DNA of 64,000 bases from Desulfosporosinus nitroreducens (GTDB lineage Bacteria; Bacillota; Desulfitobacteriia; Desulfitobacteriales; Desulfitobacteriaceae): NCBI RefSeq assembly GCF_023897015.1, contig NZ_JAMHFY010000001.1, positions 186,001 to 250,000 of the forward strand, in the 5' to 3' direction. The notes under the pieces were generated by a model that saw only the letters and a program-made list of their open reading frames with translations, had not been told where the DNA came from and did no database searches. The stretch's first letter is position 1; every line of letters starts with the position of its first letter. This document shows, piece by piece, positions 1 through 64,000 of this stretch. The position numbers were made by a program, and so were the translations under genes.

Positions 1-358
1 CCAACTGGATTTGCCCGGATTGAACCGCTATTTGTTGTTCTCCTTTTGCCAAATCAGCAATTACCGTACCATTTTGAACCACACGAATTGGAGCTGCTGG
101 TGTAGCTTTTAAAGTTATCTGCCATGTCTTAGCCACTCCTTCACGCTCAGCGTTAGCGAGTGCAGGCAATTCCATAGGAGGAGCTTCCACCTTAGCCGCT
201 ACTGTCATATAGAAATCAAGTGGATCCCTTACCGCACTTAACTGCATTAATAAAAGTAAAACTGATGCCAAGACCATAACCCTGATAATCCTGCGTTCTC
301 CTCGCTGAACTATGTTCCACAACCACTCTAATAAACTTCCTCTTCGACGCACGAACAT
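1..358 (-). CDS. Uncharacterised single-pass membrane protein, 5' part only (cut by the window edge)
   Basis: An open frame of about 119 codons runs off the left edge. It begins with an Arg-rich stretch (MFVRRRGSLLEW), then a hydrophobic segment around residues 28-42 (VMVLASVLLLLMQL), then a predicted extracytoplasmic part. This is the layout of a membrane-anchored protein with a short basic cytoplasmic head. The start is either the ATG at 356-358 or the GTG two codons later, which has better spacing from the GAGGTG ribosome-binding sequence. It follows the flavoprotein gene by 43 bases in the same direction and may be cotranscribed with it. I do not recognise the family. The reading frame is solid but the function is unknown. 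Confidence 0.65.
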   Translation of the reverse strand, partial: MFVRRRGSLLEWLWNIVQRGERRIIRVMVLASVLLLLMQLSAVRDPLDFYMTVAAKVEAPPMELPALANAEREGVAKTWQITLKATPAAPIRVVQNGTVIADLAKGEQQIAVQSGQIQL

Positions 359-401
359 CACCTCGAAAAGAGTCTATGCAGGAAGCGTATTAATCAGACC
401 A

Positions 402-1649
402 TTAACTGACAACATTCCCTGCTGCTTGACCAGCTCTGTATCCCATAGCAAAAGCAGCTTGAAGGTTATATCCACCTGTTATGCCGTCAACATCTACAAC
501 CTCACCAGCCCAATAAAGTCCTTTAATACATTTTGAGGCCATGGTTTTAGGATTTATTTCTTTCACACTAATTCCCCCTGCCGTTACAATCGCTGTCTCT
601 ATGGAGAGAGTGTCTGTGATGGTGAGGGGTAATCCTTGTAATAATTTAACCAAGGACTTGCGTTCTTCACGGCTGATTTGATGAACTACCCCTTCTGGAT
701 TTATCCCGCCGAGACGGATTAGAACTGGAATCAAGCTCTGGGGTAGAAGATCATCCAGGGCATTTTTAGACTGCTTATTACTATACTTTTGAAAATCGCG
801 CTGAACTCGGAGATCTAACTGTTCTGCGGAAAGGGCTGGTTTAAGATTGATCCGGAGTTCGACTTGTTTCCCTTCACGAAGGGCATCCCCCGCTTGACGA
901 CTCAACGTCAAAATAATGGGACCGGATACTCCGAAGTGTGTAAACAGCATTTCCCCAAACTCAGCAATCTGCTTCTTTCCCCCAATCCATAATGATGCTT
1001 CAACATTTCTCAGGGCAAGTCCCTGAAGCTCTTTTACCCAGTCTTCAGCTGTCTTGAGAGGAACCAACGCAGGTCGAGGGGTAATCACACTGTGACCCAG
1101 TTTTCGAGCAAACCGGAATCCGTCCCCGTTTGACCCGGTCGCGGGATAGGAGGATCCGCCGGTACAAACGACCACCCTAGGAGCCAGATACCTTTGTCCA
1201 TTCCCTCGCACCCCTGTTACCTGTCCATTCTCAACCAAAACTTCTTCCACTGCAATTCCCGATTTTATAGTGACTCCTTTATTCTTGAGAAACGTCACTA
1301 GGGCATCAACGATTTTTTCCGCATCATCGGAAACAGGAAAAACTCGTCCTCCTCGTTCAACTTTCGTCTCAACTCCATAACTGGCGAAAAATTCTCTCAA
1401 GGCCACATTATCAAAATCCCGCAAAATACCGTGTAAAAAGCGTCCATTTCCAGGATAATGGCTAATAAAATCAGATACATTTTCAACATTAGTTATGTTA
1501 CAGCGTCCCTTACCTGAAATTGCAATTTTCCGACCTAAACGTTCCTTCTTTTCAAGTAAAAGGACCTTTGCACCTCCTCTTGCAGCTTGTCCGGCGGCCA
1601 TCATTCCTGCAGCCCCGCCACCTACTACTATAACTTGATACTCGTTCAT
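402..1649 (-). CDS. BaiN/YhiN-type NAD(P)/FAD-dependent oxidoreductase
   Basis: A 415-residue flavoprotein of the HI0933/YhiN/BaiN family. The N-terminus has the Rossmann FAD motif GGGAAGMMAAG (about residues 10-20), then the family signature GRKIAISGKGRCNITN, with VCTGGSSYPATGSNGDG in the middle and a C-terminal second FAD-contact segment ending GGYNLQAAFAMGYRAG. Length and motif order are those of the full family, so the gene is intact. Members include bile-acid reductases in gut clostridia, but most, like this one, have no known substrate; no bile-acid genes are nearby. It is divergent from the small AhpD-like gene, with an inverted repeat between them. The family assignment is firm; the substrate is unknown. 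Confidence 0.9.
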   Translation of the reverse strand: MNEYQVIVVGGGAAGMMAAGQAARGGAKVLLLEKKERLGRKIAISGKGRCNITNVENVSDFISHYPGNGRFLHGILRDFDNVALREFFASYGVETKVERGGRVFPVSDDAEKIVDALVTFLKNKGVTIKSGIAVEEVLVENGQVTGVRGNGQRYLAPRVVVCTGGSSYPATGSNGDGFRFARKLGHSVITPRPALVPLKTAEDWVKELQGLALRNVEASLWIGGKKQIAEFGEMLFTHFGVSGPIILTLSRQAGDALREGKQVELRINLKPALSAEQLDLRVQRDFQKYSNKQSKNALDDLLPQSLIPVLIRLGGINPEGVVHQISREERKSLVKLLQGLPLTITDTLSIETAIVTAGGISVKEINPKTMASKCIKGLYWAGEVVDVDGITGGYNLQAAFAMGYRAGQAAGNVVS

Positions 1650-1666
1650 CTTAATTCCTTTCTTTC

Positions 1667-1705
1667 ATTGACTCAGCTTCATATTAGTAGCTTGATTGAG
1701 TCAAT
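1667..1705. promoter_or_regulatory. Inverted repeat in a divergent intergenic region
   Basis: The arms ATTGACTCA (1667-1675) and TGAGTCAAT (1697-1705) are perfect complements separated by 21 bases. They lie just upstream of the flavoprotein gene and upstream of the divergent AhpD-like gene. This could be an operator for a dimeric repressor or a transcript hairpin. No regulator is linked to it. Confidence 0.35.
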
Positions 1706-1844
1706 AGTTATGTTATCAGAATTTTAATCCTTTAGGATTCAGGGTAGATATCCGTTAAGGTCAGCTTGTTTTTTGCCCCAGAAACTATTCTGTGCTAAGA
1801 TTGAGAATAGCTTACATATAAAATTAGTTTGGGAGGAATGTTTA

Positions 1845-2114
1845 ATGAGTCTTGACCAACGTTCTATCATTTTAGCACGAATTTCTGCTGCAGTTGCCTG
1901 TAACGCCCTGGCAGCACTCCGTCTAGCAATTACCGAGGGAACAAATGCAGGTTTATCTAAAGCAGAAATCCAAGAAATTATAAGCTTAGCTAAAGATATT
2001 CAACAACAACCTATTTCTCATGTAACCCATCTAACCGACCAAGTTTTGCGTGAACCCAAGAAAAAAGCACACGAGCATAGCGCTCACTGCGGATGTGGCG
2101 GACACCATGCTTAA
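1845..2114 (+). CDS. Small AhpD/carboxymuconolactone-decarboxylase-like protein with a His/Cys-rich tail
   Basis: An 89-residue protein. Start chosen at the ATG preceded by GGGAGG; a longer frame upstream has no ribosome-binding site. Residues 3-60 resemble the helical core of the AhpD/CMD superfamily (LDQRSIILARISAAVACNAL, then a GLSKAEIQEIISLA helix). The redox CxxC of AhpD is not present: only the first Cys remains, in ACNAL. The last dozen residues, HSAHCGCGGHHA, are rich in His and Cys and look like a metal-binding tail. It may be a degenerate or repurposed family member that binds metal. The superfamily assignment is moderate and no function is claimed. Confidence 0.6.
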   Translation: MSLDQRSIILARISAAVACNALAALRLAITEGTNAGLSKAEIQEIISLAKDIQQQPISHVTHLTDQVLREPKKKAHEHSAHCGCGGHHA

Positions 2115-2120
2115 CGTACA

Positions 2121-3200
2121 CTAGAGGGAGAAGAATCCTCTGTTGGCAGGATCACCAGTGGCACAGACTAAGCATAATTCTCCTTTATCAAAAATACGTT
2201 TGCCACATTGGTTACAATACTTGGGACAGCCTTCGTGGACTAATATTTTTCCAGTAATTAACCGATGAGATAACGGCTTACAACTAAATGTCAGAGCTTT
2301 TGACCGACAGGTTTCCACACAACGGTGACATTGAACGCACTTCTGTGGTTCAAAAATAAGCCGCATCGATGTGATCTGCTCCTCTTTTGTCTGATCTTCC
2401 GCACCAATGTCTGAATTCCTTTCTTCTCGCTTTTGCAAGGCTCCTTGGGGACAAATTGCCGCACAAACACCACAACTGGTACATGAATCAGCAACTACAG
2501 CTAAAGCATGAAAAGGGATCTTTTCCTCTGCCGAAGCCTCAAAGGCTTCGAGGAGCCACTGACGAGTTTTTGGAATTTGATATGATTCATCCGCCGCCAT
2601 GCTTGGCAACCATTCCTCGATTTTCTCCCGACTTTTTTGCCGCCAGCCCAATTTAGAATCCTTTTTAGTAACGGTCCTGCGTACGCCAACTTCAGTAAGC
2701 ACTGGTTTCTCAGCAAGCCCTTGATCTGGTCGTACTTTAATATGGACAGCAGGATGATCCGGCCAGTCGGCATGAACCTGTTTAAAGATCTCAACACTGG
2801 ATGCACATGCCTGTCGATCCTCACAGTCTGAGCAAACTCCCGTTATAATGGTTGCTGTTTTTTCCTTAGCCAGCAACATCAGAGTCATCCAACTGTCTCG
2901 ATCCAGTATCCCTAAGCACGAAATCTCAAACCCCTGAGGGACCGCCCTTGGGCAGTTTAAAACGATTTTGTCTGACTCTGACAGATAATTATGGAGCTTG
3001 TCAATTGAATGATCTACAAAACCGCCACTCGGGCAAACAGCCATACAAACCCCGCATTCTGTGCATTGTTTAGTATCTAGCTCTCGATACTCTGAGATAG
3101 CCTGATGCGGACAACTCTCTATACATAATTTACACGAACGGGCATAAGGTCTTTTAGTATTTAGACAATTCCCGTTGTGGTATACCATTTGACATGTCAT
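2121..3200 (-). CDS. Multi-cluster 4Fe-4S ferredoxin-type protein
   Basis: 359 residues with four Cys clusters of the CxxCxxCxxxCP type or close variants: CKLCIESCP and CTECGVCMAVCP near the N-terminus, and CTSCGVCAAICP and CVQCHRCVETC near the C-terminus. A further CPKYCNQCGKRI...CLVCATGD segment near the end looks zinc-ribbon-like. The middle has DCEDRQAC and a variable region. This is a soluble multi-centre electron carrier or subunit rather than a small ferredoxin, and no catalytic domain is recognisable. It ends six bases from the convergent AhpD-like gene. It probably serves a redox enzyme encoded elsewhere; partner unknown. Confidence 0.75.
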   Translation of the reverse strand: MTCQMVYHNGNCLNTKRPYARSCKLCIESCPHQAISEYRELDTKQCTECGVCMAVCPSGGFVDHSIDKLHNYLSESDKIVLNCPRAVPQGFEISCLGILDRDSWMTLMLLAKEKTATIITGVCSDCEDRQACASSVEIFKQVHADWPDHPAVHIKVRPDQGLAEKPVLTEVGVRRTVTKKDSKLGWRQKSREKIEEWLPSMAADESYQIPKTRQWLLEAFEASAEEKIPFHALAVVADSCTSCGVCAAICPQGALQKREERNSDIGAEDQTKEEQITSMRLIFEPQKCVQCHRCVETCRSKALTFSCKPLSHRLITGKILVHEGCPKYCNQCGKRIFDKGELCLVCATGDPANRGFFSL

Positions 3201-3325
3201 AGTTACATCCTCGCTAATATTACTTCTTGTCCATGACTATTCGCTTTCTATCTCAGATTTCCTTCCTACATAGTATGATTACCTTTCGCTATCTCTCTCA
3301 TTCTTAAGAGTTCACTTTCTTAGTC

Positions 3326-3367
3326 AAAAGAGGCAGGAAACACTTCAGCAGTGTTTCCGCCTCTTTT
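3326..3367 (-). terminator. Intrinsic terminator after the GntR regulator
   Basis: An almost perfect hairpin with arms AAAAGAGGC-A-GGAAACACT and AGTGTTTCC-GCCTCTTTT around a 5-base loop overlaps the stop codon of the GntR-type gene and is followed by T-rich sequence. It can work in both directions. Confidence 0.8.
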
Positions 3368-4085
3368 ATTTACCTTCTAAGGTTATAGCCTTGGCAAGTT
3401 GGTTCTCTACCCCAACTAAGTGATCTAGCATAAGTTTCTGAGCTTTCTTTGCATCGTGATTTTTAATTGCTTCGTAGATAAAAAGATGCTCCCTGTAAAG
3501 TTTTTCTGGAGTATCTTTATGTTCATAAAGTTTACTGCGACTGCTTTTCAAAGTCTTTCTCATTGTATCCGAAAGAGTGTTCATTAGACGAAACAAGATC
3601 TTGTTATGCGTCGCTCTGGCAATTGCATAATGAAAGTTATGATCCGCCTCTTCTCCTAAATGATACAATTCCAGATCTCTGCGCATGACTTCCAAGGCTT
3701 CAAACATTTCACAAATCTCATTTTCCTCTGCTCTCTCAGCCGCCAGTCCCGCAGCTTGTACCTCTAGAATTTTGCGTGCTTCGTAAAGTTCCAGATCAGT
3801 ATCTTTTTCGATGAAAAGCATCCAGGCTAGGGGTGTAACTACTGATTCTATATTAACCTGCCTGATGTAAGTCCCTTCACCAGAACGAACTTCAATTAAT
3901 CCCATCATCTCAAGGGCACTGATGGCTTCCCGTATAGACGCACGACTTACCTGAAACCGTTCAACTAATTCCCGCTCAGAAGGCAACCGGTCGCCAGGTT
4001 TTAGCTGCCCTTGAGCAACTAGTTGACCGATCTGATCAACAATTTGCTCATAGATTTTTCGGGTTCTAATGGGTTTTAGTATCAC
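3366..4085 (-). CDS. GntR/FadR-subfamily transcriptional regulator of the lactate locus
   Basis: About 239 residues. Start chosen at the GTG behind AGGAGTG (residue 7 of the longest frame). Residues 5-75 form a GntR winged helix-turn-helix (LKPGDRLPSERELVERFQ, then VSRASIREAISALE and a GLIEVRSGEGTYI wing). The rest is an all-helical FCD effector domain with the metal-ligand type residues of the FadR/LldR/PdhR group (EARKILEVQAAGLAAERA; DHNFHYAIARATHN). Proteins of this group bind a TGGTNNNACCA-like palindrome and respond to small carboxylates. Such motifs occur in both lactate promoters here (6963-6976, 8858-8868), so regulation of the neighbouring dehydrogenase and permease by lactate is a sound inference. 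Confidence 0.88.
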   Translation of the reverse strand: MILKPIRTRKIYEQIVDQIGQLVAQGQLKPGDRLPSERELVERFQVSRASIREAISALEMMGLIEVRSGEGTYIRQVNIESVVTPLAWMLFIEKDTDLELYEARKILEVQAAGLAAERAEENEICEMFEALEVMRRDLELYHLGEEADHNFHYAIARATHNKILFRLMNTLSDTMRKTLKSSRSKLYEHKDTPEKLYREHLFIYEAIKNHDAKKAQKLMLDHLVGVENQLAKAITLEGK

Positions 4086-4159
4086 CCTATTCACTCCTCG
4101 CACACCAGTTGTATACCTATAACCGTTCTTAGTGTACCATAGCTAACCCCTATATGAAA

Positions 4160-4195
4160 CATGGGAACACTTTATTATTATAAAGTGTTCCCATG
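4160..4195 (-). terminator. Terminator between the dehydrogenase operon and the regulator gene
   Basis: Perfect 15-bp arms, CATGGGAACACTTTA and TAAAGTGTTCCCATG, around a six-base loop, followed by a T-run on either side. It lies just downstream of the Fe-S subunit gene and separates it from the regulator. Confidence 0.8.
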
Positions 4196-4243
4196 TTTTA
4201 CAACAATTAAGGTCGTGAGTATTCTCACTTTTAAAGAACAAAT

Positions 4244-5533
4244 TCAGTTCTTTTTACCAGCCCTGTAAGATTCAGCTAATATCTGGATTGTATGCAGGAC
4301 CTCTTCTTCAATTCCTGCATTTTCTACCCCGCTTTTCAGCTGTAACCTGCAAGCCGGGCAACCAGTTGCGACTGTATCCGTGTGTGTCAATTCAATGTCC
4401 GCTGTTTTCCGATCCGAAATCTGTACAGAAAGATCAGGGTGAACGAGACTAAACGATCCAGCCATCCCGCAACAACGACCAGGCTCTTTCATTTCAATCA
4501 ATGTTACCCCGGGAATACTCTTTAATATTTCTCGCGGTTCTTTATTAATCCCTTGACCACGATTTAAATGACAAGGATCATGATAAGTGACTTTCCGGTC
4601 CACTCGGCCTAACCCTTGTTTTTTGAAAGGGACTTTATGAATCAAAAATTCGGAAATATCATATGATTTGCCAGCCCACTTATCAGCCAATGCTTTAAAT
4701 TCTGGGTCATTCTCTAGTAATTCACCAAAAACATGCTTCCAAGCAGTCCCTCCAGAAGAACAGGCAACAACTAATGCGTCCGCACCCAGCTTCTCAAATG
4801 CTCTTAAATTGCGTTTTGCCAAAGCACTGGCAGAGGCTACATCCCCATTAACTGAGGCGGGAATACCACAGCAACCCTGACCCTTTGGAATGACCACTTC
4901 AATGTCGTTTTCTTTGAGAACCTCAACGACTGATTTTCCAATATCTGTATAGAAATAATTTATCATACATCCTGTGAAGAAGGCCACTCTCATCTTTGGA
5001 TTTTTGACCTTAACCACTTCAGGAAACTCAGAACGCAATGTTTTGCTGGCAAGCATAGGGAATACCTTGTCTGTTCCTATACCTATATCAAAACGCATTC
5101 GAGCAATACGATCACTTTTGTGGGGTACGTGCTTTAAGGCTACGCCCTGAAAAAGGCTTCCTGTCTTCATCCCAAAATCAAACATTCGTTGCATTTTGAG
5201 CGCAGTAAAGGCAATCTTTTTGACCGGGTGCAATCCTTTTTTGCGAACAGCTTCTGCCCTCGCAGCCAAGATTATCTTATCAAATCGAACTCCACAGGGA
5301 CAGTTAGTGTTACAAGCCATACAGGTTGTACACAGGGAAAAGCGATCAGCTAGCCTCTCGGTCATTTCAATTTCTCCAGAAAGGAGGTATTCCACTAAAC
5401 TTATCTTTCCCCTTGCAACTCCAACCTCTTGGCGTGTTTCCTTGTAGATAGGACAAACCGCCATACAGTTTCCACATTTCATGCATTTATGGAGTTCTTC
5501 GGTAATCGAATCCAGTGAATTATATACGGACAC
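4244..5533 (-). CDS. Fe-S (GlcF/LutA-like) subunit of a 2-hydroxyacid dehydrogenase
   Basis: About 429 residues from a GTG start behind AAGGAGGG; the longer upstream reading overlaps the FAD subunit gene and lacks a site. N-terminal 4Fe-4S motifs CMKCGNCMAVCP and CTTCMACNTNCPCG are followed by two CCG-type domains (FTGCMINYFY...GCCGIPASVNGD and HDPCHLNRGQG...GRCCGMAGSFS). This is the electron-transfer subunit of glycolate/D-lactate dehydrogenases of the GlcDEF type. The stop of the FAD subunit and this start are two bases apart, so the two are translationally coupled. With the permease and regulator alongside, lactate is the probable substrate. Confidence 0.9.
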   Translation of the reverse strand: MSVYNSLDSITEELHKCMKCGNCMAVCPIYKETRQEVGVARGKISLVEYLLSGEIEMTERLADRFSLCTTCMACNTNCPCGVRFDKIILAARAEAVRKKGLHPVKKIAFTALKMQRMFDFGMKTGSLFQGVALKHVPHKSDRIARMRFDIGIGTDKVFPMLASKTLRSEFPEVVKVKNPKMRVAFFTGCMINYFYTDIGKSVVEVLKENDIEVVIPKGQGCCGIPASVNGDVASASALAKRNLRAFEKLGADALVVACSSGGTAWKHVFGELLENDPEFKALADKWAGKSYDISEFLIHKVPFKKQGLGRVDRKVTYHDPCHLNRGQGINKEPREILKSIPGVTLIEMKEPGRCCGMAGSFSLVHPDLSVQISDRKTADIELTHTDTVATGCPACRLQLKSGVENAGIEEEVLHTIQILAESYRAGKKN

Positions 5534-5535
5534 GA

Positions 5536-6924
5536 TTAGTCCCTCCTTACTATCTTCCCAGGGTTCAACAAATAGTTGGGATCCAGGGCTTCTTTTATTC
5601 GCCTTAATGCAGCGACACCAGCTTCTCCAAACTCCCAATCTAGATATTTCATTTTTGCAATCCCGATCCCGTGTTCACCTGAGAGAGTCCCTCCCAAAGA
5701 TATCGCGGTCTGGAAAATTTCATCGACCGCTAAGTGAACCCGCTTCATTTCATCCTGATCTCGTTCATCCGTCAAAATAGTAGGATGCAGGTTTCCGTCT
5801 CCAGCATGCCCAAATGTGGCGATATTGAGATTATGCTTATCGGCAATTCTACGAATTGCTTTAAGCATATCGGGAATTTTACTTCTGGGTACAGTTGCAT
5901 CTTCAAGGACTGTTGTCGGTCTTTTTTGAGCAAGGGCAGGAAGTGCACTCCGGCGAGCTAACCACAAAAGATCGCGTTCTTTATCATCTTTAGCAATTTT
6001 AACTTCGACAGCCTGCTCGTCCTTTAAAATTTGCTCTACCAAAACAGCTTCCCTTTCAACCACCTCTTTATATCCGTCAACTTCAATCAAGAGGACCGCT
6101 TCAGCATCTAATGGAAGTCCTGCATGGACAAAATGTTCAACGGTTTGAATCGTTACATTGTCCATAATCTCAAGGGTTGCTGGAATAATCTTATTACGGA
6201 TTATCGAAGCAATAGCTTTTCCTGCCTTATCAACATCATCAAAAACGGCCAAAATACTCTTGCGGGCCTCGGGAGATGGTATTAATTTCACGATAATTTC
6301 CGTAACAATTCCCAGCGTTCCTTCAGCTCCGGTAAAGAGGGCTACTAGATCGTATCCTGTTACATTTTTAACCGTTTTTCCGCCCCACCGGATGACCTCG
6401 CCATTGGCCAAAACTATTTGCAATCCCATAATATAATGCTTGGTTACCCCGTATTTTAGACCACGCAATCCACCTGAGCATTCCGAAAGAGAGCCACCCA
6501 TCGTTGCGGTAGTGACTGTTCCTGGATCCGGTGGATATAACAAACCAAGTTTTAGCACTTCATCATTAAGCGCCTGGATGATCACACCTGGTTGAACGGT
6601 CGCCGTCAAGTTATCCTGGTCTATTTCTAGGATCTTATTAAGATTAAGCATAGAAAGAACCATACCACCCTTTGTGGGAATAGTTCCTCCACTAAGATTA
6701 GTACCAGAACCGCGTGGATAGATCGGAATATTATGGCGTACAGCAATTTTTACGACCTCTGCCACTTGTTCAGTAGAAAGGGGTGAAACCACAACATCTG
6801 GCTTATGATGTTTCATCGCGGCAGTCGCATCATAAGCATAGGTCAGTAAGTCTTCCTGCTCAGTGAGAACGTTCTCCGCACCCAGCACTTGAATGAGTTC
6901 TTGTAAGACTTCACGAGCTAACAT
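5536..6924 (-). CDS. FAD-binding (GlcD/D-lactate dehydrogenase-like) subunit
   Basis: 462 residues of the GlcD family. FAD-binding type 4 (PCMH) domain at about residues 30-220, with VVSPLSTEQVAEVVK, YPRGSGTNLSGGTIP, and LGGSL-type and KTVKNVTGYDL motifs. The C-terminal FAD-oxidase cap carries ATFGHAGDGNLHP and SGEHGIGIAKM, which contain the family's metal/substrate His residues. It oxidises a 2-hydroxyacid, passing electrons to the partner Fe-S subunit. A promoter and a TGGTCTGAC operator-like site lie upstream at 6963-7014. Stereospecificity cannot be decided from sequence; GlcD relatives usually take D-lactate or glycolate, whereas the neighbouring transporter family takes L-lactate, D-lactate and glycolate. 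Confidence 0.9.
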   Translation of the reverse strand: MLAREVLQELIQVLGAENVLTEQEDLLTYAYDATAAMKHHKPDVVVSPLSTEQVAEVVKIAVRHNIPIYPRGSGTNLSGGTIPTKGGMVLSMLNLNKILEIDQDNLTATVQPGVIIQALNDEVLKLGLLYPPDPGTVTTATMGGSLSECSGGLRGLKYGVTKHYIMGLQIVLANGEVIRWGGKTVKNVTGYDLVALFTGAEGTLGIVTEIIVKLIPSPEARKSILAVFDDVDKAGKAIASIIRNKIIPATLEIMDNVTIQTVEHFVHAGLPLDAEAVLLIEVDGYKEVVEREAVLVEQILKDEQAVEVKIAKDDKERDLLWLARRSALPALAQKRPTTVLEDATVPRSKIPDMLKAIRRIADKHNLNIATFGHAGDGNLHPTILTDERDQDEMKRVHLAVDEIFQTAISLGGTLSGEHGIGIAKMKYLDWEFGEAGVAALRRIKEALDPNYLLNPGKIVRRD

Positions 6925-6962
6925 CCATCTACCCCCTATATTGTGAAAATTTTAATTTTGTC

Positions 6963-7014
6963 TGGCTGTCAGACCATCTAACCATATATTAATGCAATTA
7001 TCATTAAATTTCAA
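6963..7014 (-). promoter_or_regulatory. Promoter plus LldR/FadR-type operator for the dehydrogenase operon
   Basis: On the minus strand TTGAAA (7009-7014) and TAATAT (6986-6991) are spaced by exactly 17 bases. Just downstream lies TGGTCTGACAGCCA (6963-6976), sharing TGGTCTGAC with the palindrome before the permease. A repressor bound there would block transcription start. The promoter is inferred from sequence alone. Confidence 0.6.
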
Positions 7015-7044
7015 TATGTATATTAAATTCTCTTCAAATAATAA

Positions 7045-7075
7045 GGGGAAGGGCTTTAAAAACTGCCGCTTCCCC
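7045..7075 (-). terminator. Terminator downstream of the lactate permease
   Basis: Arms GGGGAAG and CTTCCCC enclose an A/T-rich loop with extra pairing inside. It lies 38 bases past the permease stop and ahead of the dehydrogenase promoter. Confidence 0.6.
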
Positions 7076-7112
7076 ATAATAGAGCTAATTTTTCAGTTTA
7101 AGCTTCATGTGT

Positions 7113-8767
7113 TCATTGTATAAATGTTTCGATCGTCGGTATCATACCCGGAACCACATATGCCTGCAGGTAGGTCATAATGCAAACAAGAAGTAACAGA
7201 AAGAGTGAATGTTTAAGTGTAAAGCGGAAAAGGTCAGACTCTCTTCCAACTAAGCCAGTTGCAGCCGTCGCTACCGCAATGGATTGTGGAGAAATCATTT
7301 TCCCAACAACTCCACCGGAGCTGTTTGAGGCAATGGTCAGAATAGGGTTAACTCCAACTTGTTGGGCAGTAACATTTTGCAGTTGACCGAACAGAGCGTT
7401 AGCCGAGGTGTCTGAACCCGTTAAAAATACACCGAGCCAACCTAATACAGGAGCAAAGAAAGGAAACAAGTGACCGGTTCCAGCAAATAAGATACCTAGT
7501 GTATACGATAGTCCAGAATAGTTCGCAATGTAGGCGAAGCCCAATACTGAACTGACCGTAATAGTCGGATAGATGAGAGTTTTCAATGTCGCCCGTGCTA
7601 CTTTGGCTCCTCTGGCCGGGCTAATTTGAAGAATGAACATTGTAATAAGTGCAGAGATCAGGATCGCTGTCCCGGCAGCTGAAAAGAACTCCCATTTATA
7701 ATAAGCGGCATAAACCGTTGGTTTATTAACAATCGGCATAGTTTTAACAACTAGGCCATCTAGCCCAGGCCAATGCGGAATGCTAATGAGCCATTGCAGC
7801 TGTTTCGTCACAAAATCTTTGAAGCCCGAAGTTCCCCAAATTCCCACCATGACTGTGAGAACTAAAAACGGAGACCAAGCTTTAAGAATCTGACCGCCAG
7901 AATACTTTTTATATTGTTCAACCTTTTCAGTCTTCTCATTTGGAAAACGCCATATATTTTTAGGTTTCCACACTTTTAGTAAGGCCGCCGTGGCAATCAA
8001 TGAGAACAGCGAAGAAATAATATCAGGAAGCATAGGACCCAGGTAGTTAGAAGACCACCACTGTGCTACTGCAAAGGTAATACCTGAGACAGCGATAGCA
8101 GGGAGAACCTCTTTTGCCCCTTTCCAGCCAGCCATGAGAATAATTAAATATAATGGTATAAAAACTGACAAAAAGGGTAGTTGCCGTCCAACGGCTGCGG
8201 AGATTATGTCCGCATTAACACCGGTTACTGCACCAGCGGCAATAATCGGTGCACCAATCCCTCCGAAGGCAACCGGGGCAGTGTTTGCTATTAAGCAAAG
8301 ACCTGCCGCATAGAGAGGTTCAAAACCCAGTCCAATTAAGATCGCACCCGTAATTGCAACGGGAGTACCAAATCCAGCCGCCCCCTCCAAAAACGCACCG
8401 AACGAAAAAGCAATGAGAAGGGCCTGAAGACGACGGTCATTGGACAAAGAAGCAATTGAACTTTTAATTATATTCCAGCTTCAACGGTAAGGTTATATAG
8501 AAAAACAGCTGTTACAATAATCCAAGCAATAGGAAACAATCCATTCAGAATTCCAAGAGCACTTGCTGAAAGTGCAATACCTAATGGCATCTTGTAAACA
8601 AGAACAACTATAATAATAGTAAATAAAAGCGTTGATACCCCAGCGATATGGCCCTTCATACGTTTAATTGCTAAAGCCCATAATAAATAAAAAATTGGTA
8701 ACGAAACCACAAGTGCCGTTAGTCCAACGCTACCTCCAAGTGCGGAATAGTTCTGTGTCCATTCCAA
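7113..8767 (-). pseudogene. lctP: L-lactate permease, split by a frameshift
   Basis: Two consecutive frames together make one LctP/LldP-family transporter. The 5' part (from the TTG at 8767 behind AAAGGTG, or GTG at 8779) holds the first helices and ends ...FLYNLTVEAGI-stop at 8468. The 3' part resumes in another frame with IIKSSIASLSNDRRLQALL, GFSFGAFLEGAAGFGTPVAI and the remaining helices to 7113. Family members have an unbroken VEAGxFExIKSSI segment, so about three residues are missing and the frame is shifted. Loss of 7 or 8 bases explains it better than a homopolymer slip. Either the permease is inactive, or a sequencing fault is present. The family assignment is very secure; whether it is broken in the living cell is not. 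Confidence 0.8.
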
Positions 8768-8857
8768 GTCAAATACCACCTTTCGTTATGTAGACTTTTT
8801 TTATTCCTCCATTTTTCCCGTTTGTCTTCTTCCTTTCCTAAATATAAAATCTTCCTC

Positions 8858-8868
8858 TGGTCTGACCA
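8858..8868. promoter_or_regulatory. Palindromic FadR/LldR-type operator before the permease
   Basis: TGGTCTGACCA is a near-perfect palindrome matching the TGGTNNNACCA class bound by FadR, LldR and PdhR. It sits about 25 bases downstream of the predicted transcription start of the permease. The same TGGTCTGAC occurs before the dehydrogenase genes. Confidence 0.65.
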
Positions 8869-8898
8869 TTTTACCACCTTACCATCACGCCATTGAAT

Positions 8899-8927
8899 AC
8901 TATAACTCTGCTTTAGCGATATTTCAA
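8899..8927 (-). promoter_or_regulatory. Sigma-70-type promoter of the lactate permease
   Basis: On the minus strand TTGAAA (8922-8927) and TATAGT (8899-8904) are separated by 17 bases. The permease start lies about 130 bases further on, with the operator palindrome between. Confidence 0.55.
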
Positions 8928-8992
8928 TTCAAACTCACTCCTTTGAAATATTTACTATTTCTTCTTAGAATATGCATATGTCTCAAAAAGCA

Positions 8993-9032
8993 AAAGAGCA
9001 AGAAAAGCTCTCTCTGGCATTTCTTGCTCTTT
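8993..9032 (-). terminator. Strong hairpin terminator; other contents of the 8.93-9.21 kb gap
   Basis: Thirteen-bp arms AAAGAGCAAGAAA and TTTCTTGCTCTTT, followed on the minus strand by TTTTGCTTTTT. It would end transcripts coming from the transposase/LytS chimera. A second smaller hairpin, CAGCAGGA/TCCTGCTG, lies at 9086-9107. No convincing gene lies between 8930 and 9214. Confidence 0.7.
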
Positions 9033-9214
9033 GTGTATTTAGTTCCAAAATCAATAATGTAAGCGTTGTTCAAGACAAAAATGCACAGCAGGATCGGACT
9101 CCTGCTGCACTTGCTGTTCCTTTGATGGATGAACTCGACTTTCCAGCTATGGCTGCCGTCCGCAGCAGGAATAATGAACTCTTAAAACTCCTCAATTAAT
9201 AGCTTATTACTAAC

Positions 9215-9790
9215 TCAACTTTCGCACCGCAGTTGTGCGAATAAAGCCTTGATATAACTGGGCAATTCACTAATCCAGTTGTGTAGTTGACTAAGCGATT
9301 CTTTGTTCTTGGGTTTATTCGGTAGTAGATCGAGTACAAATGCCATCAATTGGCGCAAGGCTGTTTTTAAGTCTAAATCCATGACTTCATCTGCAAAAAG
9401 GTAAAACAATCCTCCCAGTGAGCGTTCATCGTTATTTTGTCTACGTTCCCACTCAAGGATGAGATAACGAGTAAAGACGATTATCGTGTGGCTAATCATC
9501 ATATCGAATGACCGTCCTTGGAATTCGGTACCCAGTTTTAAGTGTGATTTAGCCACCTTGAAAAAGGTCTCGATACCCCAACGCATCCCATAAATCCTTA
9601 TAATTTCAGCATTATCTAATGCAAGATCTGTCGTTAGAATCGCCAACCAATCTCTGTGGTTGTTCCGATTCTGGACGAAGACAATCTTAAGAGATAACCC
9701 TGTTAAGGTTTGAACACGGACTGAACCCTGAATTTCTGCTTTATGGTTTTTGGGGATTTTAGCATAAAGCTCACTTAGACTTAATGCATT
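9215..9790 (-). mobile_element. 3' remnant of an IS4-family insertion sequence
   Basis: The transposase half of the chimera. It retains the Y-x2-R-x3-E-x6-K catalytic segment but lacks the 5' half of the IS. I could not define a terminal inverted repeat past the stop codon. Confidence 0.65.
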
Positions 9791-10456
9791 TCCCTCGCGA
9801 AAATAAGGCAACGTCATATCGGCAATTTGTAAAACATTCTGAGCTTGAATGGCGGCAATCTGCTCCTCTTCAGGATAAACTGTTTTGACAATTAATAGAA
9901 AAAGACCCACCCCAAGACCATTGAATATCATCATTGGCATTGCAATGACCCTAATAAAGTTCCATGCTTCAACGAAAGGACGAGCAAGCATAAGAATTAT
10001 TATCATTTCCAAAATTTGAGCAATTACCCCGAGCCCTATACCAACCTTCCAATCGCAGGCTTTTTCTCTTGCCAGCCAATAAACTAACCCTCCCAACAAG
10101 CCCTGAATTATGGGCGATACTGCACAAGCTAAACCAGTAAATCCGCCATAGAATATATAGAGGTGTAATCCTGTAATAGTGCCAACCCCTAATCCTACCA
10201 GAGGTCCGCCGAGCAACCCTGCACTTACTGTTCCAATTGCGCTCGTATTAGCCATAGCACCATGTATTGAGACCCCCGAATAAGTTCCTGCCATAGAAAA
10301 TACTCCAAAAACAATAATCAAGGTCAACCTCTCACGTTGGGTTATCTGGGAACTCAAATATTTACGAAAGACTAGACTCTTCGTCATCAGTAATCCTACT
10401 GTAGCAATAATGCCAAGCCTTTCAGCTAATTCCAATAGTAAATCAATAGGATTCAT
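9215..10456 (-). CDS. In-frame chimera: LytS-type sensor N-terminus fused to an IS4-type transposase C-terminus
   Basis: 413 residues in one uninterrupted frame made of two unrelated halves. Residues 1 to about 222 are a 5TMR-LYT membrane sensor (GVSIHGAMANTSAIG, GGPLVGLGVGTITGLHLY) and the first GAF residues (IQAQNVLQIADMTLPY), as in LytS histidine kinases; the kinase part is absent. Residues from about 223 are the C-terminal part of an IS4-family DDE transposase, with LSELYAKIPKN and the Y(2)R(3)E(6)K signature in IRIYGMRWGIETFFKVAK. The N-terminal Asp motifs of the transposase are missing, so it cannot transpose. Most simply, an IS inserted in lytS and a later deletion joined the two. Whether it is expressed is unknown; AAGGGG precedes the ATG. 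Confidence 0.8.
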   Translation of the reverse strand: MNPIDLLLELAERLGIIATVGLLMTKSLVFRKYLSSQITQRERLTLIIVFGVFSMAGTYSGVSIHGAMANTSAIGTVSAGLLGGPLVGLGVGTITGLHLYIFYGGFTGLACAVSPIIQGLLGGLVYWLAREKACDWKVGIGLGVIAQILEMIIILMLARPFVEAWNFIRVIAMPMMIFNGLGVGLFLLIVKTVYPEEEQIAAIQAQNVLQIADMTLPYFREGNALSLSELYAKIPKNHKAEIQGSVRVQTLTGLSLKIVFVQNRNNHRDWLAILTTDLALDNAEIIRIYGMRWGIETFFKVAKSHLKLGTEFQGRSFDMMISHTIIVFTRYLILEWERRQNNDERSLGGLFYLFADEVMDLDLKTALRQLMAFVLDLLPNKPKNKESLSQLHNWISELPSYIKALFAQLRCES

Positions 10457-10582
10457 CCCCTTTTCACCTAGGCAAACAAGTTTCTGGGCCGGGACATTTT
10501 GTATCTGCTGTTTTGATCGAGAGGGTGACCAAGTTAAAAGAAATTCACTGAATGACAGGCTCAGCGATTTTGCCCTTCTTCG

Positions 10583-10623
10583 AATAAATCCCTATCATTG
10601 CAGTTTAATGATAGGGATTTATT
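10583..10623 (-). terminator. Perfect hairpin terminator after the 10632 gene
   Basis: Seventeen-bp arms AATAAATCCCTATCATT and AATGATAGGGATTTATT around a seven-base loop, nine bases past the stop codon of the uncharacterised gene to its right. Confidence 0.8.
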
Positions 10624-10631
10624 AATGATAA

Positions 10632-11096
10632 TTAGCGTGAATACTTTTGTTCTAGCATTCTTAACTCCTGCTGAAATGATTGACTAAGTCGAAATAGTAA
10701 ACGCTCCATATCCAATCTGTGAAGAGATATGTTTTCAGGGCTTAAAAATTCAATTTTGCGGAACTCTGGTTTAATCAAGAGAGGGAGCAAATCATCGATA
10801 TTCTCAATACGCAAAGTTAGAATGATCGGAGCATAGGCAACCTCATGGTGTCGGCGTCCATTCTCTTCTGATACTGTATAAACATCTAAACTTAGATCAA
10901 CATCCTCAATAATGATTCCTTGAAGCGGCACATTGCGAAGTAAAGCAACTTGTTGCTCTCGCATTGTTTCAGCCATTATTTCCTTACTCTTCCCTCCAAA
11001 GAAAAAGCGTCCATTTTTTGATTCACCGCGAAAATCCACTCTAATCCGTACGCGAATGTGTTCTGTCAGGAGCTCATTCCCAATCCGAATCTTCAT
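10632..11096 (-). CDS. Uncharacterised protein, 154 aa
   Basis: Start placed at the ATG behind GGAGAGA (residue 9 of the longest frame). The protein is soluble, with an N-terminal basic beta-rich stretch (MKIRIGNELLTEHIRVRIRV), a central acidic segment and a C-terminal amphipathic helix (RLLFRLSQSFQQELRMLEQ). No motif, membrane segment or family is recognised. It has its own terminator and stands alone between the LytS chimera and the divergent stress-protein gene. Codon usage resembles the surrounding chromosome, so it is probably native. Confidence 0.6.
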   Translation of the reverse strand: MKIRIGNELLTEHIRVRIRVDFRGESKNGRFFFGGKSKEIMAETMREQQVALLRNVPLQGIIIEDVDLSLDVYTVSEENGRRHHEVAYAPIILTLRIENIDDLLPLLIKPEFRKIEFLSPENISLHRLDMERLLFRLSQSFQQELRMLEQKYSR

Positions 11097-11271
11097 TACT
11101 GGTTCTCTCCGTTTCCCCATCTTACTACATTCTGTCTTTTTATTTCATATAAATTAAATATTCTCCATAGATTTGATTTTCTCCTGCAAGCCTTGCTTTA
11201 GGGTTGGAATTTGTGGACATACTAAGAAAACTTCAACGGGTATATATGCATTTAAAAGGAGGATAAATTAC

Positions 11272-11784
11272 ATGCTAAAAACAGCCGTTGCTATTTTCAA
11301 AGGCTCTCAACAAACCAAGGAGGCAATTGAAGAAATTCAAGGGGAATCCTTGGCGAATAGTAAAGTATCCGTAGTGGTTCTAAGTGAATACCTCCATCAA
11401 GGTCAATACCGTGAAGAAATTGCTAACGAATTAGCCTATTATCCGAGCGAACCCTTTTTCGACAAATATCATACTTGGCTAGTTCAAGCTCCACCGTTTC
11501 TCGTACCCAATTTAGGGGAAGTAGTTGTCGCCGGACCTCTAGCCAGTCAGCTCATGCATCAACCTCAAGGTCGCGGGCTTGCTGAGGTACTACTTAGCTA
11601 TGGTCTTTCTGAAATTCGCGCACGCCATTATGAACATGAAGTGCGCACGGGGCATTGGTTTGTTCTAATCCAAACAGAACACGAAAAAATTAATGGGGTT
11701 ACTAATACCCTGCGCGGCTATGGCGGAAGAGATATTGAGAAATGGAATAAGGAACTGGATCATCCTACTTACCCTAAATCATAA
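11272..11784 (+). CDS. GSP17M/YflT-like stress-protein-related protein
   Basis: 170 residues from the ATG behind AAAAGGAGG. Residues 80-150 follow the general-stress-protein 17M pattern: a turn with GEVVVAGPLASQLMH, a LAEVLLSYGLSEIRARHYEHEVRTGHWFV stretch in which a helix presents an acidic/His-rich face, then a VTNTLRGYGGRDI ending. The N-terminal MLKTAVAIFKGSQQTKEAIEEI resembles the ferredoxin-like first strand and helix of the same family. The family is linked to heat or general stress in Bacillus, with no biochemical activity known. The gene is convergent with rluB and overlaps its end by six bases. Assignment is by overall pattern and is moderate. Confidence 0.55.
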   Translation: MLKTAVAIFKGSQQTKEAIEEIQGESLANSKVSVVVLSEYLHQGQYREEIANELAYYPSEPFFDKYHTWLVQAPPFLVPNLGEVVVAGPLASQLMHQPQGRGLAEVLLSYGLSEIRARHYEHEVRTGHWFVLIQTEHEKINGVTNTLRGYGGRDIEKWNKELDHPTYPKS

Positions 11785-12552
11785 TCCTGCTTTGGTTCGC
11801 AATTCCTGGATTTCCTCTTTGGTAAGAGCTCTGTAAGCACCGGGACGAAGAGTATTCCCTTGGCTAAGTGAACCGAAGCGGACCCGCTCAAGCTTAAGTA
11901 CAGGATATCCGACAGCCGCAAACATCCGACGAACTTGGCGATTTCGTCCTTCATGAATTGTCACTTCCAGGATTTCTAAACGATCCGATTTAGACTTCTC
12001 GGTACTCTTTTTAGGAACACCGCACACAACACGCTCTACAATAGCTGGTGCGGTGTTCCCATCTTCCAGCAGTACACCTTGGCGCAAATTGTCAAGAGCG
12101 CTAATACCAACTGGACCTTGTACCCAGACACGGTAAGTCTTCTCTACTCCATATGAAGGATGCATCAAGCGATGGGCCAATTCCCCATCATTAGTAAGCA
12201 GTAATGCGCCCGACGTGTCATAATCTAACCTTCCAACCGGGTAAACTCGTACAGGAACTTCCTTCATTAAATCAATAACAGTGGGTCGCCCTTGTGGGTC
12301 ATTTACGCTGGTAATTACACTAACCGGTTTATTAAGAAGATAATAGTGCAGTTTTTCAGAGCGTTCGACTGGCTTTCCATCGACTTCAATATAGTCATCT
12401 GTCCCCACTTTATGCCCTAAGGCAGAGATCTTTACTCCATTTACACTTACTCGACCTTCTAGAATAAGTTGCTCAGCATGTCGCCGCGAAGCCACCCCAG
12501 CTTGCGCTAACACTTTTTGCAAACGTTCTCCACTCTCTTTATCTTGAGCCAT
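11779..12552 (-). CDS. rluB: Ribosomal pseudouridine synthase RluB family
   Basis: 257 residues. An N-terminal S4 RNA-binding domain (RLQKVLAQAGVASRRHAEQL, VNG...GHKVG) is followed by the RsuA/RluB catalytic domain with the invariant motif VGRLDYDTSGALLLTNDGEL, whose Asp is the nucleophile, and HEGRNRQVRRMF. It forms pseudouridine in 23S rRNA. Its place after the scpAB-spm cluster matches the usual Firmicutes order, in which ypuL/rluB follows spmAB; here two glycosyltransferase genes are interposed. Its start overlaps the glycosyltransferase stop by 14 bases. Confidence 0.92.
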   Translation of the reverse strand: MAQDKESGERLQKVLAQAGVASRRHAEQLILEGRVSVNGVKISALGHKVGTDDYIEVDGKPVERSEKLHYYLLNKPVSVITSVNDPQGRPTVIDLMKEVPVRVYPVGRLDYDTSGALLLTNDGELAHRLMHPSYGVEKTYRVWVQGPVGISALDNLRQGVLLEDGNTAPAIVERVVCGVPKKSTEKSKSDRLEILEVTIHEGRNRQVRRMFAAVGYPVLKLERVRFGSLSQGNTLRPGAYRALTKEEIQELRTKAGL

Positions 12553-13999
12553 ATTTTCCCCTTCCTAACTGTCCGCTGCTAGTATTTAATTCCTTTGTGT
12601 CACTAGCTTTGTCTAAATTACTTAAATCATATATGCCGGGGCCAACCTCTGGATAACTATTCTGAACTTTTCCCCAAAATTGTTCGCTCTGTGTGCTATG
12701 AGGAAGATGAACAAGGTAATCCCCCTGTAATCTTTGAAGAACTTCGAAGGCAACTTCAGTATCGGCTGGGTCTAAACGAAATCCAACCCTCTGTGCATAA
12801 TAAAACGTCATCGGCGGCGAGTCGCTTAATACCAGGATGCTTGATGGTACAGTATGCTCTTTAATCCACTTAGCTTGACTGAGATATTCCTGATTCCATT
12901 GATACTTTGGAGCCAAGTCAGTATAGGAACCTTTGTTGATTAACACCAGGAAGACAATACCAATCGCCGTTCCTGGCAGGGAGGGTATCCAGTCAAGGGC
13001 ATAAGCACTCAATAAGGCCGCTAAAGGTAAAATAGGCACTAAGTAATAATCTAAAGGAATACGGGCACAAACTATTCCAATATATAAAACACTAATCCCA
13101 CACCAAGCCAATAGGGCCATACGCGCCTGAGAGCGAAAAAAGAGGATGCGGAGCATCCCAGCTCCGGATAGAAACAGGACTATCTCAGTAAATCCATCTT
13201 GAATATTTTTTTTCAATATCTCCCAATCAAAGCTTGTTGCATTGACAACTTGTCCAGTCAATATTCCTGATACAAATTGACTGGAAGAAGCAACGTTAAA
13301 ATGTACCCATAAATAATATACCAATGGCGGAATAAGCACAATCATACTGTAACGGATAAGTTGCCCTATCCGGCGATCAGTAAGCGGCCAAAAACCCAGC
13401 AGAAGGGCAACGGGAAACAACATAAGCTGAGGAAGCTTAGCTAGTATTGCCCCAGCCATCACCAAGCCTGCTTGCCAAATCCCGCTCTCCTTTTGAGCAG
13501 TCCTCCATCTCCAGATCATTGCTAATGCCCAAATGCTCCAGGCTTGGGCCATAGGTTCGGGCATAACAACTCGTCCATAATAGATTGACAAAGGGATTAA
13601 GGAATATATTGCGGCCGCAAAAAGCCCAACCCTGTCGGAGAATATATTTCGCCCCAAATTATAAATTCCTGCCACTGTAACCAAGGATAAGGCGACCGAC
13701 CACAAACGTCCCCAAAGATCCGCCCAACCAAAGATACTCCAACTCCAAGCCAAAAGATATGGCAAAAAGGGAAATTCCAACTCAACACTTTGGGGTATCA
13801 CTCCGTCGTAATTAAGTTGGGGTATGAAAACATTCGGAAAATCCATTAAATGACCTATCATATGGGTTGCCATACTTGCAGTATCTGCCTGCCTCCAGGC
13901 CTGATCATCTAACAACGGATTCGTAATTCCGCGTAAACGGAGCACTAAGGCAATAAGCAAAATCATTGCCAAGAGTATACGGTTTATTCCTCGGCCCAT
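12539..13999 (-). CDS. ArnT/PMT-type membrane glycosyltransferase
   Basis: About 486 residues, polytopic. The first helix is followed by a periplasmic loop with DDQAWRQADTASMA, the acidic/aromatic motif of GT-C transferases of the ArnT/PMT class. About ten further hydrophobic segments follow, then a soluble C-terminal part. Such enzymes move a sugar from a polyprenyl phosphate to lipid or protein outside the membrane. The preceding gene is a polyprenyl-phosphate sugar synthase, which would supply the donor; the two overlap by 16 bases. Start chosen at the internal ATG preceded by GGAG. The acceptor is unknown; given the position after spm genes, a role in spore or wall glycosylation is only speculative. 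Confidence 0.82.
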   Translation of the reverse strand: MGRGINRILLAMILLIALVLRLRGITNPLLDDQAWRQADTASMATHMIGHLMDFPNVFIPQLNYDGVIPQSVELEFPFLPYLLAWSWSIFGWADLWGRLWSVALSLVTVAGIYNLGRNIFSDRVGLFAAAIYSLIPLSIYYGRVVMPEPMAQAWSIWALAMIWRWRTAQKESGIWQAGLVMAGAILAKLPQLMLFPVALLLGFWPLTDRRIGQLIRYSMIVLIPPLVYYLWVHFNVASSSQFVSGILTGQVVNATSFDWEILKKNIQDGFTEIVLFLSGAGMLRILFFRSQARMALLAWCGISVLYIGIVCARIPLDYYLVPILPLAALLSAYALDWIPSLPGTAIGIVFLVLINKGSYTDLAPKYQWNQEYLSQAKWIKEHTVPSSILVLSDSPPMTFYYAQRVGFRLDPADTEVAFEVLQRLQGDYLVHLPHSTQSEQFWGKVQNSYPEVGPGIYDLSNLDKASDTKELNTSSGQLGRGKYGSR

Positions 14000-14784
14000 T
14001 CCACGGTACTCCACTTGTTGCGTTTCAACTGATATATGAGTTGTAAATATCCCCAAATCGTTGCTCCAATTCTCATTTTACTGGCACCTTTTTTTAGTTC
14101 ATAGTGAAGTTTTAAGGGAACTTCGGTGACACGCTCTGCGAAAGGAGCAACTTTTAGCAATAGTTCAACCATCCCAGAAAAATTCCGACTCTTAATGATA
14201 TTCGGTCCGTATTGTCGGGTTCCCTCGGCCAGCAATCTGAGTCGATATGCTCGATATCCACATGAATAATCCCGAACTCCCTTGATTGGTGCAAAAAACC
14301 GCATGACTCTTCCGGCTCCCCAAGACAGTCCTCTGCGCCCAAACGAAAGTCCGTGCTGCTCTCCGCCTTGAACATATCGTGAAGCAATCACTAGATCTGC
14401 ACCTGAACAAATCTCATCATACAATACGGGAATACAGTCTGCAGGTTGAGTATTATCTGCATCCATGGTGATAACAATATCAGGAGAATCTTGTTTTTCA
14501 GAAGTGAGCTTGTCCGGTGAATTGACTTGATAATTATGATTTAAAACGTATTGGAAACCACTGTTTATAGCTGCCCCTAACCCTTGGTTTTGCTCATGAT
14601 TAACTCCGTGCACGTTGTCATGTGTTTGGGCGTAATTCTGAATAACATCGAAAGTACTATCAGTACTTCCATCATTGACAACAACGATTTGGTGAGGAAT
14701 AGCCGCACAATTTTGATTTATATCTGCTAGTAATTCTGGAAGTGCTTGGTCCTCATTATACGCCGGTAAAACAATATATAACAT
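13984..14784 (-). CDS. Family 2 glycosyltransferase, polyprenyl-phosphate mannose/glucose synthase-like
   Basis: About 266 residues. GT-A fold with YIVLPAYNEDQALPELL, VVNDGSTDSTFDVI, VITMDADNTQPAD (DxD-type metal site) and GYRAYRLRLL, as in DPM1-like enzymes that charge polyprenyl phosphate with a sugar. There is no C-terminal membrane helix pair, so it is a soluble or peripheral enzyme. The ATG at 14784 is chosen because AAAGGGGG stands before it; both lie inside a strong hairpin (14782-14820), an unusual arrangement discussed separately. It forms a functional pair with the downstream ArnT-like transferase. A GTG 13 codons upstream is an alternative start with no ribosome-binding site. Confidence 0.85.
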   Translation of the reverse strand: MLYIVLPAYNEDQALPELLADINQNCAAIPHQIVVVNDGSTDSTFDVIQNYAQTHDNVHGVNHEQNQGLGAAINSGFQYVLNHNYQVNSPDKLTSEKQDSPDIVITMDADNTQPADCIPVLYDEICSGADLVIASRYVQGGEQHGLSFGRRGLSWGAGRVMRFFAPIKGVRDYSCGYRAYRLRLLAEGTRQYGPNIIKSRNFSGMVELLLKVAPFAERVTEVPLKLHYELKKGASKMRIGATIWGYLQLIYQLKRNKWSTVEWAEE

Positions 14785-14820
14785 ACTAACAATGCCCCCT
14801 TTCGGTTCATTGTTAGTATG
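14782..14820 (-). promoter_or_regulatory. Perfect hairpin enclosing the ribosome-binding site and start codon of the glycosyltransferase
   Basis: Arms CATACTAACAATG and CATTGTTAGTATG (13 bp, perfect) flank a 13-base loop holding AAAGGGGG. The start codon is part of the 3' arm. As RNA it would sequester the start; as DNA it could be an operator. It follows the spmB stop by 13 bases and has no T-run, so it is not a standard terminator. Confidence 0.6.
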
Positions 14821-14833
14821 CACAAAGTACGTG

Positions 14834-15373
14834 TCAATAAAACACTTTAGTAACTATCCAGACCGAGACGATCAATCCAATGATATCCGCCAGTAATCCT
14901 AATTTGAGTGCATAACGATATTTTTTGATTCCTACCGAGCCAAAATAGACTGTTAGCACAAAGAATGTGGTATCTGTACTCCCTTGTAAGGTTGACGCTA
15001 AACGCCCGATGAAGGAATCCGGTCCATATTCATTGATTAGTTGCGTTGCTACTCCTAAGGCTCCCGATCCACTTAGAGGACGCATAATTGCTAAAGGAAT
15101 GATGGCAGCGAAATCGGCCTCCAGTCCTATTAGGGCAAAAAGCGGTTGCAGCCAATGCGACAGTATATTAAGAGCACCGGAGTCTACGAACACTCTAATT
15201 GAGACAAGCATCCCAATTAAGAACGGCAGTATCCGCACACCTGTCTTAAAACCCTCCTCCGCTCCCTCTACAAACGACTCATAGACAGGAACCTTTCGAA
15301 GGTAGGCTATCACTGGAATAAGTAATAAGAGAAGGGGGATTGCCCAACGGGATATTTCTGCAATTACGTTCAT
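14834..15373 (-). CDS. spmB: Spore maturation protein B
   Basis: About 179 residues from the ATG behind CAGGAGGA. A nucleoside-recognition (Gate) domain membrane protein with four or five helices and the family segments EGAEEGFKTGVRILPFLIGM, MRPLSGSGALGV and GSTDTTFFVLTVYFGSVG. SpmA and SpmB act together in spore core dehydration and heat resistance in Bacillus. The start overlaps the spmA stop as ATGA, so the two are translationally coupled, as is usual. Confidence 0.93.
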   Translation of the reverse strand: MNVIAEISRWAIPLLLLLIPVIAYLRKVPVYESFVEGAEEGFKTGVRILPFLIGMLVSIRVFVDSGALNILSHWLQPLFALIGLEADFAAIIPLAIMRPLSGSGALGVATQLINEYGPDSFIGRLASTLQGSTDTTFFVLTVYFGSVGIKKYRYALKLGLLADIIGLIVSVWIVTKVFY

Positions 15374-15951
15374 GTCTTCCTCCTGCGACGTATAAAGTAA
15401 TCCACTAAAATCGCCATGAACATAGCACATCCTGTCGCGACTATAGTCGTCCCAATAATTTCAGTAGGATTGACTGAATTTGCTTTTAGTCGCACTCCAA
15501 TAATCGTTGCCGGGATTAGGGTAATACAAGAAGTATTTAGCGCTAAAAATGTAATCATGGCAGGGCTTGCCACATCAGGTGTAGGATTTTCCTTTTGGAG
15601 TTCTTGCATGGCCTTAAGTCCAAAGGGTGTTGCTGCATTACCTAACCCCAAAATGTTGGCGCTTAAATTCATAATAATAGCACCCAAGGCTGGACTATCA
15701 GGTCTAAGAGATGGAAACAGGCGCCGAATTGCTGGCCCAAAAATACGCGCAATCCCTTTAACTAGACCAGCTTCCTCTGCCAAGCGCATAAGACCCAACC
15801 ATAAACTCATTACACCGATTAGTTCAATTGCAACCTCCACTCCGAGTTCTGCAGCCTTCATCGCAGATATTGTAACATTTTCAATGTGACCATTAAACGC
15901 AGAGACGATTATTCCGATCGCCAACATTAAAAGCCAGATGAGATTAACCAT
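15370..15951 (-). CDS. spmA: Spore maturation protein A
   Basis: About 193 residues from the ATG behind GGGGGTGGG. A membrane protein with the Gate-domain pattern: NLIWLLMLAIGIIVSAFNG, a VEVAIELIGVMSLWLGLM helix, then LGAIIMNLSANILGLGNAAT and TFLALNTSCITLIPATII. It is the partner of SpmB, needed for a properly dehydrated spore core. The cluster ytfJ-spmA-spmB behind scpAB is a conserved sporulation neighbourhood. Confidence 0.93.
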   Translation of the reverse strand: MVNLIWLLMLAIGIIVSAFNGHIENVTISAMKAAELGVEVAIELIGVMSLWLGLMRLAEEAGLVKGIARIFGPAIRRLFPSLRPDSPALGAIIMNLSANILGLGNAATPFGLKAMQELQKENPTPDVASPAMITFLALNTSCITLIPATIIGVRLKANSVNPTEIIGTTIVATGCAMFMAILVDYFIRRRRKT

Positions 15952-16049
15952 TTCCCACCCCCTGCCTAAAATGTATGAAAGGGACAAACAAAAAAGAACG
16001 AGATATCCCGTTCTTTCTGCTTGATCCATATTCTTAGATTGCGACCTGT

Positions 16050-16493
16050 CTAGTCGCGGGCAATAATAATCTCGTCTGTAGTTCTCTTTTTCTTTTGAAA
16101 CATACCTGTAATTCGCTCTAATAGATCTGGAACAGTATCAATCAAACGGTCAACTACCACATTACTATCGACAGGAAGAAGTCGAATGTTTCCGTTGCCG
16201 ACAACCAAAAAGCCTACTGGCTGCACTGATACTCCTGCTCCGGCACCACCGCCAAACGGCAGAGCTGGACCTTGACCCGGCGTGCCTCCTCCAGAATTTC
16301 CTCCCTCTTTGTCATCAGGTGGAGCAAATTCACTGCCGCCTGCTGCAAAACCGCATGAAACCTTGGAAATTGGAATAATCACCGAACCGTCCGGGCTCTC
16401 AACCGGGTCGCCAACTATGGTATTAACGTCGACTATTTGTTGGATACTCTCCATCGCGGTTTGCATTAATGATTCAATCGGATGATTCCCCAT
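16050..16493 (-). CDS. ytfJ: Sporulation protein YtfJ (GerW family)
   Basis: 147 residues. N-terminal MGNHPIESLMQTAMESIQ helix, then the family core VGDPVESPDGSVIIPISKVS and the Gly-rich FGGGAGAGVSVQPVGFLVV. The last part, with LIDTVPDLLERITG, is a helix. GerW is needed for full germination of B. subtilis spores. The gene overlaps the DUF2953 gene by 20 bases, an arrangement repeated in many Firmicutes. Confidence 0.92.
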   Translation of the reverse strand: MGNHPIESLMQTAMESIQQIVDVNTIVGDPVESPDGSVIIPISKVSCGFAAGGSEFAPPDDKEGGNSGGGTPGQGPALPFGGGAGAGVSVQPVGFLVVGNGNIRLLPVDSNVVVDRLIDTVPDLLERITGMFQKKKRTTDEIIIARD

Positions 16494-17145
16494 GCATTGT
16501 CTTCCCCCTTATACCCCGCTTAAACGTTCGTAATAATCTCAGTCCTACGAAAATAATATGGCCTATTCTTAGATGGAATATGCATTGAATATCACAAAAG
16601 AAACCCTCTTTTTTAAACTGGGGAATTACTACTATTGCTGGAGATTGCACTTCCATCGTCACCTGTCTGTAAAGGTACGAGAAAGCAAACCCAAACATGG
16701 TCCAAAAAGATCCTGCTGCGATAGCTGTATGACATGCATCTTTGTACCCAATTTCTACTCGCCAATTGATCGACTTACAATGAATCCCTCGATAAAACTG
16801 TCTCTTAATGCGATTTATGTGCTTCAACAGCATGGGAATGTTCTGCCACAGCCGGCTCAAAAAGCCGCGCCGTATATAGCGGATACGTGCAGTAGTCTTA
16901 GTCTTACGAGTTCCTCCTTTTGATTGTGCAACCTGTTCGAATTCAACCTGTGGTCCTTTTTCCCACTCTAATTGAAGGGTTGGAATCTGATAGTTTGCAC
17001 GCCATAATCCTTTAAAAGCACGAAAATCAATATCAATATGATCTTCTTCTTCGATACGACGGTATCGAAAATCTACTTGTACTTTTAAAACAAAGCTGAT
17101 TAGCAGTAAGATAACCATAGCGAGCAATAACGCTAAAACTCGCAC
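16474..17145 (-). CDS. DUF2953 membrane-anchored protein
   Basis: 223 residues beginning at a GTG. One N-terminal transmembrane segment (VLALLLAMVILLLISFVL) is followed by a basic, beta-rich body; a GYKDACHTAIAAGSFWTM segment matches the usual DUF2953 pattern (D-x-A-x-T-A). Family members nearly always stand directly before ytfJ in sporulating Firmicutes, as here, and are thought to be sporulation-linked, but no activity is known. Confidence 0.82.
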   Translation of the reverse strand: MRVLALLLAMVILLLISFVLKVQVDFRYRRIEEEDHIDIDFRAFKGLWRANYQIPTLQLEWEKGPQVEFEQVAQSKGGTRKTKTTARIRYIRRGFLSRLWQNIPMLLKHINRIKRQFYRGIHCKSINWRVEIGYKDACHTAIAAGSFWTMFGFAFSYLYRQVTMEVQSPAIVVIPQFKKEGFFCDIQCIFHLRIGHIIFVGLRLLRTFKRGIRGKTMHGESSD

Positions 17146-17709
17146 CTAAACCCCTCCGTACTCCATTCATCATCCTAGATACTAAGCTAAAGAAAACTTG
17201 GCTAGCACCAAGACTTCAGTCGTGGGCGATCGCCTTAGTTGCACTGATATGCGCTGGCCATGACTCGAACAGAACGTTCGAATTAGATCGCCGCCATGAA
17301 TGGCAAGGCGCCGTGATAGCCGAGTGTCCCTGTGGCCAAGGATGGCGAGAAGGGACCTTCAGAAAGTATCTAACGGATAGTTATACTTCTGTCTAGTGCT
17401 AAAAGGATAAGATTCCCCATTTAATGCGTAATTATGCAATAAGCAAAACAATCTTTCTGTTTCGCTATTCACGAGAGGAAATTATCCCCTAACTATTACC
17501 CGTATTTTAACTCAAACCTACAGAAACTAAACTGTGCAATAATAAATATAGGAGATTGAGGGCTTTATTTAGGTCAAGAAGGGTTGATTCCGGTACATTT
17601 AGTTTTCTAGAGCCTGGGTGGTTCTTTTTCGGCATTTTTGCAGCATTTGGAAATGCTTGGAATGGTGGGAAACGCAGAAACTTATTTAAACTGAATCGGT
17701 TAATAACAT
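17146..17709. other. 564-base gap with no gene; possible structured or decayed sequence
   Basis: No protein of recognisable family is encoded. A dispersed repeat copy lies at 17188-17221. From 17225 to about 17370 the DNA is GC-richer and has several short complementary segments (GGCGATC with GATCGCC; GTCCC with GGGAC), so it may be a decayed repeat or a folded RNA. A GTTCGAATT segment recalls a tRNA T-loop, but no tRNA stems form around it. Confidence 0.4.
17188..17221 (-). repeat. Dispersed repeat copy 1 (CTTGG hairpin plus T-run)
   Basis: The 34-base segment starting TAAAGAAAACTTGGCTAGCA matches 25393-25426 at 30 of 34 positions. On the minus strand it forms CTTGG-loop-CCAAG followed by TTTTCTTT, like a short intrinsic terminator. 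Confidence 0.6.
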
Positions 17710-18309
17710 TCACACCGAAAGTGCCCATAAATATAATGATGCCACAGAGCCATAGGGAGAATATCTTTTTCGATACCCCTCGAATTTTTCCTTAGGGAGT
17801 TCTTTAAGTCCATATAAGTTCATCATTCCTCTACAGATCGCTAAATCTTTGAAGCTCAACACATTTGGACGAGAGAGTGAAAAAATAAGTAACATTTCGG
17901 CAGTCCAAACTCCCACGCCATGTAACGAGGAAAGCGTTGCGATAATTTCTTGATCAGTTAGTCTATGAAGTTCATTAAAATCTACCTTCCCCGAAATAGC
18001 TGAATCTGCTATTCCTTTTATGTATCCAGCTTTTCTCTCAGACATTCCGCACCCTTGAATTTTAGACAAATCAATCTGAGCAATTCTTTCCGGTGTTATT
18101 TCCTCTAGCAGCGTGAGCAATCTGTTCCACACTGTCTCTGCAGCTTTATTTGAAATTTGCTGACTGACAACGCTCGAGACAAGTGCAGTAAACGGATCAG
18201 GTGTGATTTCCCGTTTTATCATACCAATTTTATCAATAGCTGCCCCTAATTTTTTGTCCTTGCGCTTCAAGTAATCTATTTCCTTTTGTCCATAGGCGAA
18301 AAATTGCAT
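17710..18309 (-). CDS. AlkA-like DNA-3-methyladenine glycosylase
   Basis: 199 residues of the helix-hairpin-helix/GPD glycosylase superfamily. The region VSSVVSQQISNKAAETVWNR matches the AlkA/EndoIII core, the HhH motif is LSSLHGVGVWTAEMLLIFSL, and the catalytic Asp falls in SFKDLAICRGM. There is no C-terminal 4Fe-4S cysteine cluster, which separates it from EndoIII/MutY. It removes alkylated bases from DNA. The ATG has AAAGGACAG upstream. It is inserted, with the next gene, between scpB and DUF2953, which are normally adjacent, so it may be a later arrival. Confidence 0.85.
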   Translation of the reverse strand: MQFFAYGQKEIDYLKRKDKKLGAAIDKIGMIKREITPDPFTALVSSVVSQQISNKAAETVWNRLLTLLEEITPERIAQIDLSKIQGCGMSERKAGYIKGIADSAISGKVDFNELHRLTDQEIIATLSSLHGVGVWTAEMLLIFSLSRPNVLSFKDLAICRGMMNLYGLKELPKEKFEGYRKRYSPYGSVASLYLWALSV

Positions 18310-18491
18310 TTTTCTGTCCTTTCAATCTCACGCTAATTATTCATCTCGTGCGACAAGCAGCAACAGACCTCTAGACTCCCCTGTCTCACCAATTAAGTGC
18401 AATATAGCAATGATATTCTACTTCATCTGCAGTTATCCTTCTAAAGCTATACCATCAGTCATCAACTAATTGAACATCTTCTGCCTCCCGT

Positions 18492-18546
18492 TTGTCAAAT
18501 TTTGTGTTTAAACAAATTTGACAATTTATGCACCATTCTATACATT
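18492..18546 (+). promoter_or_regulatory. Promoter with an overlapping inverted repeat before the DUF4474-like gene
   Basis: TTGACA (18518-18523) and TACATT (18541-18546) are spaced by 17 bases. Perfect 11-bp arms TTGTCAAATTT (18492-18502) and AAATTTGACAA (18514-18524) overlap the -35 box. A repressor on this palindrome would occlude RNA polymerase. Confidence 0.5.
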
Positions 18547-18578
18547 GACCCAATAATATGTACTAAGGGGGGATATGT

Positions 18579-19520
18579 ATGTCCGTTCAAATAAAATCTC
18601 AAGGCGAAATGTCAATTAGCAAAAATGTTGACAAGGTCGGCTTTTTAACTCAGGAAACAGATAACTCTGAATTGGATAAAGTAATTGAAATCGCAGGTTA
18701 TTCCTATGATTCAATTCAGGATATTTTCTATTCCATCATGAATCCCTGGCAGAGAAGTATTGGCTACTGCCGACTTTTTGATGAAGCGGCAGCGCCACTG
18801 GGAATGATCATCGACTGTGAACCTATTCATTTCGAATACAATGAGAGAAAATGGATGATTGGATTTTGGAAAGGTCAGTATGACTTAGTCACCGGGGGGG
18901 AAATAGGAGTTTATACCGGGGCGCTGGATTTAAAGATACCAGGCTTCTTTACAGGTACCTTTTATAATTGTGCAAGCGATGCCGACCTGTTGCAGATGTC
19001 CTTTGTCTTAAGGAAGAACGGAAATGTACTATTCACGCGGGAAGGAGAACATTGGTGGTTAACCGGTTTTAAGCTGGGTGAATTCTCCGAACCTTCAGAG
19101 TTAACAATGGATATCAACATTACCTTAAAAAACAAGCTTATGTGTGATGCCTTTATAGGGGGTCTGCGGAAAACGGGATATTCAGCTAATGATTTTTCAA
19201 TTGATGGAAACTCAGTAAGTTTTAGATTTGCTACTCCACATTCAACGCAGCCTATTACTCGTACTAACTCAACTGACAGGATTATTCAAAGGAAAAACGA
19301 ACTGCTGTGCGTTAAATATCAAGAGATTACGAAAGAGTTTGACAGCCTCCAGGCTAAAGTAAAAGCTATTGAGGAACAGGCCCCTGAACTATATCAAAAA
19401 ATTCTTAAAATAGGGAAAGCAAAACCATTACTCGAAGTCTATGAAACAGTTTTAGTTGTTATTATAGTTGCAGTCGGAACCTATCTGGCATCTCGAATAA
19501 TCCTCGATGAAGGTAATTGA
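18579..19520 (+). CDS. DUF4474-like protein with a C-terminal membrane anchor
   Basis: 313 residues from the ATG behind AAGGGGGGA. The core, about residues 40-160, with QRSIGYCRLFDEAAAPLGM, IDCEPIHFEYNERKWMIGFW and KGQYDLVTGGEIGVYTGALD, follows the DUF4474 pattern as I know it. A coiled-coil stretch (KYQEITKEFDSLQAKVKAIEEQ, about 250-275) and one hydrophobic helix near the end (VLVVIIVAVGTYLAS) follow, so it is probably tail-anchored. Function unknown. It is on the opposite strand from the surrounding scp/spm cluster, with its own promoter and palindrome, and looks like an insertion in that cluster. Confidence 0.65.
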   Translation: MSVQIKSQGEMSISKNVDKVGFLTQETDNSELDKVIEIAGYSYDSIQDIFYSIMNPWQRSIGYCRLFDEAAAPLGMIIDCEPIHFEYNERKWMIGFWKGQYDLVTGGEIGVYTGALDLKIPGFFTGTFYNCASDADLLQMSFVLRKNGNVLFTREGEHWWLTGFKLGEFSEPSELTMDINITLKNKLMCDAFIGGLRKTGYSANDFSIDGNSVSFRFATPHSTQPITRTNSTDRIIQRKNELLCVKYQEITKEFDSLQAKVKAIEEQAPELYQKILKIGKAKPLLEVYETVLVVIIVAVGTYLASRIILDEGN

Positions 19521-19644
19521 TACTTTTTACAGCGTCATTGGCAGATAGCAACAACTTCAGTCTGATAACAGATGTAGTTGTATCCTATGCAACCAAAACC
19601 ATGGCCTTTGGTACAAGAAAAAATTCTTTTGCCTTTTTCTTAAC

Positions 19645-19688
19645 ATAATAAAAGCAATCTCCAATTAAATGAAGATTGCTTTTATTAT
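19645..19688 (-). terminator. Bidirectional terminator between scpB and the DUF4474-like gene
   Basis: Sixteen-bp arms ATAATAAAAGCAATCT and AGATTGCTTTTATTAT around a 12-base loop, eight bases past the scpB stop. Confidence 0.75.
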
Positions 19689-19696
19689 GTTTACGG

Positions 19697-20245
19697 CTAT
19701 TCTTGAGCGCTCGCCACCTCATCATCACTAAACGATCCTGCTTCTAAGTCTGGCATATCCTCTAGGGAACGCAAGCCAAAATGAAGTAAAAACTGCTCTG
19801 TCGTGGCATAAAGAATGGGTCGCCCCGGTCCATCCTTGCGACCTACATCTTTCACCAGACCTTTCTCAACTAGCGTTGCTAGGGCGCGATCAGATTGAAC
19901 TCCTCTGATGAAGTCCACCTCTCCTCTCGTCACCGGTTGCTTGTAAGCAATGATAGAGAGCACTTCAAGCGCTGCATTGGAGAGAGCTTGTGCAGGTTGT
20001 TTATACAAAATTTCTATATAGCGTGCTACCTTGGGCTTCGTACCTAGTTTAAAGCCACCATTAATCTCTAAAAGGGTTAATCCGCAGGAGTCTACAGCGT
20101 ACCGAGTACGAAGCTCATAAAGAAGCTCTTTGATCATCGCTAAGTCTAACTCCAGAATCTCCCCGAGCAATTCTGGTGTCAGCGGATCCTTCGCAACAAA
20201 TAAAAGAGCTTCTAAGGCAGCCGTTTCCGCTTCCCTAAATAGCAA
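19697..20245 (-). CDS. scpB: Segregation and condensation protein B
   Basis: 182 residues with two winged-helix domains and the family segments EAALEALLFVAKDPLT-like start (AETAALEALLFVAKDPLT), LEVLSIIAYKQPVTRGEVDFIRG and KDGPGRPILYATTEQFLLHFGL. ScpB dimers bind ScpA, which bridges SMC heads in chromosome condensation. It is six bases downstream of scpA in the standard order. The acidic C-terminal tail is typical. Confidence 0.95.
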   Translation of the reverse strand: MLFREAETAALEALLFVAKDPLTPELLGEILELDLAMIKELLYELRTRYAVDSCGLTLLEINGGFKLGTKPKVARYIEILYKQPAQALSNAALEVLSIIAYKQPVTRGEVDFIRGVQSDRALATLVEKGLVKDVGRKDGPGRPILYATTEQFLLHFGLRSLEDMPDLEAGSFSDDEVASAQE

Positions 20246-20251
20246 TTCTAT

Positions 20252-21019
20252 CTACTCCTCTTCCGTGAATTCCCAGGCCTTTTCAGTTGGATATAACATG
20301 ATTTCGCTAAGCAGTGTCACTTGCTCAGCGCGCACCTTTCCAGATTTCAAAAGTTCTAACAACGCCAAGAAAGATACAATCATTTCCATGCGCGTTCCTA
20401 TTCTCATGAGCTGGTTAAAACGAAGCCCCTTCGGATGAAGCAAAACACGACGCAAAACATCTGCAAGCATAATGTCAATCGCAATTTCGTCCGGTTCAAC
20501 GTATCTAATTTCTTCCCCTTTTTCGGCACGTTCAATTACTCTGCAAAACGCTTGCCATAAATCATCAAAATCTATCCCCTTAAGAGGATCTTCCGGTTTG
20601 ACATCGGTCAATAACCCCTCGACATTGATTTCGCGATAATAGGATCGTCCTGATGAGGTTTCCAAGTTCTCAAGTACTTTAGCCGCTTGTTTAAAGGCCC
20701 TGTAAGCCAGTAAGCGTTCAACCAGTTCCTGTCGTAAATCTTCCTCCTCGACCGGACTTTGCTCACTTTTTGGGGGTTTTGGCAAAAGCTCGCGTGATTT
20801 AATATAGAGTAACTGAGCTGCAAGCACCAGAAATTCTGTGGTAACTTCCATGTCCATAGATTCCATTTGGCGTACAACTTCCACGAATTGGTCAGCAACT
20901 CGTGCAATCGGGATATCATAGATATCCACTTTTTCTTGTTGAATAAGAGTTAACAACAAATCAAGCGGGCCCTGGTAGGCAGGAAGTTCGACCTGAGGAC
21001 CAGTGTTTTCACGTTCCAT
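20252..21019 (-). CDS. scpA: Segregation and condensation protein A (kleisin)
   Basis: About 255 residues from the ATG that overlaps the trpS stop by one base (TAATG); longer frames lie inside trpS. The N-terminal kleisin segment YQGPLDLLLTLIQQEKVDIYDIPI and TEFLVLAAQLLYIKSRELLP are highly typical, and the C-terminal winged helix runs to TEKAWEFTEEE. ScpA bridges the SMC dimer and recruits ScpB. Immediately downstream of trpS, as in several clostridia. Confidence 0.95.
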   Translation of the reverse strand: MERENTGPQVELPAYQGPLDLLLTLIQQEKVDIYDIPIARVADQFVEVVRQMESMDMEVTTEFLVLAAQLLYIKSRELLPKPPKSEQSPVEEEDLRQELVERLLAYRAFKQAAKVLENLETSSGRSYYREINVEGLLTDVKPEDPLKGIDFDDLWQAFCRVIERAEKGEEIRYVEPDEIAIDIMLADVLRRVLLHPKGLRFNQLMRIGTRMEMIVSFLALLELLKSGKVRAEQVTLLSEIMLYPTEKAWEFTEEE

Positions 21020-21993
21020 TACAGCCCCATGACGCAACGAACTTCTTTCATTGTCTCTGAGGTGGTTACCCGCGCACGCTGGGCACCTTCTTCTAAGACC
21101 TTTTCCACTCGACCGGGCTCTTCCCAATAAGCACGCCTTTCTCTAAAAGGACTTATTAACTTCTCTAAATTCTCTGCCAGATGCCGTTTACACGCCACAC
21201 AGCCCACTTTTCCTGCGCGACATTTTTCTTCTACCTCGGCAACTTCCGGAGTGTAGATTTTATGGAATTTATCCACGACACAAACTTCTGGGTGACCCGG
21301 ATCATCTTTACGCAGCCGAGCTGGATCTGTTACCATTTGTTGCACTCTCGTCTTAATCTCCTCAGAGGAAGCCGTAAGGGATATGGCATTATGATAACTC
21401 TTACTCATCTTCCGCCCGTCAACCCCAGGCAAGAGAGGTACTTTGCCCACAAGATCTTTAGGTTCGGGAAACACTGTTCCATAAAGATGATTAAAACGTC
21501 GAGCAATCTCCCGGCAAAGCTCGACATGCGGGATTTGATCTTCTCCGACAGGCACCACATTTGCTTTATAAACCAAAATATCTGCGGCCATTAAGAGAGG
21601 ATACCCTAAGAATCCGTAAGTTCCAAGATCTTTTCCCTGTTGGCTTAATTGTTGAATTTGATCCTTGTAGGTTGGTACCCGTTCCAGCCAAGATAAGGGT
21701 GTAAACATAGAAAATAGCAAATGAAGCTCAGCGTGTTCTTTGACCGCAGACTGTAAAAAGATAGCGCTCTTTTGAGGGTCAATTCCCACACTGAGCCAAT
21801 CTAAGGCTATCTCCCTCCTTAAGCTGGAAAAGTCTAATCTGTCTTCATACCCAGTTGTCAAGGCATGCAAATCTACGATCGAAAAATAGCTCTCATAATC
21901 CTCCTGTAAGGTCACCCAGTTCTGAATCACACTCAGGTGCCCAATATGTAATGCCCCTGTCGGACGCATTCCACTAAATATTCTTCCCTTCAT
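21019..21993 (-). CDS. trpS: Tryptophanyl-tRNA synthetase
   Basis: 324 residues, class I. HIGH-type motif GALHIGHLS near the N-terminus, catalytic KMSKS in GRKMSKSYHNAI, Trp-pocket segments YPLLMAADILVYKANVVPVGEDQ. The C-terminal part carries a CRAGKVGCVACK cysteine pair seen in many clostridial TrpRS. It charges tRNA-Trp. The 66-base leader to the left of the M50 protease gene is too short for a T-box element and none is seen. Confidence 0.96.
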   Translation of the reverse strand: MKGRIFSGMRPTGALHIGHLSVIQNWVTLQEDYESYFSIVDLHALTTGYEDRLDFSSLRREIALDWLSVGIDPQKSAIFLQSAVKEHAELHLLFSMFTPLSWLERVPTYKDQIQQLSQQGKDLGTYGFLGYPLLMAADILVYKANVVPVGEDQIPHVELCREIARRFNHLYGTVFPEPKDLVGKVPLLPGVDGRKMSKSYHNAISLTASSEEIKTRVQQMVTDPARLRKDDPGHPEVCVVDKFHKIYTPEVAEVEEKCRAGKVGCVACKRHLAENLEKLISPFRERRAYWEEPGRVEKVLEEGAQRARVTTSETMKEVRCVMGL

Positions 21994-22059
21994 ATTTACA
22001 CCCCTTTTGTAAATCTCTGGTCACTCTTGACCAACAACTTCCAATTTCGTCTATCACCT

Positions 22060-22710
22060 TTACCCTAGAAATGGGGTTAATATCAGCAGAATAATTTTCT
22101 CATAAGCATAGAATATCCCATTCACTGCAGGATAAAGTACTATTCCGAGAATATTAGTAAAGAGAAGAACGATTAGAATAATCATACCATACTGTTCAAT
22201 TAGCTGTAACTGGGGATCGTATCGTTCAGGCAATATCCCTCTGAGAACGCCAAAGCCATCAAGGGGAGGGATGGGTAAGAGATTAAAAATTCCTAAGCCA
22301 AGATTCATCCATACGGCAGAGTAAAATACAAGTGAGATTACATCACTCCACTGCGAACCTTGAACTCCAAGCATGGTTAAATACCATAACAGCATTACCA
22401 CAAAGGCCACGATCAAATTCATGATCGAACCAGCTAAAGAAACCAACATTTGTCCGCGGCGCTTATCCCCCCGGTAATAGTGAGGATTTGTCATAACGGG
22501 CTTTGCCCAACCAAATCGATATATGAGCGCCATAAGAGTCCCAAATAGATCTAAGTGCACGAAAGGATTTAAGGTTAAACGCCCCTGACTTCGCGGTGTC
22601 GGGTCTCCTAAACGATCGGCAACCCAAGCATGAGCAAACTCATGAAAGGCAAACCCGATCATCAAAGCAGGAATATTTGCGATAATAGTGGTTATATTTA
22701 AATCGAACAA
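22060..22710 (-). CDS. Site-2 protease family (M50) membrane metalloprotease
   Basis: 216 residues, about six helices. Zinc motif HEFAH in IGFAFHEFAHAWVADRLGD and the second ligand in NLLPIPPLDGFGVL are those of the small YwhC-type M50 group without a PDZ domain. It cleaves substrates within the membrane; no substrate is suggested by context. It starts 14 bases after the polyA-polymerase-type gene and is probably cotranscribed with it and trpS-scpAB. Confidence 0.92.
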   Translation of the reverse strand: MFDLNITTIIANIPALMIGFAFHEFAHAWVADRLGDPTPRSQGRLTLNPFVHLDLFGTLMALIYRFGWAKPVMTNPHYYRGDKRRGQMLVSLAGSIMNLIVAFVVMLLWYLTMLGVQGSQWSDVISLVFYSAVWMNLGLGIFNLLPIPPLDGFGVLRGILPERYDPQLQLIEQYGMIILIVLLFTNILGIVLYPAVNGIFYAYEKIILLILTPFLG

Positions 22711-22724
22711 ATCCCTACCTCCTT

Positions 22725-25274
22725 CTAACGCTGGGTATTAACCCACTGACGAGCCATTCCCTGCTCTTCTTCTAGGGTGCTAATTCTGCCCTCGAGCCAA
22801 GCCATTCGTACTCGATCTAGAATTTCTCCGATTTCTGGACCTTGCTTCAAACCCATCTGTAAGAGAGCCTTTCCATCAAGGGACATGTTAATTCTTTGAC
22901 CAGCCTCAAGATATTCCATTATTCGCACTTTAAATCGTTCATCCCGCGCTAAAACAATCACAACTTCCTTGGGGGCCTTGTTTAACAAACGGTCCATTTC
23001 GCTTATGGTTAAGCGCTCCATTAATGATTGACGCAATTGTACATAGGCAATTGTTTCATCCCGAAGGGATTTATTTAAAATCACTCGTTCAAGCAAGGTG
23101 CCAATTTCGTAAAATTTCATTTGGGAGACAGAGACTAGCCAACGCATGTTAATTGACCAATCCCTGCTGTTCTCCGCATCATCCAAGTTAAAATTCCAAG
23201 CAAGCTCCTTGCCAAACCACGCTTTAAACAAGCCGCTCTCCACTAAAATCTGACCCATCGCCAGATAGTTAACCTCTTTAAAGATGAGTAGTACCTCTTC
23301 CGTAAAACGTTCTACACTGAGCTTAGAAAGGACACCTGTCTCTATCGCAGTATGTAACGCATCTAGAGTTTCTTTAGCAAACTCAAAATGATAGCGTTCA
23401 GCAAAACGTATTGCTCGAAGCATTCGAGTAGGGTCATCTATAAAACTGATATTATGCAGGAAGCGAATTTTCCTTTGTTGCAAATCTTGCTTACCGCCAT
23501 AATAATCAACAAGTTCTCCGAAACGCTCAGTATTCAGACAAATCGCCATCGAATTAATCGTAAAATCCCGTCGAAACAGATCATCCCTCAAACAAGATTC
23601 TTCCACTTGAGGAAGTGCTCCCGGAAAAGAATAATGTTCCCATCTCGTACTGGCTATGTCAAGATGACTTCCATCGGGAAAAATAATCTGAGCAGTTCCA
23701 AACTTTATATGCTGCGTCAGCTTTCCATCCGGGATACGCCGCATCAGTGCCTGGGCAAATTGACCGCCGCTGCCTTCAACTACAAAATCTAAATCCTGGG
23801 TAGGGACGGAGAGCAATAAATCTCTGACAAATCCTCCCACGATATAAACTGAACACTCTTCTTCCTCGGCAGTTTCGCTCACCGCTTCAAGGAGATTTTG
23901 AACTTCCTTAGGCAGGCGTTCTATCAAATCCAAGATGTCCTGACGCATGGCAACACTGCGATCTCGTGCAAGCTGCGTTTCGATAGGAACTGATCCGCCG
24001 TGAACCAGACGTAAAACGTCTGACCTGGAAACGATACCAACGAGATTCCCATCTTCCACAACAGGCAGACGTCCGATATCGTGTTGGACCATCAGGCGCT
24101 GAACTTCATCCCACGGTACATCAGCCTCTACGGTAGCAACCTTTGTGGTCATAAAACCTTTTACCGGTGCATGTTGCAGTCCATGTTTGATTGCTTTATC
24201 GACATCACGTCGGGAAATAATCCCTACTAAATTCTTATCTTCTGTGACAGGTACTCCTGTGTGCCCGTAACGCAATAAAATTTGTTCCACTTCACCTAAC
24301 CGTGTCTCAGGAGAGACAGTTTTAACCGGGAAGCTCATGATATCTCTAACAAGATGAGGACGTTTAGCGCAACTCTGAATAGCCGAACGCAATTGCTTCA
24401 ATATGTCGGGGAGTTCAGCATCCTTGATGGTTGCAGAAGCAGCTCTCTCATGTCCTGCACCGCCAAATAACTGAACTAATCCATTGACAGGTAATCCTCT
24501 GCCCCTGGAACGGCCTACTATGTACACCCTGTTCTCCATCTTAACCAATAGAAACCAAGTTTCGGCGCCTTCAAGTTCACCCACTCGGTGAGCTAATAAC
24601 GCAAGACCTCCTACATAGTCCTTAATCTCAGCATACGAGATATATACGGCTAATCCATCAAAAAACTCCGTTTGTCCTTGATCTAACAATTGTTGTAATA
24701 GTTCTTTCTGCTCCTCAGCAAGCGGTCGACGTAAATTTTTAGCGATTACTCCCAAGTTTGCCCCTTGCTCTAATAAATAAGCCACAGCGTGAACATCACG
24801 AACTGTGGTATTATCAAACAATAAGCTCCCTGTATCATCATAGATCCCAATGGCAATTAACGTTGCTTCAAAACTGCTTAAGGGCAATCCAAGTCCAGCT
24901 AGTTTTTCAACTAAAAGAGTAGCACACGCCCCGACAGGCTCGATAACCATACCCTCTTTGAGCTCACCCGCATAGGGATGGTGATCATAGATCTCCACCT
25001 CAATTCCAGGTAGTCTAGCCACTTTTTCCCCTAAAAATCCTACTCGATGAAGTTCATGGGTATCTACTAAGATAACCCGAGAAACCTCTTCCAGATTAAT
25101 ATCCTGAGCTTTACGAAACCTCAATTGATCTCTTGATAACGCCAAAAAATCTTGAACAAAGACGTTCGGTTTCCCGTCCATGACCAAAACGCTGTTTGGA
25201 TAAATTTTCTGGGCTGCCACCATAGATGCTAACGCATCAAAATCGATTTGGCGATGAGCCAAAATGATATCCAT
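22725..25274 (-). CDS. DHH phosphoesterase-CBS-tRNA nucleotidyltransferase/poly(A) polymerase fusion
   Basis: 849 residues with four modules. A DHH phosphoesterase (about 1-150: RQIDFDALASM, ILVDTHEL, YDHHPYAGE) is followed by DHHA1 (about 225-290, FGGAGHERAASATI). Two CBS domains follow (about 308-430, RRDVDKAIKHG and GNLVGIVSRSDVLRL), then the class II nucleotidyltransferase head (about 480-600, VGGFVRDLLLSVPTQDLDFV and FRRDFTINSMAI) with its RNA-binding region (FIDDPTRMLRAIRFAERY). Such fusions are CC- or A-adding enzymes in several bacteria; which step this one performs cannot be told by eye. The CBS pair suggests adenylate control. The DHH module resembles NrnA-type nanoRNases. Confidence 0.92.
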   Translation of the reverse strand: MDIILAHRQIDFDALASMVAAQKIYPNSVLVMDGKPNVFVQDFLALSRDQLRFRKAQDINLEEVSRVILVDTHELHRVGFLGEKVARLPGIEVEIYDHHPYAGELKEGMVIEPVGACATLLVEKLAGLGLPLSSFEATLIAIGIYDDTGSLLFDNTTVRDVHAVAYLLEQGANLGVIAKNLRRPLAEEQKELLQQLLDQGQTEFFDGLAVYISYAEIKDYVGGLALLAHRVGELEGAETWFLLVKMENRVYIVGRSRGRGLPVNGLVQLFGGAGHERAASATIKDAELPDILKQLRSAIQSCAKRPHLVRDIMSFPVKTVSPETRLGEVEQILLRYGHTGVPVTEDKNLVGIISRRDVDKAIKHGLQHAPVKGFMTTKVATVEADVPWDEVQRLMVQHDIGRLPVVEDGNLVGIVSRSDVLRLVHGGSVPIETQLARDRSVAMRQDILDLIERLPKEVQNLLEAVSETAEEEECSVYIVGGFVRDLLLSVPTQDLDFVVEGSGGQFAQALMRRIPDGKLTQHIKFGTAQIIFPDGSHLDIASTRWEHYSFPGALPQVEESCLRDDLFRRDFTINSMAICLNTERFGELVDYYGGKQDLQQRKIRFLHNISFIDDPTRMLRAIRFAERYHFEFAKETLDALHTAIETGVLSKLSVERFTEEVLLIFKEVNYLAMGQILVESGLFKAWFGKELAWNFNLDDAENSRDWSINMRWLVSVSQMKFYEIGTLLERVILNKSLRDETIAYVQLRQSLMERLTISEMDRLLNKAPKEVVIVLARDERFKVRIMEYLEAGQRINMSLDGKALLQMGLKQGPEIGEILDRVRMAWLEGRISTLEEEQGMARQWVNTQR

Positions 25275-25392
25275 TCTACATCCTCAATCTCCTATCCTTA
25301 TGATTATCTTTAAATTATACCATCTTTAGCCTATTCACAGCAACTTGTTGGTTACAGTCAGAACTAAGCAAGCTTGCAGATATTGATTTTAA

Positions 25393-25426
25393 TAAAGAAA
25401 ACTTGGCTAACGCCAAGCCTTCAGAC
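25393..25426 (-). repeat. Dispersed repeat copy 2; acts as a terminator
   Basis: TAAAGAAAACTTGGCTAACG and the following bases match 17188-17221 at 30 of 34 positions. On the minus strand CTTGG-CGTTAG-CCAAG is followed by TTTTCTTTATT, 30 bases past the stop of the LiaF-like gene, so here it is well placed to terminate that transcript. Confidence 0.6.
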
Positions 25427-25455
25427 AATAGCAACTATTCAATTCTGATAAGCCA

Positions 25456-26448
25456 CTAAAGTATACTGTTTGATGGCCTCTCCAATCGCAGGGTTCCAGC
25501 CGCGGTGGAAATTTCTAAGTCAATTTTGCTCTTAGCTTCTGCATAGTTTGGACTAACCCAGTCTTTGTCCTCTAACAGTAATCCCGAGCCCATGAAATTC
25601 GTACTAGTGGCCACTCCGTTTAAACGAATCTTTAAGCCGGTTGCTTCAGGGACAACCAAAGTAAGCTTAGAGGCGCCACTCTCAATTTCCCCGTCGGTCG
25701 CACTTCCCAAGTCACCAAATTGAATTTTTAATTCGCTGGCTCCAGTACTAATTTTGAATTTATCCACGAAGAGTTGGCTTAAATTAATATCTCCGTTGAT
25801 TGCTCCGGCTTCTATATCAAAATCATAGTGTACTTTCTGCGAAAGGTTTAGCGATATATCTTTAAAGTTGCGTGTCCCTATTCCTGGCGTTGATGAGGAA
25901 AGCTTAGCATTTATGGTATCTCCTGATTGCTCAATGACTATGGGCGATCCGTTTACTGTCGGGGCTGAACCTCTGCGTTCCCACCTGTAACTCCCCGTCA
26001 TAAGTTGCGCTTGGCTTTGGTTGTTCTCTAATGCCTTTACCTGAAATTGAGCTCCCCCTAATTCAAGATTTAACTGTGCTTTTTTGACCTCTGAAGGCAA
26101 TGGGACGTCTATTGATCCGGATCCTCCTATCCTGGCAGGTACCTCTATTGCTTCAGCCTCTCTTAAATTACTATGAAAACTATTATACAGTCTCCAAGGT
26201 ACGGGCTTATCCCCCACAACTAGTGAATACCCAACCATACTCAAGAGAAAGATTAACAAAATGGCACTGAGGGGAATCCTCCGGTTAAACAGCAAGCCAA
26301 TTCCGGCCAAAATAAGAATTAAAGGCCATAAATCAAGGACGTGTGCCCATAAATTCCAAGATAAGAACCCATAATTAAGCAGGAAGAAGATAACTCCCAT
26401 TGTAATTAGAAGCAGTCCTCGACTTACGCTATCAAAGACTCTTTTCAT
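25456..26448 (-). CDS. LiaF/YvqF-like membrane protein with adhesin-type beta-helix domain
   Basis: About 330 residues from the ATG behind GGGGGAAG, overlapping the PspC gene stop as ATGA. Four N-terminal hydrophobic segments within the first 100 residues ([48 protein letters not shown]) precede a long beta-rich part with repeating DUF4097-like turns ([47 protein letters not shown]). LiaF-like proteins with this layout modulate cell-envelope stress signalling together with PspC proteins. No LiaRS two-component pair is next to it. The role is inferred from family and neighbour. Confidence 0.78.
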
Positions 26449-26918
26449 TTTCTTCCCCCCCGCACAATAATAGCGAGCCCAATAAAGATAAGAAATATAG
26501 GCCACATTTTACTCATATCGAACCAGAATGGAAACCAGCGTTCAAGTAAAAATACCAGTCCTAAAACAACCAAAACACCACCTGCAATTTTAGTGCGATT
26601 TTCATGACTCTGCTGATTCTGGTGATTTTCTGGTCTCCCAAATTCCTTAGTCGCCTCGTCTAAATCATCGACCAATTCCTTAACGCCATCCCCAACATCA
26701 TGTTTATAATTCCCTGGGTATCCACTATGCTCTGTCGGATTAAGTGGAATAATCACCCAGGCTACTAAATATGCCAGAAAACCAACTCCCCCCGCAAACA
26801 AGGCAATTAAAGCAATGAGCCGCACTAAGATGACATCGACTCTAAAATAGTCTGCAAGTCCCCCACAAACTCCTCCAATCATCTTATCTCTTACCGATCG
26901 ATAAACTCTTTCAGGCAT
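26445..26918 (-). CDS. PspC-domain envelope stress protein
   Basis: About 157 residues from the ATG behind AAAGGAGGAAAC. The N-terminal PspC domain is classic: [31 protein letters not shown] cut here to its key parts, VCGGLADYF and [13 protein letters not shown], then a helix ending [12 protein letters not shown] charged linker and two more hydrophobic segments ([33 protein letters not shown]) follow. PspC proteins sit in the membrane and respond to envelope stress. Coupled to the LiaF-like gene by a 4-base overlap. Confidence 0.88.
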
Positions 26919-27003
26919 TTTTTGTTTCCTCCTTTTTATCACTAAATTTCTCTACACTCTTCTTACGTTTGAAGGGAGCGAAATGTTTCACCCAAAAATA
27001 AAA

Positions 27004-27035
27004 AAAAGAAGCATCAAGCCTATGATGCTTCTTTT
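27004..27035 (-). terminator. Terminator after the 27058 gene
   Basis: Arms AAAAGAAGCATC and GATGCTTCTTTT, followed on the minus strand by a long T-run (TTTTTTTATTTTT). Confidence 0.8.
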
Positions 27036-27057
27036 ATCATTCTAAATCTTTGTCAGA

Positions 27058-27399
27058 TTAGATGTTCTCATTAATCTCTTCCGTTGCTTTTTCAATCTCC
27101 TCAGGAGACATTCCACTTTTACCCAAATTGAATTTGATCGCATCAGCCCAAAACGCACATTTTGAACTCATCTTTTTGAATGCCTTTGCATTAACTTTAC
27201 TCTCTTTTGCCCTGGCATCCGCATTAGATTGTACAATTGAACAAATATAAAGAGCCTTTACACGATCATCATTATTAAGGTCATTAAATTTCAGATTTAG
27301 TTCCTCAATTAGGGTACGATAATATTCGGAAAACTCATCAAAAGGAATTTCCGTTTCCATGTGCAAGTATTCTTTCAACTTCTCAAGCAACTTATCCAA
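27058..27399 (-). CDS. Uncharacterised helical protein, 113 aa
   Basis: A small soluble, mostly helical protein rich in Lys, Glu and Asn (MDKLLEKLKEYLHMETEIPF at the start, SPEEIEKATEEINENI at the end). No membrane segment or known motif. It has its own terminator and a ribosome site (GGAGGGTG) before the ATG, and is thus probably a real monocistronic gene. The central part (DRVKALYICSIVQSNADARAKESK) might be a protein-binding helical bundle. No function proposed. Confidence 0.65.
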   Translation of the reverse strand: MDKLLEKLKEYLHMETEIPFDEFSEYYRTLIEELNLKFNDLNNDDRVKALYICSIVQSNADARAKESKVNAKAFKKMSSKCAFWADAIKFNLGKSGMSPEEIEKATEEINENI

Positions 27400-27496
27400 T
27401 GTTCACCCTCCAAAAATTTAACCTACTAAATTAATCTTATATAGTATATAACCGTTTAAGTTAAATGACAAGGGTTACACTTATTGAGCTAACAAA

Positions 27497-28657
27497 CTAA
27501 GTCTGCTGAAAAAATACAGATGTGGTTTTCCCCTCTTCTATAAGCCGTTTAACCACGGAATGTGACTTCAGGGGATCCACTCTCCAATAACTAATATCAT
27601 CTTCGATAAGAAAATTACCCGGTAAAGTCTGGGATATAATCTCAGGGTTTTTAAAGCGATTCATAATATTTGCCAGTGACCATAATTCACTTACCGAAAG
27701 ATCTGTTTCCATCGATTTATTCAGCTGAGAAATAAGCCCAGGCAATTTTGGTAAGGTCTTAACTTGAAACAGCTCCTTTTGCATAGCTTTAAGAACTGCT
27801 TGTTGCCGGGATGTCCTTGATATATCTGCCAAAGCATCTTGACGAAACCTGGCATATTGCAAAGCCTGTGTCCCATTTAAGCGTTGCGTTCCTTTTTTTA
27901 GGTTGATAATTCCATCTTCTGCGTCCCCGGTAACGTAATACATATCTTTTTCAATTGTTAGGGTTACCCCCCCTAATGTATCGATCATTGTCTTAAACCC
28001 TTTGAAATTCGTCAGCACATAGCCGTCTATTGGCTGGCCTGTTAATTCTTCAACTAAGGCCTTAGTAGTTTTGAGTCCTTTTCCCAGGCGCGCTGCAGCA
28101 TTAATTTTTTCCTTTCCATAGCCGGGAATATTAACTTGTGTGTCCCTTGGGATAGAAATCAGAGAGACTTGGCCGTTTACAGTATTGATATTGGCGACTA
28201 ATAGAGTATCCGTGTTACTAAAGGATTTTTCACCTGGTCTCTGGTCCACGCCAACTAAAAGCACTGTGAAATGCTTCTTATTAATAGTGGAGACAGTCTC
28301 TTCATCATTAAAATCATTTGAACCATTAACTGTCTGAGCTTGATCAGAATTATTGGATTCAAAGTCATTTGTATCATTTGCATTGCCGATATTTTCAGTC
28401 CCTTGCTTATTTTCAGTCTCCATAGTTTCCTTAACGATTTGATCCTCGCTTTGTGAGGTATCGTTTTCAAGCTGGCTGGATTTTGTCTCCATCTTCGCAA
28501 GAGTAATGGGGATATTTTCATTTCCATTAATAAACTGATTCACTAAGAGCTCACCTATAACGAGACTAATACCTAGAAATAACCCGAGAAGCATAGGTTT
28601 TTTGTAGGCCCTAATGACCCGGAAAAGCGTTTTGATATGATTCTTTTTTTCCTGCAT
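27497..28657 (-). CDS. LytR-CpsA-Psr family cell-wall phosphotransferase
   Basis: About 386 residues from the ATG preceded by GGAG; an ATG five codons upstream is also possible. One N-terminal transmembrane helix (PMLLGLFLGISLVIGELLV), a low-complexity acidic Asn/Gln/Glu linker of about 80 residues, then the LCP domain: HFTVLLVGVDQRPGEKSFSN-type start, SIPRDTQVNIPG, GKEKINAAARLG, then LNGTQALQYARFR and DISRTSRQQ. LCP enzymes attach anionic polymers to peptidoglycan outside the membrane. It stands alone, next to no teichoic acid genes. Confidence 0.9.
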   Translation of the reverse strand: MQEKKNHIKTLFRVIRAYKKPMLLGLFLGISLVIGELLVNQFINGNENIPITLAKMETKSSQLENDTSQSEDQIVKETMETENKQGTENIGNANDTNDFESNNSDQAQTVNGSNDFNDEETVSTINKKHFTVLLVGVDQRPGEKSFSNTDTLLVANINTVNGQVSLISIPRDTQVNIPGYGKEKINAAARLGKGLKTTKALVEELTGQPIDGYVLTNFKGFKTMIDTLGGVTLTIEKDMYYVTGDAEDGIINLKKGTQRLNGTQALQYARFRQDALADISRTSRQQAVLKAMQKELFQVKTLPKLPGLISQLNKSMETDLSVSELWSLANIMNRFKNPEIISQTLPGNFLIEDDISYWRVDPLKSHSVVKRLIEEGKTTSVFFQQT

Positions 28658-28925
28658 CAGAGTCCACTCCATTCTAAAACTCTTTTCCTTAGCATCAAAC
28701 AATCCCCTCTGAAATATTCTCGATAAAACACAAAAAGACAAAAAAAACGCCTCACAATTAGGCCCAATTTTTGCCTGCCAACTTATTGGTTATATATCCT
28801 TCTAAAAATGTAGCATCACGAAAAAATATACATATAATACCAATACAAAACGTCTTCTAGACATATAACCTTTAATCCATCGCCTTAAAATTAACCTGAT
28901 GTTCTAACGAAAGGGGGAGACAGCC

Positions 28926-29357
28926 TTGAATCATGGATATTCTCATCATCTCTATACACCTGTAATGAGAAATCCTTGCCTCTTCCATCAAAATACCATT
29001 CGTCCTACCCCCACCTATTATCCCGCTCAACGACCCTCTTCATCAGTGCTCAATGCATATCCTCCCACTCCTGCCCTCTATACACGTCAATCCTCATATA
29101 TCGGTCAATCCCCTATGGCCTATTTACCACATTCCTATTCTAATTATCCTAATTTCCAGAGATCCCCTGTCCCTCCCTCGATTCCCTTCTCTTCATATTC
29201 TATGCCTGCCTTTTCTTATGCACCAACATCTTCATCTAAAGGTCTAACCATCATTCTTATCGCTACTCTTGTATTGGTGGCTCTCGACCTTGTAATTGTT
29301 CGTCCACAAAAATCTAGGGCAACAGTTCAAAGTTCGGATACGGAATTTCACCCTTAG
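28926..29357 (+). CDS. Tyr/Pro/Ser-rich protein with C-terminal transmembrane segment
   Basis: 143 residues from a TTG start preceded by AAAGGGGGAG at good spacing. Residues 1-100 are low complexity, rich in Tyr, Pro and Ser with repeated P-Y and S-Y pairs (PTPTYYPAQRPSSS, YSNYPNFQRSPVPPS). A single hydrophobic helix (GLTIILIATLVLVALDLVIV, about 107-126) and a short basic tail follow, so it is probably tail-anchored with the Tyr/Pro part cytoplasmic. It resembles no enzyme; the composition recalls some spore-coat or surface proteins, but that is only an impression. It is divergent from the LCP gene and convergent with lysA. Confidence 0.6.
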   Translation: MNHGYSHHLYTPVMRNPCLFHQNTIRPTPTYYPAQRPSSSVLNAYPPTPALYTRQSSYIGQSPMAYLPHSYSNYPNFQRSPVPPSIPFSSYSMPAFSYAPTSSSKGLTIILIATLVLVALDLVIVRPQKSRATVQSSDTEFHP

Positions 29358-29423
29358 CATATATCCCTCGGATGATATGAAAATTTGAATAGGTGCCATT
29401 AGATATACTATCTGACTAATAAA

Positions 29424-29463
29424 AAAGGACGTATTACGCATTATCAACGCGCATACGTCCTTT
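29424..29463 (-). terminator. Terminator downstream of lysA
   Basis: Arms AAAGGACGTAT and ATACGTCCTTT around an 18-base loop, 12 bases past the lysA stop. It also ends the convergent Tyr/Pro-rich gene. Confidence 0.7.
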
Positions 29464-29475
29464 AAGCTGTAAAGA

Positions 29476-30810
29476 TTATCGACTGGCCATTTTTACATGC
29501 TTCAACCGTTCTGGCAAAACATCATTCCTCAACAGATCCGAGTGGGTTTCACGTTTTACAATTACATCTGCCTGACCATCCTTCACTAAAACCACTCCAG
29601 GCCGTGTAAGCCGATTGTAATTGGAAGACATGGAATAATTATAAGCACCCGTAGATGTAACCGCCAATAGGTCACCTGAGTTCACTTTAGGCAAATCAAT
29701 ATCCCAAATCAGCATATCGCCAGACTCACAGCATTTTCCTGTAATAGACACAGACTCAGTTGCTTCTTCATTGGAACGATTGGCTAGGATTGACTCGTAA
29801 CGTGCTTGATAAAGGGAAGGCCGAGGGTTATCTGTCATCCCTCCATCTACCGCGACATATTTACGAATTCCAGGAATTTCTTTAATCGAACCAATCGTAT
29901 AAAGGGTCGTTCCTGCCGTCCCCACAATCGAACGCCCCGGCTCAATAACAATTTTAGGGCGGGGGAAATTTTGACATTGACAAGCTTCGTTCAGAGCATC
30001 CTTTACCGTTTTGGCATAATCCGAGATTTTGGCAGGTTCATCTCCAGAAGCGTAGTATATTCCGAATCCTCCGCCAAGATTCAATTCCTTGAGCAGACAA
30101 CTCGTCCGCACATGGGTATCTGCCATATACTTGATCATAATCTGAACTTCATGCCGGAAGGAATCTAATTCAAAGATCTGCGATCCGATATGAGCATGCA
30201 GCCCTTTAACCTCAAGATTAGAGTAACAAAACGCTAAATCGAGTGCCTGGTCGGCAGTTCCGTTAGATAAGGTAAAACCAAACTTAGAATCGATCTGACC
30301 AGTCTGAATATATTCATGTGTATGTGCTTCAATTCCTGGGGTTATTCGAAGAAGAACATTTACTTGTTGATTCATATCTTTAGCCAGATCATTTAATACG
30401 CTCATCTCATAAAAGTTATCTATGACAATTCGTCCAACTCCAGCGTTAATTGCCATTAACAATTCTTCGCTTGATTTATTATTGCCATGAAAATAAATAT
30501 GTTCAGGTGAAAAATTCGCTTGAAGTGCCGTATAGAGTTCTCCCCCTGAAACGACATCTAAACCCAAGCCTTCCTCATCAATAATTCGACACATAGCCAA
30601 GGTCAAAAATGCTTTGGATGCATAAATAACCTCTGTATTTTCCATACCTTTAACAAACGAACTATGATATTGTCTGCAAATGTCACGAATATGGGCTTCA
30701 TCCATGATGTATAATGGAGTTCCAAATTGGCTGGCCAGCTCTACAGTATCACATCCGCCTATTTCCAAATGGCCCCGCTGATTAAAGGTTTGTGTTCCGT
30801 GCAGTCTCAC
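29476..30810 (-). CDS. lysA: Diaminopimelate decarboxylase
   Basis: 444 residues starting at a GTG behind AGAGGTGG. A type III fold PLP enzyme: the PLP lysine is in EVIYASKAFLTLAM, the Gly-rich phosphate site in LNLGGGFGIYY, with EPGRSIVGTAGTTLY and the dimer-completing CCESGDMLIWD motif. It makes lysine from meso-diaminopimelate. The gene is alone. About 480 bases upstream of it lack a gene (see the adjoining gap entry) and I saw no lysine riboswitch there. Confidence 0.95.
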   Translation of the reverse strand: MRLHGTQTFNQRGHLEIGGCDTVELASQFGTPLYIMDEAHIRDICRQYHSSFVKGMENTEVIYASKAFLTLAMCRIIDEEGLGLDVVSGGELYTALQANFSPEHIYFHGNNKSSEELLMAINAGVGRIVIDNFYEMSVLNDLAKDMNQQVNVLLRITPGIEAHTHEYIQTGQIDSKFGFTLSNGTADQALDLAFCYSNLEVKGLHAHIGSQIFELDSFRHEVQIMIKYMADTHVRTSCLLKELNLGGGFGIYYASGDEPAKISDYAKTVKDALNEACQCQNFPRPKIVIEPGRSIVGTAGTTLYTIGSIKEIPGIRKYVAVDGGMTDNPRPSLYQARYESILANRSNEEATESVSITGKCCESGDMLIWDIDLPKVNSGDLLAVTSTGAYNYSMSSNYNRLTRPGVVLVKDGQADVIVKRETHSDLLRNDVLPERLKHVKMASR

Positions 30811-31223
30811 GCTTTTTCCACCTCTTTCTTACTCAATAATGTCTCGACCCTCTCCTCTCTTATGGGCAGCTGGCTCCCCACACGTTGTTTATCTTTCCCA
30901 TCGCGTGACAGTTCTGTAGTTAAATTCTGTTTTCGCCCAAATCAACTTTAACTAGGTCCACTTATATTCTATGATGTTAAAACAAATCCTGACAGCTTGA
31001 AAGTGTCAATGCTTATGAGTACGAAATACGATCTGAAATTTCATTTGTATTTCTCAAATCTTTTCTCGATCTCATTTGCAGCATATATACTCACCTCTCA
31101 CTCAATGTCATTATTATGTCATCATAATGCTCCAACTTCAATATTGGTCGTCCCATGAATCAAACCACATCTATGGAAATTACAAGCAGGGTTATGTCTT
31201 TTAAAAATTATTGCAGAGGGGTA
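30811..31223. other. Gene-free gap upstream of lysA
   Basis: About 410 bases with no frame that looks real. I looked for the conserved lysine-riboswitch core and did not find it. A TTGACA occurs on the minus strand near 31000 but no well-spaced -10 follows. Nothing else stands out before the promoter of the next gene. Confidence 0.5.
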
Positions 31224-31272
31224 TTGATGGGCCTGTCTTACAATGATATTATAATGTAGTAGATTACATTAT
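31224..31272 (+). promoter_or_regulatory. Promoter with operator-like palindrome for the two-TM protein
   Basis: TTGATG (31224-31229) and TATTAT (31247-31252) have a 17-base spacer. Perfect 8-bp arms ATAATGTA (31251-31258) and TACATTAT (31265-31272) overlap the -10 and the predicted start site. Confidence 0.5.
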
Positions 31273-31294
31273 TATACAGATAAGGAATATTTTT

Positions 31295-32110
31295 ATGAGA
31301 AAAAGAGATAGTTTAGGGGTAGGGTTAGAATACAAAATTGGATTTGTCTCAAGTCTCTCAGCAACAGTCATTTGGATTCTCCTTGGAAGTTTATGGTCAT
31401 TAATAGCTGCGAATATCATTTCGTTATTACAAAACAAGGTTGTTTTGCCATGGCAGTACTTTGTTGCAGGAATATCTATTGGAGTTGCATTAACTGCTTC
31501 TGTTGTATTTTATAAGGATAAAACAAATAAATTTAAGCCTAAATTTCCTTCACTTTCAATGGACTATATGTACAAAAAAATTGATACTGAAATCCACTTT
31601 ATAACGCGAGAAGAAATCACCTATACCTCATGTTTTAATATCCTCGCATTAAAAGAAATCAAAGGCATGAAACGCACTCATGAATGGACAGGAACTACTA
31701 TAAGTGAACTGCCAATTATTAAGTCAAAAACAAGCAATCATAAAGTTGAGCTGTGCAAAGACGAGCCAAGGAAAACCATTAACGTTATATTTGAAGTACC
31801 TCTACAAAAAAATCATAAGACCGATTGTATACTAATGTACGAATTAGGCGATTCCTTGCGAAAAATGCAGCCTTTTCTGGGTCATGTTGTAAAAAACCCT
31901 ACTGAAAAGATCATTTTGAGACTTTGTGTTCCTAAGGGAATGGTAACTAGTGTGAAAAAATGTATTTATGCTGATTCTTCTGCTCAAATTAGTTTATCAC
32001 TGCCTCAAATAATAAATCCTCGTTATATTGGCAATATTGAAATGTATGAATGGGAAATTGATAATCCAAGTTTGTTATATTTTTATAGAATGAACTGGGA
32101 ATTTGTTTGA
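31295..32110 (+). CDS. Uncharacterised protein: two N-terminal TM helices plus beta-rich soluble domain
   Basis: 271 residues. Two hydrophobic helices (about 22-45, TVIWILLGSLWSLIAANII, and 53-73, FVAGISIGVALTASVVFY) enclose a short loop. The remaining ~195 residues are cytoplasmic and rich in beta strands (IDTEIHFITREEITYTSCFN; TEKIILRLCVPKG; NIEMYEWEIDNPSLLYFYRM). A 2TM-plus-beta layout recalls effectors and sensors found in bacterial conflict systems such as Cap15-type CBASS effectors, but no nucleotide cyclase is nearby, and I cannot confirm the family. The gene stands alone between gaps, has a promoter with palindrome, and is AT-richer than its neighbours, in line with recent acquisition. 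Confidence 0.6.
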   Translation: MRKRDSLGVGLEYKIGFVSSLSATVIWILLGSLWSLIAANIISLLQNKVVLPWQYFVAGISIGVALTASVVFYKDKTNKFKPKFPSLSMDYMYKKIDTEIHFITREEITYTSCFNILALKEIKGMKRTHEWTGTTISELPIIKSKTSNHKVELCKDEPRKTINVIFEVPLQKNHKTDCILMYELGDSLRKMQPFLGHVVKNPTEKIILRLCVPKGMVTSVKKCIYADSSAQISLSLPQIINPRYIGNIEMYEWEIDNPSLLYFYRMNWEFV

Positions 32111-32184
32111 TCTGTGTGTCTCTAACTGTATGTCACTAAAAAAAGCCAGAGGCATATTATGAAACAAAAAGTATAACAAAATGA

Positions 32185-32213
32185 TTGCTTGTCTATACTA
32201 AGAATAGTATAAT
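32185..32213 (+). promoter_or_regulatory. Strong promoter of a small transcript
   Basis: TTGCTT (32185-32190), 17-base spacer, perfect TATAAT (32208-32213). No gene of normal size follows before the terminator at 32297-32345. Confidence 0.6.
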
Positions 32214-32219
32214 TTTGTT

Positions 32220-32350
32220 AAGAGGTATTAAGTTAAAGAGGTGTTAAGTATGAATGGTGACTAGTAACGAATTTAATTTAAATACCAAGAAATTTCAACT
32301 CACAGTCTGATACCCGCTCTGCAAGCGGTCTTCAGACTGTGAGTTTTCTT
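32220..32350 (+). ncRNA. Candidate small RNA of about 130 nt with a four-codon reading frame
   Basis: Bounded by the TATAAT promoter and a strong terminator. Within it, AAAGAGGTG (32235-32243) stands six bases before ATG AAT GGT GAC TAG (32250-32264), a properly spaced tetrapeptide frame. It could be a small RNA, a leader peptide of a lost gene, or a deletion scar that joined a promoter and leader to a terminator. Expression is not shown. Confidence 0.4.
32297..32345 (+). terminator. Terminator of the candidate small RNA
   Basis: Fourteen-bp arms AACTCACAGTCTGA and TCAGACTGTGAGTT, with an inner ACCGCT/AGCGGT-type stem, followed by TTTTCTT on the plus strand. Confidence 0.75.
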
Positions 32351-32407
32351 ATGCTTACTGCGACCCTGACATAGCTGGTCAATCAGAATAGCCAACCAGT
32401 TCCTTGT

Positions 32408-33436
32408 TTAAGCTCCCTGTTGTTCTTCCTTTTGTTCTAATCCACTAATAGCAGTATCAGCAACTCCGGCAACCGACCACTTTCCGCACCGATCTCCCCA
32501 TCTGGCCAAACTCCTGCCATCCTGTGTGATCTCTACTACCTCACATCGGTTCGCACACCCTGTGCAATCAAAGCTTTTAGCCAGAAAATGAGTTTCACCT
32601 AGGTCTAAGCCACGAAATTGGGTCCGAGTACCCGGGCGTGATCCAACTTTTTCTTGGGCCAGATAAGCCGCTCCTAAAGCACCCATGACATCATAATTCT
32701 CAGGTACAATAATCGGTTGCCCTAACTCTTCTTCAAAGGCTTTACATATTCCTGGGTTGGCAGCCACACCCCCTTGAAAAAAGATGGGGCCCTTAATGTC
32801 TTTGTTTTTACCCACATTGTTTAAATAGTTCCGCACCATGGCCTGACAAAGTCCTGCCAAAATATCCGGCAATGAGTGCCCTAACTGCTGTTTGTGAATC
32901 ATATCAGATTCTGCAAAAACTGAGCATCGTCCGGCAATTCGCACTGGATTTTTTGCTTCAAGGGCCAAAGGACCAAATTCTTCAATCTTAATTCCTAATC
33001 TAGAGGCCTGCTGGTCAAGAAATGAACCTGTCCCTGCCGCGCAAACCGTATTCATGGCAAAATCAGAAACGACCCCATCTCGGAGAATAATTATCTTTGA
33101 ATCCTGTCCGCCTATTTCAAGGATAGTTTGTACTTGAGGATTTACTCTTGAAGCAGCTACGGCATGGGCTGTGATTTCGTTCTTTACGACATCCGCTCCT
33201 AATAAAGTCGCCGCAAGCTGACGGGCACTGCCCGTAGCTCCGACTCCCATAATTTCAGCTGACTTCCCTATTTTAGATCTTAGAAGTTTAATCCCCTCTT
33301 GAATAATTTGCATAGGACGTCCTTGTGTTCTTAGATAAAGTGCTTCTTTCACAGTATTATCTGGTCTCAGTAAGACCATATTTGTACTTACCGACCCAAC
33401 ATCAACACCAAGAAAGTATTTATCATCCACCAACAC
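32408..33436 (-). CDS. BadF/HgdC-type ATPase (2-hydroxyacyl-CoA dehydratase activase)
   Basis: 342 residues with an actin/Hsp70-like ATPase fold: FLGVDVGSVSTNMVLL (phosphate 1), TILEIGGQDSKIII (phosphate 2), and the cluster Cys residues in NTVCAAGTGSFLDQQ and AGRCSVFAESDMIH that hold a 4Fe-4S between two subunits. Activases of this family hydrolyse ATP to inject a low-potential electron into a dehydratase or reductase. A C-terminal Cys set (DCTGCANRCEV) adds a feature seen in the larger YjiL-like activases. It overlaps the next gene by 14 bases and probably works with both dehydratase-like proteins. Confidence 0.88.
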   Translation of the reverse strand: MLVDDKYFLGVDVGSVSTNMVLLRPDNTVKEALYLRTQGRPMQIIQEGIKLLRSKIGKSAEIMGVGATGSARQLAATLLGADVVKNEITAHAVAASRVNPQVQTILEIGGQDSKIIILRDGVVSDFAMNTVCAAGTGSFLDQQASRLGIKIEEFGPLALEAKNPVRIAGRCSVFAESDMIHKQQLGHSLPDILAGLCQAMVRNYLNNVGKNKDIKGPIFFQGGVAANPGICKAFEEELGQPIIVPENYDVMGALGAAYLAQEKVGSRPGTRTQFRGLDLGETHFLAKSFDCTGCANRCEVVEITQDGRSLARWGDRCGKWSVAGVADTAISGLEQKEEQQGA

Positions 33437-34571
33437 CTAACACTCCTTCTCTTGTTTGTATGCTCTCTCGCAGAAGGCGCGGTCTTTCAAGCAGGTCGAC
33501 ATACGCTTCCAAGCGAGTTTGTATCCCTGCATGGCCAGTATGCTCATCCACAATAAGAGTCATAATCGGTATCTTATAAGTTTCTTGAACCTTAGGTAAG
33601 ACACTGGCTGCCACAATTTCAGGCATGCAGGATAAAGGGAAAACTTGAATGATTCCATCATATCCTTCCCGTGCAAATTTCACGGTAGCCCCAACTGTTT
33701 CCAGACCATGCCCCCCTACAAAGTGGGGCAAAAAGGGTTTGGCATGTCTGGGATACGATCTGATCGATCGATAGCCCGGCGCGATTCCTCGAAAGATATG
33801 ACTTCCGACCCACCCTGAAAGATAAATAGAACGATCAACTTCCACCCCTAGACGTCCGAGTTCCTCCTCTATACCCACTGAACTAAAGGGATCAAGAATT
33901 GTATAAATCTCACCAACAATTCCTATACGAAGGGGTTTATTAATCCCTTCTGCCATGCTGTTTAGCCCTTCTTGACGTTCCTGAATAGTCTCTTGAACCC
34001 AACGAACCGTATCCTGAACCCCTTTTTCCGTCATAGTCTGCGCAAGCCTTTGCTTGGCACTTTCATATAATTTTTCTGTATGCAAAGGGTGTGGGAGCCT
34101 TGGTCGAGCTGCATGGATCAAATCTTCAACTCGATCTAAAGCCACACTTTTCAAATAGGCGAATCGCATAGCCTTTAGAATCTTTGCCCAGGAATTTTTC
34201 CTTCCAGCTAAAAAGCGAATACGCTTGGCCAACCCTGCCAGACTTCCATCAGGAGGCTCCAGAGTAACTACTTCATAGTTATACCCTGCGTCCCGAAGAA
34301 TTTGTCGTTCTACTTCACCATAATAGCCAAACCGGCAAGGGCCGATTCCACCAGTGATCACAATCGTATCTGCCCCTGCATTCGCAGCTTCCAGATAATT
34401 TCCAAGATTTAATTTCAATGGTAAACAGGCCGATTCCGGCGATAATTTCGTTCCTAAATTCAAAGTTCGTTTACTGTTAAACGGCGGGACCACCACTTCA
34501 ACATTGAGAGATTCAAAGAGCGTTTGAATCACGATCCAGGCATTCCCCATATGTGGAAACGTAACCTTCAT
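33423..34571 (-). CDS. 2-Hydroxyacyl-CoA dehydratase-like subunit (HgdB-type), first of two
   Basis: About 382 residues from the ATG behind GGAGGAGGG; a longer frame lies in the preceding gene. Conserved pieces include LSPESACLPLKLNLGNYLEAA, ITGGIGPCRFGYYGEVERQIL, FPLSCMPEIVAASVLP and VDEHTGHAGIQTRLEAYVDLLE, with Cys residues placed to hold a 4Fe-4S cluster, as in the HgdA/B-like family found with large activases. The substrate and even the reaction are unknown for this subfamily. It overlaps the activase by 14 bases and the companion gene by 59. Confidence 0.8.
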   Translation of the reverse strand: MKVTFPHMGNAWIVIQTLFESLNVEVVVPPFNSKRTLNLGTKLSPESACLPLKLNLGNYLEAANAGADTIVITGGIGPCRFGYYGEVERQILRDAGYNYEVVTLEPPDGSLAGLAKRIRFLAGRKNSWAKILKAMRFAYLKSVALDRVEDLIHAARPRLPHPLHTEKLYESAKQRLAQTMTEKGVQDTVRWVQETIQERQEGLNSMAEGINKPLRIGIVGEIYTILDPFSSVGIEEELGRLGVEVDRSIYLSGWVGSHIFRGIAPGYRSIRSYPRHAKPFLPHFVGGHGLETVGATVKFAREGYDGIIQVFPLSCMPEIVAASVLPKVQETYKIPIMTLIVDEHTGHAGIQTRLEAYVDLLERPRLLRESIQTREGVLGVGG

Positions 34572-35628
34572 GGACCCTCCTCCTTTCGACCATATCCAAA
34601 AAGGCTTCAAGCCGAGTAACGAGACCCGCCTCTCCACTGTGTTCATCCAGGGTAATCACCATATAGGGCTTATGTTGTTCTCTGGCTCTTCGAGACACTA
34701 GTTCTTGTACCATCGAGTCCGTCCCGCAACCAAAGCAAGTAAGATAAATAATACCCTCAACGCTTTGATCCTCAGCAAACTTATTACCGGCGCCAAAGAT
34801 TTGCTTAGAGTGACTCCAAAATAACTTTTTCCGCAATCCGGACAAGTTAGTCTCGACTTCTTCTTGATTGACGTTTTGAACCAATTCCACGTTCGCTTTC
34901 TCGCGAAGCTTTCTGAGAAGGTTTAAGTTAGCATAAGATTCATGTGTTAGGTAAGAATGCCCAACTAAGGCAATTCTCAGACGATCCCTATTCTGGTCAA
35001 CTATTGGAAGCTCAGCTGTAGGTTTTAATGCCGTCGATGACATTTTTGCAAACATCCGCTCTTTCCATGTCACTAGGGTGGGGACTTTAGCACTTTCCGT
35101 TAAGTCCTTTGCCGCTCGTTCAATCTCACGAATACTCTCCTCAAAATTCCACCCTGCTCCCATTGTGTCTTGATATCTTTGCTGCCACTCCAGGCCTTCG
35201 TTAAAGGCCTTGCGAATATCGGCCTTATCTTGACTCAGTTGTGCTCCTAAAACTTCCAGATCTTTTAACACCTGACGTTTACCCTTTCGCCAATTCAGGG
35301 TAACAGTTAAAACAGGCATTCCTGGAGGAACTGCCGGAAGCAGACTTTCTGGAATACCCAGAAATTTTGGACAAGTGTATGTATCTGCTTCGACACTCAC
35401 AATGCGAGGCAAAAAAATCCAATCTACATCCTTTAAGGCCTGAATATGACCTGCTAGAAGTTTAAGCGGTAAACACGTTTCATCACTGGCTTTCTTTAAG
35501 CCCTGTTCCATAATTTGTCGATGAGTAGCCGGCGATGTTACCACCTCAATACCTAAACGATGGAAAAAACCGGCCCAAAAAGGGAAGTGGTCAAAATAGT
35601 AAAGAGCACGAGGAAACCCAATTCTCAC
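34513..35628 (-). CDS. 2-Hydroxyacyl-CoA dehydratase-like subunit (HgdB-type), second of two
   Basis: 371 residues, a paralogue of the next gene. The two share the ETCLPLKLLAGH/ESACLPLKLNLG segment, a YLTCFGCGTDSMVQE cysteine segment and the ending TLDEHSGEAGLVTRLEAFLDMVE. The N-terminus MRIGFPRALYYFDHFPFWAG is typical. The pair may form the heterodimer to which the activase delivers electrons. The three genes lie 23 bases after spoVAF and may be read with the spoVA operon, though no sporulation role of such proteins is known to me. Confidence 0.8.
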   Translation of the reverse strand: MRIGFPRALYYFDHFPFWAGFFHRLGIEVVTSPATHRQIMEQGLKKASDETCLPLKLLAGHIQALKDVDWIFLPRIVSVEADTYTCPKFLGIPESLLPAVPPGMPVLTVTLNWRKGKRQVLKDLEVLGAQLSQDKADIRKAFNEGLEWQQRYQDTMGAGWNFEESIREIERAAKDLTESAKVPTLVTWKERMFAKMSSTALKPTAELPIVDQNRDRLRIALVGHSYLTHESYANLNLLRKLREKANVELVQNVNQEEVETNLSGLRKKLFWSHSKQIFGAGNKFAEDQSVEGIIYLTCFGCGTDSMVQELVSRRAREQHKPYMVITLDEHSGEAGLVTRLEAFLDMVERRRVHEGYVSTYGECLDRDSNAL

Positions 35629-35651
35629 TTATGCTTTCATCCTTTCAGATC

Positions 35652-37145
35652 CTATTTGCCGCCGCCCCGCGGCTGACGATCTTTGTCTTGTGGTTTTAAG
35701 ATGCTCGGGCGTTTATTTGCAATTGGAACTGGCGAACGAACTAAAATTGCCTTCATTGCCTTAGCATCAAAAGGCAAGAGGGGCCAGAGGTAAGGCACAC
35801 CAAACGATTTTGTCCGCCATAAAAGGAAGAATACCGCTGCTGCCCCGATCCAAAAACCAATAAAATTAAAGAGTCCTGTCATAATGATGAGGAACAACCG
35901 TGATAAACGGTTGGCTAAACCTAATTCGTAGCTGGGCGTTGCGAACGTCCCCACCGAAACAATAGCAATATACATGACTACCTCCGGGGTAAATAATCCC
36001 ACTTTCACCGCGATATCCCCAAGCATAAACGCAGCGATCAGACCTAAAGCCGTTCCTAGAGGACCTGGCGTATGAATAGTACCTAACCGCAACAGATCCA
36101 CACCAATCTCAGCTAATAAAACTTGTATAAGTAAGGAGACTTTGGCTGGTTCCGTGACGCCGATGAACTGAATCGATTCCGGCAGTAATTGCGGATTCAG
36201 AGCCGCACCTAACCAAAGCGGCAGAAGAAAGAGTGCTGCAAAAATCCCCGCAAATCGTATCCAACGCAGATAGGCACCTACAATTGGTTCCTGCCGATAT
36301 TCTTCCGCATGCTGAACATGGCTCCAGAAGGTCGACGGTGCAATCATGACAGATGGCGAAGTATCAACTATGATCACGACATACCCTTCCAGTAAATGTA
36401 TTGCTGCCACATCCGGGCGTTCAGTATACCTGACACGAGGATAAGGGTTCCAGAATTTACTTCCAAGAATAAACTCTTCGACACTTTTTTCCGCCATAGG
36501 AATGCCGTCAATTTTTATTCCCTGAATGTCTTTTTGAATCTTTTTTACCATGTCCAAGTTGGTGATATCTTCAATGTAGGCAATGCAAACATCAGTCTTT
36601 GATCGGCCGCCCACCTGAACTAACTTCATACGCAGTTTTGGATCTCGCAAACGTCGGCGTATTAAAGCCGTATTCATGACGAGGGTCTCTGTAAATCCGT
36701 CACGACTTCCGCGTGTCACCCGCTCGATATCAGGCTCCTGAGGCATACGACTAGGATAGGACCGTACATCCACAATAATGGCTTTATCCTGTCCATCGAC
36801 AAAGATGGCCATGGGCCCTGATAATACGAAATAGAATACTTTATCCATGGTTTGAACTTCAGAGACTTGTAAATTAACGATACGTCCCTTAACAAGTTTA
36901 TCTAAGGCATTGACAATGAGGTCGGATCGTTCTAAGTCGATCAAGGCATCTAGTATATAACTCGCGACTTGCGAGTTTACCATCCCATTAACGGAATAGA
37001 TAGCAACTCTTTTACCGCCAATGGACATTTCACGGAGCACGATATCAAAACTGTCAGGCACTCCCAATTCCCGATTTAGATACTCGATATTTTCTTGATA
37101 ATTCTTACTTACGGGAATATTTTTCTCACTTGAATTGTCATCCAT
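35652..37145 (-). CDS. spoVAF: Stage V sporulation protein AF
   Basis: 497 residues of the GerA family. A large N-terminal soluble domain (LVNALDKLVKGRIV, GSRDGFTETLVMNTALIRRRLRDP, the GerA signature) is followed by four or five helices from about residue 290. The C-terminal cytoplasmic tail is short and Arg/Lys-rich. SpoVAF, with its partner, speeds dipicolinic acid release at germination. It is the last gene of the spoVAC-D-E-F group here. Confidence 0.92.
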   Translation of the reverse strand: MDDNSSEKNIPVSKNYQENIEYLNRELGVPDSFDIVLREMSIGGKRVAIYSVNGMVNSQVASYILDALIDLERSDLIVNALDKLVKGRIVNLQVSEVQTMDKVFYFVLSGPMAIFVDGQDKAIIVDVRSYPSRMPQEPDIERVTRGSRDGFTETLVMNTALIRRRLRDPKLRMKLVQVGGRSKTDVCIAYIEDITNLDMVKKIQKDIQGIKIDGIPMAEKSVEEFILGSKFWNPYPRVRYTERPDVAAIHLLEGYVVIIVDTSPSVMIAPSTFWSHVQHAEEYRQEPIVGAYLRWIRFAGIFAALFLLPLWLGAALNPQLLPESIQFIGVTEPAKVSLLIQVLLAEIGVDLLRLGTIHTPGPLGTALGLIAAFMLGDIAVKVGLFTPEVVMYIAIVSVGTFATPSYELGLANRLSRLFLIIMTGLFNFIGFWIGAAAVFFLLWRTKSFGVPYLWPLLPFDAKAMKAILVRSPVPIANKRPSILKPQDKDRQPRGGGK

Positions 37146-37188
37146 ACTTTGCAGCTCCCTCTAATCGTGGTTCGAAGTTCACATCGCC

Positions 37189-37551
37189 TTATCCCTTTGG
37201 TTTAAAAGCAACTGAGATCAAATAGCCAAAAAAAATAGCTGCCGCAATCCCTACTGCTGTTGCTTCAACCCCTCCGGAAAAGGCTCCTAGAATCCCCCGT
37301 TTTTCAACCGCCTCCATGGCCCCTTTAGCTAAAGAATAACCAAAACCAGACAGGGGAATCGAAGCGCCAGCTCCACCTATTTTCACCAAAGGTTCATATA
37401 TACCCAACGCCCCAAGAATTGCTCCGCCAGACACAAAAGAAACTAACACGTGGGCAGGAGTAAATGTGGGCTTTGTTAAGTCCATAAGAAGCTGTCCTAT
37501 CATACAAATTATCCCTCCGACAATAAAAGCCGGAACAATCATCTCAAACAT
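37189..37551 (-). CDS. spoVAE: Stage V sporulation protein AE (SpoVAEb type)
   Basis: About 120 residues from the ATG behind AAAGGAT; the longer frame overlaps spoVAD. Three or four hydrophobic segments (IVPAFIVGGIICMIGQLLMD, VLVSFVSGGAILGALGIYE, ATAVGIAAAIFFGYLISVAF) and the conserved GGAGASIPLSGFGYSLAKG loop. Part of the inner-membrane channel for Ca-dipicolinate. Paralogous to SpoVAC, with which it shares the GGAG.SI.P.TGF pattern. Confidence 0.93.
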   Translation of the reverse strand: MFEMIVPAFIVGGIICMIGQLLMDLTKPTFTPAHVLVSFVSGGAILGALGIYEPLVKIGGAGASIPLSGFGYSLAKGAMEAVEKRGILGAFSGGVEATAVGIAAAIFFGYLISVAFKPKG

Positions 37552-37570
37552 ATTCTTACGATCCTTTCTG

Positions 37571-38578
37571 TTACCCTTCAATAACCACTGCGTGTCCAAT
37601 ACCGGGAATTGATTCTCCCTGTAAGGCAGACGTTGGACTATGCAGGGCACCACTGCCTACCAGCATGACTCTTTTTAGCTCCCCGGCTTTAATCCTCTGC
37701 AGAATATCCCCAGCCAAAACTACCGATGAACAACCGCACCCACTCGCTCCTGAGTGGGTATCTTGACTCTCGTCATAAATCATGACCCCGCAATCAGTAA
37801 AGTTCGTCCCCATATCCATACCGCTTTGCTTCAATAGTTCACAGGCCAGTGCCAAACCGACCGCTCCCAGATCTCCCGATGCAATTAGATTATAGTCAAC
37901 CGGTCGAAGTTGCCTATCATTAAAGTGATTTAGGATCGTATCAGCAACCGCAGGAGCCATTGCCGCGCCCATATTATTCACATCTTTCACAGCAAAGTCT
38001 ATTACTCTTCCAATTGTTGCTGAAGTAACGCGCGGACCCGCTCCGTCGCTTCCGAGAAGTACACTGCCTGCCCCTGTTACTGTCCACTGTGCACTCATAG
38101 CCCTTTGCGCACCCTGCTCGGTCGGCAACCGATATTGACGCTCAGCAGTATCGTGGTGGCTGGATACCCCCACTAGCACCTTTTGGGCAAATCCACCATC
38201 AATTAACATACTTCCTACAGCTATACCTAAAGCCATAGTAGAGCAAGCTCCATACAAGCCGATAAAAGGTAACGCCATTTGGCGAGCCGCAAAATTTGAA
38301 GAGATAATTTGATTCAGTAAATCTCCCGCTAACATAAAGTCAATTTGCTCCTTTGGGACTGACGCTTGATTTATGGCCCCATTCATTGCCTCTTGAAGCA
38401 TTTTGCTCTCTGCAACTTCCCAGGATTTTTCGCCATTTAGTTCGTCTTCCCAAACCTTATCAAAGGTCTTTCCAAGAGGTCCTTGTCCTTCTTTAGGACC
38501 GACTACAGAATAGGACGATAAAATAACTGGCGGTTTGGCAAATACCACTGTCTGGTTTCCTACTCGTTTTAAGTTCAT
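37571..38578 (-). CDS. spoVAD: Stage V sporulation protein AD
   Basis: 335 residues with a thiolase/ketoacyl-synthase-III-like fold (LPFIGLYGACSTMALGIAVGS, SGDLGAVGLALACELL, GCGCSSVVLAG). It lacks an obvious KAS His-Asn catalytic pair, as is usual for SpoVAD, which binds dipicolinic acid rather than making a bond. It lies between spoVAC and spoVAE in the standard order. Confidence 0.94.
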   Translation of the reverse strand: MNLKRVGNQTVVFAKPPVILSSYSVVGPKEGQGPLGKTFDKVWEDELNGEKSWEVAESKMLQEAMNGAINQASVPKEQIDFMLAGDLLNQIISSNFAARQMALPFIGLYGACSTMALGIAVGSMLIDGGFAQKVLVGVSSHHDTAERQYRLPTEQGAQRAMSAQWTVTGAGSVLLGSDGAGPRVTSATIGRVIDFAVKDVNNMGAAMAPAVADTILNHFNDRQLRPVDYNLIASGDLGAVGLALACELLKQSGMDMGTNFTDCGVMIYDESQDTHSGASGCGCSSVVLAGDILQRIKAGELKRVMLVGSGALHSPTSALQGESIPGIGHAVVIEG

Positions 38579-38656
38579 TTCAACCTATCCCCATTCATAA
38601 GGTGGAGTATTTCTATAATTAGTAAACTTGAGTTTGCTAGGCAGCATCTGCTTTGA

Positions 38657-39124
38657 CTAGTGTAAAAGAAAGTAAACAAAACCCACGACAATCGAGGTCG
38701 CTATGCCGTATACTAGCACTGGTCCTGCAACTGTGAACAATTTTGCCCCAACACCCATTACATATCCTTCACGCTTGAATTCCATAGCAGGTGCAACAAT
38801 AGAATTTGCAAACCCCGTTACTGGAACAATTGAACCCGCACCTCCAAATTTCCCAATTTCATCATAAACCCCTAAACCAGTTAATAAAGCTCCCAAGAAA
38901 ATCATCGTTGCGGTCGCCGCAGTCGATGCTTCGACGCGTGCTAAACCAAACGAACTAAATAAATTGATGAAAATCTGCCCGATCGAACAGATAATCCCGC
39001 CTACGATAAATGCTCGAACTACATTTTTGATAATTGTTGGCTTGGGTGTATATTGCTTAATTAAGGTTTGATATTTTTCCGCAGTTACAGATAACAAGGG
39101 CTTTTTTAGAGTTTGGTCAGCCAT
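38657..39124 (-). CDS. spoVAC: Stage V sporulation protein AC
   Basis: About 155 residues from the ATG behind AAAGGAGG; the longer frame has no ribosome site. Four hydrophobic segments with AFIVGGIICSIGQIFINLF, GALLTGLGVYDEIGKFGGAGSIVPVTGFANSIV and a VAGPVLVYGIATSIVVGFVYF end. SpoVAC is the mechanosensitive channel subunit for Ca-dipicolinate in the forespore membrane. spoVAA and spoVAB are absent, as in most clostridia. Divergent from spoIIAA. Confidence 0.94.
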   Translation of the reverse strand: MADQTLKKPLLSVTAEKYQTLIKQYTPKPTIIKNVVRAFIVGGIICSIGQIFINLFSSFGLARVEASTAATATMIFLGALLTGLGVYDEIGKFGGAGSIVPVTGFANSIVAPAMEFKREGYVMGVGAKLFTVAGPVLVYGIATSIVVGFVYFLLH

Positions 39125-39153
39125 CCCCAATTCCTCCTTTTTTATACTAGTCA

Positions 39154-39182
39154 GAAAGTATAACTTTTCGTTATATACTTTC
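39154..39182 (-). promoter_or_regulatory. Inverted repeat in the spoVAC leader
   Basis: Arms GAAAGTATA and TATACTTTC, 11 bases apart, just upstream of the spoVAC ribosome-binding site. May be a 5' mRNA hairpin or an operator; no sigma-G promoter was identified with confidence nearby. Confidence 0.35.
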
Positions 39183-39316
39183 TGGAAGCATATTTTCTTT
39201 ATCAGCGCCAAGCACTTTCTATTATTTGGCATAATGGGATATATTATACTTATTACCACAGTCTTTAATAATTTTTCTATTTCGACAGAGCCTTACAAGG
39301 AATTCCTAAAATTCAA

Positions 39317-39344
39317 GCAGGAAAATTATGGGTTATGGCGAAAT
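39317..39344 (+). promoter_or_regulatory. Candidate sigma-H promoter of the spoIIA operon
   Basis: GCAGGAAAA (39317-39325) fits the sigma-H -35 (RNAGGAWWW) and GCGAAAT (39338-39344), 12 bases on, resembles the -10 (RNNGAAT). In Bacillus this operon is read by sigma-H, which supports the call. Confidence 0.5.
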
Positions 39345-39370
39345 CATTAGTATTGATAAATTTAGGGGGA

Positions 39371-39721
39371 ATGGTCTTGAACCTTGAAAAAAAAATAGAA
39401 CGCCTGACCCTACTTCTGCGCATAGACGGCGAACTGGACATGCACACTGCATCCGATCTTCGACAAGCCATAGACAGTGAGATTGAGAAACGAGGAATTC
39501 GAACAGTTATCCTTAATCTTCAAGATGTTCAGTTTGTCGATAGTTCTGGACTGGGTGTTATTCTGGGCAGGTACAAGAAACTGCTTCCTTTAGGCGGAAA
39601 ACTTAAAATCACTAATGTACCCCCTCACATTTATAAGATCATGGAATTATCCGGTTTACCAAAAATTATTAGCTTCTATATTGACGAAGCACATGCCTAT
39701 GAGGAAGGAAGGGGAGCTTAA
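39371..39721 (+). CDS. spoIIAA: Anti-sigma-F factor antagonist
   Basis: About 116 residues of the STAS fold. Start at the ATG after TTAGGGGGA (a TTG two codons later is also possible). The phosphorylatable Ser is in FVDSSGLGVILGRY, and IDGELDMHTASDLR is the usual first strand/helix. Unphosphorylated SpoIIAA pulls SpoIIAB off sigma-F in the forespore. Stop and next start are one base apart. Confidence 0.95.
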   Translation: MVLNLEKKIERLTLLLRIDGELDMHTASDLRQAIDSEIEKRGIRTVILNLQDVQFVDSSGLGVILGRYKKLLPLGGKLKITNVPPHIYKIMELSGLPKIISFYIDEAHAYEEGRGA

Positions 39722-39722
39722 T

Positions 39723-40160
39723 ATGAAATCTAACCAAATAACCCTCACGTTTTCCAGTATCGCTGAAAATGTGAGTATTGCCCGTTTACTCATTGCTTCT
39801 ATAGGAGGGCAATTGGATCTTTCACTTAATGACATCGAAGAGCTTAAAGTCGCGGTTTCCGAAGCAGTTTCTAATGCTATCATCCACGGATACCAGAGTG
39901 TCCCCAATAACATTGTTTACCTCAATCTGGAGATCGCTGACGACACCCTCATTATTGTTGTAAAGGATGAAGGATGTGGCATCTCTAATGTTGAGCAAGC
40001 AATGCAACCGGCTTACAGTACTGATCCTGAGCGAATGGGCCTAGGCTTTGTCTTTATGCAATCTTTCATGGACGAGCTTCAAGTAGAATCTAAACTTGAA
40101 GTGGGAACAACTGTTACCATGAAGAAGCGCTTCAAGCAAACACCCATCTCCTCTCATTAG
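39723..40160 (+). CDS. spoIIAB: Anti-sigma-F factor, serine kinase
   Basis: About 145 residues from the ATG behind GAAGGAAGGGG. GHKL kinase motifs: N box in LKVAVSEAVSNAIIHGYQ, G1 box DEGCGISN, G2 GLGFVFMQSFMD. It binds and inhibits sigma-F and phosphorylates SpoIIAA. The last codons and sigF are 14 bases apart with GGGGGGG before sigF. Confidence 0.95.
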   Translation: MKSNQITLTFSSIAENVSIARLLIASIGGQLDLSLNDIEELKVAVSEAVSNAIIHGYQSVPNNIVYLNLEIADDTLIIVVKDEGCGISNVEQAMQPAYSTDPERMGLGFVFMQSFMDELQVESKLEVGTTVTMKKRFKQTPISSH

Positions 40161-40174
40161 GGGGGGGCGAAATT

Positions 40175-40972
40175 ATGATTCAACGACTATCAGAAATGAA
40201 TCTCCCTCACTTTCCTTTACTCTCAGATAAAGAGATGATGGAATACCTTCATGCTGCTAAAGAAGGCGATACAGCGGCCCGAGAACGTCTAATCAATTGT
40301 AACTTGAAACTAATTTTTAATTTAGTTCAACGTTTCACTCACCGAGGCTATGAGATGGAAGACCTCTTTCAGATTGGCACTATCGGGCTGATTAAAGCCA
40401 TCGACAAATTCGACTTCACGTATGGTGTCAAGTTCTCAACTTATGCCGTACCAATGATTATCGGCGAAATACGGCGTTTTCTCCGGGATGATCATCCCGT
40501 GAAAGTTCCTCGCTCCTATAAGGAACTTGTATATAAAGTGAATCGCGCTCGTGATGAACTGTCCGCCACACTAGGCAGAGAAGCAACAATCGGTGAAATT
40601 GCTAATAGTATTGGCATTGATCGAGATGAGATCGTCATAGCACTTGAAGCTATCCAAAGCCCTACTTCCATCTACGATACCCTTTATCAGGACGACTCGG
40701 ATCCCATCTACGTTCTCGATCAACTCTCTGATGAAAAGGGTCTTGAGCCTGGCTGGTTCGAAAAAATTGCCCTTAATGAGGTCTTGGACAAGTTGCCTGA
40801 GAGAGAGAAGCGTGTCCTGTTAATGCGATTTTTTGAAGATAAGACCCAGAGTCAAATCGCCAGTCAGCTTAATCTCTCTCAAGTTCAGATTTCTCGAATC
40901 GAACGTGCCGCGCTCCTTAGAATCCGCAAATTAGCCCAAATTAATGATCGTTCAGCCATAGATCCAGAGTAG
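40175..40972 (+). CDS. sigF: RNA polymerase sigma-F factor
   Basis: 265 residues. Region 2 (MEDLFQIGTIGLIKAIDKFD, FSTYAVPMIIGEIRRFLRDD), region 3 and region 4 (LPEREKRVLLMRFFEDKTQSQIASQLNLSQVQISRIE) are complete. First forespore sigma factor in endospore formers. This operon is convergent with dacF; in Bacillus dacF is its first gene, so the local order is altered. Confidence 0.95.
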   Translation: MIQRLSEMNLPHFPLLSDKEMMEYLHAAKEGDTAARERLINCNLKLIFNLVQRFTHRGYEMEDLFQIGTIGLIKAIDKFDFTYGVKFSTYAVPMIIGEIRRFLRDDHPVKVPRSYKELVYKVNRARDELSATLGREATIGEIANSIGIDRDEIVIALEAIQSPTSIYDTLYQDDSDPIYVLDQLSDEKGLEPGWFEKIALNEVLDKLPEREKRVLLMRFFEDKTQSQIASQLNLSQVQISRIERAALLRIRKLAQINDRSAIDPE

Positions 40973-40984
40973 AATTCTTGTCGG

Positions 40985-42133
40985 CTAGAAACCGAAGACG
41001 CCCTTCATTGTACGTCCCAACTGATCGATCAGCCCAGCTTTGGCAACAGGATGATCAGCAATTAGATTAACGCTTGCTTGCAACTGGTCATTTTGATAAA
41101 GTAAAACTTCTCCTAATTTTTGACCCTTCTCAATAGGTGCACTGATTTCTGGGTTAAGCTTTGTCTCGACCCAGAAATTTTTATCTTTTCCTTTTTCCAC
41201 GGTTGCTCCCAAGGATTTTTCTGTGATAGCTATTATCTCATTTTCTACCCCTTTACTAACTTTAACGACTCCCTGCTTCTCTTCAGCTGGGGCAAACTGT
41301 TTAAATTCATATTTAGCAAAACCATAGTTGTAGATTTTCATGGATTCAGCAAAATGTCCCCTAACTTGAGGCACACCCATAACGACACAAATTAACCTTA
41401 ATCCATTTCTTTCAACGGTCGATGCCAGACAATATTTAGCCTCATTAGTCCATCCTGTTTTGAGACCATCCGCTCCGGGGTACCACCACAGTAACTTGTT
41501 AGTATTCCAAAGCTTAAATTTGCCTTCCCGCAGGTCATATTCCTTCATGCTGGTCAGCTTACGAATAAGGGGATAATTAAGTGCTTCCTTAGAAATCATC
41601 GCCAAATCGTATGCACTCGTATAGTGCCCTTCTGCAGGCAGTCCGTAAGCATTAGCAAAATGCGTGTTTTTTAGTCCTAATTCTTGAGCCTTGCGATTCA
41701 TTTCCTCTACAAAAGCCTCATGTGTCCCATTGATATGTTCAGCTACTGCGACACAGCCATCATTAGCTGATCCTACCGCAATAGCAATTAGCATCTGCTC
41801 TAACGTGAAAGTTTCTCCAGGCTCAAGGTAGATTTGAGAACCTCCAAGTTTACAGGCATTCTCACTCGCTGTTACGATATCTGTCAACTTAACTTTTTCT
41901 GAAGCCACTGCTTCTGCCGCTACCAATAATGTCATAATTTTTGTGACACTTGCCGGTGGCAATTCCTTCTGCGCTTCTTTTTCATACAGTATTCGACCAG
42001 AAGCCGCGTCCATCAAAATAGCACTCGCAGCTTCCGTCTCGATCTCAACTCCTAATACTGGCTGCACGTGAGCAAAGCCTATGTTTCCAAGTACAACTGC
42101 CATAGCTAAAACGATTGATAAAACTTTGCGCAT
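40985..42133 (-). CDS. dacF: D-alanyl-D-alanine carboxypeptidase, DacF type
   Basis: 382 residues with a signal peptide (KVLSIVLAMAVVLGNIGFAHVQ). Penicillin-binding motifs: SxxK in PPASVTKIMTLLVA, SxN in GSANDGCVAV, KTG in GLKTGWTNEAKY; then the PBP5 C-terminal domain and an amphipathic anchor helix. It trims D-Ala from cortex or wall peptides. Its position next to spoIIA points to DacF, but it faces sigF instead of preceding spoIIAA. The intervening space is 12 bases with no terminator seen. Confidence 0.92.
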   Translation of the reverse strand: MRKVLSIVLAMAVVLGNIGFAHVQPVLGVEIETEAASAILMDAASGRILYEKEAQKELPPASVTKIMTLLVAAEAVASEKVKLTDIVTASENACKLGGSQIYLEPGETFTLEQMLIAIAVGSANDGCVAVAEHINGTHEAFVEEMNRKAQELGLKNTHFANAYGLPAEGHYTSAYDLAMISKEALNYPLIRKLTSMKEYDLREGKFKLWNTNKLLWWYPGADGLKTGWTNEAKYCLASTVERNGLRLICVVMGVPQVRGHFAESMKIYNYGFAKYEFKQFAPAEEKQGVVKVSKGVENEIIAITEKSLGATVEKGKDKNFWVETKLNPEISAPIEKGQKLGEVLLYQNDQLQASVNLIADHPVAKAGLIDQLGRTMKGVFGF

Positions 42134-42225
42134 CTTTTGTCCCCCCTCATAAAATTAGTGAAATTAAATGTGAATTTATTATTCCCGAAAAAGTAAATTA
42201 TATTGGATTGCTCCTATAAAATAGC

Positions 42226-42272
42226 AAAAAGCCTTTGTGAATTGCTTAAGCAGATCACCAAAGGCCTTTTTT
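42226..42272 (-). terminator. Terminator after the CoA-binding-domain gene
   Basis: Arms AAAAAGCCTTTG and CAAAGGCCTTTTTT (one bulged C) around a 21-base loop with further pairing. Confidence 0.75.
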
Positions 42273-42324
42273 ATATCTAATTTAACCCAAACGTTATCTT
42301 CATTGGGAACTCCACCCACTCGCT

Positions 42325-42822
42325 TCAATACCTGCTAAACCGCTTCATAGGTACTTTAACATCTCCAAGTCCATGCCAATAACAGGGACTTAAATAGCGC
42401 AGACTTATTTTAGAAGGATAAAGTCTGTGCCTCAGCACACACCCGCGAATAACCTCAATTCCTGCGCTGTCGCATTCTTGTTGGAGTTCCCGAGTCCAGG
42501 TTTGTTCTTGGAACCAAATTTTACTGCATCCTGCAGACACCGCATCCGGAACTAAAGACTTGAGCCTTTCAGGCAACAGACACGGTACTGCGACCGTTAC
42601 CTTGTCTGTCAGTTGCGCTAAATTGGAGTAGACCTTGCTCCCGTCTATGCGAGATAAACCCTCAGCAACGGGATATACAACACATCTGAAATCTTTCAAT
42701 GCACGCCAAACCTTCCAAGCATGTTTATGCTTTTGAAATTTTTGGGCATCCCCTAGCACGGCAAACGTATCCTGAGTCGATAACCCTTCGGCCAAAGGGT
42801 AAAAATTTTTCTCACGCGCCAT
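42325..42822 (-). CDS. CoA-binding-domain-like (YccU-type) protein
   Basis: About 165 residues from the ATG behind AGGGGGA. A Rossmann-like core: TFAVLGDAQKFQKHKHAWKV, then VYPVAEGLSRIDGSKVYSNL, a strand VTVAVPCLLPERLKSLVPD and KIWFQEQTWTRELQQECDSAG with VIRGCVLRHRL, following the pattern of small proteins related to the succinyl-CoA synthetase alpha CoA-binding domain. In Gram-positives such proteins are uncharacterised. It is separated by its own terminator from dacF. Confidence 0.7.
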   Translation of the reverse strand: MAREKNFYPLAEGLSTQDTFAVLGDAQKFQKHKHAWKVWRALKDFRCVVYPVAEGLSRIDGSKVYSNLAQLTDKVTVAVPCLLPERLKSLVPDAVSAGCSKIWFQEQTWTRELQQECDSAGIEVIRGCVLRHRLYPSKISLRYLSPCYWHGLGDVKVPMKRFSRY

Positions 42823-42919
42823 AACAAAAATCCCCCTCCCCAGTTGCACTTATAATATGCATACGTGAGGAGGGGAATATTATGAGTGAAGTGGGAGTGT
42901 TACGATAATAATAAATCGT

Positions 42920-44221
42920 TTACTGTATAACCTCCTCAATTAAAGAAGGCAACTCAGGAGCTTCATTTCCTACAGAAACTAAGTCTTTAGCTAATAGCAG
43001 TCCCTCTGCTAACTTCTCTTTATCACTGCCATAGAGTTGCAATAGAGGTTCTCCGGCTTCTACCCACTCTCCAGCTTTTTTAACGAGTAAGACCCCTGTT
43101 CCTAAATCAATGGGACTGTCCTTTGTAGTTCGACCTGCACCGAGAGTCATAGCTAAAATCCCAATTTTTTGTGCATCAAAGGGTTGTACGTATCCAGATT
43201 GATGAGCAAGGATGGGTAAATTCCATGGTGTGAGCTTAAGGCGTCGATCGATTACGGCTTGGGCATCTCCCCCCTGCTCTGTTAAAAAGGTTAAAAATTT
43301 ATTCCACGCTGCACCACTTTCTATGCTATGAAGCAAGCATTTCTTGCCTGCCCCAACATTGGGGACAGAGTCTCCAGCCACAAGCATCCAAGCTCCCAAT
43401 TCTAAACAGACTTTCATTAAATCATCCGGACCCTTCCCCTGCAAGGCATCCGCCACTTCAAGGACTTCCAAACTATTTCCGACAGCGCGGCCCAGGGGCT
43501 GATTCATATTGCTTAATACTGCAATCGTCTGTCGCCCTAGAGCTTTGCCAATGTCCACCATTGTCCTTGCTAATATTCGGGCATCTTCAACCGTCTTCAT
43601 GAAAGCGCCAGAACCGTACTTTACGTCCAAGACGATCCCTTGGGCTCCTGCAGCAATCTTCTTACTCATTACAGAAGAGGCAATCAGAGGAATGGAACTG
43701 ACAGTCCCAGTGACATCGCGGAGAGCATAAAGTTTTTTGTCGGCAGGTACAAGATTCCCCGTCTGGGCGATTACGGATAATCCGATCTTCTTAACTTGCG
43801 TCAGGAATTCTTCCTGTGTAAGCTCGACCCGAAATCCAGGTATCGAGCTAAGCTTATCGATCGTTCCGCCAGTATGCCCGAGCCCTCTCCCGGACATTTT
43901 TGCCACAGGCACGCCACAGGCTGCAACCATTGGTCCGATCAGTAACGTAGCTTTATCTCCCACCCCTCCTGTGCTGTGTTTATCGACAAATCGCCCACCA
44001 ATAGCGGAGAGATCCAGTTGATCTCCGCTATTGGCCATCGCCAAGGTAAGTTCGGCAGTTTCCTCAAGCGACATCCCCCGAAAATAAACCGCCATAGCCC
44101 AAGCAGACATTTGGTAATCAGGGATATCTCCTTGAACATACCCTTTGATAATAAATCGGATTTCCTTCTTAGAAAGGGATTCCCCGTCTCTTTTCTTCAC
44201 AATTAGATCTGTCATGCGCAT
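42920..44221 (-). CDS. pdp: Pyrimidine-nucleoside (thymidine) phosphorylase
   Basis: 433 residues. Signature VDKHSTGGVGDKATLLIGPM (phosphate site) and MSGRGLGHTGGTIDKLSSIP; Lys and Ser residues for substrate binding are in VMSKKIAAGAQGIVLDVKYG. Two-domain type II family length. It phosphorolyses uridine and deoxynucleosides. Last of the xerD-deoB-punA-pdp run; the gap to punA is 12 bases with GGAGTG before the start. Confidence 0.95.
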   Translation of the reverse strand: MRMTDLIVKKRDGESLSKKEIRFIIKGYVQGDIPDYQMSAWAMAVYFRGMSLEETAELTLAMANSGDQLDLSAIGGRFVDKHSTGGVGDKATLLIGPMVAACGVPVAKMSGRGLGHTGGTIDKLSSIPGFRVELTQEEFLTQVKKIGLSVIAQTGNLVPADKKLYALRDVTGTVSSIPLIASSVMSKKIAAGAQGIVLDVKYGSGAFMKTVEDARILARTMVDIGKALGRQTIAVLSNMNQPLGRAVGNSLEVLEVADALQGKGPDDLMKVCLELGAWMLVAGDSVPNVGAGKKCLLHSIESGAAWNKFLTFLTEQGGDAQAVIDRRLKLTPWNLPILAHQSGYVQPFDAQKIGILAMTLGAGRTTKDSPIDLGTGVLLVKKAGEWVEAGEPLLQLYGSDKEKLAEGLLLAKDLVSVGNEAPELPSLIEEVIQ

Positions 44222-44233
44222 ATGAAATCACTC

Positions 44234-45064
44234 CTAAAGTACTCTCATGAGTCCCTGTACAAAGTTTACAAATTTCTTTTCAACTCGTTCAGCTGTTTCC
44301 ATAACTTCCGTATGACTAAGTTTTTGGGGCAAGATGCCAGCTGCCATATTGGTTACACACGAGATCCCTAAGACCTTCATGCCACCATGATTGGCAACTA
44401 TAACTTCGGGAACAGTACTCATACCCACCATATCTGCTCCAATTACACGCAAATGGCGAATTTCGGCAGGGGTTTCATAGCTGGGGCCGCTCATGGCCGC
44501 ATAAACCCCTTCGTGAGGATGAATTTCATGCTCTTGAACAATTGCTAACGCCTTTTTACGCCACTCTGAATTATATCCCTCGCTTAGGTCTGGAAAGCGA
44601 GGACCTAGATTTGAAAGATTCGACCCACGTAAAGGATTTTCACCCATCATATTGAGATGATCTTTAATGAGTATTAGATCTCCCGGACGGAATTCTGGAT
44701 TTATTCCCCCTGCTGCATTCGTAACAACAAGTCCATTTACTCCTAAGACTTGCATTACCCGTATCGGGAAGGTCACTTCCTGCATAGTATAGCCTTCATA
44801 ATAGTGAAAGCGGCCTTGCATGACTACAACTGAGCGATCTTCAACTTTTCCAAAAACTAATTTGCCCGCATGCCCCTCAACCGTCGAAACAGGGAAATGT
44901 GGAATATCTTTGTAGCTAATTGTTACTTTATCCTTAACTAGATCAGCAAAAGCCCCTAACCCCGAGCCTAGAATAATACCAAGCTCAGGCGGTGAAGGAA
45001 CTCTCTCTATAAGGTAACTGCGCGCCTCAGCTAATTTAGAATTATATTCCTTTTCCGAAATCAT
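44234..45064 (-). CDS. punA: Purine-nucleoside phosphorylase (trimeric type)
   Basis: 276 residues. LGIILGSGLGAFADLV and HFPVSTVEGHAGKLV phosphate-binding, VTNAAGGINPEFRPGDLILI with the base-binding region, and GADMVGMSTVPEVIVANH give the PNP family. It makes base and (deoxy)ribose-1-phosphate, which deoB then isomerises. AAGGAGG lies before the ATG. Confidence 0.95.
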   Translation of the reverse strand: MISEKEYNSKLAEARSYLIERVPSPPELGIILGSGLGAFADLVKDKVTISYKDIPHFPVSTVEGHAGKLVFGKVEDRSVVVMQGRFHYYEGYTMQEVTFPIRVMQVLGVNGLVVTNAAGGINPEFRPGDLILIKDHLNMMGENPLRGSNLSNLGPRFPDLSEGYNSEWRKKALAIVQEHEIHPHEGVYAAMSGPSYETPAEIRHLRVIGADMVGMSTVPEVIVANHGGMKVLGISCVTNMAAGILPQKLSHTEVMETAERVEKKFVNFVQGLMRVL

Positions 45065-45068
45065 TAAA

Positions 45069-46253
45069 TTACCTCCTTATATCCGAATAGAAACTTTCTC
45101 CATTTGCCATTGGCTCAGTATTAAGGTATTCGACCACAGTTGCCCCTAAATCTGCGAAGGTAGATCTCACACCCAGGTTGACCCCCTTGTTCAGGATTGG
45201 CCCACAAACCAATAACGGAACATATTCCCGTGTGTGATCTGTTCCAGGCATGGTTGGATCACACCCATGATCCGCCGTAATGATAAGCATGTCCTCTGAC
45301 CGCAGGGCTCCAAATATCTCCGGTAAACGTGCATCAAAATCCTCTAAAGCCTTAGCATACCCTTCAACATCATTTCGGTGTCCATATATCATATCGAAAT
45401 CAACAAGATTGGCCATAATCAGGCCAGTTTCTACTTTGTCCATATACGCTAAAGTTTTATCAACGCTCTCCATATTCCCTTTTGAGGGAACATAGTCAGT
45501 TACACCCCTGCCAGCATAAATATCATTTATCTTACCCACCGTGCAAACTTCTAGCCCGCGTTCCTTTATATATTCTAATAATATTTTATGAGGGGGTTCG
45601 AGAGCAAAGTCATGCCTGTTTGAGGTGCGGTAAAAATTCCCTGTCTCTCCGAGAAATGGCCGTGCAATTACGCGTCCAACACGCAGTTCACCCGTCAGCA
45701 TGATACGTGCTGTCTGACATATGCGCATTAGCTCAGGCAAAGGAATAATTTCTTCATGGGCAGCCACTTGAAAAACGGAGTCAGCTGAAGTATAGACAAT
45801 AGGTTTCCCTGTCCGTACATGCTCTTCACCAAGACGCTGAATGATCTCGGTCCCAGAAGCAACTTCATTACCGATCACCTTTCTCCCTATCTCTAGCTCA
45901 TAGCGTTCGATAAAATCGCTTGGAAAACCTTGGGGAAAGGTTGGAAGTGCTCTCTCCAGTATTACTCCCGCCATCTCCCAGTGCCCGGTTGTTGTATCCT
46001 TGCCTAGAGATCGTTCTGCCATTTTTCCAAAATTGCCCTCAGGAACAGAAGCTGCGGGTACTCCCGTGATAGAATTAATATTTCCCAAACCAAGTTTTTG
46101 AAGATGAGGGACGTTAAGTCCTCCTCGCTGAAGAGCAACATTGCCTAATGTATAGCTCCCCAAGTCCCCGTATTTCTCAGCATCGGGCATTTCACCTATT
46201 CCAACGCTGTCTAATAAAATAATTATAACTCTCCGTGGCATGTCTTTCTTCAC
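45069..46253 (-). CDS. deoB: Phosphopentomutase
   Basis: 394 residues, alkaline-phosphatase superfamily. [15 protein letters not shown] with the first metal Asp, the nucleophile in [31 protein letters not shown] and [22 protein letters not shown] with the metal ligands. It converts (deoxy)ribose-1- to 5-phosphate. The GTG start overlaps the xerD stop as GTGA; an ATG four codons later is also possible. Confidence 0.95.
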
Positions 46254-47158
46254 TCCCTAATCTTATAATCCGCTCGTGGATGAGCTTTCTGAAAAACATC
46301 TAACAAGCGCCTCCGTGTCAGATGGGTATAGATCTGAGTGGTCGAGATATCTGCATGTCCTAACATTTCTTGAACCGAACGCAAATCCGCCCCATGATCC
46401 AGAAGATGGGTTGCAAAACTGTGGCGAAACATGTGAGGAGAAATCGATTGCTCAAGATTATGATCTTTTCCCCATTTATTCAGAATATACACGACTCCTT
46501 GACGAGTTAAAGGACGTCCATGAGAATTCAAAAAAAGAATATCGTTTTTTTGCTTACCGCATAAACGCCCGCGCGGCCCGTTTAAGTAACGCTCCAAATC
46601 TCGAATTGCAGGTTCGCCTAACGGTACAATCCGCTCCTTATTCCCTTTGCCGATACAGCGTACATACCCCACATCTAATGAAACATCCGACAAGCGCAGC
46701 CCAATCAGTTCAGAAACTCGAAGCCCGCTGCTGTAGAGAACTTCCAGCATCGTTAAATTTCTCAGAGTAAGATCCGTTTCCTCCTCTGATTTTAATAGTT
46801 TGTCCATTGTAACTTCCGACAACACCTTCGGAAGCGGTTGATTCAGCTTTGGAGTCACTAAATATGTACTTGGATTATCTCCACGTTGCCCTTCATCCAG
46901 CAAAAATGAAAAAAATCCTCGGAGTGTTGCATTACATCGTGCAATAGTTCGAGGGGATTTTCCATCTTCCTTACATTTTAGCAGAAACAGAAACAAATCA
47001 TTGCCCTCACATACGGAAATGTCCGTACCACGCTGTTCAAGGTAGCTCATCAACTGACGCAAGTCACGTTCATACGCCTGCCTAGTGTTCTCAGAAAGAC
47101 CCCGCTCAACATGCAAATACGTCAAGTACTTCTTCAAAATCTTCTCTTCGGAGGTCAC
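46250..47158 (-). CDS. xerD: Site-specific tyrosine recombinase XerD
   Basis: About 302 residues from the GTG behind AGGGGGGATA. Core-binding domain ([22 protein letters not shown]) and catalytic domain with Arg in [14 protein letters not shown], the HxxR box in [16 protein letters not shown] box [10 protein letters not shown] and nucleophile Tyr in IYTHL. It resolves chromosome dimers at dif. In Bacillus xerD (ripX) also precedes drm/deoB-pupG-dacF-spoIIA, so this is the chromosomal recombinase rather than an element integrase. Confidence 0.95.
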
Positions 47159-47250
47159 TTCTATCCCCCCTTTCTTACTATGTTCTACACAGGGAGGGGA
47201 TTTTCCTTGTACTAGCGGAAAGTATAAATTCAACTAAGGCACATCCTGTA

Positions 47251-47454
47251 TTAACTATTTATCTCTCTGGAAAGAGTTATTTCTACCCGCAGAGGATTGC
47301 CATGTGGATTTTTCTCATTATGTAACAGTGAAGACATTAAGCTATTACACACAGCAACTAGTTTTGGCAGAAGAACGGCAAGTATTATCAAAAGCACAAA
47401 TACTCTGCCAAGATAAAGAAAAAAATCCACCCAGCTTTTTGTTGGCTGCATCAC
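47251..47454 (-). CDS. DUF4227/YqzK-like small membrane protein
   Basis: 67 residues. One hydrophobic helix (FFLYLGRVFVLLIILAVLLP) and a short polar tail. Its place just upstream of xerD on the same strand is that of yqzK in Bacillus, whose product is of this size and layout. Function unknown. Confidence 0.65.
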   Translation of the reverse strand: MMQPTKSWVDFFLYLGRVFVLLIILAVLLPKLVAVCNSLMSSLLHNEKNPHGNPLRVEITLSREINS

Positions 47455-47515
47455 GCCCCCCCCTATCCCTAAAACCTATGCACCTCCTGATTGTCCTTAT
47501 CCTAGAAAAAAGAAA

Positions 47516-47538
47516 GGGACCGTAATCTTATCGGTCCC
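47516..47538 (-). terminator. Terminator downstream of the Trp-rich gene
   Basis: GGGACCG and CGGTCCC around nine bases, followed on the minus strand by TTTCTTTTTT. A weaker hairpin GTTTCAA/TTGAAAC (47566-47587) lies just before it. Confidence 0.75.
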
Positions 47539-47593
47539 GACTAATAACAAAGCTGTTGATACTACGTTTCAACTTACAAATTGAAACATTTAA

Positions 47594-47899
47594 TTAATAG
47601 CGCCTTTTTTGAAGATCGTAACGAGGGTCAAAGGGTTGTGGAATTCCCATTTGACGTTCTAAACGCTGTAACCAGGCAGGTTCAAACTGTTCTTCAAATA
47701 GTTCCCACCAAAGCGGTTCTTTCCCAGGCAGAAAGCCCATTCGTTTTTCCATTTTTTTAAGCCATAGCGGCTCAAACTGATCTTCATAACGCTCCCACCA
47801 GGCGGGCTCGTATCCACCCGGATAGTTGATCAGATACCACCGCACCTGATACGGATAATGACCGTATATGGGAACGACATTTGTTCGGGTATAATGCAA
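47594..47899 (-). CDS. Small Trp-rich protein with a duplicated ~30-residue repeat
   Basis: About 101 residues; the TTG at 47899 is preferred because AAGGAG stands eight bases before it (a GTG three codons upstream is an alternative). After a Tyr-rich start come two copies of one unit: EPAWWERYEDQFEPLWLKKM and EPLWWELFEEQFEPAWLQRL, each ending in E(K/R)xMG and a Pro-rich turn. No signal peptide or membrane helix. The W-W/F-E-P-x-W-L spacing suggests an amphipathic helical repeat binding a surface or itself. I do not know the family. It is in the xerD-spoIIM interval, in which Bacillus has fur. Confidence 0.7.
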   Translation of the reverse strand: MHYTRTNVVPIYGHYPYQVRWYLINYPGGYEPAWWERYEDQFEPLWLKKMEKRMGFLPGKEPLWWELFEEQFEPAWLQRLERQMGIPQPFDPRYDLQKRRY

Positions 47900-48074
47900 T
47901 GCCCTCACTCCTTGTCAAATTAATCTTCTCTTGGCCATATATACTTACAATTCCATTATATTCCTGACCACTTTTTTTTGAAAGTTGGCACTCTTGTCTG
48001 AAGTATAAAGCAGCTGCAAATACACATATACTAAGACAATTTAATCTTTGTCAGTTTATTGCTGCAATAAAAGA

Positions 48075-48104
48075 GAGTGGTCTCCGAATTAACGGATTCC
48101 ACTC
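48075..48104 (-). terminator. Terminator after ald
   Basis: GAGTGG and CCACTC with an inner TCCG/CGGA stem, followed on the minus strand by CTCTTTTATT. Confidence 0.6.
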
Positions 48105-48173
48105 GATGATAACAAACCATGCTCTGCAATTTATTCGTATTTGAACATTTCTAATTAAATCTACGCACTCTGC

Positions 48174-49289
48174 TTAGAGCAGAGCTTCTTCTAATGGAGT
48201 ATACATAATGTTCAAGGATTGAGCGACAGCCTTATAGGTCAACTTGCCATTTATGACATTAACCCCTTTACGCAGGGATCTATTTTCTTGAATCGCCTTA
48301 AAATAACCCTTATTTACGATTTCAAGGGCATAACCAAGTGTAACATTAGTCAAGGCAAAGGTTGATGTACGGGCAACTGCTCCGGCAATATTTGGAACTG
48401 CGTAATGAACAACCCCATATTTAATAAAGGTGGGATCATCATGGGTTGTAACACGATCAATAGTCGCAATACTGCCGCCTTGGTCGATTGCAACATCGAC
48501 AATAACACTTCCTGGAGACATTGCTTGCACCATGTCCTCAGTTACCAGGTGGGGTGCACGGGCGCCGGGAATAAGAACCGCTCCAACTAATAAATCCGCT
48601 TTAGCCACACTATTGGCTATATTAAAGGGATTTGAAGCCAAAGTTCTCACTCGGCCATTAAACATTTCATCAATGTCCCTAAGCCGCTGAGTGCTTTTTT
48701 CCACAATCGTAACTCCTGCTCCCAAGCCAATGGCCATCCTGGCAGCATTTGTTCCAACAATTCCGCCTCCAATGATGGTTACGTTTGCAGGAGTAACCCC
48801 TGGAACACCACCAAGCAGAATGCCTTTTCCACCATTAGGTTTTTCGAGTAATTCAGCTCCTATTTGAATTGACATGCGTCCAGCTACTTCACTCATTGGA
48901 ATAAGCAATGGCAATGAGCCATTATCCAATTGAATGGTTTCGTAGGCTATTGCTACTACTTGTTTCTCCATGAGTGCTTTCGTTAATTCGGGTTCTTTTG
49001 CCAGATGCAAATAAGTAAATAGAATTTGTCCCTTTTTGAAATAGGCATATTCATCGGCTACCGGTTCTTTAACCTTAATAATCATTTCGGCTTGCCATAC
49101 TTCTTCGGATGAATCAACGATCTGAGCACCAGCATCAATATACTGTTGATCGGTGATACCACTTCCTTCACCAGCAGACATCTCCACAAGAACTTTGTGC
49201 CCAGTCAAAGTAAAAGCGTGGACTCCGGCTGGGGTGATAGCCACACGACTCTCATTATTTTTTGTCTCTTTCGGTACTCCAATCAGCAT
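48174..49289 (-). CDS. ald: Alanine dehydrogenase
   Basis: 371 residues. N-terminal [22 protein letters not shown] with catalytic Lys, [16 protein letters not shown] with active His, the Rossmann motif [22 protein letters not shown], and the [18 protein letters not shown] signature. It deaminates alanine to pyruvate with NAD, and in Bacillus supports sporulation. It is monocistronic here, downstream of spoIIM. Confidence 0.95.
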
Positions 49290-49428
49290 GATTAAACCTC
49301 CATCTCAATCATTAGCACTATTATAGTTTTATTATAATGCAACCGTTGTACGGATAGCAAGCCTTGAAATCTCAGTCTTACTTACAATTGCACTTTTATT
49401 AGGATTCGTGTCATCAAAACATAAAACT

Positions 49429-50037
49429 CTAAAGAGTTAATAATCGCAAACCAAGGATCGAAAAGTAACCTTGGGCGACACCTACTGCAACTGCACCAAT
49501 AGAAACAAACGCAGCCGCCGCTGTATAGTAAAGAAATTCTCTGCGCAATGACTCCCCTCTAGCTTTCCCGCGAAGTAACAGAAATGAAAAGATTGTTGCC
49601 AGTCCTGCTCCAAGGAGCAGTAAAGGAACAGCAAATATTGTCGGCACAAAGACGGTCGTTAATACCAAGGCAATTCCTAGTGTTCCTTTCGCTCCAATAA
49701 TAAAACTGATTGTAAAGCCAAGAATAAATCCTCGTGTAAAGACAATTAAATAGATTAAGGGAGCACCGATAATGGTAAGCCCTAAGATCCATATTCCAGC
49801 CATCATGATAAACATATCCCTGGCAAGTTGTCCAAGAAAAGCAGGTTCAAAAGCAGTCGGTTGATTTTTTAAAAGTGTATCTAAAAAATTTACTAATTGG
49901 GAGGTTTCAGAAACTCCTAAAGCGTTAACCCCCACTCCCCCAAACACCACACCTGCAAGATAAACACTTGAAAGCGTGAGATAAATAACCCAATATTGAC
50001 GAATGTGTTCGCCGAGTTGTTTCCACATCCTTTGCAC
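49429..50037 (-). CDS. spoIIM: Stage II sporulation protein M
   Basis: 202 residues, five hydrophobic segments. DUF95 family pattern: an N-terminal WVIYLTLSSVYLAGVVFG helix, then a loop before MFIMMAGIWILGLTIIGAPLIYLIVFTRGFILGF, cut here to its ends (GIWILGLTIIGAP, FTRGFILGFTISF). SpoIIM, with SpoIID and SpoIIP, drives septal peptidoglycan remodelling during engulfment. Downstream of the PHP gene, as in Bacillus. Confidence 0.92.
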   Translation of the reverse strand: MQRMWKQLGEHIRQYWVIYLTLSSVYLAGVVFGGVGVNALGVSETSQLVNFLDTLLKNQPTAFEPAFLGQLARDMFIMMAGIWILGLTIIGAPLIYLIVFTRGFILGFTISFIIGAKGTLGIALVLTTVFVPTIFAVPLLLLGAGLATIFSFLLLRGKARGESLRREFLYYTAAAAFVSIGAVAVGVAQGYFSILGLRLLTL

Positions 50038-50063
50038 CCCTTCCCATAGTCTCCTATGGGATT

Positions 50064-51233
50064 TTATTCCACTTCAGGCGAAAGTATGTCCACAACTCTT
50101 CCAAATACTCCCCCTCCGCCAGCTTCTATTATTAATTCACCATAACGATCTTTAATAATCCAAGCAGCGACCTTTTCTCCAGCGATGGACTGCAGCTCTT
50201 CCATGTTAACCTGATGAAGTATGGCCATTTCTGTGCCAAAAGCCTTTAAAAGTCGCTCATACATTTTAGGCCCAATTCCCGGAAGTTGTCGCAGGGGGAC
50301 CTGATGAACATAGGATGAAACATCGTGTTTTCCCATCGGACGATCCGCTATACTCACTAAACGATCCAAGACACCCATGACAACCTGCCTGCTCCCGCAA
50401 TTAGGACACGTCAATTGTGGAGCGGGGTTCTTGATTAGGTTTTCACAGCTCAGACAATACGTACGATGATATTTACCAACTCTTGGGGGCAAGCCATAAT
50501 TTCGAACAACCTGTTTGCTTTTCCCTAGAATTAAATCCAACAATCCGCCAAACGAGGGGTCTGTTTTAGCAAAAGAGTTATACTCTCGGGCAATGTTTGG
50601 CAGAGAGTGGGCATCTGAGTTACTAAACATGACCATTGAATCTAGTTCACTGATGCTCTCCGCCATTGCCCTGTCTGCACTGAGCCCAATTTCTACAGCT
50701 TTGGGTAAGATTGGCAGAACATCTCTCAACCTCCGGCAACAAGCACCGTAAATTCCCTTATGGGGAGTAAAAGCATGAGCAGGAAACCATAGTCCCTCTG
50801 CCTTAGTAACAGCCTCAAGCCATAGATCAATAGGAAGAAATCCCTTCTGAGTACTTAACTGCCAGTTTTTAATACCACTCTTTATAGACCGAACATAATG
50901 TTCTACTTGTTCGAGATAAGGAAAATAAGCCAAGAAATGAGCATTTCCTTCACCGACTTGCAGTTCAATCTCATGTCCGGGAATCACCGCTAACCCGTTG
51001 GCAGCATACCCTCCAGTTGATAGAGGTTTTAAGACTCCTGAAGCAAGTAAAGTCTTGAAATCCCGTTGGACCCCCGGTGAATGTGAATCAACAATCCCAA
51101 CCAGAGAAAGTCCTTTTACTTCCCTTGCAACTTGAAGGATATTGGGTAAGGTTAAAGTCTTCGCCCCAGTGATCTTTACATATTTGCCGTCTAAACTTTG
51201 CCCGATATGTATATGCAAATCTGCGAAAATCAT
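50064..51233 (-). CDS. PHP-domain protein, EndoQ/YqxK-like nuclease
   Basis: 389 residues. PHP metal motifs ADLHIHIGQSLDG, GIVDSHSPG, PAHAFTPHKGIYG and SNSDAHSLPNIA, then a zinc-ribbon-like CLSCENLIK...CPNCGSRQV, and a helix-hairpin-helix LPGIGPKMYERLLKAFG. This is the TIGR00375/EndoQ family, whose archaeal and Bacillus members cut DNA 5' of deaminated bases. It lies between nudF and spoIIM as in Bacillus (yqxK). Confidence 0.88.
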   Translation of the reverse strand: MIFADLHIHIGQSLDGKYVKITGAKTLTLPNILQVAREVKGLSLVGIVDSHSPGVQRDFKTLLASGVLKPLSTGGYAANGLAVIPGHEIELQVGEGNAHFLAYFPYLEQVEHYVRSIKSGIKNWQLSTQKGFLPIDLWLEAVTKAEGLWFPAHAFTPHKGIYGACCRRLRDVLPILPKAVEIGLSADRAMAESISELDSMVMFSNSDAHSLPNIAREYNSFAKTDPSFGGLLDLILGKSKQVVRNYGLPPRVGKYHRTYCLSCENLIKNPAPQLTCPNCGSRQVVMGVLDRLVSIADRPMGKHDVSSYVHQVPLRQLPGIGPKMYERLLKAFGTEMAILHQVNMEELQSIAGEKVAAWIIKDRYGELIIEAGGGGVFGRVVDILSPEVE

Positions 51234-51766
51234 CCCATTCGACCTTGAACAAGTAAAATCCCCAGTATGGTTTTAGCGTCAATGAACTCATTCTGTTTCG
51301 CCCTTTGCACTGCTTCATCCCATGAAATTCTTTCTACCCCTATAAATTCGTCATCATCTGGAGTGAGCGGATCCCAGACCAAATCTCGAGCTAGAAAGAG
51401 ATGCATCACCTCATCCGTAAAACCTGGGGTGGTATAAAATGTGCTGATATGTTCCATGGTCCCTCTATAACCTGTTTCTTCGCGAAGCTCTCGTACAGCA
51501 CAATCAAGGGGAGGCTCCTGAGGATCGAGTTTTCCTGCAGGGATTTCTAAGGTTCCCTGGGCTATGGCATATCGGTATTGACGAACTAAAAGCACCTGCT
51601 GATCCAAAATAGCAATGATCCCTACTGCTCCCGGATGCCTCACGACTTCACGCGTTGACTCATGTCCGTTAGGCAAACGAACCGTATCCCGATCCAAACG
51701 GAGCATTCTCCCCTCAAAAAGCACTTCTCCATCGAGACGTTCTTCTTGTCGGTTTTGCTTTTCCAA
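51230..51766 (-). CDS. nudF: ADP-ribose pyrophosphatase (Nudix)
   Basis: 178 residues. Nudix box GKLDPQEPPLDCAVRELREE followed by TGY, with the N-terminal strand GRMLRLDRDTVRLPNGHES of the ADP-ribose pyrophosphatase group and the ERISWDEAVQRAKQNEF ending. It hydrolyses ADP-ribose to AMP and ribose-5-phosphate. The stop overlaps the start of the PHP gene as ATGA. Confidence 0.92.
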   Translation of the reverse strand: MEKQNRQEERLDGEVLFEGRMLRLDRDTVRLPNGHESTREVVRHPGAVGIIAILDQQVLLVRQYRYAIAQGTLEIPAGKLDPQEPPLDCAVRELREETGYRGTMEHISTFYTTPGFTDEVMHLFLARDLVWDPLTPDDDEFIGVERISWDEAVQRAKQNEFIDAKTILGILLVQGRMG

Positions 51767-51853
51767 TGAATTTCCCTCTTTCCTTAACTTGACTCCTTTA
51801 CTTATTTTACCCTATGTTCTATCCATAATGCCAAGAAAAATAAAGAAAACAAA

Positions 51854-51887
51854 AAAGCAGTTAGTTGAAAAGACAACCAACTGCTTT
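51854..51887 (-). terminator. Terminator of the oxidoreductase operon
   Basis: AAAGCAGTTAGTTG and CAACCAACTGCTTT (one G-T pair) around six bases, followed by TTTTTTGTTTTC on the minus strand. Confidence 0.8.
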
Positions 51888-51897
51888 CACCGCTCGA

Positions 51898-52470
51898 TCA
51901 ACCGCAAGATCTAAAATGGAGGAACTCTCTTCCTTTAGCCAACTCTATCCCTGTCTCAAGCGCCTTGTGGTTAAGAGGAATAAGATTATGTCTGTACTCC
52001 GGCAGGACTTTCTTCAAAGCCCCAATTACGGATTCCAGGCTCACAGCACGGGTCAACTCGACAAAAGCGCCGAGAATAATCATATTTGAAACTCGATTAT
52101 TCCCTAATATTTCACGACCCAGTTCAGTCACAGGGATTTTCAAAACCTGAAGATCTTGGCGCTTGGGCTCAATGTCGATCAGTGACGAGTTAATGAGTAA
52201 TCGTCCTCCGGGTTTAACATCCTGTTCGAACTTTTCAAGAGAGGGACGATTCAGAACTATCAGCGTATCCGGTTCGGTAATGATGGGAGAACTTACCTCT
52301 TCATCTGATATCGTGACAGAACAGTTGGCCGTTCCGCCACGCATTTCCGGTCCGTAGGAAGGAATCCAACTTACGTGTTTTCCTTCAACGAGGCCCGCAT
52401 AAGCAAGAAGCTGTCCCATGGACATAACCCCTTGCCCTCCAAAGCCTGCCAAGATAATTTCTTGCAGCAT
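51898..52470 (-). CDS. 2-Oxoacid:ferredoxin oxidoreductase, gamma subunit
   Basis: 190 residues. IILAGFGGQGVMSMGQLLAY start, VSWIPSYGPEMRGGTANCSV and VVLNRPSL-type dinucleotide/dimer segments are those of KorC/VorC-like gamma subunits. It partners the beta subunit, whose stop overlaps its start by one base. In the complex it helps bind CoA. Confidence 0.92.
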   Translation of the reverse strand: MLQEIILAGFGGQGVMSMGQLLAYAGLVEGKHVSWIPSYGPEMRGGTANCSVTISDEEVSSPIITEPDTLIVLNRPSLEKFEQDVKPGGRLLINSSLIDIEPKRQDLQVLKIPVTELGREILGNNRVSNMIILGAFVELTRAVSLESVIGALKKVLPEYRHNLIPLNHKALETGIELAKGREFLHFRSCG

Positions 52471-53219
52471 TAGACCTTCACCCCTTCTACCATTTTTTTA
52501 ACCCCGAGCGGGTAAACAGGAATCATATTATCGACTAACCATCTTAAGGATTCTCTAGGTGTGCACCCCCAGTTCGTAGGACAGGTAGATAAGATTTCAA
52601 CTAAAGTGAACCCGATACCAGCCATCTGATATTCAAAGGCAGTCATAATTGCTTTTTTCGCTTTGGAGACTTCTTGGGGGGTGTGCACAGACACCCGGGC
52701 AATATAAGCCGGCCCATCCAGAGTCGCTAACATTTCCGATACTCTAATGGGATACCCTTGGGGAGCGGCATCTCTGCCTTGAGGAGAAGTCACACTTACT
52801 TGCTTTAAAAGAGTTGTAGGGGCCATTTGCCCACCGGTCATACCATAAATGGCATTATTTACGAAAATCGTTGTGATTTTCTCACCGCGGGCAGCGGCAT
52901 GCACAATTTCTGCAGTACCAATGGCAGCCAGATCCCCATCACCCTGATACGTAAAAACGATCTTTTGGGGATGAACTCGTTTAATTCCTGTAGCAACAGC
53001 CGGTGCCCTGCCATGAGCCGCTTGTTGCATATCAAGATTAAAGTAGTTATAGGCCAAGACAGAGCATCCTACCGGAGATACGCCAATCGTTTCTTCCCTG
53101 ACTCCCAGTTCGTCAATCACTTCAGCCACTAGGCGGTGAATGATGCCGTGTGTGCAGCCTGGGCAATAGTGAGTCTTGGCCGAGGTTAATGCTTCCGGTC
53201 GATCAAAAACTGTTATCAT
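52470..53219 (-). CDS. 2-Oxoacid:ferredoxin oxidoreductase, beta (TPP-binding) subunit
   Basis: About 249 residues from the ATG behind GGAGGGG; a longer frame lies within the alpha gene. HYCPGCTHGIIHRL, GVSPVGCSVLAYNYF, and the TPP motif YQGDGDLAAIGTAEIVHAAARG with FVNNAIYGMTGGQMAPTT. Together with alpha and gamma it oxidises a 2-oxoacid to acyl-CoA. Substrate may be 2-oxoisovalerate-type, given the adjoining dehydrogenase, or 2-oxoglutarate. Confidence 0.93.
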   Translation of the reverse strand: MITVFDRPEALTSAKTHYCPGCTHGIIHRLVAEVIDELGVREETIGVSPVGCSVLAYNYFNLDMQQAAHGRAPAVATGIKRVHPQKIVFTYQGDGDLAAIGTAEIVHAAARGEKITTIFVNNAIYGMTGGQMAPTTLLKQVSVTSPQGRDAAPQGYPIRVSEMLATLDGPAYIARVSVHTPQEVSKAKKAIMTAFEYQMAGIGFTLVEILSTCPTNWGCTPRESLRWLVDNMIPVYPLGVKKMVEGVKV

Positions 53220-54285
53220 GCGTTTTCCCCTCCTTTCCGCTATTGACCAAACGTTTAACTTCCTCAAGAACTGCGCGAGCGGCAGGAACCATGCCCCCGA
53301 CACGCCCATACAAGTGGACCGGAACTTTAAACTCAAGGTTATAGCGAATGTCTTCCACAAGTTGGCCCATGCTCATCTCGACGGTGAGGACACGTTCAGA
53401 TTTTTTACAGGCCTCCTGCAGAGCGACTTTCGGGAAAGGAAATAAAGAAATGGGTCGGAATAACCCTGCCTTGATTCCTTGAGCTCTTGCTTGATCCACA
53501 ACCGCTTTAGCTATCCTGGCCGAAGTGCCGTAACCAACCAAGATCAGTTCAGCATCATTCGTCTGATAGTTTTCCCAGAGCACTTCTTTTCTCATCCGGT
53601 CATACTTTTGTTGCAAATGATGGTTGTGCTTTTCAAGTTCTGCAGGATCAAGAAATAATGAGTTAATTATATTGGGGTTTCGCCCCTTGGCGCCGGTCGT
53701 TGCCCACGGCTTCTCCAGTCTGAGAGTTTCTTTTTCTTCCGAGAATTCAACGGGCTCCATCATTTGTCCGAGAATGCCATCCCCTAAAATCATAACGGGA
53801 TTACGGTATTCATCGGCAAGGTCAAAGGCTTTCTCCATTAGATCGACCATTTCCTGAACGGTGGCCGGGGCGAGCACAAGCAATCTATAGTCCCCATGCC
53901 CACCCCCTTTGACTGCTTGGAAATAGTCGGATTGGGCAGGCTGAATGCCGCCAAGCCCCGGTCCCCCTCGCTGGATATTTACAATGACACAAGGGAGCTC
54001 TGCGCCCGCCATATAGGTAATTCCCTCCTGTTTAAGGCTGATTCCCGGGCCAGATGAGGACGTCATTACTCGTGCCCCGGCACCCGCAGCACCGTAGACC
54101 ATATTAATCGCTGCAATCTCAGACTCTGCTTGAACAAATACTCCTCCGACTTCCGGAAGACGTTTCGCGAGATACTGGGAAATTTCATTTTGCGGAGTAA
54201 TGGGATACCCAAAAAAATAACGGCAACCGGCGCGAATCGCCGCTTCTGCTAAAGCCTCATTACCCTTCATTAGTACCTTCGCCAT
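53203..54285 (-). CDS. 2-Oxoacid:ferredoxin oxidoreductase, alpha subunit
   Basis: About 360 residues from the ATG behind AAAGGAGGAAAA. GNEALAEAAIRAGCRYFFGY, PITPQNEISQYLAKRL, MTSSSGPGISLKQEGITYMAG and NIQRGGPGLGGIQPAQSDYF are the conserved alpha-subunit blocks, followed by a transketolase-C-like region. Overlaps the delta gene by 26 bases and the beta gene by 17, so the four genes are tightly coupled. Confidence 0.93.
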   Translation of the reverse strand: MAKVLMKGNEALAEAAIRAGCRYFFGYPITPQNEISQYLAKRLPEVGGVFVQAESEIAAINMVYGAAGAGARVMTSSSGPGISLKQEGITYMAGAELPCVIVNIQRGGPGLGGIQPAQSDYFQAVKGGGHGDYRLLVLAPATVQEMVDLMEKAFDLADEYRNPVMILGDGILGQMMEPVEFSEEKETLRLEKPWATTGAKGRNPNIINSLFLDPAELEKHNHHLQQKYDRMRKEVLWENYQTNDAELILVGYGTSARIAKAVVDQARAQGIKAGLFRPISLFPFPKVALQEACKKSERVLTVEMSMGQLVEDIRYNLEFKVPVHLYGRVGGMVPAARAVLEEVKRLVNSGKEGKTHDNSF

Positions 54286-54499
54286 TATTCTTTTCCTCCT
54301 TTCGTACTGTGATTGCGACATCCGGACACATTCTGGCACAAAAGCCACAAGAGATGCACTTTTCTTGATCTGCCACGGTGGCCGGGTGAAAGCCCATCGC
54401 ATTCAAATGAGCGGCCATATTCACAATATGTTTTGGGCAGGCCTCCACACAAAGCTCACACCCTTTACAGCGGTCCTCATCAAACTCAACTCTCAGCAT
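54260..54499 (-). CDS. 2-Oxoacid:ferredoxin oxidoreductase, delta (2x4Fe-4S ferredoxin) subunit
   Basis: About 79 residues from the ATG behind AAGGAGGAG. Two cluster motifs, CKGCELCVEACPKHI and CISCGFCARMCPDVA, of the KorD/VorD type. It passes electrons from the TPP site to free ferredoxin. First of the delta-alpha-beta-gamma run and 50 bases after the dehydrogenase gene. Confidence 0.92.
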   Translation of the reverse strand: MLRVEFDEDRCKGCELCVEACPKHIVNMAAHLNAMGFHPATVADQEKCISCGFCARMCPDVAITVRKEEKNNGEGTNEG

Positions 54500-54551
54500 A
54501 AAAGCTCCTCCTTGTCTGGTTAAATTCAGACCAATCAACGTTGACGAATGC

Positions 54552-55616
54552 TTAGCTTAAGTAATTCGAGCGAATTCGTCCGATCCTCTCAATGCGCTGT
54601 TCAGCCATACGATCCGCAGCAATATAGGTCGGTATTTTAAACTCTTTGGCGATTTTAAGGACTTTAGCAACATTGTCATAGACCTTTTCAACTTTTTTCA
54701 GGGCACGATCATAATTGTACCCGTCCAATTCATCTGCAACATTGATAACACCGCCACAATTAATAACATAGTCAGGCGCATAGAGAATTCCAAGTTCATG
54801 CAACTTGTCTCCGTGGTATTCTTCTTTTAGCACATTATTAGCAGCACCCGCGATAATTTGGAACTTGAATTGTGAAATCGTTTGATCATTAACCACTGCC
54901 CCCATGGCACAGGGTGCGAAGATATCTGCTTTTACGCCAAAGATTTCTTCAGGCCGGACAGCGGTCGCTCCTATTTCATCAATTACACGTTTTATAAGGT
55001 CATCATGAATATCCGTGACAATAAGTTTGGCACCCTCTTCGTGCAAGTGTTTTGCCAAATAATAGCCGACATGTCCCAGTCCCTGAATCGCAATTGTTTT
55101 TCCCCTCAAGGAGTCGCTGCCATAGGCTTCCATAGCGGCAGCTTTCATCCCACGCCATACTCCACGAGCTGTCATCGGGGAAGGATCTCCGGAAGCGCCG
55201 CAGGAAGATACTCCTGTCACAAAATCGGTCTCTAAATGTACCCAATCCATATCTTGAACAGTTGTCCCAACATCTTCAGCGGTAATGTACCGTCCGTTCA
55301 GTGATTGCACATATCGGCCAAAGGCTCGGAACAACTCTTCATTTTTTTGGGTGCGGGAGTCTCCAATAATCACGGTTTTTCCGCCGCCAAGATTTAAACC
55401 TGCTGCTGCATTTTTATAGGTCATCCCTCGAGCAAGCCTTAATGCATCAAAGATTGCATCTTCTTCGCAGGCATAATCCCACATCCTTGTTCCGCCCAAG
55501 GCTGGTCCTAAAGTTGTATCGTGTATACAAATAACGGCCTTCAAACCGGACGTCTGATCCTGACAAATAACGAGCTGTTCGTAATCGTACTTCTGTAGGT
55601 ATTCAAAAATTTCCAT
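54552..55616 (-). CDS. Glu/Leu/Phe/Val dehydrogenase family (leucine dehydrogenase type)
   Basis: 354 residues. The catalytic Lys is in [20 protein letters not shown], the substrate-binding loop is [10 protein letters not shown], and the NAD Rossmann motif is [20 protein letters not shown]. Size and [19 protein letters not shown] agree with leucine/valine dehydrogenase (Bcd) more than with glutamate dehydrogenase. It deaminates branched-chain amino acids to 2-oxoacids, the likely substrates of the following ferredoxin oxidoreductase. A sigma-54 promoter lies 46 bases upstream. Confidence 0.9.
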
Positions 55617-55661
55617 GATATTTCCCCCTCAGGTCTTCTGATCATAATTCTCCTTATTTAA

Positions 55662-55677
55662 TGCAATAACGCTGCCA
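55662..55677 (-). promoter_or_regulatory. Sigma-54 (-24/-12) promoter of the leucine dehydrogenase operon
   Basis: On the minus strand TGGCAGCGTTATTGCA matches TGGCACG-N4-TTGCA, with the invariant GG and GC exactly ten bases apart. It lies 45 bases before the dehydrogenase start, and a sigma-54 activator gene is next door. Confidence 0.8.
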
Positions 55678-55829
55678 GGACATTCCTGAAATCCAAAGCC
55701 TCATATATTTATTCTCCTTAAGTAAAGAATTTTCTGAATTTATCCGGTTTTAGTTTAAAAAAGATCTTGGGAAAAGACTGAGGCTACGATAAATTCATAG
55801 TTAGCAGGCTTGTCAGTAATGCAAAAAAA

Positions 55830-55889
55830 TTCATGGTTTGCAATAACTTGCATGCAATAAATTGCAGGCCCATGATTGCAAACCATGAA
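55830..55889. promoter_or_regulatory. Palindromic upstream activator sites (enhancer candidates)
   Basis: Perfect 15-bp inverted repeat TTCATGGTTTGCAAT (55830-55844) and ATTGCAAACCATGAA (55875-55889), with another palindrome TTGCATGCAA (55848-55857) between. They lie 150-230 bases upstream of the sigma-54 promoter, the normal distance for activator binding. The long arms could also form a terminator-like hairpin for the regulator gene, but there is no T-run. Confidence 0.65.
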
Positions 55890-55938
55890 TAAAGTTAAAA
55901 TCATCACTCGGATTTCCTTCAAAAGAGCTGGCATTTAT

Positions 55939-57357
55939 TCAGATAAGAGCATGCCGCTCTAATTTATAATAGAAATTGCGCAGAGACATTTTCAGGTCCT
56001 GCGCGGACTTTGTTTTATTACCCCCATTTTTTTGGAGTGTAACTAAAAGTATGGCGCGTTCCCATTGTCGTTGCAGGCTTTCAAACCCGCCCTCCTCTGT
56101 CGTTAACCTAGACTGTACCGAGTTGTCGTAACCCAGCTCCGGATGATTGACATTCGGATAGGCCAAAACCGGAAGATGTTGTAATTCCACAACTGTTTCT
56201 CCTAACCTCATATTAATAATTGCTCTCCCTAAAATGTTTTCTAACTCTCGAACGTTTCCCGGCCAGGAATAGCCCATCAAAATTTGTAACGCCTCGTCAC
56301 TTACTCTTTCAACACAGCGTCCGTAGTCTTGATTGAAACTTCCAATAAGGTGGTGGACAAGTAAAGGGATATCATCTCTTCGCTGTCTTAAGGGTGGAAT
56401 AATGACTGGAATCACATTTAAACGATAATATAAATCTTCCCGAAATCTGCCGGCTCGCAATTCAGCTTCTAAATTTGCATTAGTAGCTGTAATCACTCGC
56501 ACATCTATGTTGAACGGACGGTTATCTCCGACTTTTACAATTTCACGTTCTTGAAGCGCGCGCAAAAGTTTAGCTTGAAGGTTAAGACTGATTTCTCCAA
56601 TCTCATCGAGAAAAATAGTTCCCCCGTTGGCCTCTTCAAAAAGGCCCGACTTTCCACCGCGTTTGGCACCAGTAAAAGCACCTTCAACATAACCAAACAA
56701 CTCGCTCTCCAAAAGGCCCTCCGCCAATGCTCCGCAATTCACTCGGATAAACTGCCCTTTTTGTCGGTCACTTGAGCGGTGGATGGCATGAGCAAACAGT
56801 TCTTTACCAGTCCCGCTTTCGCCGCGTAAGAGGACCGTAGCCGGCGTCACCGCTGCACGCCTTGCTTGTTCGATGGATGCTTTAATGGCATCGCTTTCAC
56901 CGATAATGTCACTAAAGGTATACTTTGCTTCCAAATGACGAATTAATCGTTTCGCTCTTTCCAACTCCTCTGAAAGTTTATGGATCTCGGAGATATCGTG
57001 GAGCACGCCTACACTTCCCCTCAACTGCCCAGAAACAATGATCGGAGCGACATTGACAATCACCTCTTTGTGTTTAGGCCCCACTTTCATAAAAACGCCT
57101 TTAACAGGCTGACGAGTTTTCAAGACTTGGATGTGCATACTTTCTCCTTCAGCAATGTCTACGGTAGGAGGTTTACCAATGACATCATTCGCTGTTAGGC
57201 CTGTCAATCTGGTATAAGCAGGGTTAATTAATAATCCAAGTCCGTTTTCATCTACCACTGAAATCGCATCCTGGGAGGAATCAATAATTGCGGAAAGCAG
57301 AATACGAACCTCCTGCAGCGTGTTTACTTTGGCTCTTAGCTCGTCAAATTCCTCCAT
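55939..57357 (-). CDS. Sigma-54-dependent transcriptional activator with PAS sensor (BkdR-like)
   Basis: About 472 residues from the ATG eight bases after GGAAGGGG. A PAS domain (about 20-130, [16 protein letters not shown] and [10 protein letters not shown]), AAA+ core with Walker [17 protein letters not shown], sigma-54 contact loop [15 protein letters not shown], Walker [13 protein letters not shown], arginine fingers in [13 protein letters not shown], then a Fis-type HTH ([19 protein letters not shown]). It should activate the adjoining dehydrogenase operon. In Bacillus, bkdR and bcd also lie near spo0A, which fits the spo0A fragment next to it. Confidence 0.92.
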
Positions 57358-57481
57358 ATCAATTGCCCCTTCCAACTATCACCTTTTGCTATGGATAAGT
57401 TCATTCTCTTTCTATCGGTAAAATCCTGCTAGCTATAATTCATTTAATAATATTTGCGATTTCTCATTTTATTAAAAATAA

Positions 57482-57523
57482 AACACCTTTATTTGTACCC
57501 AAAGCAGGTATAATAAAGGTGTT
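57482..57523 (-). terminator. Terminator of spo0A
   Basis: AACACCTTTATT and AATAAAGGTGTT with an inner TACC/GGTA stem, followed on the minus strand by TTTTATTTTTAATA. It is 50 bases past the spo0A stop, and kept although most of the gene is not here. Confidence 0.8.
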
Positions 57524-57572
57524 AACTTTAGAATTTTTACTAAAAAATTTGTACGCATTATATGTACTGCTC

Positions 57573-57728
57573 TTAATACATTATTGACATGCGCAGTTTA
57601 TCAGCCACCATTGCCACGAATTCCGAATTGGTGGGTTTACCGCGATCGACATTAATGGTGTACCCAAAAAAGCGATTCATGAAATCTACATTTCCACGAT
57701 CCCAAGCCAATTCAATGGCATGACGGAT
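57573..57728 (-). pseudogene. spo0A: 3' end of spo0A (last 51 codons); the rest is replaced by other DNA
   Basis: The minus strand encodes [15 protein letters not shown], then [18 protein letters not shown] and [10 protein letters not shown] with a short tail and stop, the highly conserved C-terminus of the Spo0A DNA-binding domain. Upstream of the Ile codon at 57726-57728 similarity stops at once: the frame meets a stop four codons further out (positions near 57741), and AT-rich unrelated sequence follows. Spo0A should be about 260 residues, so four fifths are missing. Either an element has integrated inside spo0A, with the 5' part beyond the right edge, or the gene was deleted. Its terminator is still present. 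Confidence 0.85.
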
Positions 57729-57740
57729 TTTACCAAAGGT

Positions 57741-58035
57741 TCAAGATTCTTTGCAAACATTCTATATCAATACAGTTTATTGGTTTATACCTTATAAATT
57801 TGTCACTATATAATTCTATTTTATTTTAATTCTATGGGCAAGTCAATATCACAAAAAGTAAAAAATGACCTTAGAGCAATTAAACCAATGGATACCTCTA
57901 AATAGCTTAGTTTAGTTTTAGGCATTTTTAAGAGTTTTATAATTTTTTGGAGATACTATTCATCATTACGGGTCGCTGTAAATCACCCTTCCACAAATCT
58001 AACCATGTACATAATTTCATTCATAATAATGAAAG
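57741..58035. other. AT-rich left end of the accessory island; no gene seen
   Basis: About 295 bases, very A/T-rich, starting directly at the spo0A breakpoint. A 23-codon frame at 57834 on the plus strand has no ribosome site. No integrase, direct repeat pair or attachment core can be proved, because the other end of the island is outside the window. Confidence 0.5.
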
Positions 58036-58317
58036 CTATAGGTTATTTACAAGTATCTTGATTTTGTTAAACCGATCTTTAATGTTCTTTAAGTTAGCTA
58101 TTCCTTCATATGGGTGGAAATTTATAATTATATTATGACTTTCTTCTTCAAGCTCTTTGATTTTTTCCTCCCTTGCTAAATCTTGTATTCTAATCACAAG
58201 TCTTTCTATTCGTGTTTTTAATACATATGGTCTGAAATTTTCTTCCTCAACGTCAATAATTAAATCATCTAATTCTTTTCTTATTGCATTTATATTATTA
58301 TTAATCATTTCTTTCAA
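58036..58317 (-). CDS. Small helical protein of the island
   Basis: 93 residues, Glu/Lys/Ile/Asn-rich and almost fully helical, with heptad-like spacing (RIERLVIRIQDLAREEKIKE) that suggests a coiled coil. No known motif. Its start overlaps the nucleotidyltransferase stop by 17 bases, so it is translated from the same message. A small partner following a nucleotidyltransferase could be an antitoxin or regulator, but that is a guess from layout alone. Lower GC than the chromosome. Confidence 0.6.
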   Translation of the reverse strand: MKEMINNNINAIRKELDDLIIDVEEENFRPYVLKTRIERLVIRIQDLAREEKIKELEEESHNIIINFHPYEGIANLKNIKDRFNKIKILVNNL

Positions 58318-59047
58318 TTCCTCTTTTCAATATATCTAATGACCTAGTAATTAATATCTCTAATTTATCTACCCACGAATTAATATATTCTTTTGTGATT
58401 GGTTTAAGATTAGGAATAATAAGTTTCCTGTTATATACAATCCTGAAATTGTATAACTCTATATATTCCTTAATATTGAAAGGGAAATCAATGCCTATAT
58501 CTTCAATACAAGTTTTTACAGGTTGTATTCGCCCAAAAGAAATTTTATTATTTATGTATGCTAATGCAATACAGGTATTACGAGCAATAGAGGCTAAAAT
58601 ATTCAATTCATAATTATATGTTTTATCGTTAAAACCAATAGATTCTCTAATATCATTACATATTGTAGAATATTCCATTAAATCGAAATATGTATTGCGG
58701 TAAGGCTTAATATTTTCCAGGACTTTTTCTAAGAATTGTGTTTTAGAATAAAAAATTTTACATTCCGTTTTGAGATGCCATAAAAAATACGAACCATATT
58801 CACACATATTGTTAATTGCATTTTTAGTATATAAAGATATCCATTCAAAAGGGATATCTAGTTGCTTTTGTAAAGATATTTTTTTATTTAAATAGCTTAT
58901 TTCATCACAATCTTCAATGATAAACAATAAATCCAAATCACTATTCTCATCAGATTCGCCACGCGCATGAGAACCAAAAATTACTATGGTATCTATATCC
59001 TCTAAAGAAATCTCAAACGAATAATTATCGACATTAAAATCATACAT
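58301..59047 (-). CDS. DNA polymerase beta-like nucleotidyltransferase with helical C-terminus
   Basis: About 248 residues; start at the ATG 11 bases after AAGGTGA, longer frames overlapping the preceding gene without a site. The minimal nucleotidyltransferase signature is clear: IVIFGSHARGESDENSDLDL gives GS-x9-DxD for two metal ligands. After about residue 110 the chain is helical (IRESIGFNDKTYNYELNILA; ARNTCIALAYIN), resembling a HEPN-like bundle, but no R-x4-6-H nuclease motif is seen. MNT-type enzymes transfer AMP or other nucleotides to protein or RNA in toxin-antitoxin and antibiotic-resistance settings. It lies between the channel-like gene and the small helical gene, all on one strand. 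Confidence 0.78.
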   Translation of the reverse strand: MYDFNVDNYSFEISLEDIDTIVIFGSHARGESDENSDLDLLFIIEDCDEISYLNKKISLQKQLDIPFEWISLYTKNAINNMCEYGSYFLWHLKTECKIFYSKTQFLEKVLENIKPYRNTYFDLMEYSTICNDIRESIGFNDKTYNYELNILASIARNTCIALAYINNKISFGRIQPVKTCIEDIGIDFPFNIKEYIELYNFRIVYNRKLIIPNLKPITKEYINSWVDKLEILITRSLDILKRGIERND

Positions 59048-59057
59048 AAAACATAAA

Positions 59058-59960
59058 TCACCTTCTATTGATATTTTTATATAAGGATGCAATGAAAAAT
59101 CCTGTGAAAACAACCCCTATAAAGTATTGAGACATCATAATAATTTTTGTTATATTATTATCCGTATATAAACCAGAAGAAACTGTAAAGAAATTACAAA
59201 TACTGTGATAAAATGAATTATAATAATCAATTTCAAACTTTTCTTCATTGCCAATCGTATAAAGAAATACATTGCCACTTTTCCAGTAAATAATTGAGTA
59301 TATCCAATTCACTAGAAACATTACACCAAATAGTTGATATATATTTTCACCATAACCCCAAACATATCTACTCATCTTACTTGTAATATACCTGAAAAAT
59401 GCAATGATCTTGTCATTATTAGACTTTATTTTATAATAAGTTTTCTGATCCAATCTAAATGTTTCAAAATAATGATCTTCCCTTGCTAATCGTTCTTGAA
59501 AAAAAAACCTTTTATAATCCTCATCTCTTCCCGCCCTCAAACATTCTATAGCTAAATTTTTACAGAGTTTTTCTCTAAGATTATACTCTGAAGGGAGGCT
59601 ATTAAATACTAGGTTGAAATCAATGCAACAATCCTCGAATATAGTATAAATCATATCGCAATGTTGCATTTTAACACCATCAAAATTGCAATTTATGAAT
59701 TTACTTCCAACGAAATTCACTTGATTTAAATTAGTATTCTTAAAATAACAGCTAATAAAGATATTATGTGATAAATCACATTCTTTAAATTCCGATTCCC
59801 TAAAGCCCATATTTGCAAAGGTACAATCTCGTATATCCAAATGATTCAACTTTAAAGTTTTATCTGGTCGTTCATTTGCAAATACTTTGTCTCTGATAAT
59901 TACATTGCTTTCTACTGACATAATACTCATGTTCACTTTAGATAAAATATATTGTTGCAT
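59058..59960 (-). CDS. Pentapeptide-repeat protein fused to an ion-channel-like membrane domain
   Basis: About 300 residues from the ATG behind AAGGGGGA. Residues about 40-110 are pentapeptide-type repeats (LDIRDCTFANMGFRESEFKE, then CDLSHNIF, NTNLNQVNF, NCNFDGVKM), predicted to form a right-handed beta helix. A linker with RAGRDEDYKRFFFQERLARE follows. The last hundred residues hold two transmembrane helices (IYQLFGVMFLVNWIYSIIYW; IIMMSQYFIGVVFTGFFIAS) around a pore-helix-like FYHSICNFFTVSSGLYT, the Ion_trans_2 layout but without a canonical TVGYG filter. A membrane pore governed by a cytoplasmic beta helix is an attractive abortive-infection effector; this is inference. The stop and nucleotidyltransferase start are 11 bases apart. 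Confidence 0.75.
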   Translation of the reverse strand: MQQYILSKVNMSIMSVESNVIIRDKVFANERPDKTLKLNHLDIRDCTFANMGFRESEFKECDLSHNIFISCYFKNTNLNQVNFVGSKFINCNFDGVKMQHCDMIYTIFEDCCIDFNLVFNSLPSEYNLREKLCKNLAIECLRAGRDEDYKRFFFQERLAREDHYFETFRLDQKTYYKIKSNNDKIIAFFRYITSKMSRYVWGYGENIYQLFGVMFLVNWIYSIIYWKSGNVFLYTIGNEEKFEIDYYNSFYHSICNFFTVSSGLYTDNNITKIIMMSQYFIGVVFTGFFIASLYKNINRR

Positions 59961-59966
59961 AGACAT

Positions 59967-60402
59967 TCCCCCTTGAAGCTAATATTTGACTCACAAATGT
60001 TTAAACAAAATGCTGATGACCCATTTCAATAATCCTTGTATCTTAATAAGGTTAATAGGTACTAACCCATTAATTTCTATATGTTATAAATTCAACAAGT
60101 TACTTGATTATCCCTGCTATAAAACAAATCTCAGAAGATATAGTAGTAAGGTAATAAACGTTATTAAAACCACAAATGCTATCGCGGTCTTAAAAATAAC
60201 TTGCCTATGAGCGTAAATGTACTATGCACATTACAGCTTTTCAGAATAATGTCTACTTGTTGTAAACTACCCCCACCCATGACAACAAAAAGAAGGGCTT
60301 TATCCCTTCTCAGCTTTAACACTGGAGCAGGTCTAACTACCTTATATGATAGTTCCTCGCTTTTTTGCAGTTCCATAAAAAGTTTATTAAGTAATACGTA
60401 AG
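59967..60402 (-). other. Gap in the island with a terminator, no convincing gene
   Basis: About 435 bases. AGAAGGG (60291-60297) and CCCTTCT (60304-60310), followed on the minus strand by TTTTTGTTG, form an intrinsic terminator that would end the HD-domain transcript. A 65-codon minus-strand frame runs through the hairpin and lacks a ribosome site, so I do not count it. The remainder probably holds the promoter of the channel/nucleotidyltransferase cassette. Confidence 0.55.
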
Positions 60403-60999
60403 CTAGTCAGTTTTATTCTCAATAAAATACGTTGCTTCCATATCTGCAGTACTTAAAGCAAATGATAACGGAAACTGTTCAAAAGAATCACCTATGCTCC
60501 TTTTATCCTCAGTACCTGAAAAACCCATATGATATCTAATAGCAAATGCTTCCTCACGTGTCAGTTTCATGAACCCTGTAATTATATATACAGACTTCTC
60601 ACCATGCCCGTAAGGAAGCTTATCGTCATATTCATAAATTGGCACAGCTCTCCATACTCCATTCTCATCCTTGATGTTTCTTGAACCCTTCTTATAGCAG
60701 TTTATTTTACAAACATCATGCAATAGGGAAACAATAGCTATTGTTTCCTCATCATATGTCATATTATATAAATTATTAACCCTTTCTCTTGACAAATAAT
60801 CCTTTAAACAATGATAGACATTTACACTATGCTCTACCAATCCGCCTTCGTAGGAGCCATGAAATCTTGTACTTGATGGTGCAACAAAAAAATCACTTGA
60901 TTTAGATGAAAGATAATCAAGTAGTCTATCTGCTCCTTCTCTTTTGATATATTCATTGTATAGTTGTAGAAATTCTTCTTTTTGATTTTCTCCATTCAA
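60403..60999 (-). CDS. HD-domain phosphohydrolase
   Basis: 198 residues from a TTG start 11 bases after GGAGGA. The metal His and Asp residues are in YEGGLVEHSVNVYHCL, VSLLHDVCKINCY, PYGHGEKSVYI and AIRYHMGFSG, then STADMEATYF, a full HD set. Proteins of this length and pattern are common on clostridial mobile elements and may cleave nucleotides or nucleic acid ends. It has its own terminator and is not obviously coupled to either flanking cassette. Substrate unknown. Confidence 0.8.
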   Translation of the reverse strand: MNGENQKEEFLQLYNEYIKREGADRLLDYLSSKSSDFFVAPSSTRFHGSYEGGLVEHSVNVYHCLKDYLSRERVNNLYNMTYDEETIAIVSLLHDVCKINCYKKGSRNIKDENGVWRAVPIYEYDDKLPYGHGEKSVYIITGFMKLTREEAFAIRYHMGFSGTEDKRSIGDSFEQFPLSFALSTADMEATYFIENKTD

Positions 61000-61313
61000 C
61001 TCGCTTCAATTCCTCCATCTTTCAGGGTTCTCCTGTCTTTTCTTCTCCCGCATTTTAAAGATTCCTACATTGTCATATTTTCTGGGCATCACGCTTAAAG
61101 CGTAATAATCAGCTCCTAAGAATCGCAAAAAGATATTCAATAATATTATTCAACTAAAATTCCTGAGGACTTAGAGGTCGTTCAATGTTGCCATTGTAGT
61201 ATTTAAACAGTCAAGTAAAATTAACGACACTATTATCTTTAATAACTGGCATTTATGATCTACTTAGATGTACCCTTACTCAGGCTTAATCTAATAAAGT
61301 AAAACCAATTTGC
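61000..61313. other. Gap between the HD gene and herA
   Basis: About 314 bases without a convincing frame, repeat or terminator. It should contain the end of the herA/sir2 transcript and the promoter of the HD gene. I see no sharp hairpin with a T-run. Confidence 0.4.
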
Positions 61314-63122
61314 CTATTGAACTTTCCACAAATCAACTATATTTATATCTTTACTATCAGGCTTATTAATATCATCAAGTTCATCCACCTGAACATTCAC
61401 AGGAAAATCAAGTGCTAAACCACTACATATACATTGACCTTGAGATAAAATTGGTATCATCTCTTGTTTAGATCTATCTAGAAAGGCAACTGATTTCCTA
61501 ATAGTAAATAGATCTTCATCATTTACTAATCGATGAATAAAATAATTATGCAGTTGTGACACCAAAGTTGCAGAAATGTCTGAAGGTCTTTGACTAGAAA
61601 TAGTCATAAAACACCCAAACTTCCTTCCTTCTTTGATGATTTCTTCAAAAACTTCGAGACGATAATCCTTCCAAGAAGCACTTTCTCTATTTGAGTTCTC
61701 AGATAGTATATTATGAGCCTCATCAATGATTAGATGAAGGCTTTTACTTCCCTTTTGAGCCTCTTTTTGTTTATCATATACTTCCTTGCAAATAAGTAAC
61801 GGTATTATTTTTTTCATGTGAATATTGCAATTAGAGATTGAAACTATCTGAATGTTTTTTTCATCATCTTCTTGGACTGGATCTTTAAATTCCAAAACTT
61901 TTGAGATCTCGCTAATCCTCTTCTCAGACCTCTTCATCATCGGAGAAATATGTTCATCATTACTGTATCCTTTTAACATTTCATAAATATGTTTATATCT
62001 TAAAACAATATCAAATAGATTTAATGGATCAAGCGTTTGACAGTCAACTGGATTAAAAATATTTCCGCAGTTAAACTCTTGAATCTTAGTTATGAAATAA
62101 TCTTTAAAACTATCAATAACATTAAAATATAGCCCACTTGAGCGATTATATAAACAAGACCCCACACTATGATATTCTATATCATCAAAGAGTCTCTCAT
62201 AGTCACTTGGATTTCCTCCGTAAATCTTATGTAATAAAATAGCAGTATCAGTCTTGACTTTATTAAACTTCGAGGAGTTTTCATGAATAACCCTTATCAA
62301 GTCAGTGAAACTAATGGAGTGATTTTTATAATATCTAAGGCTTTTTAAGACCCTTTCAAGAAAAGGACGTTGAGTTTTGTCAGTAGCATCGAGAATTATT
62401 GACCAGAACAATGAATCTTCAATAACACTTCTTGGTAAAGGAAATTTATCTCCTTCATTGGTTCTTGTATCAAGTCTATAAACCTTTTTTTCACTAGTTA
62501 AAACTGTATCCGAAATGTATTCATCATTGAAGTCAATAAGGATAAAATTACTTTTTCTATAATTTAATCCCGATCTAAACAACTCAGTATACACTTTTGC
62601 CAAAGTATTGGACTTACCACTGCCAGTATTTCCGAATATACCAATATGACTTGCAAAAAGCTTTTGAATGCTAAATGCTAATTTGTAGTTATCATAACCT
62701 GAAATATTGCCAATCCTAATAACTGGTTCTGTATCTTTTGTAAAGCAGAATATTTTTTGAACTTCATCTTCTTGCAGAACATATACATAATTTGATATCA
62801 TTGGGGTTTCATAAACCCCCTTTACAAATGCCTTATTATCAGTAAAATGTCCAAGTATCTTAATGTCTAAAACTCTGGAATAAGTATCCGAATGTTTGCT
62901 ATATGAGCTAACATTCTTAGCTTCCTTTATATATTCGCCCTCAATGACTGCAATAATCTCAGTGTAGCCTTTAAGTATTTTGACATAGTTTCCAACAGCG
63001 ATATTCTTTATAACTTTCCCATTATATAAAAGTCTTGATGTGTTTTTTTCTTCATAAACCTCCACTTTAGTGCTAATCCCTACAACATCAACAACTTCTC
63101 CTATCAATAAAATATCATTCAT
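61314..63122 (-). CDS. HerA-family hexameric ATPase of a SIR2-HerA defence pair
   Basis: 602 residues from the ATG behind GGAGGTTAATT. An N-terminal small beta barrel (HAS domain, LLIGEVVDVVGISTKVEV) is followed by the RecA-like core, with Walker A GIFGNTGSGKSNTLAK (about 161-176), Walker B SLHLIIDEAHNIL (about 465-478) and ISSQRPSDISATLVSQLHNY for the sensor/arginine-finger region. HerA proteins are DNA-translocating hexamers; next to SIR2 proteins they form a NADase or nuclease supramolecular complex active against phage. The SIR2 gene ends two bases upstream. The family and pairing are firm. Confidence 0.93.
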   Translation of the reverse strand: MNDILLIGEVVDVVGISTKVEVYEEKNTSRLLYNGKVIKNIAVGNYVKILKGYTEIIAVIEGEYIKEAKNVSSYSKHSDTYSRVLDIKILGHFTDNKAFVKGVYETPMISNYVYVLQEDEVQKIFCFTKDTEPVIRIGNISGYDNYKLAFSIQKLFASHIGIFGNTGSGKSNTLAKVYTELFRSGLNYRKSNFILIDFNDEYISDTVLTSEKKVYRLDTRTNEGDKFPLPRSVIEDSLFWSIILDATDKTQRPFLERVLKSLRYYKNHSISFTDLIRVIHENSSKFNKVKTDTAILLHKIYGGNPSDYERLFDDIEYHSVGSCLYNRSSGLYFNVIDSFKDYFITKIQEFNCGNIFNPVDCQTLDPLNLFDIVLRYKHIYEMLKGYSNDEHISPMMKRSEKRISEISKVLEFKDPVQEDDEKNIQIVSISNCNIHMKKIIPLLICKEVYDKQKEAQKGSKSLHLIIDEAHNILSENSNRESASWKDYRLEVFEEIIKEGRKFGCFMTISSQRPSDISATLVSQLHNYFIHRLVNDEDLFTIRKSVAFLDRSKQEMIPILSQGQCICSGLALDFPVNVQVDELDDINKPDSKDINIVDLWKVQ

Positions 63123-63124
63123 AA

Positions 63125-64000
63125 TTAACCTCCAAACATCATAGAGGTAAACTCATTTAAATCAATATTTCTATTTTCGCAATAGATGTAAAACACATTA
63201 TAATATTCTTTGAACATGTCTTTGAAACTTTCAACTTCTCGTGCATCGAAAACGAAAATATACATCATCATTGAAGGGTTTGATAATGCTCTTTTTGTAA
63301 TGCTATGAATATGCTCATCTTTAAATGAAAATCCAAAAACAAATAGAACCGAATTATTCTTTTCCAGTTCATTTGAATACATTCTCAACAGATCATAATA
63401 TACGTTTGAAAACAGCGTTTCCTCAAATTTTTTCTTTGTAGGATTAATAATATTTAATTGTTGGTAACCTTCCGTGAATTTATTGATTAGTTCTAATAAT
63501 TCAGAACTAAATTCCACCCTTGATAGATTAATCGAATCAATAGAATCATTTATATTAGTTTCTAAAGATTTATCATACATAAAATTTACGTCTGTAAATA
63601 CATTTGCGTCTTCTTCAATTGATTTCAATATTTCAACAGAATTTGATCTATAAACAATTTGGTCAGATTCTTTAGACCAAGTTAATGAACCATGAAGTTT
63701 ATATATATTTACTGTAGGTATCTGAGATTCTCTCTCCGTGTTCTGAACTATTTGTTTAACTATTTTGTTATAGTTTTGAGTCGAGAATTCTGGTACCAAT
63801 CTACCTGAAAATCCATCGTTATAATAAATTTTGTTCCTCTCCAATGACAGCTCAAAAAACATATCGTAGTTTGTTGTAAATATATTGACTCTCTTAAGTA
63901 AGTTTTTATCATTTCTACTAGACAACAAGCCCGCAAGTTTCAAAATGAATATATTTGAGCTTTCAATGGAACAATTTGTTTCTATATCATCTTTATGGGG
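63125..64000 (-). CDS. SIR2-domain protein (partial; N-terminus beyond the window)
   Basis: About 291 C-terminal residues; the frame is open to the right edge, so the TTG at 63943 is internal, not the start. Catalytic region: NIFTTNYDMFFE contains the N and D of the SIR2 NAD pocket, and YKLHGSLTW the catalytic His. PTKKKFEETLFSNVYYDLLR and VLFVFGFSFKDEHIHSITKR complete the SIR2_2-type fold. In SIR2-HerA systems this subunit consumes NAD, or acts as a nuclease with HerA, when phage infects. Directly upstream of herA in one operon. The DNA is AT-rich like the rest of the island. Confidence 0.9.
   Translation of the reverse strand, partial: PHKDDIETNCSIESSNIFILKLAGLLSSRNDKNLLKRVNIFTTNYDMFFELSLERNKIYYNDGFSGRLVPEFSTQNYNKIVKQIVQNTERESQIPTVNIYKLHGSLTWSKESDQIVYRSNSVEILKSIEEDANVFTDVNFMYDKSLETNINDSIDSINLSRVEFSSELLELINKFTEGYQQLNIINPTKKKFEETLFSNVYYDLLRMYSNELEKNNSVLFVFGFSFKDEHIHSITKRALSNPSMMMYIFVFDAREVESFKDMFKEYYNVFYIYCENRNIDLNEFTSMMFGG

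Follow-up and report, generated by a model that had tools for sequence, protein, structure and literature searches.

IS-associated deletion scars and gene fusions are a common kind of structure in bacterial genomes. The usual transposase-made adjacent deletion preserves the IS end, and the reading frames on the two sides of a deletion are expected to agree in one deletion out of three. LytS-type sensor kinases, such as BtsS of E. coli, carry a 5TM-5TMR_LYT domain. Two reports describe LytS-type systems as pyruvate-responsive and as controlling pyruvate transporters (PMC5626966, PMC10653868). In BtsS, Arg72 and Arg99 bind pyruvate, in a pocket that also has Cys and Ser (PMC10653868).

The window analysed here is a stretch of 64,000 nts, corresponding to positions 186001-250000 of the 400-kb contig C11 in a 5.46-Mb, 95-contig Desulfosporosinus draft genome with an estimated contamination of 4.61%. 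The ORF listing of the window contains a 413-aa ORF in a single minus-strand frame at 10456-9215, with neither a stop nor a frameshift along its 413 codons. Residues 1 to ~222 correspond to LytS; the frame then continues without a break into the C-terminal 191 residues of an IS4-type transposase. The lytS part (9797-10456, minus strand) extends from the start codon to about codon 220, contains the whole 5TM-5TMR_LYT domain and no kinase part, and is 70-79% identical to the lytS of six congeners. The transposase part (9218-9790, minus strand) encodes residues 260-450 of a 450-aa parent. In Pfam, PF07694 (5TM-5TMR_LYT) matches residues 29-192 with an E-value of 2.6e-45 and covers positions 3-168 of a 169-position profile. 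In NCBIfam, transpos_IS4_4 (NF049925) matches residues 198-411 with an E-value of 3.5e-67 (profile positions 223-447 of 449); its score of 227 bits is below the 250-bit cut-off set for the whole protein, as expected for half a protein. Both matches are far above chance. The Pfam profile DDE_Tnp_1 gave a weak match at residues 234-319 (22 bits versus a cut-off of 23), and neither Pfam nor NCBIfam matched a kinase/ATPase core after the membrane domain, where the transposase stands instead. A preliminary description, made from the letters alone, had proposed an in-frame LytS-transposase chimera at 9215-10456 with a full 5TMR-LYT membrane sensor, a junction at about residue 222 (about 9790), and the last ~190 residues of an IS4-type transposase including its Y-R-E-K segment. 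Each of these points is borne out by the ORF, the two domain matches, the junction alignments (9791-9797), the 191 transposase residues and the presence of Y289, R292, E296 and K303.

Comparison with the closest known systems shows what is present and what is missing. Like LytS-type sensor kinases, the chimera has a complete membrane sensor domain, but it is without the kinase part and no cognate LytTR gene was found in its own genome. It shares with IS4-family transposases of the NF049925 kind the C-terminal 191 residues, the right inverted repeat and four residues that, by residue count, we take to be the Y-R-E-K motif; what it lacks, relative to them, is the first 259 residues, the two aspartates of the triad and the left inverted repeat. 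Only E296 of the DDE triad is kept: by analogy with the DDE family, the other two catalytic positions would be D117/D118 and D225 in the complete copy, and these fall in the lost part. As in other IS-associated deletion scars, one end lies in a host gene, the other in the IS, and adjacent genes are lost; the chimera differs from these only in the agreement of the two reading frames.

Unfused lytS genes are found in 6 of the 28 other genomes of the genus (G027, G012, G004, G007, G010 and G008) with 70-79% identity. The comparisons were made with these six orthologs, all at least 70% identical, leaving aside paralogs of at most 44%. The orthologs match the chimera from residue 4 to residues 225-236, within open frames of 569-585 aa. 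At the three loci with ORFs listed, lytS is directly followed by lytT, encoding a 253-aa LytTR regulator (566 + 253 aa in G007 and in G027, 573 + 253 aa in G010), and lactate permease genes are located further downstream. Upstream of lytS, the window is collinear with five of the six sister loci, the exception being G008. This includes a conserved gene of unknown function encoding 162 aa (10632-11120, minus strand), which is present as an ORF in G007, G010 and G027 and is matched by neither Pfam nor NCBIfam. A deletion of 3 bp in the ANTxAIG region, a conserved part of the sensor, was considered as a lesion; since G010 and G008 are equally long there, this was rejected.

The ligand pocket was compared by placing the BtsS positions by motif rather than by alignment to BtsS. 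At the positions of Arg72 and Arg99, the chimera has Ser and Leu, five of the six orthologs (L042-L047) have Ser and Phe, and G008 alone has Arg at both. The pocket Cys and Ser are kept in all seven sequences, the region corresponding in the chimera to residues 72-114 (window 10110-10245). At the 12 paralog loci tried, the motif pattern gave no match. The residues suggest that the ligand of this LytS group may be different, perhaps lactate.

Collinearity on both sides of the scar was observed with G004, G007, G010 and G012, and in part with G027. Beyond the IS remnant, similarity to the sister loci resumes at 9177, runs to 9086, and is found again at the permease gene from ~8790. In G010, the most collinear sister in this region, about 2.2 kb separate the resumption points (L043, 8852 to 11017), and this interval contains the remaining part of lytS and all of lytT. 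When the G027 proteins were used as queries against the chimera's own genome, the kinase part of LytS found only paralogs (9 matches, the best at 44% on C2), and LytT likewise only paralogs (57 matches, the best at 46% on C2, with one of 33% elsewhere on C11). Because no match is better than a paralog, the remainder of lytS and lytT appear, from these searches, to have been lost rather than moved.

The parental IS is present in the same genome as one complete copy on contig C35, 1509 bp long and encoding a 450-aa transposase. Its ends read CTCAACTTTCGC...GCGAAAGTTGAG, and ATACTTAA flanks it on both sides as a target duplication. Window positions 9215-9806 are 94% identical to this copy over 592 bases. 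The preliminary description had suggested a comparison with an intact lytS and the parental IS of the same genome: the IS was found complete, but the lytS kinase part was matched only by paralogs. Other remnants of the IS were found as fragments on C37 and C4. Target duplications of 7-8 bp occur at two IS copies, on C35 and in G022, the only ones at which they can be read, the copy G016:C46 meeting a contig end. Compared with four other copies (C35, G022:C307, G016:C46 and G004:C25; G016:C27, G004:C26 and more distant or short ones were left out), the chimera has only four codons of its own in the IS half, and three of these four changes are silent. In G004, the matches on contigs C22, C39, C50 and C65 are confined to the final 28-30 residues of the transposase; these short IS ends are perhaps small non-autonomous derivatives, and the C39 match, located at a contig end, may be a cut copy.

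Alignment of the chimera with the six lytS orthologs and the IS copies places the junction at 9791-9797 (minus strand), where 1 to 6 bases (C to CGAGGG) can be assigned to either parent. Two further sequences of the IS alignment, L021 and L022, do not help to place the junction, being either too short or too distant. The lytS sequence continues through TAT TTT CGC and the IS is followed from GAG GGA AAT onward, the junction word occupying 9786-9799; DNA similarity to the sister lytS genes stops at 9791-9798. In the protein, F219-R220 belong to LytS, E221-G222 are ambiguous and N223-S413 are transposase residues 260-450. Hence, the breakpoint on the IS side is internal to the element, at codon 260 of the transposase. 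At the other end, the terminal inverted repeat CTCAACTTTCGCA (plus strand; feature at 9214-9226, minus strand) holds the stop codon at 9215-9217, and the copies on C35 and in G022 have the same ends. Because this inverted repeat is present, the retained end is the true right end of the IS. A pattern search for the exact 13-base repeat gave five sites in the genome, of which only this one is on C11, and none for the reversed control. The left inverted repeat is absent from the chimera, and the remnant does not have complete IS ends. The host bases at 9206-9213, read directly beside the IS end, are where a surviving copy of the target duplication would be expected, judging from the duplications at the two other copies; the second copy would have gone with the deletion.

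Taken together, the locus is best explained as an IS-associated deletion scar arising from two events and most likely non-functional, a reading to which we give a probability of about 0.9. In an ancestor with the arrangement still found in the sister species, the IS4-type IS would have inserted downstream of lytS, within lytT or immediately behind it, with the same orientation as lytS. A subsequent deletion would have run from about codon 220 of lytS into the interior of the IS. Judged by G010, it would have taken ~2.2 kb of host DNA, comprising the kinase part of lytS, the whole of lytT and the greater part of the spacer, together with ~926 bp from the start of the IS. Because its other breakpoint lies inside the IS, the scar is not the usual transposase-made adjacent deletion, and illegitimate recombination at the few shared bases would be the probable route, the lytS and transposase frames coming into register by chance. 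The product, if made, would join a membrane domain to half of a transposase catalytic domain left without its other half, and the locus would have been deprived of its LytS-LytT two-component system. By sequence, neither half is likely to be able to work as before, and there is no sign of a new function.

The best surviving alternative, still improbable, is an assembly error in which an intact lytS-lytT pair and a complete IS exist and were wrongly joined inside the repeated IS. The genome is a 95-contig draft, and elsewhere in the genus contigs terminate at copies of the IS (G004 C25 and C26; G016 C27), which makes such an error conceivable. However, the junction is internal to a contig of 400 kb, and synteny holds on either side of it. 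Moreover, two observations make an assembly collapse unlikely: the lost portions of lytS and lytT were found on none of the 95 contigs, and the IS half differs by ~6% (94% identity instead of 100%) from the single complete copy found.

A second alternative, less probable again, is that the fusion forms a new functional protein, in which the sensor domain anchors the transposase remnant or functions as a decoy for another LytS-type kinase. The 413-codon open frame is preceded by a plausible ribosome-binding site before its ATG, and an intact LytS paralog (a 590-aa frame on C2) could serve as a partner. A variant given equally little weight is that the fused protein was kept as a dominant-negative sensor, the kinase-free LytS domain pairing with the LytS paralog or acting as a ligand sink, with the transposase tail as a harmless cytoplasmic extension. 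Against a new function, the kinase part is absent, two of the three catalytic residues are gone by position, the partner lytT was not found in the genome, the adjacent permease gene is broken too, and the fusion occurs in 1 of 29 genomes. The same observations, permease aside, lend support to the statement of the preliminary description that decay is more likely, and give none to its suggestion of a new domain combination.

On the lytS part, the substitution rates give at most a hint of relaxed constraint. Branch dN/dS values for the chimera were 0.28, 0.30 and 0.33 with G012, G007 and G004 as outgroups, versus 0.09, 0.08 and 0.08 for G027, and the bootstrap fraction without an excess was 0.017-0.022; these outgroups are close to one another and the three results are not independent. 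With G010 as the outgroup the contrast is reversed (0.14 for the chimera versus 0.22 for G027, bootstrap fraction 0.66), and the suggestion of relaxed constraint is not consistent across outgroups. The open frame and the few unique codons in the IS half fit a young scar and would also fit a maintained gene; we read the chimera as a young scar.

The distribution of the fusion was assessed in several collections. None of the 28 other genomes of the genus, sampled at one genome per species, has a match joining both halves, leaving the fusion in the chimera's own genome. Within the genus, matches to the lytS half extend no further than residue 236, and those reaching the transposase end start at residue 173 or later. 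Two of the latter, G011:C46 (496 aa) and G026:C91 (460 aa), align with the chimera from residues 173-174 to 413 at 46% and were rejected as spanning matches, their length and alignment indicating that they are probably transposase frames. Starts at residues 211-217 in G016:C27, G004:C25 and G004:C26 were considered as a recurrent truncation at the same transposase residue; this was rejected for C25 and C27, in which the matches stop at contig ends, and the match on G004:C26 starts 76 bases from a contig end. Among plasmid records, 131 match part of the query and none has one place covering 80% of it (20 of the 131 among the matches listed). A search of named GTDB genomes with six short peptides, which reaches close relatives only and may omit the window's own record, gave 10 loci, all starting from residue 211 or later and hence containing the transposase half only. 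A weakly informative phage search with the junction region gave no match, and no account of a LytS-transposase fusion was found among the papers listed, going by their titles and the opening lines of their abstracts.

The least probable account, in which the IS inserted directly at codon 220 of lytS and separate events removed the 5′ part of the IS and the DNA further downstream, would leave the same 5′ half but predicts the left inverted repeat at the junction; instead, the junction enters straight into transposase codon 260, so that a deletion endpoint lies exactly there.

Several features surrounding the deletion scar are worth describing. The lactate permease gene beside it (7113-8779) is frameshifted, being divided into ORFs at 8779-8468 and 8447-7113, and in alignments it has 7 bases fewer near 8474 than in G007 and G010. 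Another lactate permease gene, on C33, is open along its whole length. A gene encoding a 245-aa regulator (3366-4103), FadR/GntR-like from reading its sequence, is located downstream of the lactate-use genes and is similarly placed in G010 by DNA similarity, and a relative in G007 lies between lytT and the permease genes. By analogy with the pyruvate-responsive LytS-type systems, the lost locus may have served as a switch responding to lactate or pyruvate and lying beside its transporter.

Between the scar and the permease gene lies a conserved intergenic element of ~75-92 bp (9086-9177, minus strand), which is 80-88% identical to copies near the lct genes of G004, G007, G010, G012 and G027 (L042 11034-11108, L043 11017-11108, L044 12817-12907, L045 3946-4036 and L046 6307-6381). 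Its sequence corresponds to part of the lctP coding region in inverted orientation, with 85% identity to an internal segment of the genome's other lctP (G000:C33:190585-190677), so that an RNA transcribed in the direction of the operon would be antisense to that lctP mRNA. A CAGCAGG/CCTGCTG hairpin is possible in all six copies of the element, and the word is absent from 12 aligned lctP segments. Three pairs of the stem are changed on both sides, though the covariation term, at -0.39, is small and two of the copies are near-identical. An Rfam scan of the element gave no family at the gathering score. From its sequence, the element is a candidate regulatory RNA, or a relic.

The chimera is one more example of the common deletion-scar kind, and the inverted lctP element with its hairpin is the more interesting of the two. 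For annotation, the ORF is likely to be named LytS or transposase, though it is neither. If expressed, the fusion would be a clean example of an IS deletion making a kinase-less sensor. For the organism, the scar marks the loss of LytS-LytT beside the lactate-use genes in one Desulfosporosinus, in which the adjacent permease gene is broken too; hence, the uptake of lactate or pyruvate in this lineage may differ from that in its sister species.
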